A stretch of 42,062 nucleotides of DNA from Dongibacter bovis (GTDB taxonomy: Bacteria; Bacillota; Negativicutes; Selenomonadales; Selenomonadaceae). Below are positions 1 to 42,062 of this stretch, in pieces. Both the position numbers and the translations under genes were made by a program. A model generated the notes under the pieces. That model was not told the DNA's origin. It ran no database searches and saw only the letters and a list, made by a program, of their open reading frames with translations. Numbering within the stretch: position 1 is the stretch's first letter; every line of letters starts with the position of its first letter. The stretch covers positions 1-42,062 of the forward strand of contig CACWQW010000017.1 in the NCBI GenBank assembly GCA_902763085.1. The letters run 5' to 3'.

Positions 1-639
1 GCTATAAGACACCCGAGGAGTGCTTTAGGGAAGAAATGCTTGCAGCACTTACTGCATAAAGGTTCGCCGGGTGTTCAACTTATTATTGCAATTCGGGACG
101 GGAAATCGAAATTCGGCAAGAACAAGATTTCGCAGTGCTGGGATTTCGAGTCCCCACACCAGATGACCATCCGCATCGTGCGGTTCAGGATAACGGAAGA
201 TCGGTATGAGACCATCGCCACGTCCCTGGACAGGTTCGCTTTTCCAGCAGAGCGTATCAAGGAACTCTATAATATGCGCTGGGGCATCGAGACTTCGTTC
301 AGAGACCTGAAATATGCCATCGGCATGGTCAATTTCCATGCCCGCAAGGAAAACTCCATCCTACAGGAGATTTATGCTTCGCTGGTGATGTACAACTTCA
401 GCGAGAGGCTGACTTCCTGTGCCGTTGTGGTGAAGGCAAAGGGATGCAAGCACATATACCGGGTCAATTTTGCCATGTCAGCATACTCCTGCAAGAAGTT
501 CTTCTGGGAGCGCATCGCAACGGCCATTCTTCTGCTCGATGAAATCCTGCGCTACGTCGAGCCAGTCCGCGAGGGCCGGTCGGACAATCGCAAGATGAGG
601 ACGCAGTCGGCAGTTGATTTCATATATCGGGTAGCATAG
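1..639 (+). CDS. IS4-family-like DDE transposase, C-terminal part (5' end outside window)
   Basis: The frame is open from the first base to a TAG stop, so the start lies upstream of the window. About 212 codons are visible. They contain the Y-x2-R-x3-E-x6-K signature of IS4-type transposases (YNMRW.IE..FRDLK, near bases 268-312), whose glutamate is the third acidic residue of the DDE catalytic triad. The enzyme would cut and rejoin the ends of its own insertion sequence. Codon use is visibly less GC-rich than in the chromosomal genes that follow, as expected for a mobile element. The first two catalytic aspartates would lie upstream, so whether the element is intact cannot be judged. A short degenerate copy of bases 61-100 occurs near 7622-7660. 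Confidence 0.85.
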   Translation, partial: AIRHPRSALGKKCLQHLLHKGSPGVQLIIAIRDGKSKFGKNKISQCWDFESPHQMTIRIVRFRITEDRYETIATSLDRFAFPAERIKELYNMRWGIETSFRDLKYAIGMVNFHARKENSILQEIYASLVMYNFSERLTSCAVVVKAKGCKHIYRVNFAMSAYSCKKFFWERIATAILLLDEILRYVEPVREGRSDNRKMRTQSAVDFIYRVA

Positions 640-711
640 GCTCAAAATCGAAAACCAGCCTATGCTGCTTAGCATGTTCGGAGCAGGCAAAAATTCCATC
701 AGAGACGACGA

Positions 712-757
712 AAAAGACACTCGAGCGCCGGTATCTACCGGTTTTCGGGTGTCTTTT
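712..757 (+). terminator. Long nested hairpin after the transposase gene
   Basis: Outer arms AAAAGACAC (712-720) and GTGTCTTTT (749-757) enclose a second perfect palindrome, CCGGTA-TC-TACCGG (728-741). The 3' arm ends in T4, so this may terminate transposase transcription. It could also be a structural part of the insertion sequence end. Confidence 0.5.
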
Positions 758-770
758 CCTATCGGACGGT

Positions 771-841
771 CTTAACTTAACGGAGGCTGGTCGATGTCTG
801 ATAAGCAAGCGGGAAAATGAAAATTTCCCCGCTTAACTTAA
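771..841. repeat. Repeated CTTAACTTAA motif flanking a hairpin; probable insertion-sequence right end
   Basis: CTTAACTTAA occurs at 771-780 and again at 832-841. Between the copies lies a hairpin with arms AAGCGGG and CCCGCTT and an A/T-rich top (about 804-834). The motif and position suggest one terminal repeat of the IS, or two nested ends, but the partner end is outside the window, so this is inference. Apart from this and the two hairpins, nothing codes between 640 and 991. Confidence 0.35.
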
Positions 842-849
842 TGACATTG

Positions 850-873
850 TCCCCTTCGGGGGAGCTTTTTTTA
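850..873 (+). terminator. Rho-independent terminator
   Basis: CCCC-TTCG-GGGG stem with a stable TTCG tetraloop, followed by AGC and a T7 run. It lies about 120 nt before the next gene and insulates it from transcription entering from the insertion sequence. Confidence 0.65.
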
Positions 874-991
874 TGTTTCATGATGCTTTGCTGCGGCGTC
901 ATTTTCTCAAAGAAAGAGGAAAAACCGCCGGGAAGCGCGAATAGATAATAAGAAAAAGGTACCAGATAAACGAGACAAAGGAGGGCATCTC

Positions 992-1270
992 ATGCAGCAA
1001 GGCATCAGGAAGCAGGCGTACTACCGCATCAACCGCCTGCTCAAGCAGTCGTATCACGCGCGGATCCGCGCCGGGGAGGCGCCGGAGATCTTCGCGCTCT
1101 ACAAGGCGATGAACGACCGCCTCGTCGGCGTCTTCGCGCACGGCGGGATCATCGACGGCGTGACGGCGGCGGCGCTCGGCCATACGCACGGCGGCGCGCC
1201 AGAGGAAGAGAGTGAAAGCCATGGGCAAGCAGGCAAGGGCGCCGATCAGTCCGCAGCTCCGGCGCTGTAA
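992..1270 (+). CDS. Unknown 92-aa protein upstream of and overlapping a GGDEF-EAL gene
   Basis: I do not recognise this protein. The ATG has a strong AAAGGAGGG ribosome binding site about 7 nt upstream, which supports translation. The N-terminal half is basic and helical (QGIRKQAYYRINRLLKQSYHA). The C-terminal 25 residues are low-complexity and rich in G, E, S and A, and are encoded where the gene runs into the start of the next reading frame (about 50 nt overlap). No membrane segment or signal peptide is visible. The overlap with the PAS-GGDEF-EAL gene implies co-transcription and perhaps translational coupling, so a role linked to that enzyme is possible but not shown. Confidence 0.55.
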   Translation: MQQGIRKQAYYRINRLLKQSYHARIRAGEAPEIFALYKAMNDRLVGVFAHGGIIDGVTAAALGHTHGGAPEEESESHGQAGKGADQSAAPAL

Positions 1271-2969
1271 GCAACTGTTCGATCTCATCAAGCGGACGAC
1301 CGATGACTACCTCGTGTTCGTCGACCTCGGGACGCGGACGGCGCTGCTCTCGCCGAATCTCGTGCGGGACTTCGCGCTGCCAGCGGAGGTCGTCGACGAT
1401 TTCGCCGCGGTGTGGACGCCGCTGGTGCACCCGGAGGAACGGGACCAGCTCAGAGCATCGCTCGCCGCGGTCATGGAGCGCCTCAATGTCTTCGAGCACG
1501 AGATGGAGTACCGAGTGCGGGATCGCCGCGGCAACTACGTCTGGCTGCGCTCGCGCGGCCGCGTCGGCACGCTCGAGCGGGACGACGCGGCGCCGATCTT
1601 CGTGGGCATGATCCATCGCATGGCGAACCGCAACCAGGCGGACGACGTTACGGGACTGCTCAACAAGTACCAGTTCGAGCACAGCCTGAAGGTCGCGCTC
1701 TCCGCCTATCGCATCACGGGGCAGGGCGGCGCCGTCATGGTGCTCGGCATCGATAATTTCAAGATCGTCAACGAGACGTTCAACCGCATGGCCGGCGACC
1801 GCGTGCTGCAGCTCGTCGCCGACGTCATCCTCTCGCTTCTCCCCGAGGGGCTCACGCTCTACAAGCTCGACGGCGACGAGTACGGCATCATCGATCCAGC
1901 GGCAGACGGTGCGGCGGCGCAGCAGCTCTACGAGAGCATCCAGAAGGCGCTCACGCAGCCGTTCGACCTTGACGGGCACCGCTATTTCTGCACGGTCTCG
2001 GCGGGCACGGCGCTCTACCCGCAGGCGGGCAAGGACCAGCTCGTGCTCTACAAGCACGCGGCGGCGGCGATGGACCTCGCGAAGCGCGACGGGAAGAACC
2101 GCAACTGCCTCTTCAGCAAGGAGCAGTACAACCGCTGGGTGCGCTCAATCGGCATGCGCGACGACCTGCGCGCGTGCGTCGAGGACGGCTGCACTGGCTT
2201 TCGCCTCATGTACCAGCCGCAGGTCGACGCGAAGACGCGCCGCCTCATCGGTGCTGAGGCGCTGCTGCGCTGGCGCAGCCCGCGCGGGCGCAACGTGGCG
2301 CCGATGGAGTTCATCCCGCTGCTCGAGGAGACGAAGCTCATCCTGCCCGTCGGCAAGTGGCTCTTTGAGCAGGCGGTGCTGCAGGTGCGGGCGTGGCGCG
2401 CGCTGCTCCCCGATTTTCGCGTGAGCATCAACATGAGCTACGAGCAGGTGCGCGACCCTTCGTTCCAGGAGTTCGTGCCCGCCTGCCTGAAGCGTCTCGG
2501 CGTGCCGCCGGCGGCGGTGACGCTCGAGCTCACGGAGAGTTGCATCGTCGCGGACTGGCAGTTCGTCAACGGACAGTTCGACGCCTACCGCCGCCTCGGC
2601 ATCAAGATCGCCATGGATGATTTCGGCAAGGGGTACTCCTCGCTCGCGTCGCTCAAGAACCTCTCCTGCGATGTCGTCAAGGTCGACCGCGCCTTCGTGG
2701 AGCACCTGGAGGAGGGCAATTTCGATCAGCAGCTCGTGCGCGCGGTGACGGCGCTCTGCCACAGCATCGGCATGCGCGTCTGCATCGAGGGCGTCGAGCA
2801 GGAGACGACGTTCGCACTGCTGCGCGATACATGCGACGCGGACGCCATCCAGGGCTATCTCTTCGGTCATCCGGAGACGCCGGAGAACTTCGCGCAGCGC
2901 TTCCTCGCGCCCTATCCGGACCACATCCTGCCGACAGACAAAGGGGAACCAAGCTATGTCAAGAGATAA
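1221..2969 (+). CDS. PAS-GGDEF-EAL cyclic-di-GMP signalling protein
   Basis: A 582-aa protein with no membrane segment, so probably cytoplasmic. Domains in order: PAS-like sensor (about 20-140, with the H-PEER and V-RRGNYVW features of a PAS fold and PAC tail), GGDEF (about 145-300) and EAL (about 320-570). The EAL half keeps the expected catalytic set: E in EALLRW, N in INMS, E in LELTES, DD in MDDFG, K in VKVDR and E in IEGVEQ. It is therefore probably an active c-di-GMP phosphodiesterase. The GGDEF signature is degenerate (DGDEY), suggesting weak or purely regulatory cyclase activity. The ATG at 1221 is preferred over an in-frame GTG at 1212, because a GAGGAAGAG binding site is better spaced for it. 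It ends 14 nt inside queF. Confidence 0.88.
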
Positions 2970-3450
2970 AGCAGCCGAGGAGATCACGCTCCTCGGCCAG
3001 AAAAAAGTCAAGTACCACTACGACTACTGTCCCGAGATCCTCGAGACGTTCGAGAACCGCCACCAGGGCAACGACTACTGGGTGAAGTTCAACTGCCCGG
3101 AGTTCACGGCGCTCTGCCCGATCACGGGCCAGCCGGATTACGCGACGATCTACATCTCCTATGTGCCGCGTGTGCGCATGGTCGAGAGCAAGTCGCTGAA
3201 GCTCTACCTCACGAGCTTCCGCAACCACGGCGACTTCCATGAGGACGTCGTCAACGTCATCATGAAGGACCTCATCCGCCTCATGGACCCGAAGTACATC
3301 GAAGTCTGGGGGAAATTCCTGCCGCGCGGCGGCATCTCTATCGACCCGTATGCGAACTACGGCGCGCCCGGCACGAAGTGGGAGAAGCTCGCGGAGCATC
3401 GGTTCATGGAGCATGACCTCTACGCGCTCGACAAGGTGGACAATCGATGA
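2956..3450 (+). CDS. queF: NADPH-dependent preQ0 reductase QueF (7-cyano-7-deazaguanine reductase)
   Basis: QueF reduces the nitrile of preQ0 to preQ1, the last free-base step in making the tRNA wobble nucleoside queuosine. At 164 aa it matches the short, unimodular YkvM type. Visible are the catalytic cysteine in [10 protein letters not shown] (C54), the following aspartate (D61) and the family's ESKSLKLY signature (from E77), followed by [10 protein letters not shown]. It starts with a GGGGAACC-type binding site inside the end of the GGDEF-EAL gene and its stop overlaps the next start (ATGA), so the three genes are one transcription unit. The queC, queD and queE partners are not in the window. 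Confidence 0.95.
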
Positions 3451-4271
3451 GGCGGCAGAAGCGCATCGCGCTCGTCAACGATGTGACGGGTTTCGGCCGC
3501 TGCTCCGTCGCTGTCGAGCTGCCGCTCATCTCGGCGCTCAAGGTGCAGGCGTGCCCGCTGCCGACGGCGATCCTATCGTGCCATACGGGCTTCCCGACGC
3601 ATTTCCTCGACGACTACACGGACCGCATGCGCCCCTACATGGAGGACTGGCAGAAGAACGGCGTCCAGTTCGACGGCATCTGCACGGGATTCCTCGGCTC
3701 GGCGCAGCAGATCGAGATCGTCGCGGACTTCATCCGCATGTTCAAGCAGCCGGGCACGCGCGTCATGGTCGATCCCGTCATGGGGGACTACGGCAGGCTC
3801 TACTCGTCCTACACGCAGGAGATGTGCGAGCGGATGAAGCAGCTGCTCGCGCTCGCGGACATCGTGACGCCGAACCTCACGGAGGCCTGCCGCCTGCTCG
3901 ACCGCCCGTATCCAGAGGACGGCCGGATGGAGGCGCAGGAGCTCGAGTACATGGCGGCGGAGCTCGCAGACCGCGGCCCCTCGCAGGTCGTGATCACAGG
4001 GCTCAGCGTCGGGGATGAGATCGAGAACTTCATCTACGAGGCGGGGCGCGGCACGCTGCTGCGCGAGAAGAAGATCGGCGGCGACCGCAGCGGCAGCGGC
4101 GATGCGTTCGCCGCCATCGTCGCCGCGAGTCTCGTGCGCGGCGTGCCGCTCACGGATGCCGTCGAGAGGGCGGCGGACTTCATCAGCAAGTGCCTCGCCT
4201 ACGCCGTGGAGCTCGACCTGCCGTGGAACTACGGCCTGCCGTTCGAGGAGTACCTGACGGAGCTCCGCTGA
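3447..4271 (+). CDS. Pyridoxamine/pyridoxal kinase-like protein (ribokinase fold)
   Basis: 274 aa, the expected length for the PdxK/PdxY group of the ribokinase superfamily. Seen are the N-terminal [10 protein letters not shown] substrate-binding strand, DPVMGDYG, the nucleotide-site PNLTEA, and the C-terminal GSGDAFAA motif carrying the catalytic aspartate. It would phosphorylate pyridoxal or pyridoxamine (B6 salvage) with ATP. A ThiD-like hydroxymethylpyrimidine kinase is the main alternative, but the start motif and the conserved CTGFLGS segment fit the pyridoxamine kinases better. Its ATG overlaps the queF stop by 4 nt. A strong bidirectional terminator follows. Confidence 0.85.
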
Positions 4272-4310
4272 TGACAGCGCCTCCGTCTTGGCATAGAAAA
4301 GGATAAACAA

Positions 4311-4376
4311 AAAAGAACCATACGGTGCGATGTCCCGGGGCTTCCGGGTGCGCCGTATGGTTCTTTTGTTTTTTTG
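4311..4376. terminator. Bidirectional terminator between convergent genes
   Basis: A perfect 15-bp stem (4311-4325 with 4353-4367) whose arms begin with A4 and end with T4, extended by a T-rich run on the plus strand. It serves the kinase gene on the plus strand and the HD-GYP gene arriving on the minus strand. Confidence 0.88.
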
Positions 4377-4377
4377 A

Positions 4378-5481
4378 TCATTCCTCGCGCAGGAACTGCG
4401 AGGGATCGAGACTCAGGGAATGGATGAAATGGCGGAGCTCGTTGTCGGCGATGACCATCGAGATGGCGTGCGCGCCGCGCGGGTCCTCGGTGAGGTCGAT
4501 CGTGATGGGCTCGGGGAGCACCTGGCCGTCGAGACCGGCGAAGAGCACGATGACGGGCGTCTCCGTCTTGCCGAACGCGCAAGATTTGACGATGGCATAG
4601 CCCCAGATCGTCTTGAGGATCGTGCCGACGGGGAAGATGGCGACGTTGTTGAAGAAGATATCGAGGAGCGTCTCGTCGAACTGCCCGACGTTGACGTTCC
4701 TCATGATGTTGTAGGCGATGTTCGGCGTGTAGGCGCGCTTGTAGGGGCGCTCGCTCGTGAGCGCGTCGTAGACGTCGGCGATGGCGACGATCTTGGCGAG
4801 CCCGTCGATGTGCTCGTGGTGCTCGCGCGCGATGGCGGCGAGCAGGCTCGTCTGTGGGAGCGCGTGGTCCATGGCGTGGATGTGCTTCGCCCCGTCCTCG
4901 GGGTGCTGCTGGATGAGGGCGAACTCCTCCGGCGTGAGCCGCGTGTTCTTCGTGAGAATCTCGGCGGGCACATCGACCTTGCCGAGGTCGTGGAGCAGGG
5001 CGCCGAGCGTGAGGACCTGGAGGTCCTTCTTCGTGTAGTGGCAATGGAGCCCGAGCATGGCGGAGAGGATCGCGACGTTGACGCTGTGCGCGAATGTGTA
5101 GGTGTCGTGCAGGCGGATGTCCGTGAGCTGGACGAGGTTCTCCCTGCGTGCGATGAGGTCCATGAGGATGTTGTCGGAGACGCGCTCCATTGCGTCCGCG
5201 TCGAGGCGTCCCTCGTGCTCGACGCTCTGGAAGGCATCGAAGACGTGCCGGATGGCGTCGACGCGCGTCTCTTCCTGCACGACATCGTCGGGCGGCAGCA
5301 GGTGGAAGCTCGGGTCTGCCGAGGTCACGTTGACGGTCGGGATGCCGATCTTCTGCAGCTGGCGGATGTAGCCGGGCGTGATGGCGCTTCCCCGGACGAG
5401 GTAGCTGCCTCCGTGGTGGTTGTAGATGCTTTGGGCGACGATCATGCCCTTCTGGAGGTCTTTGACCGGCAGGCGCAGCAT
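4378..5481 (-). CDS. HD-GYP-family protein with the GYP loop deleted (paralogue 1)
   Basis: HD-GYP domains hydrolyse c-di-GMP. The N-terminal LPVKDLQKGM..AQSI segment typical of this family is followed by the HD core: HDTYTFAHSVNVA, LLHDLGKVDVP, QQHPEDGA and the AREHHEHIDG metal-site motif. Normally S-G-Y-P-R-G and about eight more residues come next. Here HHEHIDG runs directly into LAKIVAIADVYDAL, an apparent in-frame loss of about 14 residues that removes the GYP signature. A conserved ~100-residue tail follows. The start at 5481 (second ATG) is chosen because AAAGGAGG lies 7 nt before it. It faces its paralogue's 3' end, about 200 nt away, on the same strand. Metal binding may survive; activity is doubtful. 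Confidence 0.85.
   Translation of the reverse strand: MLRLPVKDLQKGMIVAQSIYNHHGGSYLVRGSAITPGYIRQLQKIGIPTVNVTSADPSFHLLPPDDVVQEETRVDAIRHVFDAFQSVEHEGRLDADAMERVSDNILMDLIARRENLVQLTDIRLHDTYTFAHSVNVAILSAMLGLHCHYTKKDLQVLTLGALLHDLGKVDVPAEILTKNTRLTPEEFALIQQHPEDGAKHIHAMDHALPQTSLLAAIAREHHEHIDGLAKIVAIADVYDALTSERPYKRAYTPNIAYNIMRNVNVGQFDETLLDIFFNNVAIFPVGTILKTIWGYAIVKSCAFGKTETPVIVLFAGLDGQVLPEPITIDLTEDPRGAHAISMVIADNELRHFIHSLSLDPSQFLREE
4701..4799. repeat. 99-bp segment identical to 6015-6113 (between HD-GYP paralogues)
   Basis: Bases 4701-4799 match 6015-6113 at every position, although the two genes differ clearly on either side. The match ends exactly where both genes carry their deletions. This suggests gene conversion or recombination between the tandem copies. 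Confidence 0.9.
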
Positions 5482-5641
5482 AGGGCATCCTCCTTTCATG
5501 CGTAATCATTTTCAGGCAAGACGAAACGGCTTGCCGCAGAGGCATTCTTTCATTCTTTTATTCTACCATGTGCACTGGGGTTTGACCATGAAAAGTTATC
5601 CGAGGCGCTGAGGAAATCGTCCGCGCCGCAGCGCTGCCATG

Positions 5642-5666
5642 AAAAAAGACAGGCAGGATGCCTGTC
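5642..5666 (-). terminator. Rho-independent terminator of the second HD-GYP gene
   Basis: Read on the minus strand, GACAGGCA-TCC-TGCCTGTC (5666-5648) is followed directly by T6. It lies just past the stop of the downstream paralogue. Confidence 0.85.
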
Positions 5667-5676
5667 GGGGAGGGAG

Positions 5677-6818
5677 TCATGCGCGAGAGGGGCTGTCCTC
5701 CTTGAGATAGTCGGCGGGATCGATGTCGAGCGCGTGGATGAAATGGCGCAACTCGTTGTCTGCGTAGACCATGTCGATCGCGTCCGTGCCGTCCGGTTCT
5801 TCCGCGAGGTCGATGGTCTCGGGGCAACTGAGCAGGCGGCCGTCGAGCGAGGCGAAGAGGACGACGGTCGGCGCCTGTGTCTTGCCGAAGGAATTCGCCT
5901 TCACGATGGCGAAGCCCCAGCGCGTCTTCATGATCGTGCCGACGGGATAGATGGCGACGTTGTTGAAGAAGATGTCGATGAGCGTCTCGTCGAACTGCCC
6001 CGTGCCGATGTTCTTCATGATGTTGTAGGCGATGTTCGGCGTGTAGGCGCGCTTGTAGGGGCGCTCGCTCGTGAGCGCGTCGTAGACGTCGGCGATGGCG
6101 ACGATCTTGGCGACTTGACGCCGCGCGGATAGCCGCTCCCGTCGATGTGCTCGTGGTGCTCGCGTGCGATGGCGGCGAGGATGCTCGTCGCGGGCAGCCG
6201 GTAATCCATGGCGTGGATGCGCCTTGCACCATCCTCCGGATGCTGCTTGATGATGTCGAACTCCTCTGTCGTGAGGGATTGGTCCTTCGTGAGGATCTCG
6301 GCGGGGACGTCGACCTTGCCGAGGTCGTGGAGCAGGGCACCGAGCGTGAGGATCTGGAGGTCTTTCTTCGTGTAGTGGCAGTGCAGGCCGAGCATGGCGG
6401 AGAGGATCGCGACGTTGACGCTGTGCGCGAACGTATACGTGTCGTGCAGGCGGATGTCCGTGAGCTGCACGAGGTTCTCCGGCCGGTCGATGAGGTCGAT
6501 GAGGATGTGGTCGGCGACGTCCTGCATGACGTCGGAATCGAGCCTGCCGCTTAGCCGGACGCTCTCGAACGCATCGTAGACGTGCCGGATGGCGTCGATG
6601 CGCGTCTGCTCCTGCACGACATCGTCGGGCGGCATCAGGTGGAAGCGCGGGTCACTCGAAGTGACGGTGACGGTCGGGATGCCGAGCTTCTTGAGCTGGC
6701 GGATGTATTTCCCCGTGATGGCGCTGCCGCGCACGAGGAAACTGCCGCCGTGGTTGTTGAAGATGCTCTGGGCGATGATCATGCCCTTCTTGAGTTTCTT
6801 GACTGGTAAACGTATCAT
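5677..6818 (-). pseudogene. HD-GYP-family gene, frameshifted in the GYP loop (paralogue 2)
   Basis: Closely similar to the neighbouring gene along its whole length. From 6818 the protein reads intact through HDTYTFAHSVNVA, HDLGKVDVP and HHEHIDGSGYPRGVK. About 19 nt then appear to be missing compared with the usual loop, and the frame shifts and stops at 6015. The rest (AKIVAIADVYDALTSERPYKR onward, ending at 5677) is intact in another frame and can be read continuously across the junction near 6113-6118. The two halves together give a full-length HD-GYP protein. The start is well supported (AGGGAAAG 8 nt upstream). Either a recent pseudogene or a sequencing/assembly error. Confidence 0.82.
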
Positions 6819-6853
6819 GACATGTTCTTTCCCTTAGAAATAATGTTATATTA

Positions 6854-6859
6854 ATTATA
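6854..6859 (-). promoter_or_regulatory. Probable -10 element for the HD-GYP/paralogue 2 transcript
   Basis: On the minus strand a perfect TATAAT sits in an A/T-rich patch about 36 nt before the start codon. No good -35 box is visible 16-18 nt upstream, so this is a partial call. Confidence 0.35.
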
Positions 6860-6964
6860 TCATAAAGAGCGGGAGAGGCACACGCCTATTTACGTGGGAC
6901 GATTTTCCTCTTTTTTTATAGCGATCTGCATTCCTGCGCCGAAATGCGTGCAAGTCGGTTTGTC

Positions 6965-7525
6965 TCAGGGTGTTTGCGGTACGAGTGCGAGCGGGACAGA
7001 GAGGACGGCGGCGGCGCGTGCCCGGAGGTCGGCGCTCGTGTGTGCCGCCCAGACGGCGCGCAGGCGCTTGGCGAACGCGGTGGCGTCGACAGTCTCATTG
7101 GCGTGCGCCTCAGCGTAGCGTGTGAGGACGCCGTGGAAGTCTGGCGTCATCGGGACGTCGCGCAGCGCGAGCAGGAGCTGCAGGCGCGTGTCGACGAGGT
7201 AGAGGTGGAGCGTCGTATCCCGGAGACTCGCGGCGGTCGGCCGGTGCTCGGGCCTTACGAGGTGGAGCGCGAGCGGGCAGTCGCCCCAGCCGTCCTTGAA
7301 GATGCCGTCGATGCGGTAGAGGAGGAAGAGGATGCCGTCTTCCTCCGTGAGCGCGAACTCCATTGCGCCCGTGCGGAACGCTTCGGCGGCGATGACATCG
7401 GCGCGCGAGAGCTGGAGGATGAACATGGCGCCGCTGCCGTCGACCTGGAAGAGCCCGCCGTCCGCCTGGTGGACGATGGGCAGGGGGAACGGCTCGCCGA
7501 CGGTGAAGGATTGGTAATCGGACAT
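6965..7525 (-). CDS. Unknown 186-aa cytoplasmic protein
   Basis: I do not recognise a family. The frame has a good binding site (GAAAGGAA) about 6 nt before the ATG and codon use like its neighbours, so it is probably real. The first half is rich in beta-type alternation (SFTVGEPFPLPIV, GAMFILQLS, GAMEFALTEEDGILFLLYRI, DCPLALHLVRPEH). The second half looks helical (TPDFHGVLTRYAEAH, AFAKRLRAVWAAH). There is no signal peptide or membrane segment. It is read in the same direction as the HD-GYP pair but is separated from them by about 145 nt with an independent -10 element, so no functional link is claimed. Confidence 0.65.
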   Translation of the reverse strand: MSDYQSFTVGEPFPLPIVHQADGGLFQVDGSGAMFILQLSRADVIAAEAFRTGAMEFALTEEDGILFLLYRIDGIFKDGWGDCPLALHLVRPEHRPTAASLRDTTLHLYLVDTRLQLLLALRDVPMTPDFHGVLTRYAEAHANETVDATAFAKRLRAVWAAHTSADLRARAAAVLSVPLALVPQTP

Positions 7526-7559
7526 GAAAGATTCCTTTCGTTACATTGAGATTCTCGGA

Positions 7560-7628
7560 GCAGGCAGGTGCGATGTCCTGCCTGCCCTTCATTTTAGCAC
7601 AGGCAACCTGGCGCCTGCCAGGGTTGCC
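7560..7628. repeat. Two adjacent strong hairpins in the divergent intergenic region
   Basis: Hairpin 1 pairs GCAGGCAGG (7560-7568) with CCTGCCTGC (7576-7584). Hairpin 2 pairs GGCAACCTGGC (from 7602) with GCCAGGGTTGCC (to 7628). They lie between the divergent 186-aa gene and hydF. Neither is followed by a clear T run, so they are not typical terminators. They sit in the 5' leader of the minus-strand gene and directly border an insertion-sequence relic. Confidence 0.6.
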
Positions 7629-7660
7629 AGGTGTTCCAGTTGTTATTGCAATTCAGGATG
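7622..7660 (+). mobile_element. Short relic of the IS4-like transposase gene
   Basis: These bases align with 61-100 of the window, inside the transposase gene. Over 35 aligned positions I count six mismatches, and TTATTGCAATTC is identical. Such a match is unlikely by chance, so this looks like a decayed fragment of a related element. Confidence 0.5.
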
Positions 7661-7682
7661 CCGCCCGAGCCGCGGAGAATCG

Positions 7683-7711
7683 TTGACAAACGTGTGCGCG
7701 AATGAGAAAAT
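7683..7711 (+). promoter_or_regulatory. Sigma-70-type promoter, probably for hydF
   Basis: Perfect -35 TTGACA (7683-7688), 17-nt spacer, then GAAAAT (four of six consensus bases) at 7706-7711. The hydF start is about 70 nt downstream. Confidence 0.5.
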
Positions 7712-7781
7712 AATAGATAAGTCATTGTTTCTGGGCTTCGCTTTTCCGGCGGATACGGCTGGGAGGGAAGGGGGGCATGGT

Positions 7782-9014
7782 ATGACAACGCTACAGGATA
7801 CGCCGCGCGCGAGCCGGCTCCACATCGGCCTCTTCGGTCGCCGCAACAGCGGCAAGTCGTCGCTCATGAACGCGCTGACGGGGCAGGAGATCGCCATCGT
7901 CTCCGCGCGCCCGGGCACGACGACCGATCCCGTCTACAAGTCGATGGAGATCGCTGGGATCGGCCCCGTCGTCTTCATCGACACAGCGGGCTTCGACGAC
8001 GATGAGGCGGAGCTCGGCGCGGCGCGCGTGCACCAGACGGAGCGCGCCGCCAAGGAGACCGACATCGCGCTCGTGCTCTTCCCGCCCGAGGAGGGCGGCG
8101 ACGCGGAGGCGCTGCGCTTCGCCGCGCACCTGAAGGAAATGGGACGGCCCGTGCTCGCCGTCGTCAGCCAGGCGGACCTCCTCGCAGACGGCGGCGCCGC
8201 GCGCGCCGCGGCAATCGGGCGCGCGGCGCAGGTCACGGCGCTCGCCGTGAGCGCGAGGGAGCGGCGCGGGCTCGACGCGCTGCGCCGCGAGATCGCACGC
8301 CTCCTGCCGGCGGACTACGCGCTGCGCTCCATCACGGGCGATCTCTGCCGTGAGGGAGATACGGTGCTGCTCGTGATGCCGCAGGACATCCAGGCGCCGA
8401 AGGGACGCCTCATCCTGCCGCAGGTGCAGACGCTGCGCGAGCTTCTCGACAAGCATGCGCTCGTGCTCTCCTGCACGACGGACAAGCTCGATGAGGCGCT
8501 CGCACTCCTGAGGGAGCCGCCGCAACTCATCATCACGGACTCGCAGGCGTTCCGTACCGTGTACGAGAAGAAGCCGAAGGAGAGCCTGATCACGTCGTTC
8601 TCCGTGCTCTTCGCAGCGCTCAAGGGGGATCTTTCCTACTTCCTCGCGGGCGCGCGCCTGCTCGCCACGCGCAAGGGGACGGGCGGCAGCGATCACATCC
8701 TCATCGCGGAGGCGTGCACGCACAAGCCGCTCGCGGAGGACATCGGCCGCGTGAAGCTCCCGCGCCTCCTGCGGCGCACGCTCGGCGGCGAGATCGCCGT
8801 GAACGTCGTCTCGGGCAAGGACTTCCCCGAGGACCTCACGGGCTACGACCTCATCATCCACTGCGGCAGCTGCATGTTCAATCGCAGCTACGTGCTCTGC
8901 CGTGTGGCGGAGGCGCGCGCCGCGGGTGTGCCGATGACGAACTACGGGCTCGCCATCGCCGCGCTGCTCGGCATCCTGCCGGACGTTGCGCTGCCGGAGC
9001 GCGTGGAGCCGTGA
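7782..9014 (+). CDS. hydF: [FeFe]-hydrogenase H-cluster maturation GTPase HydF
   Basis: HydF is the GTP-binding scaffold on which the diiron subcluster of FeFe hydrogenase is assembled before transfer to HydA. The 410-aa length fits. The N-terminal GTPase domain shows a P-loop (GRRNSGKSS, about 19-27), a G2 threonine in ARPGTTTDPV and DTAG at G3. The G4 position reads SQAD rather than the usual NKxD. The C-terminal cluster-binding part has the family's C-T-H (in EACTHKP) and, about 50 residues later, HCGSC. The start at 7782 follows two G-rich binding-site blocks, and the frame is open further upstream without a better start. HydE, HydG and the hydrogenase itself are not in this window. Confidence 0.93.
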   Translation: MTTLQDTPRASRLHIGLFGRRNSGKSSLMNALTGQEIAIVSARPGTTTDPVYKSMEIAGIGPVVFIDTAGFDDDEAELGAARVHQTERAAKETDIALVLFPPEEGGDAEALRFAAHLKEMGRPVLAVVSQADLLADGGAARAAAIGRAAQVTALAVSARERRGLDALRREIARLLPADYALRSITGDLCREGDTVLLVMPQDIQAPKGRLILPQVQTLRELLDKHALVLSCTTDKLDEALALLREPPQLIITDSQAFRTVYEKKPKESLITSFSVLFAALKGDLSYFLAGARLLATRKGTGGSDHILIAEACTHKPLAEDIGRVKLPRLLRRTLGGEIAVNVVSGKDFPEDLTGYDLIIHCGSCMFNRSYVLCRVAEARAAGVPMTNYGLAIAALLGILPDVALPERVEP

Positions 9015-9065
9015 GGCCTGACTTTTGCATCTGATTTCCCATGCTTTCGCTATGAGGTGATGAGA

Positions 9066-9941
9066 ATGAAAAACATCCGCTCCATCTGGACGATCCTCGT
9101 CTTCGCCTGCTGCCTGCTCGCCTCCTCCCTCGCCTCGGCAGAGGACGCGAACTGGTACTGGCTCTCCTCGGACGACAAGTACAGTAATTTCTTCGACCCG
9201 TCCTCCGTTGTGACGACCGCGAGCGTGGAGACCGCACACGGCAGGGTGGCGACGGAGATCGAGTGCTACATCAAGACGGGCTACAGCTACGGCGGCGCGC
9301 AGGAGACCATCGCCGCGTACGGCATCGAGAGTGTCGTGCCGAACCCCGCGCAGCTCTCGTTCAGCGTGGCGCTCCTCAAGGTGAACCCGCAGAACCGCAC
9401 GGTGCAGTACGTGAAAGAGGACTTCTATGACGCCGATGCCCGCGTGATCTGGTCGCATACGGACGGCCGGGAGAAAGAGGTCAATTCCCAGTCGTTCGAT
9501 GAGCAGTACTACGACGCGATCGTCGATCACGTGTTCCATCAGCATGAGCTCGAGCGGCGCACGGCGGCGGACCGCTGGCAGGACCTCTGGAGCAGCACCG
9601 TCGACGGACTCACGACGTCTGCCATCGCCGATACGACGACGATGCGCCGCAAGGGCGACAACCTCATCTTCTGGGAGTGGGACACGGTCAAGGACGTGCA
9701 GGGCAATACGCTCGAGATCAAGTTCCTCAAGAAGGCCGTGAACCTGCCGCAGGGAACGGAGCGCATTGTAACGGCGCGCTACTGGAGCGGCGAGACGGGC
9801 TGGAAGGACCTCGAGGACGACATGGCGGGGGCCTACCGACTCATCAAGTCCGGCACACCGCAGGCGGACGGCCTCACGGTCCTGCGCCTCTACGCGAAGG
9901 ATCACGCCGATTGGGTCGACCGCTACCGCATCGATGACTGA
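9066..9941 (+). CDS. Exported protein of unknown function
   Basis: 291 aa with a clear signal peptide: MKNIRS, a hydrophobic stretch (IWTILVFACCLLASSL) and a signal peptidase I site ASA|ED at about residue 23. The mature part is rich in aromatic residues and acidic patches (ANWYWLSSDDKYSNFF, IFWEWDTV, RIVTARYWSGETGW) and shows no catalytic motif I know. Comparable small secreted proteins with a WYWLxSDD-like start are common in Negativicutes but uncharacterised, as far as I recall. The ATG at 9066 is chosen over those at 9057 (GTG) and 9060 because GAGGTG is spaced 6 nt from it. It lies 51 nt after hydF and ends at a strong terminator. Confidence 0.75.
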   Translation: MKNIRSIWTILVFACCLLASSLASAEDANWYWLSSDDKYSNFFDPSSVVTTASVETAHGRVATEIECYIKTGYSYGGAQETIAAYGIESVVPNPAQLSFSVALLKVNPQNRTVQYVKEDFYDADARVIWSHTDGREKEVNSQSFDEQYYDAIVDHVFHQHELERRTAADRWQDLWSSTVDGLTTSAIADTTTMRRKGDNLIFWEWDTVKDVQGNTLEIKFLKKAVNLPQGTERIVTARYWSGETGWKDLEDDMAGAYRLIKSGTPQADGLTVLRLYAKDHADWVDRYRIDD

Positions 9942-9949
9942 GGCGAGAG

Positions 9950-9988
9950 ATGGCACGGGGAAGCACGGTTCCCCGTGCCATTCCTTTT
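9950..9988 (+). terminator. Rho-independent terminator
   Basis: ATGGCACGGGGAA pairs with TTCCCCGTGCCAT around a short GCACGG loop, followed by TCCTTTT. It closes the hydF/exported-protein unit. The T run overlaps the -35 box of the serS promoter. Confidence 0.85.
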
Positions 9989-10015
9989 GACACGTCCCAT
10001 TCCTTATATTATAAT
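9987..10015 (+). promoter_or_regulatory. Consensus sigma-70 promoter of serS
   Basis: TTGACA (9987-9992), exactly 17 nt, TATAAT (10010-10015): both boxes are perfect. Transcription should begin near 10022, giving an ~80-nt leader. Confidence 0.9.
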
Positions 10016-10040
10016 GAGTCTATTGGCAGGCGTCCCCGCG

Positions 10041-10083
10041 CGGCAGGGGCGTTTCGGAGAACGCGCCCCGCGGCGCTTTTTTG
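10041..10083 (+). promoter_or_regulatory. Terminator-like hairpin in the serS leader (possible attenuator)
   Basis: Within the leader, GGGGCGTT (10046-10053) can pair with AACGCGCCCC (10060-10069, one bulge). After a few G/C bases comes CTTTTTT (10076-10082), 17 nt before the serS ATG. No T-box motif is visible, so the trigger, if any, is unknown. It could simply be a passive structure. Confidence 0.5.
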
Positions 10084-10099
10084 ATGGAGAGTGAAGGAA

Positions 10100-11377
10100 A
10101 TGTTAGATATCAAGTTCGTCCGTGAACACCTGGACGATGTCCGTCAGATGCTGAAGAACCGCTGCAATCCCCTGAGCCTCGACGACTTCGAGGCACTCGA
10201 TAAGAAGCGCCGGGAGCTCCTCAATGAGACGGAGACGCTGAAAAGCGAGCGCAACGCCGTCTCGAAAGAGATCAGCGTGATGAAGAAGAACAAGGAGGAC
10301 GCGGCGCCGAAGATCGCGGCGATGCGCGAGGTCGGCCAGAAGATCTCCGCGCTCGACGCCGAGCTCAAGGACGTCGAGACGCGCCTGCGTGACATCATGC
10401 TGCACATCCCGAACATGCCGAAGGCGGACGTGCCCATCGGCAAGGACGACACGGAGAACCCCGAGGTGCGCAAGTGGGGCGAGCCGACGAAGTTCTCCTT
10501 CGAGCCGAAGGCGCACTGGGACATCGGCAGCGACCTCGACATCCTTGACGCCGACCGCGCAGCGAAGGTCACGGGCGCGCGCTTCACGTTCTACAAGGGG
10601 CTCGGCGCGCGCCTCGAGCGCGCCTGCATCAACTTCATGATGGACCTGCACGCGAACAAGCACGGCTACACGGAGATGCTCGCGCCCTATATCGCGAACA
10701 AGGACAGCATGATCGGCACGGGCCAGCTGCCGAAATTCGCCGAGGACATGTTCAAGCTCGAGGGGCTCGACTACTACCTCGTGCCGACGGCGGAGGTGCC
10801 GACGACGAACTACCACCGCGACGAGATTCTCGACGGCAGCCAGCTGCCGGAGTACTATAGCTGCTACACGGCGTGTTTCCGCGCCGAGGCGGGCAGCGCA
10901 GGGCGCGACACGCGCGGCCTCATCCGTCAGCACCAGTTCAACAAGGTCGAGCTCATCAAGTTCGTCAAGCCTGAGACGAGCTGGGACGAGCTCGAGAGCA
11001 TGGTCGATGCTGCGGAGGACGTGCTGCGCATCCTCGAGCTCCCGTACCACGTCGTGCAGCTCTGCACGGGCGACATGAGCTTCACCTCGGCGAAGACGTA
11101 CGACATCGAGGTTTGGTTTCCTGCGCAGAACAAGTACCGCGAGATCTCCTCGTGCTCGAACTGCCTCGACTACCAGGCGCGCCGTGCGAACATCAAGTTC
11201 CGCCGCGACACGAAGAGCAAGCCCGAGTTCGTCCACACGCTCAACGGCTCCGGCCTCGCGGTCGGCCGCACGGTGGCGGCGATTCTCGAGAACTACCAGC
11301 AGGAAGACGGCTCCGTCCGCATCCCGAAGGCACTCGTCCCCTACATGGGCGGCGTTGAGGTCATCGAGAGGAACTAA
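10100..11377 (+). CDS. serS: Seryl-tRNA synthetase
   Basis: Charges tRNA-Ser (and tRNA-Sec) with serine. The 425-aa protein has the N-terminal antiparallel coiled-coil arm that grips the long variable arm of tRNA-Ser (about 30-105, rich in K, E and R). The class II core follows with motif 2 ([22 protein letters not shown]) and motif 3 ([19 protein letters not shown]). The start [10 protein letters not shown] matches the conserved SerRS beginning; an in-frame GTG 9 nt upstream is rejected because GAAGGA sits between them as the binding site. It is transcribed alone from a consensus promoter and closed by a strong terminator. Confidence 0.97.
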
Positions 11378-11402
11378 GGTACAGGACACTACGATATGAT
11401 GT

Positions 11403-11447
11403 GACCGCCGGTCGGCAGAGAAAGGAATCTGCCAGCCGGCGGTCTTT
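11403..11447 (+). terminator. Rho-independent terminator of serS
   Basis: GACCGCCGG (11403-11411) pairs with CCGGCGGTC (11436-11444) and inner GGCAGA pairs with TCTGCC, followed by TTTG. A very stable stem about 25 nt after the serS stop. Confidence 0.8.
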
Positions 11448-11610
11448 GCGTGCGCTCGTCTCCGCCAGTGTGCGCCGGGCAGAAGGCACCGCAGACCGGG
11501 TCCTTTGGTACATCGTTCCATCGTTTGAACTTTTCGTCCCGGGAAGTCCGCGCTATAATAAAGGCAAATAGGACGAAAATACCGTGAATCTCGAAAAGGG
11601 GGGACGAGCG

Positions 11611-13041
11611 ATGGAGAAGAACATCAAGCTAAGCCTCAGGCTCAGTCGCCTGGACCGTAGCCTGCTCATCGCCGTGCCCGTCATGATGCTCCTCGTCTTC
11701 TTCCTGCTTCTCGCAATGATCTCCGCCTACCAGAAGGAGACGGTCGCCTCGACGATGCGCGTCGCCCGCACGCTCGCGGTGAACCAGCGCAACCAGCTCG
11801 ACGTCTATCTCGTCGGGCGCATCCAGCTTTTAGAGCTGCTCGCGCAGGAGCCGGACGTCTACAACATGAACCTCGAGCGGCAGCGTGACTTCGCCGCGCG
11901 CTGGACGCAGTCGACGGGCTTCTCGCACATCTTCTTCGTCGATAACGACGGGCAGGGCTGGTACCCGCTCGAAAACGGCGGCACGTACAGGAATCAGGCA
12001 GCGGAGCCGTTCTTTGCGGACATTCGCTCACATGAGGTCTTCGTGACCGATCCCTTCCTCAAGGAGGACGGCCCCATCACGACGGTGTGCGTCGCCATTC
12101 GCCAGCCGGACGGCACGCGCGTCGGTACGCTCTGCGGCGCGTTCTACCTGAGCAACGTGCAGAACGCCATCGACGACAACCAGGTCATCTACGGCGGCAA
12201 GTGCTACATCCTCGACAAGGAGGGGCGCCACATCTCGCTCGGCGAGGGCAACGACTGGCACTACGACTCCTTTACAGGCGGCACCTCGGATGCGGAGGTG
12301 GCGCTGCTGGAGCGCGTGTTCGCCACGGGGGAGGATCTCGACGGCACGGTCCGCATCGACGGCGCGGAGCAGTACGCGAGCACCGCGGTGCTGGGGCGCG
12401 CGCCCTGGGTCGTCATGGTCTGCGTGCCCGCTGCGGAGGTGTCGCGCAGCACGATCTGGATGGAGCGCATTCTCATCGTGCTCTCCGTCCTCGCGCTGCT
12501 CATGCTCTTCGCGTTCGCGCACATCCTGAGGAGCTGGCATCGCAGCGACGAGATCCTCTACACGGACCCGCTCTGTCCCTGCGGCAGCCGCACGGCAATG
12601 CAGCAGCTATTGGCGAGGCTCGAGCCGCGGCGCGATAGCTCCGTCACGGTGCTCTACGCCGACCTCAACCGCTTCAAGTACATCAACGACACGTTCGGGC
12701 ACGAGCAGGGCGATCTCCTCCTCATCACGTTCGCGCGCGTGTTGAGCCGCGTGTTCGACGGGACGCTCGGCTTTACAGCGCGCGCGGGCGGCGATGAGTT
12801 CGTCGTCATCATGACGGAGGTGTCGGAGCGGGTCGTGGCCGAGGCGTGGCAGCAGGTCGAGCTCGACCTGCTCGAGGAGAGCCGCCGCCTGCCGTTCTCC
12901 TACTGGATCACCTCCGCGCACGGCATGGCGACGCGCCGCCCCGGGGAGGAAAAGAGCCTCGAGGCGCTCGTGCGCGAGGCGGACCACGCGATGTACCTCT
13001 GCAAGCAGCAGCTCAGGCAGGCCTCGAGCGACGTGCGCTGA
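11611..13041 (+). CDS. Membrane diguanylate cyclase with periplasmic Cache-like sensor
   Basis: 476 aa. A short basic N terminus and first membrane helix (LLIAVPVMMLLVFFLLLAMI, about 22-42) precede a ~230-residue extracytoplasmic domain with dCache-like features (NQLDVYLVGRIQLLELLAQEP, a DNDGQ turn, VFVTDPFL.EDGPITTVCVAI). A second helix (ILIVLSVLALLMLFAFAHIL, about 292-311) leads to a cytoplasmic GGDEF domain. The active site RAGGDEFVVI is intact, so it probably makes c-di-GMP in response to a ligand. The usual DPLTGLxNR motif at the domain start reads TDPLCPCGSR, which is odd. The ATG at 11611 is favoured over a GTG at 11584 because of a GGGGGGAC-type binding site. A TATAAT at 11554-11559 lacks a well-spaced -35 box. 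Confidence 0.87.
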   Translation: MEKNIKLSLRLSRLDRSLLIAVPVMMLLVFFLLLAMISAYQKETVASTMRVARTLAVNQRNQLDVYLVGRIQLLELLAQEPDVYNMNLERQRDFAARWTQSTGFSHIFFVDNDGQGWYPLENGGTYRNQAAEPFFADIRSHEVFVTDPFLKEDGPITTVCVAIRQPDGTRVGTLCGAFYLSNVQNAIDDNQVIYGGKCYILDKEGRHISLGEGNDWHYDSFTGGTSDAEVALLERVFATGEDLDGTVRIDGAEQYASTAVLGRAPWVVMVCVPAAEVSRSTIWMERILIVLSVLALLMLFAFAHILRSWHRSDEILYTDPLCPCGSRTAMQQLLARLEPRRDSSVTVLYADLNRFKYINDTFGHEQGDLLLITFARVLSRVFDGTLGFTARAGGDEFVVIMTEVSERVVAEAWQQVELDLLEESRRLPFSYWITSAHGMATRRPGEEKSLEALVREADHAMYLCKQQLRQASSDVR

Positions 13042-13062
13042 GGCTGGGAGGCACGCTTTTCC

Positions 13063-13091
13063 TTGTACGGCTTTTCTGAAAATGGTATAAT
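13063..13091 (+). promoter_or_regulatory. Promoter of the rubrerythrin gene
   Basis: TTGTAC (13063-13068), 17-nt spacer, TATAAT (13086-13091), preceded by TG one base upstream (extended -10). A strong vegetative promoter. Confidence 0.8.
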
Positions 13092-13144
13092 GACAGCAGG
13101 TTCATAGGTAATGTTGTTGTTATTAGTTAGAAGGAGAGATTTTC

Positions 13145-13678
13145 ATGGAACTCAAGGGATCTCAGACGGAAAAGAATCTGTGGGCAGCGTTTGCCGGGGA
13201 GTCTCAGGCGCGGAACAAGTACACGTACTACGCCTCGAAGGCGAAGAAGGACGGCTTCGAGCAGATTTCCCGCATCTTCACGGAGACGGCGGACAACGAG
13301 AAGGAGCATGCGAAGATCTGGTTCAAGCTCGTCGCAGGCATCGGCGATACGAAGGACAACCTGAAGGACGCGGCGGCAGGCGAGCACGACGAGTGGACGA
13401 GCATGTACCCCGGCTTCGCGAAGACGGCGCACGAGGAAGGCTTCGAGAAGATCGCCATGCTCTTCGAGGGCGTCGCGAAGATCGAGAAAGAGCACGAAGA
13501 GCGCTACCAGCTGCTCCTCAAGAACATCGAGGAGGACAAGGTGTTCAAGAAGAGTGAGAAAATCATCTGGCAGTGCCTCAACTGCGGCTACGTCTGTGAG
13601 GCCGACAAGGCGCCGGAGGTCTGTCCGGTCTGCGCTCATCCGCAGAGCTACTTCCAGCAGGTTGCCAAGAACTACTGA
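13145..13678 (+). CDS. rbr: Rubrerythrin
   Basis: A peroxide-scavenging non-haem diiron protein that protects anaerobes from oxidative stress. The 177-aa protein has the four-helix erythrin domain with the expected carboxylate and histidine ligands ([35 protein letters not shown]). A C-terminal rubredoxin-like iron centre follows, with two CxxC knuckles (CLNCGY and CPVCAHP). An AAGGAGAGA binding site precedes the ATG. It is transcribed singly, with its own promoter and terminator. Confidence 0.95.
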
Positions 13679-13706
13679 TCGTTCCCATTCGCGGATACGG
13701 TTCCGG

Positions 13707-13739
13707 AATGCGTCGCACGCGGAGTGCGGCGCATTTTTT
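13707..13739 (+). terminator. Rho-independent terminator of rubrerythrin
   Basis: AATGCG-T-CGCAC pairs with GTGCG-G-CGCATT around GCGGA and ends in T6. It merges with the next gene's promoter. Confidence 0.85.
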
Positions 13740-13740
13740 C

Positions 13741-13749
13741 TGCTATAAT
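13741..13749 (+). promoter_or_regulatory. Extended -10 promoter of the DUF805 gene
   Basis: TGC-TATAAT (13741-13749) directly after the rubrerythrin terminator. No -35 box is visible, as is common for extended -10 promoters. Confidence 0.5.
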
Positions 13750-13787
13750 GAAGAGGAAAGAATACGAAATCAGGAGGGATTCGCATC

Positions 13788-14294
13788 ATGGAATCGTTCA
13801 AGGAAAAACTCATCGCGTGGTTCGATACGACGGGGCGCATGAACCGCGCCGCCTTCGTCAAGCGCTTCTTCGGCGTCAACCTCGCCTGCATGGCGGGCGT
13901 GCTCATGCTCGGCTCGCGTCTGCTCGAGGCGACGGGCAGCGTCACCGCCTCGAACCTCGTGAGCGGCGCGCTTGCCGCGTTCGCGGCCGTCTGCCTCTAC
14001 CCGCCGATGGTGCGGCGCCTGCACGACCTTGGCCGGGACGCGCGCTTCGCGCGGGCATACCTCTGCTTCGGCATCCCGCAGGGCTTCCTGCTCGGCACCG
14101 TCGCCGCGCTCCCACAGGGAAGCCTCGGCCTCTACGCCTTCGACGCCGCGCTCGCGGCCGTCACGCTGCTCTTCATCGTGCTGATCTTCCACGCCGGCGA
14201 GCCGCGCAGGAACGTCTACGGCGCCGTGCCCGGACGCGCAGCAGCGCCGCGGGCGGAGCGGAAACGGCTGGGCAGGAAGGCGAGGAGCGTCTGA
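13788..14294 (+). CDS. DUF805-family membrane protein
   Basis: 168 aa with the DUF805 landmarks: an N-terminal GRMNRAAF motif, RRLHDLGRDARF in the middle and a closing NVYG. Four hydrophobic segments are visible (about 28-46, 55-75, 88-108 and 115-140), so it is an inner-membrane protein. The family (YhaH-like) has no firmly established function. The C-terminal 25 residues are basic and probably cytoplasmic. Start: AGGAGGG about 9 nt upstream of the ATG. It is expressed from its own promoter. Confidence 0.8.
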   Translation: MESFKEKLIAWFDTTGRMNRAAFVKRFFGVNLACMAGVLMLGSRLLEATGSVTASNLVSGALAAFAAVCLYPPMVRRLHDLGRDARFARAYLCFGIPQGFLLGTVAALPQGSLGLYAFDAALAAVTLLFIVLIFHAGEPRRNVYGAVPGRAAAPRAERKRLGRKARSV

Positions 14295-14321
14295 GCCGTA
14301 TCGGCAGGGTGGAAATTGCCG

Positions 14322-14350
14322 TTGACATCTCCCGGCGGCTATGTTATAGT
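14322..14350 (+). promoter_or_regulatory. Promoter of the rplU operon
   Basis: TTGACA (14322-14327), 17-nt spacer, TATAGT (14345-14350). It drives rplU and the ribosome/Obg block. Confidence 0.85.
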
Positions 14351-14356
14351 TTCTAA

Positions 14357-14474
14357 CTGTAGACGCGAAAAGTGCGTCTTCGATCGGGCAGTTCTCTGCC
14401 CGTCCCCAACCGCACAGCGGGGTTTTCAGAAGTCAGCGAGAGCTGCACCGCAGCTGGCGAGTTATCGATAGGGA
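14357..14474 (+). promoter_or_regulatory. Structured 5' leader, probable ribosomal protein L21 leader
   Basis: Between the promoter and rplU lie four successive hairpins: AGACGC/GCGTCT, CGGGCAG/CTGCCCG, AACCGC/GCGGGGTT and AGCTGC/GCAGCT. Firmicutes rplU genes are known to carry a conserved L21 leader RNA thought to mediate autoregulation. Position and architecture fit, but I cannot score it against the family model. Confidence 0.6.
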
Positions 14475-14483
14475 GGTGTTTTC

Positions 14484-14795
14484 ATGTACGCAATCATTAA
14501 AACGGGCGGCAAGCAGTATAAGGTTTCCGAGGGTGATGTCATCACGGTCGAGAAGCTCGCTGCCGCAGAAGGCGAGTCTGTGACGTTCGATGAGGTCCTG
14601 ACGGTCGTTGATGGCGGCGATGTCAAAGTCGGCACGCCGGTCGTCGCGGGCGCGAAGGTCACGGGCAAAGTCGAGGCTCAGGGCAAAGGCAAGAAGATCC
14701 GCATCTTCAAGTACAAGGCGAAGTCGAACTATCGCAAGCGCCAGGGTCATCGTCAGCCGTTCACGAAGATCACGATCGAGAAGATCGAGGCCTGA
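14484..14795 (+). CDS. rplU: 50S ribosomal protein L21
   Basis: 103 aa, standard length. Starts [14 protein letters not shown] and ends with the conserved [20 protein letters not shown]. It binds 23S rRNA in the large subunit. A GGGAGGTG binding site precedes the ATG. First gene of the classical rplU–prp–rpmA–obgE order. Confidence 0.97.
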
Positions 14796-14814
14796 TGTTC
14801 CAGGATAATCCAGG

Positions 14815-15135
14815 ATGATTCAGGTACGCATCTTTCGACAGGCGGACGGGAGGATCACGGGCTTCGATGTGTCGGGCCACAGCGGCACGGCACGCGCGGG
14901 CGAGGATATCGTCTGCGCGGGGGTCTCGTCTCTCACGGATTCCGCCTATCTCGGCATCACGGAGTATCTGCATCGAAATGTCAGCTCCAAAGACTCGAGC
15001 GGGAAGCTCCAACTGATGCTGAATGACCGTCCCGATGAGCGGACGGATGCCATTTTGGAAACGATGCTTCTGGGGCTTACGGCGATCGCCGAAGCGTATC
15101 CCGAAGCTGTACGAATCTCAGGCGAGCGGAGGTGA
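14815..15135 (+). CDS. prp: Ribosomal-processing cysteine protease Prp
   Basis: 106 aa. Prp removes the N-terminal extension of L27 in Firmicutes and related bacteria, a step needed for a working peptidyl-transferase centre. The catalytic pair is present at the family positions: H22 in VSGHSG and C34 in [10 protein letters not shown]. It sits between rplU and rpmA, where Prp is always found, and its substrate sequence ([10 protein letters not shown]) is present at the start of the adjacent rpmA. The enzyme looks fully functional even though the L27 gene next to it is broken. Confidence 0.95.
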
Positions 15136-15140
15136 ATCTC

Positions 15141-15363
15141 ATGTTCATGTTCAATCTGCAGCGCTTCGCGCATAAGAAGGGCGTCAGCTCCACGCGCAAC
15201 GGCCGCGACAGCGAGTCGAAGCGCCTCTTTCCATCCGGGCCACAATGTCGGCATCGGCAAGGATGATACGCTGTTCGCCAAGGTGGCCGGCAAGGTCGCT
15301 TTCGAGCGGAAGGGCAAGTACAATCGCCAGATCAGCGTTTATACGGCTGAAGAAGCGATGTAA
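15141..15363 (+). pseudogene. rpmA: 50S ribosomal protein L27 gene with internal out-of-frame deletion
   Basis: From the ATG at 15141 the sequence encodes [14 protein letters not shown] (the Prp cleavage site) and continues to [10 protein letters not shown]. The normal block of about 24 residues (the GxKRxDGQ...RQRGTxF part) is then missing. The following bases encode [18 protein letters not shown] and the rest of L27 to ...YTAEEAM and TAA at 15363, but in a different frame. The junction lies at about 15228-15232 and the loss is about 68 nt if family spacing holds. As written, the frame ends after a dozen wrong residues. Because L27 contacts the peptidyl-transferase centre and is rarely dispensable, an assembly error or a second intact copy must be considered. 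Confidence 0.9.
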
Positions 15364-15376
15364 CAGGAACATACAG

Positions 15377-15412
15377 TACCTGCGCTCCGGAAAAGGCGCA
15401 GGTATTGTTATA
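15377..15412 (+). terminator. Hairpin after rpmA (weak terminator)
   Basis: TACCTGCGC (15377-15385) pairs with GCGCAGGTA (15396-15404), followed by TTGTTATAT. It may reduce read-through from the ribosomal genes into obgE. Confidence 0.55.
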
Positions 15413-15511
15413 TGTAAGGAAATCCCAGGGCGCGTGCCGATAGGGCGCGGTGCGCCTGGCGATTGGTCCGCGGCTGCACCCTGCAGCCCGGCAGGCGACG
15501 TGAAGCTGCGT

Positions 15512-16873
<1,362 letters not shown>

Positions 16874-16892
16874 CCGCAGGAGGAGGAATATT

Positions 16893-17195
16893 TTGATCCG
16901 GAATTCATTGAGTGGCAAGCAGAAGAGCTTCCTCCGGTCGGAGGGCATGAAGATCGATCCCGTCGTCATGGTGGGCAAGGAGGCCGTGACGCCGGCCGTC
17001 GTCGCCTCGGCGCGCGAGGCAATCAAGAAGCGCGAGCTCATCAAGGTGCGCGTGCTCAACAACTGCCTCGAGGACACGCAGGCGGTCATCGAGCTGCTCG
17101 CGGAGCGCTGCGACGCGAATCTCGTGCAGATCAAGGGCAGTACGGGCCTGCTCTTCAAGCGGAACTTCGAGAAGCCGAAGATCGAGCTGCCGTAA
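16893..17195 (+). CDS. yhbY: YhbY-family (CRM domain) RNA-binding protein
   Basis: A single CRM-domain protein of 100 aa that associates with pre-50S ribosomes. It shows the family start LSGKQKSFLRSEGMKIDPVVMVGKEAVT, a KKRELIKVRVL core and GSTGLLFKRN. There is no ATG at the right place. The TTG at 16893 is chosen because GCAGGAGGAGGAA ends about 5 nt before it and the N-terminal homology begins there. It sits between obgE and proB, a common arrangement in Firmicutes. Confidence 0.9.
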   Translation: MIRNSLSGKQKSFLRSEGMKIDPVVMVGKEAVTPAVVASAREAIKKRELIKVRVLNNCLEDTQAVIELLAERCDANLVQIKGSTGLLFKRNFEKPKIELP

Positions 17196-17211
17196 CGCGG
17201 GAGGGATCGTC

Positions 17212-18357
17212 ATGGAAGAGCAGGAACGCTTGGCGCGCGCCCAGCTCCAGTCGGCGCGGCGCATCGTCGTCAAAGTCGGCACGAGCACGCTCGCCTATGG
17301 GCCCGGGCGCATGAACCTGCGCCGCATCGAGCATCTCGTGCGCGAGCTCGTCGACATCGCCAACGCGGGGCGGGAGGTGCTTCTCGTCTCGTCGGGCGCC
17401 ATCGCGGCGGGGCTCGGGCGCCTCGGTCGCACGGAGAAGCCCACCGCGATCGAGGAGAAGCAGGCGGTCGCCGCCATCGGGCAGGGCATGCTCATGCACA
17501 TCTATGAGAAGCTCTTCGCCGAGTACGGCCGGACGACGGCGCAGGTGCTCCTGACGAAGGAGAACTCCGTGCGCCACAACCAGTACATCCACTCGCGCCG
17601 GTCGCTGCTCGCGCTGCTCGCGATGGGCGCGATCCCTGTCGTGAACGAGAACGACGCCGTCGCCGTCGACGAGATCAAGATCGGCGACAACGACACGCTC
17701 TCTGCAACGGTCGCGACGCTTGTCGACGCGGACGCGCTCATCATCCTCTCGGACATCGAGGGGCTCTACACGGCAAACCCGCAGACGCATCCGGACGCGC
17801 ACCTCATCGGCGTCGTGCCGGAGATCACGCCCGCCGTAGAGCAGCTCGCGGGCGGTGCGGGCTCGAGCCTCGGCACGGGCGGCATGAGCACGAAGATCGA
17901 GGCGGCGAAGATCGCCATGAACGCTGGTGCGACGATGGTCATCGCACCGGGCGCGCAAGACGGCGTGCTCGCGCGCGTGCTCGCGGGCGAGGCGGTCGGC
18001 ACGGTATTCCCCGCAAAGGAGAGCCATCTGCGCCTCCGGAAGAGCTGGCTCGCGTTCGGCAAGCGCATCGAGGGGGACCTCTGCGTCGACCGCGGCTGCG
18101 AGCAGGCGATGCGCCGGCAGGGCTCGAGCCTGCTCGCAGCGGGCATCACGGACTGCGAGGGCGACTTCGCCGCGGGCAGCACCGTGCGCGTGCTCACGGA
18201 GGCGGGGCAGGAGATCGCGCGCGGCATCGTGAACTACGACGCGCGCGTGCTGCGCCGCCTGCTCGGCCGGCAGACGAGTGAGTTCCCCGCGCTCCTCGCG
18301 GGCGAGGACATCCACGAGGAGGTCATCCACCGGGACAACATGGTGCTGATGGTCTGA
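17212..18357 (+). CDS. proB: Glutamate 5-kinase
   Basis: Phosphorylates L-glutamate, the first and feedback-inhibited step of proline synthesis. 381 aa: amino-acid kinase domain (RRIVVKVGTSTLA, SSGAIAAGL, VNENDAV, GDNDTLSATVA, GTGGMSTKIEAA) followed by a C-terminal PUA domain (about 285-370). ATG with CGGGAGGGA upstream. It forms a pair with proA 28 nt downstream, so the two successive enzymes are co-expressed. Confidence 0.97.
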   Translation: MEEQERLARAQLQSARRIVVKVGTSTLAYGPGRMNLRRIEHLVRELVDIANAGREVLLVSSGAIAAGLGRLGRTEKPTAIEEKQAVAAIGQGMLMHIYEKLFAEYGRTTAQVLLTKENSVRHNQYIHSRRSLLALLAMGAIPVVNENDAVAVDEIKIGDNDTLSATVATLVDADALIILSDIEGLYTANPQTHPDAHLIGVVPEITPAVEQLAGGAGSSLGTGGMSTKIEAAKIAMNAGATMVIAPGAQDGVLARVLAGEAVGTVFPAKESHLRLRKSWLAFGKRIEGDLCVDRGCEQAMRRQGSSLLAAGITDCEGDFAAGSTVRVLTEAGQEIARGIVNYDARVLRRLLGRQTSEFPALLAGEDIHEEVIHRDNMVLMV

Positions 18358-18385
18358 GCGGCGGGAGATTTCATAGGAGGCAGAC

Positions 18386-19639
18386 ATGGACATTCAGAAG
18401 ACGATACGGGAAAAGGCGGAGGCGGCGAAGCGCGCTTCGCGCGCGCTCGCCATCCTTTCGACCAGCGTGAAGAACGACGCGCTGCGCGCGATGGCAGACG
18501 CCCTCGAGAAGCGTGCGGAGCTCGTACTCGAGGCGAACGCGCAGGACCTTGAGGAGGCGCGCGCCAAGGGGCTGAAGCGCTCCTACCTCGACCGCCTCAT
18601 GCTCAACGAGGGGCGCATCCGCCAGATGGCGGAGGGCCTGCGCCAGACGGCAGCGCTCCCCGACCCCATCTGCCAGGGCGACTACTCGACGATCCGTCCG
18701 AACGGGCTCGAGATCCGGCGCGTGCGCGTGCCGCTCGGCGTCATCGGCATCATCTACGAGGCGCGCCCGAACGTGACGGCGGATGCGGCGGGCCTCTGCC
18801 TCAAGGCGGGCAACGCCGTGCTGCTGCGCGGCGGCTCCGAGGCGATCCGCTCGAACACGGCGATCAGCTCCCTGCTCATGAAGGCGGCGTACAAGGCGGG
18901 CGTCCCCGAGGGCGCGCTGCAGTTCGTCGAGTTCACGGCGCGTGAGGCTGTCGACGCGATGACGCACCTTTCGGGACTGCTCGACGTCATCATCCCGCGC
19001 GGCGGCGCGGGGCTCATCCGCCACGTCGTCGAGAACAGCTCCGTGCCGGTCATCGAGACGGGCACGGGCGTCTGCCACACGTTCGTCGACGAGACGGCGG
19101 ACTTCGACATGGCGGTGAAGATCGCCGTCAACGCGAAGACGTCGCACCCCTCTGTCTGCAACGCGATGGAGACGCTGCTCGTGCACGAAGGGATCGCCGA
19201 GGCGTTCCTGCCGCAGCTCGCGCGCGCCATGGAGGAAAAGGGCGTCGAGCTGCGCGGCGACGCGCGCGCCTGCGCCATCTGCCCGGAGATGAAAGAGGCG
19301 ACGGAGGAGGACTGGCGCACGGAGTACGGTGATCTCATCCTCTCCGTCCGCGTCGTGCCGGACCTCACGGCGGCGATCGCGCATATCAACAAGTACAACA
19401 CGGGCCACAGCGAGACGATCGTGACGGAGAACCTCGCGCATGCGCACCGCTTCCAGAAGGAAGTCGATGCGGCGGCGGTCTACGTCAACGCCTCCACGCG
19501 CTTCACGGACGGGTTTGAGTTCGGCTTTGGCGCAGAGATCGGCATCAGCACGCAGAAGCTCCACGCGCGCGGCCCCATGGGCCTCGAGGCGCTCACGAGC
19601 ACGAAGTACCTCATCTACGGTGAGGGGCAGGTCCGTTGA
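18386..19639 (+). CDS. proA: Gamma-glutamyl phosphate reductase
   Basis: Reduces glutamyl-5-phosphate to glutamate semialdehyde with NADPH, the second step of proline synthesis. 417 aa, standard length, of the aldehyde dehydrogenase superfamily. Visible are the PLGVIGIIYEARPNVT cofactor region, GNAVLLRGG, the catalytic cysteine in SHPSVCNAMETLLVH and the closing VYVNASTRFTDGFEFGFGAEIGIST. AGGAGGCAGAC precedes the ATG. Its stop overlaps the start of a small membrane ORF. Confidence 0.97.
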   Translation: MDIQKTIREKAEAAKRASRALAILSTSVKNDALRAMADALEKRAELVLEANAQDLEEARAKGLKRSYLDRLMLNEGRIRQMAEGLRQTAALPDPICQGDYSTIRPNGLEIRRVRVPLGVIGIIYEARPNVTADAAGLCLKAGNAVLLRGGSEAIRSNTAISSLLMKAAYKAGVPEGALQFVEFTAREAVDAMTHLSGLLDVIIPRGGAGLIRHVVENSSVPVIETGTGVCHTFVDETADFDMAVKIAVNAKTSHPSVCNAMETLLVHEGIAEAFLPQLARAMEEKGVELRGDARACAICPEMKEATEEDWRTEYGDLILSVRVVPDLTAAIAHINKYNTGHSETIVTENLAHAHRFQKEVDAAAVYVNASTRFTDGFEFGFGAEIGISTQKLHARGPMGLEALTSTKYLIYGEGQVR

Positions 19640-19791
19640 GCTTCCTCACGGGCTGCGCGCGCACGCTGCATCAGTACGTGCGGACGGCGCACGGGCGACA
19701 CGATGCACTCGACGACGCGCGGGCGCTCACCTGCATCGCCGCGAGCTGCCTGCTCACGCTCGCGGTGCTCGCATGCCTGACCGCGCGCTGA
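19636..19791 (+). CDS. Possible small single-pass membrane protein (51 aa)
   Basis: A TTG overlapping the proA stop (19636-19638, TTGA) opens a 51-codon frame. An upstream GAGGGGCAGG could serve as binding site. The N-terminal half is polar and basic (FLTGCARTLHQYVRTAHGRHD). Residues about 28-50 form one membrane helix (ALTCIAASCLLTLAVLACLT). It exactly fills the proA–nadD gap, which suggests translational coupling. I know no family. Without comparison to other genomes it could be a fortuitous frame. Confidence 0.4.
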   Translation: MSFLTGCARTLHQYVRTAHGRHDALDDARALTCIAASCLLTLAVLACLTAR

Positions 19792-19830
19792 GGCGATGGG
19801 ACGATGAGAGACAGGAAGGCAGGAAGATGT

Positions 19831-20451
19831 ATGGAGAGGCGGCAGGGAAAGCGCCGGGTCGGCATCATGGGCGGCACGTTCGACCCCGTGCACACGGGAC
19901 ACCTCGTGCTCGCTGAGGATGTGCGCGACACGTTCGGCCTCGACGAGGTGATCTTCATCCCGTCGGCGCATCCGCCGCACAAGGGCGGCATCGCGAGCGT
20001 CTCCGCCGAGCACCGCTACCTCATGACGGTGCTCGCGACGGCGAGCAACCCGCATTTCCGCGTGTCGCGGCGCGAGCTCGATCGGCAGGGGCCGAGCTAC
20101 AGCCTGCTCACGGTGACGGAGCTGCAGGCGGGCTACGGCGAGAGCACGGAGTTCTTCTTCATCACGGGCTCGGACGCCATCAACGAGCTCGACACGTGGT
20201 ATCACGTGGACGAGCTGCTCGCGCGCTGCCATTTCATCGTCTCGGAGCGCGAGGGCGTGCCGCTCGACGAGGCGCGCCTTGCGCGGCGGTTCGGCAGGCT
20301 CGCCGAGAAGCACATCCACCGGCTCGCGACGCCAGAGCTCGAGATCTCCTCGACGGACATCCGCGCGCGCCTCGCACGCGGCGCCTCGATCCGCTACCTC
20401 GTGCCGGCCGCCGTCGCCGACTACATTGAAAAGGAAGGGCTGTATCGATGA
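19831..20451 (+). CDS. nadD: Nicotinate-nucleotide adenylyltransferase
   Basis: Transfers AMP from ATP to nicotinate mononucleotide in NAD synthesis. About 206 aa, with the nucleotidyltransferase motif GGTFDPVHTGHL, the SAHPPHK substrate loop, FFITGSDAINEL and the C-terminal SSTDIRARL signature. Two ATGs are possible, at 19804 and 19831. The latter is preferred because GGCAGGAAG lies just upstream and the conserved part begins soon after. Its stop overlaps the yqeK start (ATGA); nadD–yqeK is a conserved pair. Confidence 0.95.
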   Translation: MERRQGKRRVGIMGGTFDPVHTGHLVLAEDVRDTFGLDEVIFIPSAHPPHKGGIASVSAEHRYLMTVLATASNPHFRVSRRELDRQGPSYSLLTVTELQAGYGESTEFFFITGSDAINELDTWYHVDELLARCHFIVSEREGVPLDEARLARRFGRLAEKHIHRLATPELEISSTDIRARLARGASIRYLVPAAVADYIEKEGLYR

Positions 20452-21041
20452 ACGCAAGGCTTTCGTATGATGAGATGAAGGAGTTGCTCGAGGCGCGGCT
20501 GAAGCCGAAACGGTTCTGCCATTCCCTCGGCGTGGCAGAGACCGCGGCGAAGCTCGCGCGGCGCTTTGGCGTCGACGAGGAGACGGCGCGCGTCGCGGGG
20601 CTCCTGCACGACTGCGCGCGTGAGTTCCCGAACGAGGCGATGATCGCGGAGGCGGACGAGCGCCGGCTCGTCTACGGCCCCATCGAGCGCGCGATGCCGC
20701 TCCTCCTGCACGCCGCCCTCGGCGCGGCACGTGCGGCGGAGCTCTACGGCGTCGACGACGACGCCATCGCGCAGGCGATCTGCCGCCATACGGTCGGTGC
20801 CGCGCGCATGACGCGCCTCGACAAGATCATCTGGTTCGCGGACATGATCGAGCCGTCGCGCAGCTATCCCGAGGTCGAGCGGCTGCGCACGCTCGCGCGG
20901 CAGGCGTCCCTCGACGAGATGCTGCTCGCGGGGCTCACGGACTCCATCAAGTTCGTGGCGGAGAAGGGACACCTCATCCACCCGGACACCATCGAGGCGC
21001 GCAATGAGCTGCTGCTCCAGGGCGTGACCGTGCCCGTATGA
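20448..21041 (+). CDS. yqeK: YqeK-family HD-domain hydrolase (probable symmetrical Ap4A hydrolase)
   Basis: 197 aa with the HD phosphohydrolase motifs H-S-L-G (CHSLGVAETA), GLLHDCARE (metal-binding HD), LLHAALGA, ICRHTVG and WFADMIEPSR. YqeK proteins hydrolyse diadenosine tetraphosphate to ADP in studied Firmicutes. The gene overlaps nadD and the following LCP gene by 4 nt each, so the three are translated as a coupled block. Confidence 0.93.
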   Translation: MNARLSYDEMKELLEARLKPKRFCHSLGVAETAAKLARRFGVDEETARVAGLLHDCAREFPNEAMIAEADERRLVYGPIERAMPLLLHAALGAARAAELYGVDDDAIAQAICRHTVGAARMTRLDKIIWFADMIEPSRSYPEVERLRTLARQASLDEMLLAGLTDSIKFVAEKGHLIHPDTIEARNELLLQGVTVPV

Positions 21042-22093
21042 GGCGCCGGGAGGAGACGCCGCCCGTGAACCGCACGCGCGAGAACATCCGCAGGAAGCGC
21101 AAGCTCCTCGCCAAGAAGCGGCGGAAACGCTTCCTGCGCTTCTGCCTCTTTCTGCTCGTCTTCTGCGCCCTGCTCGTCGCGGCGGCCTTCCTCGTCATGA
21201 CGCTCTACCACTGGGGCTCTGGCATCTACGCGGAATACCAGGCACGCCACGACGCCTACCTCGCGCGGCGGGAGGCGCGCCTCGCGGAGCAGGACCCGCG
21301 CTTCGACGGCTACACGAACGTGCTCGTGCTCGGCATCGACGACGGCGCCGGCGGCATCGAGGCGGCGGATGGCGGTACGACACGGCAGGCGGACACGCTG
21401 CTCCTGCTCTCCGCGGAGAATGCGACGGGGAAGCTGCGCCTTGTGACGATCCCGCGTGACACTTGGGTGCCGATCCCCGGCTCACCGTACGAGGACCGCA
21501 TCAGCACGCTCTACCGGACGGGTGGTGCGCCGCTCGTTGTGCGGGCGGTCGAGCATCTGCTCGGCGTCTCCGTGCACCAGTATGTCGCCATCGATATGAA
21601 GACGTGCGCGGAGCTCATCGACCTCCTCGGAGGCATCGACCTCTACGTCGAGAGCGACATGGACTACGACGACCCCGCGGCGGGGCTCGCCATCCACCTC
21701 AAGCAGGGATATCAGCACCTCGATGGCACGCAGGCGCAGGAGTATCTGCGCTACCGCGGCACGGACCTCGGCGACGTCGGCCGCTCCGAGCGGCAGCAGC
21801 AGTTCGCCAAGGCGCTCTACGAGGAGGTCATGCGCGTGCGTACGCTGCCGAAGCTGCCCGCGATCGCCGAACTCCTCCAGACGCGCGTCGAGACGAGCGC
21901 GGAGATCTTTGACTCGGCGCACCTCGCGAACGTCCTGCGCCGCATGGACCGCACGGAGCCGGAGGCCTGGATGCTGCCGGGCGCGCCGGCGGAGGGTGAC
22001 GACACGATTTGGATTCCCGAGACGCAGGCGATCGGCGAGGGCGTCGCGCGGCTCTTCCCCGAGCTCGGGACACCCGTCGACGAGGCGCCGTGA
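21038..22093 (+). CDS. LytR-CpsA-Psr (LCP) family cell-wall ligase
   Basis: 351 aa. A strongly basic N terminus (RKRKLLAKKRRKRFLRF) precedes one membrane helix (CLFLLVFCALLVAAAFLVM, about 34-52) and an extracytoplasmic LCP domain. Characteristic pieces are LGIDDG, TRQADTLLLLS, IPRDTWV, INxx-like EDRISTLYRTGG, VAIDMKTCAELIDLLGGIDLYV, LDGTQAQEYLRYR and GDVGRSERQQQF. Such enzymes attach anionic glycopolymers to peptidoglycan or related acceptors. What the acceptor is in a diderm Negativicute is unclear. It is translationally coupled to yqeK. Confidence 0.9.
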   Translation: MRRREETPPVNRTRENIRRKRKLLAKKRRKRFLRFCLFLLVFCALLVAAAFLVMTLYHWGSGIYAEYQARHDAYLARREARLAEQDPRFDGYTNVLVLGIDDGAGGIEAADGGTTRQADTLLLLSAENATGKLRLVTIPRDTWVPIPGSPYEDRISTLYRTGGAPLVVRAVEHLLGVSVHQYVAIDMKTCAELIDLLGGIDLYVESDMDYDDPAAGLAIHLKQGYQHLDGTQAQEYLRYRGTDLGDVGRSERQQQFAKALYEEVMRVRTLPKLPAIAELLQTRVETSAEIFDSAHLANVLRRMDRTEPEAWMLPGAPAEGDDTIWIPETQAIGEGVARLFPELGTPVDEAP

Positions 22094-22163
22094 TATTTTT
22101 TGGATGACGCCATGGGACCCCATGGGAAAGATAGGAAACACATAGACACCGGGAGGGATTTTC

Positions 22164-22508
22164 TTGACAACCGAAGCAATGAAAGAAGCCATCTGCGCCG
22201 CGGCAGCGGACAAGAAGGCGCGCGACATCGTGACGATGGACATGCGCGAGCTCACGCCGACCACGGACTATTTCGTCGTCTGCTCGGCGAACACGGCGAC
22301 GCAGGTGCGCGCGATCGCCGATAACATCGAGGAGAAGCTCGCGGAGAGCGGCGCGGCGTTCCTGCACAAGGAAGGCTACCGCGAGGGCGAGTGGATTCTC
22401 ATGGACTACGGCGACGTCGTCGCGCACATCTTCCGCCAGGAGTCGCGCGAGTACTACGCGCTCGAGCACCTCTGGGCAGATGCGCCGCTCACGCCGTACG
22501 AGGACTGA
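22164..22508 (+). CDS. rsfS: Ribosomal silencing factor RsfS
   Basis: 114 aa. RsfS binds L14 and blocks subunit joining when nutrients are short. It shows the family core KARDIVTMDMRELTPTTDYFVVCSANTATQVRAIADNIEE, then EGYREGEWILMDYGDVVAHIF and the closing YALEHLW. The start is TTG (22164), 6 nt after GGGAGGGA; the ATG at 22179 is too far from it. It follows the nadD–yqeK–LCP block, a widely conserved order, after a 70-nt gap. Confidence 0.95.
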   Translation: MTTEAMKEAICAAAADKKARDIVTMDMRELTPTTDYFVVCSANTATQVRAIADNIEEKLAESGAAFLHKEGYREGEWILMDYGDVVAHIFRQESREYYALEHLWADAPLTPYED

Positions 22509-22510
22509 GC

Positions 22511-23473
22511 ATGGAGCGGGAAGCAAGACAGGCACCTGTCCAAGCGGGGCAGGCGCCGCGGCGCCGCAAGTACGGCCCGAGCACCGTGGCGACGCTCACC
22601 GTCGCGCGCCTCGGCGAGCTCGGCGCGTTCCTCGACGCGGAAACGGGCGATACGCATGACGATATCCTGCTGCACCGGGCGCAGCAGACGGCGCCCGTCG
22701 CCGTCGGCGACCGCGTGAAAGTCTTTCTCTACAAGGACCCGAAAGGGCGCCTCACGGCGAGCATGCGCGTGCCGAAGATGGAGGAGGGGCAGATCGCCCG
22801 GCTCAAGGTCATCAACGTGAGCCGCGACGGCGCGTTCCTCGACGTCGGCGCCGAGCGCGGCATCTTCCTGCCCTATGCGGGCATGCGCGGCCGGCCACAG
22901 GTCGGCGAGACGATCTGGGCGAAGCTCTACACGGACAAGTCCGGCCGCCTCGCCGTCACGATGGAGGTCGAGGACGAGATGCGCCGCGCCTCCGCCTCCG
23001 CCTGCGGCAAAGTGCGCGTCGGCGACCACGTGACGGGCGCCATCTACAACTACACCGAGGCGGGGGCGTTCCTCTTCAGCGAGGAGCGCTACATCGTCTT
23101 CCTCGCGAACAAGGAGCTGCCGCCGCGCGACGAGCGGCCGCGCATCGGCGAGAAGGTCACGGCGCGCGTGACGTTCGTGCGCAAGGATGGCCGGCTCAAC
23201 GCGTCGCTGCGCGAGGCGAAGGAAAAGGCGCTCGAGACGGACGCCGCGCGCATCCTCGACCTGCTCTCCGTGCGCAAGGGCAAGATGCCCTACGGCGACA
23301 AGACGTCGCCTGAGGTCCTGCGCGACAAGTTCGGCATCAGCAAGGCGGCGTTCAAGCGCGCGCTCGGCCATCTCCTGAAGACGGGGCGCGTCTACGAGGC
23401 GGACGGCTGGACGTACCTCAAGGACGCGGGAGACGCGCCGCAGACTCCGGAGGGCGAGGCGCCGCGCGCATAG
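22511..23473 (+). CDS. cvfB: S1-domain RNA-binding protein, CvfB/YitL type
   Basis: 320 aa. Three S1-like OB-fold repeats are visible (about 18-75, 80-145 and 160-225: VATLTVARLGELGAFLD, IARLKVINVSRDGAFLDVG, GDHVTGAIYNYTEAGAFLF). A winged-helix C terminus follows (LLSVRKGKMPYGDKTSPEVLRDKFGISKAAFKRALGHLLK). CvfB binds RNA and affects virulence gene expression in Staphylococcus; its molecular role elsewhere is not settled. It starts 2 nt after the rsfS stop and ends in an Ala/Pro/Gly-rich tail. No clear terminator is seen before cheV, only a T8 run at 23473-23481. Confidence 0.87.
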   Translation: MEREARQAPVQAGQAPRRRKYGPSTVATLTVARLGELGAFLDAETGDTHDDILLHRAQQTAPVAVGDRVKVFLYKDPKGRLTASMRVPKMEEGQIARLKVINVSRDGAFLDVGAERGIFLPYAGMRGRPQVGETIWAKLYTDKSGRLAVTMEVEDEMRRASASACGKVRVGDHVTGAIYNYTEAGAFLFSEERYIVFLANKELPPRDERPRIGEKVTARVTFVRKDGRLNASLREAKEKALETDAARILDLLSVRKGKMPYGDKTSPEVLRDKFGISKAAFKRALGHLLKTGRVYEADGWTYLKDAGDAPQTPEGEAPRA

Positions 23474-23565
23474 TTTTTTTTCCGATAAGCAGGAAAAGCG
23501 CGCTCTGCCGCGAATAAGAAAAGTAACGGAAGCAATTAGTCACAGGAATTGAGTTTGAGAAGCAT

Positions 23566-23602
23566 CACAGGCGGAGGACCTTGCGGATCCCATGGGCCTG
23601 TG
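23566..23602 (+). promoter_or_regulatory. Hairpin in the cheV leader
   Basis: CACAGGC (23566-23572) pairs with GCCTGTG (23596-23602), ending 22 nt before the cheV start. I tested by eye for a c-di-GMP riboswitch and saw no match, so the role is unknown. Confidence 0.35.
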
Positions 23603-23624
23603 CTCGTAAGATGGGGGCGATCGA

Positions 23625-24578
23625 ATGGCAGCAGAAACGTCAGGAGATAAGAAAGGCATTCTCCTGGAATCGGGAACGAACGAGTTCGAGATTGTCGAGT
23701 TCAGCATCGGCAAGGTTCATTACGGCATCAATGTCGCCAAGGTGCGCGAGGTCATCACGCGCACGCCGGTCACGGCGATGCCGCAGGCACATCCCTACAT
23801 CGACGGCCTGTTCACGCTGCGCGGCAAGGCAATCCCGCTCGTGAACCTGCCGCGCTGCCTCAACGTGCAGACGGATGAGGAGCCGAAGAACATCATCGTG
23901 ACGGAGATCAACAACTACAACATCGGCTTTCTCGTCGGCAACGTCTCCCGCATCCACAGGATCTCGTGGAAGGACATGGAGCCGGCGCCGGAGGTCGGCG
24001 ACCAGTCGCGCGTCGTCGGCATCGTGAAGATGAAGGACCGCATCGTGCTCTTGCTCGATTTCGAGACGATCATCGCGGAGATCAATCCGGAGATCAACGC
24101 GAAGCTCACGACGGTCGAGGAAGCGGCTGAGGACACCAAGGACAAGCGCGCGAACGTCCACGTCGTCGTGGCGGAGGACTCGCCGATGCTGCGCGACCTG
24201 CTCGTCACGACGCTGCACGAGTCGGGCTACCGCTTCGTGCGCGACTTCGGCAATGGCCAGGACGCCTGGGACTACCTGCAGACGCTCGCGGCGAAGGAAG
24301 GCCCCATCGAGGACCACGTCCGCATCATCGTCTCCGACGTCGAGATGCCGAAGATGGACGGTCATCGCCTGCTCAAGCTCGTGCGCGCCGACGACCGCCT
24401 GAAGGACGTGCCGTTCGTGCTCTTCTCCTCGCTCATCAGCGAGGAGATGCGCATCAAGGGCGAGCAGCTCGGTGCCTCCGGCCAGATCTCGAAGCCGGAG
24501 ATCAACCAGCTCATCGACCTCCTCGACAACCTCGTCTTCGGCAAGCCGCTCAAGGACGAGAGCAGTGACGAGGAATAA
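23625..24578 (+). CDS. cheV: CheV-type chemotaxis adaptor (CheW domain plus receiver)
   Basis: 317 aa. An N-terminal CheW-like domain (about 20-160: EFSIGKVHYGINVAKVREVI, GLFTLRGKAIPLVNL, VVGIVKMKDRIVLLLDFE) couples receptors to CheA. A C-terminal receiver domain follows (about 183-310), with the acidic pocket EDS, phospho-acceptor aspartate in IIVSDVEMPKMDG, and S/T and K in FSSLI and ISKPE. Phosphorylation by CheA would give adaptation. The start is not preceded by an ideal binding site (GGGGGCG). A TCCGATAA box at 23481-23488 resembles a sigma-28 -10 element, but no matching -35 is present. Confidence 0.92.
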   Translation: MAAETSGDKKGILLESGTNEFEIVEFSIGKVHYGINVAKVREVITRTPVTAMPQAHPYIDGLFTLRGKAIPLVNLPRCLNVQTDEEPKNIIVTEINNYNIGFLVGNVSRIHRISWKDMEPAPEVGDQSRVVGIVKMKDRIVLLLDFETIIAEINPEINAKLTTVEEAAEDTKDKRANVHVVVAEDSPMLRDLLVTTLHESGYRFVRDFGNGQDAWDYLQTLAAKEGPIEDHVRIIVSDVEMPKMDGHRLLKLVRADDRLKDVPFVLFSSLISEEMRIKGEQLGASGQISKPEINQLIDLLDNLVFGKPLKDESSDEE

Positions 24579-24589
24579 AATAAGAGAAA

Positions 24590-24610
24590 GCCTGCCAACA
24601 GGCGGCAGGC
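24590..24610 (-). terminator. Hairpin 1 of a convergent terminator cluster
   Basis: GCCTGCC (24590-24596) pairs with GGCAGGC (24604-24610). On the minus strand it is followed by TTTCTCTTATTTTATT, making it a plausible final terminator for a minus-strand transcript. Confidence 0.55.
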
Positions 24611-24616
24611 ATTAGG

Positions 24617-24653
24617 AAATGAGCCCTGCGGCAACTGCCGCAGGGCTCATTTT
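24617..24653. terminator. Hairpin 2: bidirectional terminator after cheV
   Basis: AAATGAGCCCTGCGGC pairs perfectly with GCCGCAGGGCTCATTT (16 bp) around AACT. T4 follows on the plus strand. It stops cheV transcription and could also act on the minus strand. Confidence 0.85.
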
Positions 24654-24675
24654 GTATGCGTTTTTCGGACAGCAA

Positions 24676-24704
24676 ACGACCCTGCACATCTGGCAGGGTC
24701 GTTA
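24676..24704. terminator. Hairpin 3 at the end of the candidate ncRNA
   Basis: AACGACCCTG pairs perfectly with CAGGGTCGTT. On the minus strand a short TTTG follows. Hairpins 1 and 3 are both adjoined on the plus-strand side by a similar TTAGGAARTGA string, hinting at duplication. Confidence 0.55.
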
Positions 24705-25217
24705 GGAAGTGATTGACATTCAATCGGTACCTCGTTATTCATTTGTCTGTCCGCGGCGACTCTCGAGGGAAGTCGCGGACTGTATGCGATGCCTCGCGAA
24801 ACAATTAACACATCGGACGAATCGAACGACAGCCGACATCGGCGGAACCATGGGTACGATGGGTTAACGCGGGGAACCTGGGGCCTAGGAATCCAGATCC
24901 TCCGATAGAAAGGAACACGGCACATGCATTCTTGCGGTCTCTGACTGGCGTGCGTCTTTCAATCTGCCATATAGCTTCGAGAACGTCCGGCGTCCGGCGG
25001 ACCGGACATCGTGACGCCTTACAGTGCCTCGATGGCGTTTGCTTCCTTCACCTGTGCACCCGTGCGTCAGAGGGGGTCGAAAGAATGGTGAACGGTATCT
25101 GCAGAATCATCCACATCCTTTCCTCAGATTGAAGAGAGCCTCTTTCGGCGGGCACCTGCCGAGGTCATTGCCCTCCAGGACTCCGTCTCCTCGGTGGTTT
25201 GCTCTTCTCTTCTTGCA
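24676..25217 (-). ncRNA. Candidate structured non-coding RNA (~540 nt), family not recognised
   Basis: No convincing protein gene exists between 24579 and 25446, the largest non-coding stretch here. A good minus-strand promoter predicts a transcript starting near 25217 that runs towards the three hairpins after cheV. Its 5' part can fold as a junction: AGAGC near 25201-25205 with GCTCT at about 25135-25139, and inside it CCGAGG (about 25189-25194) with CCTCGG (about 25158-25163). Further hairpins are GTCCGG/CCGGAC (about 24985-25008), ACGCC/GGCGT (about 25014-25040), CATCG/CGATG (about 24834-24862) and GTCCGC/CGGAC (24748-24780). Base composition is unlike the coding regions. I could not match tmRNA, RNase P, SRP or 6S features. 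Confidence 0.4.
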
Positions 25218-25222
25218 CCTTT

Positions 25223-25251
25223 AGTATATCATGAAGCACGATGAAATACAA
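25223..25251 (-). promoter_or_regulatory. Minus-strand sigma-70-type promoter for the candidate ncRNA
   Basis: Read on the minus strand: TTGTAT (25251-25246), 17-nt spacer, TATACT (25228-25223). Five of six -10 bases and three of six -35 bases match, at ideal spacing, and no open reading frame follows. Confidence 0.6.
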
Positions 25252-25446
25252 GCAGTTTGCGAGAATTTTCGCGCGGTTTTTGTATTCCTGCATTCTGTTT
25301 CTTGTATGCAGGATGCAGGGAAGTGTGGCGGCGCGACTTCTGCCGAGGGAATGATAACAAATCCGCGCTTCCTTTTCGCGCGTCTTCTATTGTATAATGG
25401 AGCGGGAATGTGATGTGGAAGCGGGCTGATGGATGGAGGCTGTGAA

Positions 25447-26286
25447 ATGAAGCGATTGGTTGTGATACGCAGCGGCGGCGAGATGGCGACGGGCATCGCG
25501 CTCACGCTGCATGCGGCGGGGTTTCGCGTGCTCATGCTCGAGCGGGCGCTCCCCTCGGCGACGCGGCGCGAGGTCACGTTTTCCGATGCGGTCTACGACG
25601 GGACGAAGACGGTGGAGCGCGTGACCTGTACGTTCACGAAGAGCAAAAAGGAGGCGGAGAAGCTCCTGAAAAAGGAGGAGATCGTCATGATGGTCGATCC
25701 CGCGGCGACATCGGTAGCCGATTTCCGCCCACAGGTACTCGTCGATGCCATCCTCGCGCACAGGAACCTCGGCACGACGCGTGCGATGGCGAAGCACACG
25801 ATCGCGCTGGGGCCCGGATTCTGCGCGGGGCGTGATGTGAACGCGGTCATCGAGACGATGCGCGGGCACAATATGGGGCGCATCGTCTACGAGGGCTACT
25901 CCCTGCGCAGTCAGAAGGATCCGAGCGCGGAGGTCGATGTGGACGAGACGCGCGAGCACATCGTCTTCGCGCCCGCCGCGGGGCGCATCGAGTCGCTGCG
26001 CAGCATCTCGTTTCTCGTCAAAAAGGGCGAGTCGATCGCCCACATCCATGCGGGCGGCGGCATCGTCGAGGTCAAGGCGCCGTTCGACGGCGTGCTGCGC
26101 GGCATTATCCACGACGGCTACGAGGTCTACGAGGGCATGAAGATCGCCGATGTTCATCCGACGATGTCGCAGGGCGAGTGCTTCACGATGTCGGACAAGG
26201 TGCGATGCGTCGGCGGTTCGGTGCTCACGGCGATCATGCACTGGGAGGCCGGGAATTTCAAGCGCCACCACCTGCTGCCGGTCTGA
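25447..26286 (+). CDS. yqeB: YqeB/EF2563-family protein (selenium-dependent molybdenum hydroxylase system)
   Basis: 279 aa. The N terminus LVVIRSGGEMATGIALTLHAAGFRVLMLE is a Rossmann-like start. Later come GPGFCAGRDVNAVIETMRGHNMGRIVYEG and a C-terminal biotinyl-like barrel (LVKKGESIAHIHAGGGIVEVKAPFDGVLRGII). This matches the EF2563 family, found with genes for selenium-dependent molybdenum hydroxylases. The exact reaction is unknown to me. The ATG at 25447 has GGAGG about 7 nt upstream. A TATAAT at 25393-25398 is the likely -10. No xdh, yqeC or selD neighbours are present, so it is isolated from its usual partners. Confidence 0.85.
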   Translation: MKRLVVIRSGGEMATGIALTLHAAGFRVLMLERALPSATRREVTFSDAVYDGTKTVERVTCTFTKSKKEAEKLLKKEEIVMMVDPAATSVADFRPQVLVDAILAHRNLGTTRAMAKHTIALGPGFCAGRDVNAVIETMRGHNMGRIVYEGYSLRSQKDPSAEVDVDETREHIVFAPAAGRIESLRSISFLVKKGESIAHIHAGGGIVEVKAPFDGVLRGIIHDGYEVYEGMKIADVHPTMSQGECFTMSDKVRCVGGSVLTAIMHWEAGNFKRHHLLPV

Positions 26287-26293
26287 GGCGGTC

Positions 26294-26992
26294 ATGGGAG
26301 CGGGGGCGCTCGAGGCGCTGCTCTCGCTGCTGTTTCCGCCGCGCTGCCCTGCCTGTGGCCGGTACGTGGAGACGCGCGGCGGCTGGTGCCATCCGTGCCT
26401 GCATGCGGCGATCCGCGTCCGCCGTCTCGCACTCACGCCCATGCAGCGCAGCGTGCTTGCGGCGGCTTGGACACTCGGCAGCTACGAGGGAGCGCTCCGG
26501 GATCTCGTGCGCGCGCTGAAGTACCAGGGGAGAACGGAGCACCTGCGCGCCATCGCAGTCTTTTTGCGGGCGGCGTCACCGGCGCTTCGCCGCCTGCTGC
26601 AGGAGGATGGCGGCGCGCGGCTGCCCGGCGCGCGTTTTGATGCGGCGGTGGCTGTGCCGCTCCACGCGGCGCGCGAGCGGCAGCGCGGCTTCAACCAGAC
26701 GGAGCGCATCTTCGCGTCGTGGCTCGCGGACGAGGGGCTCGCGATGGAGCGGCTGCTCGTGCGCGTGAAGGAGACGCGGCCGCAGTACGGGCTGAGCCGC
26801 GAGGAGCGCGCGAGGAATCTCATGAACGCTTTCGCGCCCGCTGCGGGCGCGGCGATTCGCGGCAGGCGGATCTTGCTGCTCGATGACATCTTTACGACCG
26901 GCACGACCGCGCTGCACTGCGCCGAGGTGCTGCGGCGTGCGGGCGCGGTGCAGGTCGCGGTGCTGACACTCGCGAGCGGCCAGAATAGTTGA
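26294..26992 (+). CDS. comF: ComF-family phosphoribosyltransferase-like protein
   Basis: 232 aa. An N-terminal zinc-binding segment (CPACGRY and WCHPCL) leads to a PRTase-like domain with AVPLHAARERQRGFNQTERIF, a Y-G-L-S-REERARN motif and the PRPP loop LLLDDIFTTGTT. ComF proteins take part in natural DNA uptake or handling of incoming single strands in several bacteria. It starts 7 nt after yqeB with a weak binding site, so it is probably coupled to it. The frame continues upstream of the ATG without a better start. Confidence 0.9.
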   Translation: MGAGALEALLSLLFPPRCPACGRYVETRGGWCHPCLHAAIRVRRLALTPMQRSVLAAAWTLGSYEGALRDLVRALKYQGRTEHLRAIAVFLRAASPALRRLLQEDGGARLPGARFDAAVAVPLHAARERQRGFNQTERIFASWLADEGLAMERLLVRVKETRPQYGLSREERARNLMNAFAPAAGAAIRGRRILLLDDIFTTGTTALHCAEVLRRAGAVQVAVLTLASGQNS

Positions 26993-27020
26993 CTGATCTG
27001 TGAGAAAAGGGGGATTCATT

Positions 27021-28037
27021 ATGAAACTTGCCCTGATTGGGACGGGAAAGATCATTGCCGATGCGCTCTTCGCGCTGCAGTCCGTCGATGACATCGAGCG
27101 GCAGGCGATCTTCGCGCGTCCGCACAGCCGCGCGAAGGGAGAGGCGCTCGCCGCGCAATACGGTATCGCGGAGGTCTATACCGACTACGCGGAACTGCTC
27201 GCGCAGGCGGATATCGACACGGTCTACATCGGCCTCGTGAACAGCGCGCATTTCTCCTACGGCAGGCAGGCGCTCGAGGCGGGCAAGAACGTCATCATGG
27301 AGAAACCCTTTACGGGCACGCTCGCGGAGGCGCAGGAGCTTGTCGCGCTCGCACGGGAGCGCGGCCTCTATGTCTTCGAGGCCATCACGGTGCTGCACAC
27401 GCCCGTGTTTCAGAGGATGCGCGAGGGTCTGCCACGGCTCGGACGGGTGCGCATGCTGCTCGGCAACTACTCACAGTATTCCTCGCGCTACGACGCCTAC
27501 CTCGCGGGGGAGGTGTCGCATGCCTTCGACGCCGCCTACCTCGGCGGCGCGCTCCGCGACATCAATGTCTACAACATCCATTACGCGGCGGCGCTCTTCG
27601 GCGTCCCGCGCGCTGTGCATTATTATCCGAACCGTGGCTTCAACGGCATTGATACCTCAGGGACGCTCGTCCTGGAGTACGACGGCTTCTCCGCCGTCTG
27701 CACGGGCGCGAAGGACTCCGATAGTCCCTGCTATCTTTCCGTCCAGGGAGAGAAGGGTTGGATGAGGATCGACGGCAAGCCCAACGTCGCGCCCAACCTC
27801 ACGCTTTCCTATGTCAGGGAAGGCGGCGCGGGCGGCGAGACGCGCGACGCCGCCGGAGCCGTCGTGCGCGAGACGGAGACGGAGACCTTCGTGCCGGAGG
27901 GAAAAGAGCACCGCATGGTGCAGGAGTTCCGCGACTTCGCGCGCATCATCGACACGGATGACCGCGCCGAGGCGGAGCGTCTGGCAGAGGAGACGCTCGC
28001 CGTCATGCAGATTGTCGAGACGGCGCTCCAGGCATGA
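27021..28037 (+). CDS. Gfo/Idh/MocA-family NAD(P)-dependent oxidoreductase
   Basis: 338 aa. N-terminal Rossmann fold with GTGKIIADALFAL (a glycine-poor variant of GxGxxG), then DTVYIGLVNSAHFSYGRQALEAGKNVIMEKPFTGTLAEAQ carrying the conserved EKP lysine. The C-terminal substrate domain includes GGALRDINVYNIHYAAALFG (D-x3-N-x2-Y variant of the GGGxLxDxGxH motif) and ends in EFRDFARII. The substrate is probably a sugar or polyol derivative; it cannot be fixed from the sequence. AAAAGGGGGA precedes the ATG; the GTG at 27000 is rejected. It follows comF after 28 nt. Confidence 0.88.
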   Translation: MKLALIGTGKIIADALFALQSVDDIERQAIFARPHSRAKGEALAAQYGIAEVYTDYAELLAQADIDTVYIGLVNSAHFSYGRQALEAGKNVIMEKPFTGTLAEAQELVALARERGLYVFEAITVLHTPVFQRMREGLPRLGRVRMLLGNYSQYSSRYDAYLAGEVSHAFDAAYLGGALRDINVYNIHYAAALFGVPRAVHYYPNRGFNGIDTSGTLVLEYDGFSAVCTGAKDSDSPCYLSVQGEKGWMRIDGKPNVAPNLTLSYVREGGAGGETRDAAGAVVRETETETFVPEGKEHRMVQEFRDFARIIDTDDRAEAERLAEETLAVMQIVETALQA

Positions 28038-28119
28038 GCGCAGGTGCGACTCTGCCCTTTACAGGTGCCGCAGGCGTCTTTTGTGCACAGCGCTCCCTTG
28101 TCCCTGCAGAAAGAATAAC

Positions 28120-28148
28120 TTGTAACTTTGTATACAATCGACTATAAT
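28120..28148 (+). promoter_or_regulatory. Promoter of ilvBN
   Basis: TTGTAA (28120-28125), 17-nt spacer, TATAAT (28143-28148). The ~60-nt leader holds a hairpin, GCGCTTCC/GGAAGCGC (about 28162-28190). I see no branched-chain leader peptide or T-box. Confidence 0.75.
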
Positions 28149-28210
28149 AGATAGACAAACGCGCTTCCTGGGCGGTCCTCGGGAAGCGCCTATCCAAGGG
28201 GGCAGATATT

Positions 28211-29914
28211 TTGTTGATGAATGGCGCGCAGGCAGTACTCGAAAGCCTGAAGAGAGAAGGCGTCGAGGTGGTCTTCGGCTACCCGGGCGGCGCGGTGCTG
28301 ACACTCTATGACGAACTCTACAAGATGAAATTCCCGCACGTGCTCACGCGGCACGAGCAGGGCGCCGTCCATGCGGCGGACGGCTACGCGCGCGCGACGG
28401 GCAAGGTCGGCGTCGTGTTCGCGACGTCGGGGCCCGGCGCCGCGAACCTCATCACGGGCATCGCGACGGCGAACATCGACTCCGTGCCCCTCGTCTGCAT
28501 CACGGGCCAGGTGGCGAATCCCTACATCGGCAAGGACTCGTTCCAGGAGGCGGATGTCTGCGGCATCACGACGCCCATCACGAAGCACAACTACCTCGTG
28601 AAGGACGTGCGCGACCTGCCGCGCGTGCTCAAGGAGGCCTTCTTCATCGCGCGCACGGGCCGTCCCGGCCCCGTCGTCATCGACGTGGCGAAAGACGTCT
28701 TCGCGGCGCAGATCGATTTCGCCTATCCGGAGCAGGTGACACTGCGCGGCTACTCGGGAGAGTACCCGACGGATGAGGCGGCCATCGACGAGGTCGTGCG
28801 CCTGCTCGACGCGGCGGAGCAGCCGCTGCTCTTCGTGGGCGGCGGCGTGACGCTCTCGGACACGTCGGCGCTCGTGCGCAGGATCGGACGCGGGCTCGGC
28901 GCGCCCGCCGTGAGCACGCTCATGGGGCTCGGCTGCATCGCTGACGGCACGGAGGGCTTCCTCGGGCTCGCGGGCATGCACGGCGCCTACGCCGCGAACA
29001 TGGCGATCCAGCAGTGCGACCTCCTGCTCTGCCTCGGCATGCGCTTCAGCGACCGCGTGACGGGCAAGGTCACGGAGTTCGCGCCGCACGCGAAGATCGT
29101 GCACTTCGAGCTCGACGCGGCGGAGTTCAACAAGAACGTGCCTGCGGACGTCAAGGTGCCGGGGGACCTGCGCGCCTCACTGCCGCTGCTCATGAAGAAG
29201 CTCGAGGCCTCGCCGACGGACTACCGCGAGCAGTTCCAGTCGTGGCTGCGCCACGTCACGGCGCTCGCGGAGGCACACCCCTTCTCCTACGTGCCGCGGC
29301 AGGACGCCATCCAGCCGGAGGCGCTCATCGAGAAAGTCAGCGCGCTCTCCTCAGACGACACGATCGTTGCGACGGACGTCGGCCAGCACCAGATGTGGGC
29401 GGCGCAGTTCTACGCGGCGCGGCGGCCGCGTCAGTTCATCACATCGGGCGGCCTCGGCACGATGGGCTTTGGCCTGCCCGCGGCGCTCGGCGCGAAGGTC
29501 GGCCGTCCCGACCAGCCCGTCGTGCTCATCACGGGCGACGGCAGCGTCATGATGAACTGCCAGGAGATGGCGACGCTCGCTGACAACGATATCGACGTGA
29601 AGATCGTCGTCATCCACAACTTCATCCTCGGCATGGTCGGCCAGTGGCAGCGCCTCTTTTACAACCACCACTACTCCCAGTCCGAGCTCAAGGGCAAGAC
29701 GGATCTCGTGAAGCTCGCGGAGGCCATGGGCATCCGCGGCTATCGCCTCACCGAGCCCGAGGAGCTTGAGACGCGCCTGCCGGAGATCCTCGCCTCGGAG
29801 GGCGCAGCGCTCATCGACGTCTACGTGCCGGAGGAGGAAGACGTCCTGCCGATGGTACCGGGCGGCAAGCGCCTCGACCAGATGGTGCTCGGGAAGGGAG
29901 AGAAGAGATCATGA
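28211..29914 (+). CDS. ilvB: Acetolactate synthase, large catalytic subunit
   Basis: A thiamine diphosphate enzyme that condenses pyruvate with pyruvate or 2-ketobutyrate, the first common step of valine, leucine and isoleucine synthesis. 567 aa. Features: FGYPGGAVLTLYDEL, RHEQGAVHAADGYARATGKVGV (with the ThDP glutamate), the FAD/central domain, and the ThDP motif GDGSVMMNCQEMATLADNDIDVKIVVIHN. Starts are two TTGs (28211, 28214) and an ATG (28217). The first TTG is best spaced from AAGGGGG (28196-28202). Its stop overlaps ilvN by 4 nt. Confidence 0.96.
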   Translation: MLMNGAQAVLESLKREGVEVVFGYPGGAVLTLYDELYKMKFPHVLTRHEQGAVHAADGYARATGKVGVVFATSGPGAANLITGIATANIDSVPLVCITGQVANPYIGKDSFQEADVCGITTPITKHNYLVKDVRDLPRVLKEAFFIARTGRPGPVVIDVAKDVFAAQIDFAYPEQVTLRGYSGEYPTDEAAIDEVVRLLDAAEQPLLFVGGGVTLSDTSALVRRIGRGLGAPAVSTLMGLGCIADGTEGFLGLAGMHGAYAANMAIQQCDLLLCLGMRFSDRVTGKVTEFAPHAKIVHFELDAAEFNKNVPADVKVPGDLRASLPLLMKKLEASPTDYREQFQSWLRHVTALAEAHPFSYVPRQDAIQPEALIEKVSALSSDDTIVATDVGQHQMWAAQFYAARRPRQFITSGGLGTMGFGLPAALGAKVGRPDQPVVLITGDGSVMMNCQEMATLADNDIDVKIVVIHNFILGMVGQWQRLFYNHHYSQSELKGKTDLVKLAEAMGIRGYRLTEPEELETRLPEILASEGAALIDVYVPEEEDVLPMVPGGKRLDQMVLGKGEKRS

Positions 29915-30411
29915 AAAAATTCCTGCTGGCAGTCCTCGTCGACAACAAGCCGGGCGTGCTCACGCACGTCGCTGGCCTCATCAGCCGCCGTGCCTTCAAC
30001 ATCGAGAGTATCTCTGCGGGCTACACGGAGGAGCCGGATATCACGCGCATCAATATCGTCGTCTCCGTCGAGTCGGAGAACGAGCTCGCGCAGGTCGTGA
30101 ATCAGCTCGGCAAGCTCATCGACGTCATCAAGATCGTCAACCTCTCGCTCACGGATTCCATCGAGCGCGAGCTCGTGCTCATCAAGGTCAAGGCATCGAA
30201 GGCGTCGCGTGCCGACATCATCAACGTCGTCAACATCTTCCGCGCGAACATCGTCGACGTGACGCCGGAGGACGTCGTCATCGAGCTCACGGGAGGGCAG
30301 AGCAAGATCGACGCGCTCTGCGAGGTGCTCGACGAGTACGGCATCATCGAGATCGCGCGCACGGGCGCCATCGCGCTCTCCCGCGGCCCCGTGCCCGTCA
30401 AGGCGATGTGA
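29911..30411 (+). CDS. ilvN: Acetolactate synthase, small regulatory subunit
   Basis: 166 aa. An N-terminal ACT domain (FLLAVLVDNKPGVLTHVAGLISRRAFNIESISAGYTE) binds valine for feedback inhibition and activates IlvB. The conserved C-terminal half has IVNLSLTDSIERELVLIKV and IARTGAIALSRG. The length and the ATGA overlap with ilvB are typical. ilvC, which often follows, is absent; the next segment is a repeat-rich non-coding stretch. Confidence 0.96.
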   Translation: MKKFLLAVLVDNKPGVLTHVAGLISRRAFNIESISAGYTEEPDITRINIVVSVESENELAQVVNQLGKLIDVIKIVNLSLTDSIERELVLIKVKASKASRADIINVVNIFRANIVDVTPEDVVIELTGGQSKIDALCEVLDEYGIIEIARTGAIALSRGPVPVKAM

Positions 30412-30445
30412 GCGGAACGCGGGCGCACTCTCGTAACCGCAGCGG

Positions 30446-30542
30446 ACAAAACGCCCGCTTTGCGGACATGGCGCGCCTTTTCCATAATCCGGCCAATCGC
30501 GCCGTGCCTGCGTCTTGCGCTCTTGGGAATTTACATAGTAAA
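30446..30542 (+). repeat. Tandem structured repeat, unit 1
   Basis: First of two ~100-nt units about 105 nt apart. The last 54 nt (30489-30542, from CCGGCCAATCGCGCC to TTTACATAGTAAA) match 30598-30651 with five mismatches. The 5' part holds a hairpin, CCGC-TTT-GCGG. The whole span 30412-30840 contains no gene. Confidence 0.85.
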
Positions 30543-30550
30543 CTCAACGC

Positions 30551-30651
30551 ACAAACGTCCACTTCGTGGACATTGTGCGCCCGCCCTTACAGTAAATCCA
30601 GCCAATCGCGCGGCGCCTGCGGCTTGCGCTCTTGGGGATTTACATAGTAAA
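30551..30651 (+). repeat. Tandem structured repeat, unit 2
   Basis: Second unit. Its hairpin reads GTCCAC-TTC-GTGGAC, where both arms differ from unit 1 in ways that keep pairing. Downstream (30652-30840) lie three more hairpins: TGAAATGAT/ATCATTTCA (30695-30719), CACTGG/CCAGTG (30725-30741) and AGGGTCTGCC/GGCAGACCCT (30798-30821). They lead up to a gene relic. Confidence 0.85.
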
Positions 30652-30840
30652 GATTATCATTGACAATGGATTTCAGCAATGCCAAACTGGAATGTGAAAT
30701 GATCGTTAGAATCATTTCAAGGATCACTGGACAGACCAGTGGTTCCTTCGCTCTCCAGGGCAGAAACTGATGCATGTAGCTTTCCGCGAGGAATGACAGG
30801 GTCTGCCTTCGGGCAGACCCTCATGTTATTGGAAGGGAGG

Positions 30841-31191
30841 ATGGTTCGATGTTCCAGAAGACGGATTCCCGCTGAGCGCCTCGCCGCCTACCGCCGCGAG
30901 GCGCTCTTTTCCCTCGCGGGATTCGCGGCGATGGAGATCGTGAAAAAGACGTCGCCGGAGCTCTTCCTCACGACGAAGCTCCTGTGGAGCGGGATCGTGC
31001 TGCTGCTGGCGCGCAGCTTCATCACAAACGGCGTCAGCGGGCTCGTCCGCGACCGCCAGCTGAACGCGGACACACTGACAGCGACGGCCGTCATCGCCTC
31101 GGTGCTCGCGGGCAAGCCGGAGTCGAGCCTCACGCTGCTCGCGCTCAGCAACGGCGCGGAGATGCTCACGAGCTACGCGGCAGAGCGCGCG
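30841..31191 (+). pseudogene. N-terminal relic of a P-type (P1B-like) metal-transporting ATPase
   Basis: About 115 codons read ERLAAYRREALFSLAGFAAMEIVKKT, then hydrophobic LLWSGIVLLLARSFITNGVSGLV, then LNADTLTATAVIASVLAGKPESSL and ALSNGAEMLTSYAAERA. This resembles the membrane segment before the actuator domain of heavy-metal P-type ATPases (the LNvDtLxxxAvxAsl pattern). The A, P and N domains and the DKTGT motif are absent. The best-spaced start after GAAGGGAGG (ATG at 30849) leads to MFQKTDSR and a stop, so a frameshift near the start is also likely. The open frame otherwise runs into yvyF. Family assignment is moderate only. Confidence 0.5.
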
Positions 31192-31324
31192 GGCGCGCCG
31201 CCCTTGGTGACGTACCCCGCCTCCGCACGCGAGAAAATCTCGCGCGCCGGCAGGAAATCGCTCCTTTGCGTCGAAAATAATAAGGACATAAAGACTAGGA
31301 ACAAGCGGCAGAGGAGTGTCGAAT

Positions 31325-31801
31325 ATGGTAGCAAAGATGAAAAACTGTCCGTCGTGCGGGCGGATTTTCGTGCCGATGACGGCGTCGCAGCGCCTGTGCC
31401 CCGACTGCATGGACAAGCAGCGTGAGCTGGAACACGAGGTCGTGGAGTACGTGCGCGACCATCCGAAGATCAAGGTCAACGAGCTCATCGAGGCGACGGG
31501 CGCGCCCGAGTCGATGATCAAGCGCATGATCCGCGAGGGGCGCTTCATCCAGGTCGGCGTGCGCATGACGTACCCGTGCGAGAAATGCGGCGCGCCCATC
31601 ACGCAGGGGAAGCTCTGCCTGAAATGCGCGGAAGAGCTCAAGAAGGAGCTCCAGGGCGCAGCGGCGAAGATCGTCGCGGACAAGGAGAAGAACCGCAACC
31701 CGGGACAGCGCGGCAACGGCGAGCACGCCTCGGCGTTCCGCTCCGAGCGCGAGCGCCAAAACGCCAGCAAGCAATCGGACCGCTACCGCGGCCTGCGCTG
31801 A
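31325..31801 (+). CDS. yvyF: Flagellar operon protein, YvyF/TIGR03826 type
   Basis: 158 aa with an N-terminal zinc-ribbon-like pair (CPSCGRIF and LCPDCMDKQ) and a second pair further on (CEKCGAPI and LCLKCAEEL). Between them lies a helix-turn-helix-like stretch (IKVNELIEATGAPESMIKRMIREG). The C terminus is charged and basic. Genes of this type head the flgM–flgN–flgK–flgL operon in Bacillus and Clostridia, and may regulate it, but their function is not established. The ATG at 31325 follows GAGGAG at good spacing. A terminator separates it from flgM. Confidence 0.85.
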   Translation: MVAKMKNCPSCGRIFVPMTASQRLCPDCMDKQRELEHEVVEYVRDHPKIKVNELIEATGAPESMIKRMIREGRFIQVGVRMTYPCEKCGAPITQGKLCLKCAEELKKELQGAAAKIVADKEKNRNPGQRGNGEHASAFRSERERQNASKQSDRYRGLR

Positions 31802-31919
31802 CGCGCGGCACTGCCTCCCTCCCATCCCGTGCGTTCCGTGCGGAAACACCGCGCAGACATAAAACTGTGTGCGCGTGAGCGAGAGGAAGGAAATGGAAGA
31901 TAACCGCACATGATGGCGA

Positions 31920-31953
31920 AAAAGCAGGAGTTAAGTCTCCTGCTCTTTTTTTC
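31920..31953 (+). terminator. Terminator after yvyF
   Basis: AGCAGGAG (31923-31930) pairs with CTCCTGCT (31937-31944), flanked by A5 and followed by CT7. It would force flgM and later genes to rely partly on their own promoter. Confidence 0.85.
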
Positions 31954-31958
31954 GATAG
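31932..31958 (+). promoter_or_regulatory. Possible sigma-28 promoter for flgM
   Basis: TAAGTCTC (31932-31939), 11 nt, TTCGATAG (31951-31958) partly resembles TAAAGTTT-N11-GCCGATAA. It overlaps the terminator. Weak match, offered because a class 3 promoter is expected here. Confidence 0.3.
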
Positions 31959-31995
31959 CTCTAGCAGAGACGGAAAAGAAAAGGTGGTGAATCCC

Positions 31996-32277
31996 ATGAT
32001 CGTCAACAACAACATCCATTCCGTGGCATCGCTCTACGGCGCCGCACAGTCTGCAGGGACGTCGCGCAGCAAGGCTGCCGGCACGCAGGCGCAGCAAGAT
32101 GACGAGGTCGTCATCTCCGAGGCGGGGCAGAACTTCAGCGACCTGCTGCAGAAGCTCCGCAGCGGCGACGAAGTCCGCGAGGACAAGGTCCGCGACTACA
32201 CGCGCGCCATCGAGAGCGGCAGCTACCATGTGGACGCCGCCGCTATCGCCGAGCGAATGCTCGACCTGCGGTTTTGA
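31996..32277 (+). CDS. flgM: Anti-sigma-28 factor FlgM
   Basis: 93 aa. FlgM binds sigma-28 (FliA/SigD) and is exported through the finished hook-basal body, releasing late-gene transcription. It has a disordered, S/A/Q-rich N-terminal half and the conserved helical C terminus (DEVVISEAGQNF, VREDKVRDYTRAIESGSYHVDAAAIAERML). The ATG at 31996 has AAGGTGGTGA upstream; an in-frame GTG at 31984 is less likely. It opens the filament operon. Confidence 0.93.
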   Translation: MIVNNNIHSVASLYGAAQSAGTSRSKAAGTQAQQDDEVVISEAGQNFSDLLQKLRSGDEVREDKVRDYTRAIESGSYHVDAAAIAERMLDLRF

Positions 32278-32312
32278 CAGGACGCAGCGCGCACTAGGAT
32301 AGGAGAAGCAGC

Positions 32313-32798
32313 ATGTGGCAGGAACTCATCGAGACGCTAAACGAGCTCAATCAGGCGTATCGTGCACTCATTGCGCTCAGCGAGAAGAAGCACAAGGCTC
32401 TCATCGTCATCGACCTCAAGTCCATCGAGGCGATGAATGGAGAGGAAGCGACACTCACGCAGCGCATCCGTACCCTGGAGGCGAAGCGGCAGAAAGCCCT
32501 CATCGACCTGGCTGTGGAAAACCGGGCGATCACGAAGGACACGAAGATGAAGGAACTCGCCCGCTTCGCGCCGACGCCGAACCACCGGCTGCTCCTAGAG
32601 AAGCTGCACGCGGCGCTCGACGCCTCGACGAAGCGCGCGAAAGAGCTCGCGGATAACAACCGCGTGCTCATCGAGGGCGCGCTCTCCGCGGTGACCTACC
32701 ACCTGAACCGCCTCGGCGGCACGCGCGTGGAGCCGACGTACGGGAGCGGAGGACAGGAGGTGGTCTCGCATGGCAGGAACTTCGAGTACGACGCCTGA
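32313..32798 (+). CDS. flgN: FlgN-type chaperone for hook-associated proteins
   Basis: 161 aa, almost wholly helical, with the heptad-rich pattern of FlgN (LIETLNELNQAYRALIALSEKKHKALI, LKSIEAMNGEEATLTQRI). FlgN holds FlgK and FlgL for export. It lies directly upstream of flgK, as in other Firmicutes. AGGAGAAGCAGC precedes the ATG. Its last 29 nt overlap the next gene. Confidence 0.87.
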   Translation: MWQELIETLNELNQAYRALIALSEKKHKALIVIDLKSIEAMNGEEATLTQRIRTLEAKRQKALIDLAVENRAITKDTKMKELARFAPTPNHRLLLEKLHAALDASTKRAKELADNNRVLIEGALSAVTYHLNRLGGTRVEPTYGSGGQEVVSHGRNFEYDA

Positions 32799-33273
32799 CC
32801 TCCTCGCGGAGGGCGCGGCACTCCTCAAGGAGGAGCTGCTGCTCGGCACGGAGGCGCTGCGGGCGGCGCAAGCATTGCGCCAGGCGCTGCAGGACACCGC
32901 TGCCGGGCGCGGCACGGGCGCGGCGCTCTCAGCACTCGAGGCGGTACTCGGCAGGCTCCGGGAGTTCCATCGCCGCCTCGACGGCTTCCTGGCGCGGGCG
33001 GGCGCGGAGCGCCTGACCGCTTTTTTTGCGGCGCAGCCGTCCTCGAGCCTCCGGACGGGCGCGCTCGCGCTTCTGCCGCGCGCCGCGTCCCAGCAGCATG
33101 CGCTGCGGCGCGAGCTCCGGGCGGCGCAGGCCCTGCTCGAGCAGGGCAAGGCGTTCGTCGATTTCCATATCAATATCATGAACCAGACCGTCGCGAGCGA
33201 CACGTACACGAAGCCCGGCGACGAGGCGCCCGAGCTCCTGCGGGGGCGCAAGATGTTCGACGCGAACGTCTGA
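32770..33273 (+). CDS. Second FlgN-like helical protein
   Basis: 167 aa, helical and rich in Ala, Leu, Arg and Glu (LLAEGAALLKEELLLGTEALRAAQALRQAL). The C terminus FVDFHINIMNQTVASDTYTKPGDE resembles the end of FlgN proteins, where a NxM..xxxxTYxPxG pattern is usual. It overlaps flgN by 29 nt and precedes flgK. GGACAGGAGGTGG is the binding site. Most likely another flagellar export chaperone or a helper of FlgN. The similarity is weak and based on pattern and position. Confidence 0.65.
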   Translation: MAGTSSTTPDLLAEGAALLKEELLLGTEALRAAQALRQALQDTAAGRGTGAALSALEAVLGRLREFHRRLDGFLARAGAERLTAFFAAQPSSSLRTGALALLPRAASQQHALRRELRAAQALLEQGKAFVDFHINIMNQTVASDTYTKPGDEAPELLRGRKMFDANV

Positions 33274-33338
33274 GCGGCGCTGCCGCGTACGTCTTCCCGC
33301 ATTTTCCATGAATACGAACACAAGGAAAAGGTGATTAT

Positions 33339-35183
33339 ATGCGTTCCACATTCGCCGGCCTCAACACGATGGTGCGCGGCATCTACTCGAACCAGCTCTC
33401 GCTCGACACGACGGGGCACAACATCACGAACGCCTCGACGGAGGGCTACTCCCGCCAGAGCGTCAACCTCGCCGCTACGCGCGGCCAACAGGTCTCGTCC
33501 ATCTACGGCCAGGTTATGGTCGGCACGGGCGTCGACTCGACGTCGATCCAGCGCGCGCGCAACATCTACGCCGACAAGCAGTACTGGTCGGAGACGGCGC
33601 AGCAGCAGTACTACAAGACGGCGCAGACGAACTACGACAAGGTCGAGGCGATCTTCAACGACTCGGGCAACACGGGCATCAAGAACGCCGTCACGGAGTT
33701 CTACAACGCGTGGAACGACCTCTCGACGAGCGCCTCGACCGCGAGCAACCGCACGGCCGTCATCGAGAAGGGAAACGTGCTCGCCGACCGCATCAAGACG
33801 GCGTCGCAGCAACTTCAGGAGCAGATCAACGCCCAGTACGATGACATGAGCCTCAGTGTCACGCAGATCAACAACTACACGGATCAGCTCGTTAAGCTCA
33901 ACCAGAACATCATGACGACCGAGGCGACGGGCGCGAGCGCGAACGACCTGCGTGACCAGCGCGACCTCATCGTCGACAACCTCTCGAAATACATGAACCT
34001 CAACGTCTACGAAGACGACAAGGGCATGTACTCCATCGTCTCGAACGGCATCACGATGGTCGGCGGCATCAACAAGCTCACGCTCGAGATGTCCGAGCCG
34101 CAGGCGAATGAGAAATACGGCATCAACGACTACACGATCAACATCAAGGAGTCTGGCATCGCCTACCTCCCGACGAACGGTAGCCTGAAGGCGCAGATGG
34201 ACACGATTGCAGAGGACAAGGGCTACCTCGACGACATGTCGAACATCGCGGGCTTCATGCTCACGACGTTCAACACCATGCATCAGCAGGGCGCGGGCAT
34301 CGACGGTACGGACAGCAGTCTCGCGAAGTACTACACGGACGGCAACGGCAAGAAGTACACGGACGTCGCGATGACGACGGAGTACACGGGCCCGAGCTAC
34401 GGCGAGAACTTCTGGGGCGACAACAACACGCTCTACACCTGGGACGCAGAAAACAGCTGCATCAAGGCGACGAAGGTCGAGAAGCTCAAGCATGAGAAGG
34501 CCTTCACGGAAACGAAGAATGCTGACGGCACCGTGACGCGGACACCGAAAGTCACGCTGAGCGGCACGGGGACGTCGTCTACGCTCGACGGCATCAACAT
34601 CATCAACGCGCTCACGGTGAACACCGCCATCTCGTCGACGGGCGGACAGAACATCATCGCCGCGCGCAAGTTCACGGTCGAGCAGACGACGGATGACAAC
34701 GGCAAGCTCGGCGCCTACGAGGTCGCGCTGAACGGCTCGGGTGACGGTACGAACGCGACGAACATCTCGACGCTCATCAACATGGACCAGGATAACGTCA
34801 CCTCGACGGCGAATGTCGTCTACAGCGACGGAACGGCGTCCTTCATGGACACGACGACCGCGGCGGATAAGATCACGGCGACGCTCAAGAACAACATGGT
34901 GAGCCGCTCCCTCGACAAGGACTCCGTCAACGCCTACTACTCCGCGATGGTCGCGAAGCTCGGCAGCGACTCCGAGTCGCTCGACGACAAGGCGGACGCG
35001 CAGGACAAGCTCATTCTGCAGATCACGAACTGGCGCTCCTCGACCTCTGGCGTCGACTGGAACGAGGAACTCTCGAACATGATCAAGTTCCAGCAGGGCT
35101 ACAGTGCCTGCTCCCGCTGCCTCACGACGATGGACGAGATGCTCGACAAGCTCGTGAACTCCACCGGCATGGTCGGCAGGTAA
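33339..35183 (+). CDS. flgK: Flagellar hook-associated protein 1
   Basis: Forms the first hook-filament junction ring. 614 aa. The N terminus FAGLNTMVRGIYSNQLSLDTTGHNITNASTEGYSRQSVNL and the C terminus LSNMIKFQQGYSACSRCLTTMDEMLDKLVN are the paired coiled-coil D0/D1 elements of the axial family. The variable outer domain between is rich in Thr, Asn, Asp and Gly. Unusually for FlgK, two cysteines (SACSRC) lie in the C-terminal helix. ACAAGGAAAAGGTG precedes the ATG. It is followed by flgL after 31 nt. Confidence 0.95.
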   Translation: MRSTFAGLNTMVRGIYSNQLSLDTTGHNITNASTEGYSRQSVNLAATRGQQVSSIYGQVMVGTGVDSTSIQRARNIYADKQYWSETAQQQYYKTAQTNYDKVEAIFNDSGNTGIKNAVTEFYNAWNDLSTSASTASNRTAVIEKGNVLADRIKTASQQLQEQINAQYDDMSLSVTQINNYTDQLVKLNQNIMTTEATGASANDLRDQRDLIVDNLSKYMNLNVYEDDKGMYSIVSNGITMVGGINKLTLEMSEPQANEKYGINDYTINIKESGIAYLPTNGSLKAQMDTIAEDKGYLDDMSNIAGFMLTTFNTMHQQGAGIDGTDSSLAKYYTDGNGKKYTDVAMTTEYTGPSYGENFWGDNNTLYTWDAENSCIKATKVEKLKHEKAFTETKNADGTVTRTPKVTLSGTGTSSTLDGINIINALTVNTAISSTGGQNIIAARKFTVEQTTDDNGKLGAYEVALNGSGDGTNATNISTLINMDQDNVTSTANVVYSDGTASFMDTTTAADKITATLKNNMVSRSLDKDSVNAYYSAMVAKLGSDSESLDDKADAQDKLILQITNWRSSTSGVDWNEELSNMIKFQQGYSACSRCLTTMDEMLDKLVNSTGMVGR

Positions 35184-35214
35184 CAGCGGCAGATAACGCA
35201 TAGGAGGGAAATCC

Positions 35215-36549
35215 ATGGCCATCAGAGTCAGTAGCAATCAGATGATCTACAACTACAAGAAGCAGCTCAACGACGCCAACGCCCGTCAGGACAAGCTCCT
35301 CGAGCAGGGCGACGGCAGCAAGCTGCACCGCCCGTCCGACGACTCCGTCGCCTATACGAAGTACCTGCGCTATGATACTTCGCTGCAGGAGAACGAGCAG
35401 TATCAGGAAAACGTCAATACAGGTATCTCATGGATGAAGGCATCCGATGCCGCGCTCGTCTCCATGACGGACATCCAGACGACGTTCAAGGAAAAGACCG
35501 TCGCCGCCGCGAACGGCGACAAGACGAACGAAGACATGGCGGCCATCGGCAAGGAGATGATGGCGGAGATCCAGCAGCTCGTCTCGCTTGGCAACACGCA
35601 GCAGGGCGACCGTTATCTCTTCGCGGGGCAGAAGGACACGACGCAGCCGTTCTCCCTCTCAGACAACACGGTGCAGCGCGGCCTCGCCAAGACGCTCTCG
35701 GAGAAGGCGTCGAACTACTTCAGCGGCGACGATGGCGCGGAGACGATGGGTACGGTGCGCCAGATGCTCACGCTCACGGGCAGCGACCGCAATACCTACT
35801 ACCTCAACACGCGCGACGGCTACATCTACACGAAGGATTTCGTCGAAAACGGCTACAAGCAGAAGACCGCGTCGAACGCGAACGCCGTCGTCGACCCGAC
35901 GGCAGACAGCGTCGGCAAGCTCGACGGCTGGGGGGGCAGTTCGGACGTCTCGAAATACTTCAAGAACACCGGCGAGATCATCAATACGAAGCAGACGGCG
36001 ATGAATGCGACGGGCAGTGCGGCCGGCACGACGTTCACGTTCACGACGATCGAGCAGCAGATCGCCACCTACCAGGGCGACAGCAAGCACATCTCGATGA
36101 CGAAGAAGAACGGCACGACGGAGCCGACGTCCGATACGGTCAACGTCACGGGCCAGGAAATCTGGGGCACGGACATCTTCGATGATGAGGCGTCCGGCAA
36201 CGCGGCGTCCGGCACGGCGATGCTCAACGAGATGCTCACGGTGCACAAGCAGGTCACGAGCGCGAATTTCAACTGGCTAACGGACGACGGGCAGACCATC
36301 TCCGACCAGGCACACGCGACGACGGTCAACACGGAGACGAAGCTCGGCGCGCGCCAGCAGCTCTACAACTCCGTCGCGACGATGCTCGACAACCAGAACG
36401 TCCTCATCAAGCAAGATGTCACGGACGTGAGCTCCGTCGACGTCGCGGCACTCGCGACGAAGCTCATGGAGGAGCAGACCGTCTACAACATGAGTCTCGC
36501 GCTCGGCGCGCGCATCCTGCCGCAGTCGCTCGCGGACTATCTGAGCTGA
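35215..36549 (+). CDS. flgL: Flagellar hook-associated protein 3
   Basis: Second junction protein, stacked on FlgK. 444 aa. The flagellin-like N terminus IRVSSNQMIYNYKKQLNDANARQDKLLEQ and LHRPSDDSVAYTKYLRYDTSLQE is matched by the C terminus GARQQLYNSVATMLDNQNVLIKQDVTDVSSVDVAALATKLMEEQTVYNMSL. The insert between them (about 150-330) makes it longer than the classical FlgL of about 300 aa. AGGAGGGAAATCC precedes the ATG. Confidence 0.94.
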   Translation: MAIRVSSNQMIYNYKKQLNDANARQDKLLEQGDGSKLHRPSDDSVAYTKYLRYDTSLQENEQYQENVNTGISWMKASDAALVSMTDIQTTFKEKTVAAANGDKTNEDMAAIGKEMMAEIQQLVSLGNTQQGDRYLFAGQKDTTQPFSLSDNTVQRGLAKTLSEKASNYFSGDDGAETMGTVRQMLTLTGSDRNTYYLNTRDGYIYTKDFVENGYKQKTASNANAVVDPTADSVGKLDGWGGSSDVSKYFKNTGEIINTKQTAMNATGSAAGTTFTFTTIEQQIATYQGDSKHISMTKKNGTTEPTSDTVNVTGQEIWGTDIFDDEASGNAASGTAMLNEMLTVHKQVTSANFNWLTDDGQTISDQAHATTVNTETKLGARQQLYNSVATMLDNQNVLIKQDVTDVSSVDVAALATKLMEEQTVYNMSLALGARILPQSLADYLS

Positions 36550-36676
36550 CGCGCGGCGGCGAAGTGCGGCGTATGACGCTGTTCGGGGCTGGGAAAGCAC
36601 GCAGGAGCGATAGATTTCCTTTTCATTAAATTTGCAGGGACAGCAGGAATCCGCCAGGGAGAAGGGGAAGCATACC

Positions 36677-37261
36677 ATGTTGAGATTGAACATCCGCATG
36701 ACGCAGCCGATGATCGGCATCCATACGCAGCTCGGCAAGCTCGAGGCGCACTCGACGCCCGCGCGCCTCTCGACGGAGAACCGCCAGGCGCGCTCGAACA
36801 AGGGCTGGACGCAGTGCCGCGTGGACATCGACTCCTACCCGAGCCGCCACAGCTACGGCTATGACAGCCACGCGGACTTCGCCGCGGAGCACGGGCAGCA
36901 GGGGTTCTCGGACCTCGCGCAGTCGACGTCGGGGCACACGCAGCAGGCGTGGTCGCTCATCGAGAACGCGGCGAAGCCGGGCACCGACATGATCCACCAG
37001 ATCTACGAGGGACGCATCACCGACTTCATCAACAAGGGGAAGAACCGCCACATCGTCGCGGAGCTCATCCCCGCGCCGAAGATCACCGTGCACCAGAGCG
37101 AGCTCACGGGCACCGTCGATCCCGGCGACGTCACGGAGCACGTGGACACGGACGCCTTCGCGAAGACGCATTTCACGCCCGGCCAGGTGGAGACATATCT
37201 CAAGCAGAAGGGATCGGTACACCAATGGGTCACGGAAGACCGCTACGACATCTACGCCTGA
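36677..37261 (+). CDS. DUF6470-family protein (YviE-like)
   Basis: 194 aa with the family's start LRLNIRMTQPMIGIHTQLGKLEAHSTPA, matching proteins encoded between flgL and fliW in Bacillus and Clostridia. The C-terminal half has HIVAELIPAPKITVHQSELTGTVDPGDV. No signal peptide or membrane segment. The function is unknown, but its constant place in the flagellar operon points to filament assembly or regulation. GGAGAAGGGGAAG precedes the ATG. The 127 nt before it hold nothing I can identify. Confidence 0.85.
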   Translation: MLRLNIRMTQPMIGIHTQLGKLEAHSTPARLSTENRQARSNKGWTQCRVDIDSYPSRHSYGYDSHADFAAEHGQQGFSDLAQSTSGHTQQAWSLIENAAKPGTDMIHQIYEGRITDFINKGKNRHIVAELIPAPKITVHQSELTGTVDPGDVTEHVDTDAFAKTHFTPGQVETYLKQKGSVHQWVTEDRYDIYA

Positions 37262-37288
37262 CGTGAGGCGTACCATGGGAGGCAGACT

Positions 37289-37741
37289 ATGAAAAACATC
37301 CATACCGTGCGATTCGGTGACCTGACTATCGATGAGAAGAGCATCGTCCATTTCGCGCAGGGCATCCCCGCGTTCGAGGACGAGCACGACTTCGTCCTCA
37401 TCCCCTACGACGAGGAGAGCCCCTACCTGTTCCTGCAGTCCTGCACGACGCCGGACCTCGCGTTCCTCATGACGGACCCGTACCTCTTCTTCAAGGACTA
37501 CGAGTTCGAGATCGACGACGCGACGGAGAAGAAGCTCGGCCTCAAGGGCCCCGAGGACGTTGCGGTCTACGTGCTGCTCACGATCCCGGGCGGCAGCATC
37601 AAGGACATGACGGCGAACCTCATGGCGCCCGTCATCATCAACCAGAACACGCTCGATGCCCTGCAGCTCGTGCTCGAGAAGAGCCCCTACAAGACGAAGC
37701 ACCGCCTGTTCCGCGCGGACGCGGGAAAGGAGGCGCGCTGA
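37289..37741 (+). CDS. fliW: Flagellar assembly factor FliW
   Basis: 150 aa. FliW binds flagellin and, when free, blocks CsrA, so that flagellin translation follows filament growth. It shows IHTVRFGDLTIDEKSIVHFAQGIPAFEDEHDFVLIP and the later YVLLTIPGG and TANLMAPVIINQNT motif. GGGAGGCAGAC precedes the ATG. Its stop overlaps the csrA start (TGATG), the classical coupled pair. Confidence 0.95.
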   Translation: MKNIHTVRFGDLTIDEKSIVHFAQGIPAFEDEHDFVLIPYDEESPYLFLQSCTTPDLAFLMTDPYLFFKDYEFEIDDATEKKLGLKGPEDVAVYVLLTIPGGSIKDMTANLMAPVIINQNTLDALQLVLEKSPYKTKHRLFRADAGKEAR

Positions 37742-37965
37742 TGCTCGTACTCACACGCAAGCCGAAACAGCAGATCATGGTGGGGGACGACATCATCATC
37801 AACATCGTCGAGGTGCAGGGAGACAACGTCCGCATCGCCATCGACGCGCCGCGCTCCATCAAGATCTACCGCGGCGAGATCTACCACGCCATCCAGGAGG
37901 AAAACAAGCAGGCCGCCGCCCCGGTGCCGATGAACCTCGACCTCAAGGGCGCGTTGCCAAAGTGA
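37741..37965 (+). CDS. csrA: Carbon storage regulator CsrA
   Basis: 74 aa. CsrA binds GGA motifs in mRNA leaders, in this setting repressing flagellin translation. It has the full core MLVLTRKPKQQIMVGDDIII, VRIAIDAPRSI and YRGEIYHAI, with the RNA-binding arginine in the last motif. The C-terminal extension (about 52-74) is where FliW binds in studied Firmicutes. It starts on the last base of the fliW stop. Confidence 0.97.
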   Translation: MLVLTRKPKQQIMVGDDIIINIVEVQGDNVRIAIDAPRSIKIYRGEIYHAIQEENKQAAAPVPMNLDLKGALPK

Positions 37966-37990
37966 CCCGTACTACGTGAAAGCGCCAGCC

Positions 37991-38025
37991 GCGCGGCACA
38001 TTTTAGGCCGCGCCTTTGGATTTTA
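37991..38025 (+). terminator. Possible weak terminator after csrA
   Basis: GCGCGGC (37991-37997) pairs with GCCGCGC (38007-38013), followed by CTTTGGATTTT. The T run is interrupted, so partial read-through into flaG is likely. Confidence 0.4.
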
Positions 38026-38077
38026 CAATACATCAAGTTCATGGACTGACATCATCATATCTACGGAGGGATATCAA

Positions 38078-38569
38078 ATGATTGGAAAAGTACAGGATCT
38101 TGTCTCGGCCGCCGTCGTCATCGGCGCGACGGAGTCAACACCAGGCATCAATGAAACGGCAGCGTCTGAGGCTGCTTCGTCGACGGCGAGCCAGGATCAG
38201 CAGACGCAGCAGGATATGGCGGAGACGCCGGCGGCCTCGCTTGATATCCTCAGTGAGGTCAAGAATGCTGCAAGCGCCACAGACGGCGTGCAGGACGGCA
38301 AAACAGACAAGGAAAAGCAGGACGGCGATCCCGACAGAAAGCTCGACGAGAAATCCGTCAGCTACATCACGGAGGAGCTCAACAAGCTCATGAGCCGCAT
38401 CAACTGCAACCTGAGATTCCAATACCACAAGGAAGTCGACATGATGTCGGTCAAGATGCTCGACAAGAAAACGGGCGACGTCCTCAAGGAAGTCCCGCCC
38501 GAGGCGCTCATCAAACACATGATCAAAGCGAAGGACTGGCTCGGTGCCTTCCTCGATAAGACAGTCTAA
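38078..38569 (+). CDS. flaG: FlaG-family flagellar protein
   Basis: 163 aa. The C-terminal FlaG domain is clear (SYITEELNKLMSRINCNLRFQYHKEVDMMSVKMLDKKTGDVLKEVPPEALIKHM). It follows a long disordered N-terminal stretch rich in A, S, T and Q. FlaG influences filament length. The ATG at 38078 has ACGGAGGGA upstream; the frame is open earlier but has no supported start. It precedes fliD by 15 nt, as usual. Confidence 0.9.
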   Translation: MIGKVQDLVSAAVVIGATESTPGINETAASEAASSTASQDQQTQQDMAETPAASLDILSEVKNAASATDGVQDGKTDKEKQDGDPDRKLDEKSVSYITEELNKLMSRINCNLRFQYHKEVDMMSVKMLDKKTGDVLKEVPPEALIKHMIKAKDWLGAFLDKTV

Positions 38570-38584
38570 AAGGGAGGGAATCCT

Positions 38585-40669
38585 ATGTCAACGCACGGAA
38601 TCTACGGACTCTCCGGCTCCGGCATCGACGTCGACTCGATGGTCAAGGTCGGCATGATGACGAAGCAGAGCCAATACGATAAAATGTACAAGCAGGAGGT
38701 CAAGAACGAGTGGCTCAAGGAAGCGTACAGTGACCTCTACAGCGATCTCAACACGTTCAATACGACGACGCTCTCGAGCTACAAGATGAGCTCGAAGACG
38801 AGCCCGATGCTCGCATCGAGTTCCTCCTCGACGGTCGCGACGGCGACGGCGAACGCCGATGCCGCCTCGATGTCGCATACGGTCAACGTTTCGGCGCTCG
38901 CCTCGAACGCCTATCTCTTGACGGGCGAGGATAAACTCACGCGCGCGAATGAGAGCGACAGCGCGAAGACGAGCATCTATCTCAAGGATATGCTTTTTAA
39001 AGAGGCGGAGCAGACAGGTCTCCAGAGCGACCTCAAGGCGAACAGCACGCTCGGCAGCCAGACGCTTGTGAGCTTCAACATCGCGGACGGAACGGGTGCG
39101 AATGCCACGTCGAAGACCATCTCGTTCACCTATAACGACATCTTCTCGAGCGGGCAGACGCTCAACGACCTCGTATCGAAGATCAACGCCTCGGGCGTCA
39201 ACATCAAAGCATCGTTCGACAACACGAACGATGCCTTCTCCCTCTATCAGAAGACGGGCGGCGAGGCCAACAAGATCATCCTCTCCGTTGCGAACGACAG
39301 CTCGGCGGCCGCGGCCAACGGCAAGACGCTCCTCGGCAACCTCAACCTCCACAGCGTGACGAACATGACGGATGCAAACGGCAACCGCACGAGTACGCTC
39401 TCGGCAAGCGAGATCGATCTCGATGCTGTGACGACGGGTACGAGCGAGGTCGGCGGCACGCAGGCGTCCTATACGAGCGCGACGAAGACGACGGGCGACG
39501 CGTTGCTCTCGACGCTCTTCAAGGCGCAGGACGGCAGCAAGTCCGCGACGTTCACCGTCAATGGGAAGACCGTCACCATCGACGATGTCACGACAAAGAA
39601 GGTCAGTGATCTCATCGCCGCGATCAATAACAGCGGTGCAGACGTCACGGCGTCCCTCGACTCGGATGGCCAGCTCAAGGTCGCCTCGACGGACGGCACG
39701 TCGAAGGTCACGTTCGGCGTCTCGAGCAGTGCGACGGACGCCGCGTCCGCGAACGGCCGCTCCCTGCTCAACGGGCTGAACTTCGTCTCGGGCAAAGAGC
39801 TCACGGCAGATACTCACGGTGCTTCGACTGCAGGTAAGAGCGCGACTGCGACCATCGATGGCAAGAAATACACGTCAGACACCGGCAAGGTCACGGTCGG
39901 CGGCGTCACCTATACGCTCAACGCCACGGGCGCGACGACCGTCTCCGTCTCGCAGGACACCGACACACTCGTCAAGAACGTCCAGTCGTTCGTCGATGAC
40001 TACAACAAGATGATCGACGCGCTCAACACGAAGTACTACGAGAAGCAATACAGCGACTACGGCGTCCTCACGAAATCGCAGGAAAGCGCGATGACGGCCG
40101 ACCAGATTACGAAGTGGAACGAAAAGGCGAAATCCGGCCTGCTCTACCACGACCAGACGCTCGGCAAGGTCATCAGCTCGATGCGTCAGGCGCTCTACAC
40201 GCCCGTCGACTCCGTCACCAGCAACTACAACACGATGATGTCCATCGGCATCTCCTCCTCGACGGATCAGGGGCATATCAAGCTCGACACCGACAAGCTC
40301 AAGACGGCGCTCGCCGCCGATCCGGACTGCGTGCGCCAGCTCTTCGCCAATACTGGCGACGTCACGAAGACGAATGCCGACGGAACCACAACGACCACGA
40401 CGGAGTACGACTCTGAGGGCGTCCTCAACCGCATCTCCGATGCGCTCTACACGAACCTCAAGACGATGAAGAGCTACGCGGGCAATTCCACGGAAACATC
40501 TGATGGTAGCACGCTCGGCACGCTCATCGAAACGCTCAAGACGAAGATGTCGGACTTCAAGACGCAGATGGATGCCTATGAGGAAGCGCTCTACGACAAA
40601 TACGACGCGATGGAGACGGCCATCCAGCGGCTCGGTACCCAGCTCGGCTACATCACGGGCGGCAACTGA
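38585..40669 (+). CDS. fliD: Flagellar filament cap protein FliD
   Basis: 694 aa, long for FliD. The N terminus (GLSGSGIDVDSMVKVGMM, NEWLKEAYSDLYSDLNTF) and the C terminus (MSDFKTQMDAYEEALYDKYDAMETAIQRLGTQLGYI) are the paired coiled coils. At least two central segments share a pattern: FNIADGTGANATSKTISFTYNDIF..LNDLVSKINASGVNIKASF and FTVNGKTVTIDDVTTKKVSDLIAAINNSGADVTASL. These are the flagellin-hook IN-type repeats. FliD caps the growing filament and directs flagellin folding. AGGGAGGGAATCCT precedes the ATG. Confidence 0.94.
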   Translation: MSTHGIYGLSGSGIDVDSMVKVGMMTKQSQYDKMYKQEVKNEWLKEAYSDLYSDLNTFNTTTLSSYKMSSKTSPMLASSSSSTVATATANADAASMSHTVNVSALASNAYLLTGEDKLTRANESDSAKTSIYLKDMLFKEAEQTGLQSDLKANSTLGSQTLVSFNIADGTGANATSKTISFTYNDIFSSGQTLNDLVSKINASGVNIKASFDNTNDAFSLYQKTGGEANKIILSVANDSSAAAANGKTLLGNLNLHSVTNMTDANGNRTSTLSASEIDLDAVTTGTSEVGGTQASYTSATKTTGDALLSTLFKAQDGSKSATFTVNGKTVTIDDVTTKKVSDLIAAINNSGADVTASLDSDGQLKVASTDGTSKVTFGVSSSATDAASANGRSLLNGLNFVSGKELTADTHGASTAGKSATATIDGKKYTSDTGKVTVGGVTYTLNATGATTVSVSQDTDTLVKNVQSFVDDYNKMIDALNTKYYEKQYSDYGVLTKSQESAMTADQITKWNEKAKSGLLYHDQTLGKVISSMRQALYTPVDSVTSNYNTMMSIGISSSTDQGHIKLDTDKLKTALAADPDCVRQLFANTGDVTKTNADGTTTTTTEYDSEGVLNRISDALYTNLKTMKSYAGNSTETSDGSTLGTLIETLKTKMSDFKTQMDAYEEALYDKYDAMETAIQRLGTQLGYITGGN

Positions 40670-40738
40670 GCAATCGCATAACGCGCGGCGGAAGCGCCAC
40701 ACATACTTTTGACAGGGAGAACACAGGAGGAATCACGA

Positions 40739-41152
40739 ATGGTAAACAACGCAGCTGAGGCCTACAAGCGCCAGCAGATCATGACGGCGACGCCGGAAGC
40801 GCTGACGCTCATGCTCTACAACGGCTGCCTGAAATTCATCGACGAAGGAATCCAGGGTGTCAAAGACAAGCAATGGGAGGCGGCGAACAACTCCCTGCAG
40901 AAGGCGCAGAATATCATCTCCGAGTTCCGCATCACGCTCGACATGGACTACGACATCTCGCATCAGCTCATGCCGCTCTACAACTACACCTACGACCGCC
41001 TCGTCGAGGGCAACATCAAGAGCGATGTCGCGATGCTCGAAGAGGCAAAGGGCATCATCAAGGAACTGCGCGACGCCTGGGCACAGGCCATGAAAAAGGC
41101 GCGCAAGGAAAAGGGCACGCAGGGCGTGCAGAACGGCAGCTACGTCGGCTGA
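40739..41152 (+). CDS. fliS: Flagellin export chaperone FliS
   Basis: 137 aa. FliS binds the C terminus of flagellin and prevents early polymerisation. It shows AAEAYKRQQIMTATPEALTLMLYNGCLKFIDEG and the helical LDMDYDISHQLMPLYNYTYDRLVEGNIKSD. ACAGGAGGAATCACGA precedes the ATG at 40739; the frame upstream is open but unsupported. It lies between fliD and a fliT-like gene. The flagellin gene itself is not in the window. Confidence 0.95.
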   Translation: MVNNAAEAYKRQQIMTATPEALTLMLYNGCLKFIDEGIQGVKDKQWEAANNSLQKAQNIISEFRITLDMDYDISHQLMPLYNYTYDRLVEGNIKSDVAMLEEAKGIIKELRDAWAQAMKKARKEKGTQGVQNGSYVG

Positions 41153-41183
41153 GCCGGCAAAGCGCGGAAAGGAGCGGGGAGAC

Positions 41184-41543
41184 ATGCAGGCACAGGCAGA
41201 GGAGCAGCTGGCGGCGGCGCGCCGCGAATGGCAGCTCTACCGTACGCTTTCGGAGGAACTCCTCAAGTTCATCACGAAGGAAGACATCGACGAATTCCTC
41301 GCGCTCGCAAAGCAGCGCACCGAGCTCGTCGCTCGCATGAAGGCGAACCCCGCGACCGAGACGTTCCGCCAGACGGATGAGTGCCGCGCGCTCGTCGCGC
41401 AGATTAAGCCGCTCGACATGCAGCTCATCTACAAGGCGAAAAGCTGGCTCAACAAAAGCCGCCGACAAAACGCCACCGTCCACGCCTACGACCTCACCGC
41501 GGCCGTCAGTCCCGTGGGGAATCTGTTTAACCGGAAATATTAA
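41184..41543 (+). CDS. fliT: FliT-like flagellar chaperone
   Basis: 119 aa, helical (EEQLAAARREWQLYRTLSEELLKFITKEDIDEFLALAKQRTELVARMK). This pattern and the position after fliS fit the FliT group, which holds FliD for export. Sequence conservation in this family is poor, so the name rests on layout and predicted fold. AAGGAGCGGGGAG precedes the ATG. It is the last gene of the operon, ended by a strong terminator. Confidence 0.7.
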   Translation: MQAQAEEQLAAARREWQLYRTLSEELLKFITKEDIDEFLALAKQRTELVARMKANPATETFRQTDECRALVAQIKPLDMQLIYKAKSWLNKSRRQNATVHAYDLTAAVSPVGNLFNRKY

Positions 41544-41556
41544 AAATATGAAAGAC

Positions 41557-41597
41557 AAAAACTGCGGCAGGACATTGCTCCTGCCGCAGTTTTTTTA
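41557..41597 (+). terminator. Terminator of the flagellar filament operon
   Basis: AAAACTGCGGCAGGA pairs with TCCTGCCGCAGTTTT around CATTGC, then T3 more. A perfect ~15-bp stem. Confidence 0.92.
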
Positions 41598-41598
41598 G

Positions 41599-41682
41599 AT
41601 AGAAGTGCTTCTGGCTCTATCGGAAAATAAACCGGAACCTGTGCTTGAAGCGATGTGGAAGTTGCTGTTGAAGCGAGTTTGA
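41599..41682 (+). other. Short coding relic without a start codon
   Basis: An open stretch of 27 codons (IEVLLALSENKPEPVLEAMW, then KLLLKRV and a stop) begins right after the operon terminator. It has protein-like composition but no start or binding site. It may be the C-terminal remnant of a lost gene. Chance cannot be excluded. Confidence 0.3.
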
Positions 41683-41690
41683 AGTAAAAT
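41662..41690 (+). promoter_or_regulatory. Possible promoter of the Rpn-family gene
   Basis: TTGCTG (41662-41667), 17-nt spacer, TAAAAT (41685-41690). About 85 nt upstream of the start codon. Confidence 0.5.
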
Positions 41691-41774
41691 AGAAGTGACT
41701 TCAAAGAGTCGCTGATTCCTATTGATTGCCGATGGGATCAGTGCTTCCAAAAACCAAGAGAGGAGGAAGTGCAC

Positions 41775-42062
41775 ATGCTGACAAAGGAACAGATGTTTCA
41801 GGAACTGAATGAGAAAACGTTCAATCCGATGAACGATGTCGCGTTCAAATTTATCTTTGGCAAGGAAGAGCGAAAGAATATCACGATCGATTTCCTCGAC
41901 GCATTTCTCTATGAGCGGCTCGAGCACCATATCACAGACATCACCTACAAGAACACAGAGCTGGTGCCGCTGGCGGAGGATGGAAAGCTCACGCGGCTGG
42001 ATGTCCGCTGCGACCTCAGCTCCGGCGAACAGGTCGATGTCGAGGTGCAGGTGCTGAACCTG
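41775..42062 (+). CDS. Rpn/PD-(D/E)XK nuclease family protein, N-terminal part (runs off the window)
   Basis: 96 codons are visible with no stop before the window ends. The start FNPMNDVAFKFIFGKEERKNITIDFLDAFL is the hallmark of the Rpn (recombination-promoting nuclease) or PDDEXK-transposase-like family. The later LDVRCDLSSGEQVDVEVQV carries the D...E-x-Q nuclease core. Such proteins cut DNA and promote RecA-independent recombination in Escherichia coli; they are often found in variable, mobile regions. AGAGGAGGAAGTGCAC precedes the ATG. Codon use is less GC-rich than in the flagellar genes, suggesting transfer. Confidence 0.88.
   Translation, partial: MLTKEQMFQELNEKTFNPMNDVAFKFIFGKEERKNITIDFLDAFLYERLEHHITDITYKNTELVPLAEDGKLTRLDVRCDLSSGEQVDVEVQVLNL

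Follow-up and report, generated by a model that had tools for sequence, protein, structure and literature searches.

To our knowledge, few bacterial RNAs as large as the one considered here are known, and most of them lack a known function. Two of the large ornate RNAs, ROOL and GOLLD, are often borne by phage or prophage. Both form homo-oligomers via kissing loops, some of which covary as palindromes (PMC12286853). In OLE (RF01071), a loop tetranucleotide switches among GGCC, GAUC and AGCU, the sign of a symmetric kissing loop between molecules; this palindrome-switch argument has been used for OLE L9.3 and GOLLD L21a, both of which cryo-EM has shown to be kissing loops (PMC12286853). A tie of OLE to translation has been proposed as well, through bS21 and a mimic of the Shine-Dalgarno (SD)/anti-SD interaction (PMC12054373). 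The RNA that we describe here resembles OLE in its size near 600 nt, its occurrence in Bacillota in the broad sense and its apparently stable, ornate fold, and it has covarying palindromic loops like those of ROOL and GOLLD, known here from sequence alone.

The locus lies on the minus strand of a 42,062-nt stretch of Dongibacter bovis DNA (contig CACWQW010000017.1; this whole stretch is referred to as the window), in the gap between two plus-strand genes, yqeB (25429-26286, TIGR03309 match; start near 25448) and, with its end at 24578, one of CheW/CheY type (CheV-like). An earlier reading, made from the letters of the window without database searches (the sequence-only reading), had proposed that this gap holds no credible protein gene and instead encodes a candidate structured RNA, about 540 nt long and not yet described, at 24676-25217. 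We found no conserved protein gene in the gap, and the proposal of an RNA is upheld by the lack of an Rfam match, by conservation in relatives and by covariation. The unit delimited by blastn homologues and covariance models opens at the inferred transcription start, about 25216, and closes with the terminator stem at 24675, within a few bases of the borders first given. The promoter (25223-25251, minus strand), as read from the sequence, consists of a -35 element TTGTAT (25251-25246), a 17-nt spacer and a -10 element TATACT (25228-25223), and we placed the transcription start near 25216 because of these positions and this spacing. The promoter had been called in the earlier reading, and the call stands insofar as the elements are readable and homologues share their position and spacing (TTGCAA-17-TATAAT, closer to consensus than in the window), although a consensus promoter scan did not flag the window's own -35. 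At the other end, an intrinsic terminator (AACGACCCTGC...GCAGGGTCGTT, 24703-24675, minus strand) was identified by folding the sequence, and it occurs in the same place in those homologues that were read. Two further hairpins at 24590-24653, one a near-perfect inverted repeat (24653-24616) and the other at 24610-24590, complete the three-hairpin 3' end that had been proposed. Both are strong and sit between the RNA terminator and the convergent CheV-like gene. The minimum folding energy of the 542 nt was -184.4, compared to -183.1 +/- 6.7 for shuffled sequences (z = -0.19), and there was thus no excess. Given that folding energy is no better than in shuffles, the many local hairpins emphasized earlier are no evidence in themselves, but those of the 5' domain and of a 3' hairpin do covary. 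We take the case for the RNA to be carried by conservation and covariation, not by energetics.

A search of the whole window against Rfam 15 returned no family at or above the gathering threshold, and permissive Rfam scans of the RNA region and nine diverse homologues gave no meaningful match, so the locus belongs to no Rfam 15 family. The E-value-level Rfam matches were dismissed as chance microRNA-like hairpins. As a structured RNA containing a short open reading frame (ORF) that is predicted to engage ribosomes, the new RNA is reminiscent of tmRNA; however, it has no tRNA-like part, and each of its ORFs comes with an SD and a start codon of its own. ARAGORN found no tRNA-like domain in five homologues, and a separate tmRNA is located at G000:C66:333-677 in the genome of the window, so identity with tmRNA was rejected. 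Identity with RNase P RNA was likewise rejected given that each genome has a P RNA match elsewhere (G000:C16:12738-13075 in the genome of the window, a sub-threshold match with the type B model). The sequence-only reading had recognized neither RNA at the locus, and both indeed lie elsewhere in the genome. OLE homology was also rejected, as its core motifs are absent and the RF01071 model had no matches in the three genomes searched (G000, G016 and G022). Within our phylum sample, 110 of 149 genomes contained OLE, yet no sampled member of the window's family did; the spread of OLE is far wider than the name "extremophilic" implies. The suggestion that ROOL, OLE or GOLLD might be relatives survives as analogy, via the covarying palindromic loops, but not as homology, given that no model matched; the three are analogues of the new RNA, not homologues. 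Neither open PMC text nor Rfam 15 contained a described class matching the RNA, and within that scope its conserved features define a previously undescribed class of large structured RNA in Selenomonadaceae.

About 50 genomes from 15 genera, all Selenomonadaceae, carry a homologue that has a promoter and a terminator of its own, and no homologue was found in the rest of the class. The named carriers include Selenomonas ruminantium HD4, S. ruminantium ATCC 12561 and S. montiformis. The comparison with relatives by BLASTN that had been suggested for this locus recovered homologues in 22 of 189 family genomes, including all seven of the window's genus and, by short conserved pieces, other genera. 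R1, a covariance model built on the 5' part, detected the RNA in 44 of the 189 family genomes and had no matches in 398 phylum genomes outside Selenomonadaceae. An improved model (R2) matched 51 of 380 class genomes, including one false positive (L110 in G656), which was rejected as a homologue. A weak model match in another genus (L109, G025:C1:377441) combines a start resembling a promoter with a far longer region that looks like a transcript, and may be an enlarged version of the RNA. The RNA is single copy in all genomes except G200, in which copies are found at G200:C1:226061-226193 and G200:C21:17508-17640; the second may reflect contamination (4%) or duplication. None of the viral contigs, phages or plasmids searched by exact pattern or blastn gave a match, on which ground a phage or plasmid origin was rejected. 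In contrast to ROOL and GOLLD, the new RNA is chromosomal, at loci amid metabolic genes. The upstream neighbor in most genera is a divergent yqeB, or selD in one lineage (L018, named from its translation by eye), and this repeated adjacency to selenium-related genes could reflect function or inherited order. Downstream, the usual neighbor is a convergent gene of the TatD-linked radical-SAM type (also read from its translation by eye), the CheV-like gene in the window is convergent too, and some members of the window's genus instead have, in the same direction as the RNA, rpsB (named by eye) or an acetolactate synthase gene.

The conserved architecture begins with a 5' domain (25131-25212, minus strand). 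Three helices are stacked at the extreme 5' end, of which P1 (25212-25206:25137-25131; GARGRGA:UCUCUUC) is the first. P2, exemplified across homologues by GAUAC:GUAUC, is reduced in the window's genus, and P3 (25194-25189:25164-25159) reads CCGAGG:CCUCGG in the window and varies to CUAGAA:UUUUAG or GCAGG:CUUGC. A hairpin, P4, follows (GCC-GAAAGA-GGC at 25149-25138; GCC-GAAACA-GGC in homologues). In the R2 alignment of 43 homologues, 91.9% of the cells of this domain were paired, and 106 cells were changed on both sides, compared to 33.1 +/- 5.4 in shuffled alignments and 15-38 with partners slid; such changes affected all eight pairs of P3 and five of the six pairs of P2. The R2 alignment is biased toward its own structure; counts from a plain MAFFT alignment gave the same answer. 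This covariation shows that the predicted four-helix 5' domain is real. RNAalifold on a first alignment (A1) returned only 10 invariant pairs, with P1-P3 misaligned by MAFFT, and a hand-built structure was used instead. An unguided R-scape-like screen of the full MAFFT alignment yielded one clear pair in the 3' part (543/563 in the L009 row, with the states C-G/G-C/T-A/A-T), and it gave only that pair because MAFFT misaligned P1-P3. The check for covariation proposed with the original candidate thus gave a positive answer in the 5' domain and in the stem of the 3' hairpin. At full length, the RNA measures about 480-620 nt and varies in its middle part. L105, a minimal form of about 300 nt, retains the 5' domain, both SD-ORF pairs (SD1/ORF1 and SD2/ORF2) and the terminator and is missing the palindromic 3' domain; L106-L108 have neither ORF2 nor the 3' domain, and the g19 forms have the 5' domain and ORF1 with no clear ORF2. 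In one species of the window's genus (L002, G005:C11), a hairpin-rich insertion of about 137 bases lies between P1 and SD1, and the remainder is intact.

Loop palindromes and two mini-ORFs are features that were absent from the sequence-only reading. The first palindrome is the central CGCG (24798-24795) of hairpin H1 (GTTTCGCGAGGC, 24791-24802, minus strand, identified by alignment). This tetranucleotide is self-complementary in 30 of 30 sequences, in the forms AGCU, GGCC, CGCG, CUAG, GAUC and GGCU (with G-U), so that its pairs switch among A-U, G-C, C-G and G-U. Four-base loops such as those of H1 are small for kissing. The second is CTCGAG (24767-24762), in the loop of a 3' hairpin at 24749-24780 (minus strand), the stem of which carried 24 double changes, compared to 7.9 +/- 2.4 in shuffles. 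The loop is mostly CUCGAG, changes to CUUAAG in two genera and to UCGCGA in two more, some shifted by one, and is broken or weakened in L070 and L072. The HIV-1 dimer initiation site (DIS), a stem with an 8- to 10-nt loop in which a six-base palindrome is flanked by purines, dimerizes by kissing; the likeness of the 3' hairpin to it is confined to this single element, with no common origin. Combined, the palindromes showed 14 double changes, compared to 2.3 +/- 1.4 in shuffles, and their positions were 94.7% paired, compared to at most 55% when slid. A third, upstream palindromic site takes the forms GUGUACAC, UGUGCACA, GUGCGCAC, GCGCGC, UGCACGUGCA and UGAUGCAUCA and is enriched over shuffles (Fisher p of about 8e-8, with the sequences treated as independent); it seems to have been lost in the window's genus. 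Given that directly neighboring bases cannot pair within one chain, covariation within a palindrome suggests that two copies of the RNA pair with each other. At the level of sequence, the new RNA thereby keeps symmetric palindromic loops through changes of their letters, the behavior of the OLE, GOLLD and ROOL type. We strongly infer that these are symmetric intermolecular kissing loops, which would join the RNA into a homodimer or a larger oligomer.

The two mini-ORFs lie near the two ends of the RNA. 3' of P1, homologues carry a near-invariant extended Shine-Dalgarno tract, GAAAGGAUGUG, that is almost perfectly complementary to the 16S 3' end (GGATCACCTCCTTTCT, as read in relatives), and the window's version, SD1 (GAAAGGATGTG, 25112-25122, minus strand), matches the exact complement in 10 of 11 letters. 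A candidate conserved pairing, GUCCU:AGGAU, would mask SD1; it is invariant or, in several lineages, broken. The spacing from SD to start is long, about 10-13 nt. ORF1 follows SD1. In other genera, it consists of TTG, 8-13 codons and a stop (TAG or TGA), and TTG is the start in 20 of 24 lineages. The frame is weak in the window's genus, where CTG or ATT stands in place of TTG and two genomes have an in-frame ATG; in the window, the aligned codon is CTG (25104-25102), and the frame found by comparison (25048-25110, minus strand) reads ATG ATT CTG CAG ... TGA, with 20 codons from the ATG. From start to stop, ORF1 measures 27, 36, 39 or 42 nt (9, 12, 13 or 14 codons), with 54 nt (18 codons) only in the window copy. 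Its interior letters are hypervariable, and its end moves by multiples of three, the frame staying free of stops. The frame is open in all 24 lineages (shuffle probability of 1e-6, the lineages not being fully independent), compared to the +2 frame, which closes within five codons in seven lineages. One homologue (L071) has lost both canonical ORFs.

ORF2 (ATG TCA ATC ACT TCC TAA, encoding MSITS; 24702-24719, minus strand) is preceded by SD2 (ACGAGG, 24730-24735, minus strand; a purine-rich SD takes this place in homologues), and its stop abuts the terminator stem. In 19 of 24 lineages, the ATG is followed by four codons and a stop; the lengths seen elsewhere are 6, 7, 8 or 10 codons, and one lineage has no ORF2. 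TAA, TAG and TGA all serve as stops, and hardly any two lineages share a peptide (MSITS, MVSTV, MFIND, MVNYV, MLLNY, MTIKR, MANQK and MSIHG). Both mini-ORFs, each with SD, start and in-frame stop, are thus conserved by their frame and not by their letters. Given that the peptides vary while the lengths are conserved, selection appears to act on reading and not on the peptide, and it seems to be the act of translation, that is, ribosome docking, transit and release, that is selected. In the window copy, the ORF2 ATG lies inside the loop of a GATTGA/TCAATC hairpin, the arms of which covary by eye within the window's genus (GAUUGA/UCAAUC, GACUA/UAGUC and GACUAU/AUAGUC). This hairpin may tune initiation, and part of the ORF2 region could be structural in that genus.

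We considered that the RNA could be a purely noncoding, homo-oligomeric ornate RNA that behaves like OLE or GOLLD, with SD-like tracts and mini-ORFs that are incidental or structural. The strong covariation and palindrome switching would be expected of such an RNA, and the ORF2 start within a covarying hairpin in the window's genus and the loss of ORF2 from minimal forms also favor it. However, it leaves unexplained why ORF2 keeps its five-codon length with three types of stop and nearly all-different peptides, why the ends of ORF1 move in threes without an in-frame stop and why the match to the 16S 3' end is near-invariant, and we regard it as unlikely, though deserving of some weight. An ordinary mRNA for one or two micro-peptides would account for two ORFs that are each preceded by an SD, but the peptide sequences are hypervariable and structure and conservation extend over most of the RNA beyond the ORFs, which makes this reading hardly credible.

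The own promoter and terminator, together with two short ORFs with SDs, would also suit a dual-function regulator, either a trans-acting small RNA or a sponge for ribosomes or tRNA. Five-codon minigenes generally promote peptidyl-tRNA drop-off, and on this explanation the minigenes would sequester ribosomes or drop peptidyl-tRNA and the palindromes would serve RNA stability only. The new RNA is far larger and more structured than such regulators, though, and the symmetric switching of its palindromes would need another explanation; we consider a regulator of this kind rather improbable, and that division of labor between minigenes and palindromes improbable to a similar degree. The ORF2 stop touches the terminator stem as in an attenuator, and rpsB or the acetolactate synthase gene lies co-directionally downstream in part of the window's genus, as would be expected if the RNA were a cis-acting leader in which the terminator-abutting mini-ORF controls read-through. 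The downstream gene is convergent in the window and in most other genera, however, and rpsB has its own promoter 3' of the terminator. Because neighbors are convergent in most lineages and downstream genes bear promoters, we rejected the cis-regulatory leader, which has very little chance of being correct.

Comparison of the homologues demonstrates the boundaries, the 5' domain, the covarying 3' hairpin, the 16S-matched SD, the terminal mini-ORF and the switching palindromes, and it argues strongly for ribosome initiation at SD1/ORF1 and SD2/ORF2. The explanation that we tentatively prefer, with confidence that falls somewhat short of even, is a stable homo-oligomeric RNA that would dock ribosomes through its translated mini-ORFs and would be coupled to translation. 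Such an RNA would form a stable scaffold that assembles into multimers through its palindromic loops, and ribosomes would open or occupy it at two places, one beside the 5' domain and the other beside the dimer hairpin and terminator. Assembly or partner binding could then track how actively the cell translates or how stressed it is. By analogy, we propose a role resembling the one suggested for OLE with bS21, reached by different parts, and assembly is plausibly coupled to translation status in this way. A fuller version, in which the RNA is a self-assembling particle unlike described classes, its two mini-ORFs dock ribosomes and its oligomer state reports or stores translational capacity, is possible but doubtful.

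In summary, our study adds to the large ornate RNAs a class that joins covarying palindromic contact loops with two frames conserved in length and not in sequence. Given that the RNA occurs in the culturable Selenomonas ruminantium, its oligomerization and its engagement of ribosomes are directly testable. If the preferred explanation is true, self-assembling RNA and ribosome docking would be united in one molecule, and the RNA of Selenomonadaceae would bear on the purpose of large ornate RNAs and on whether they sense translation.
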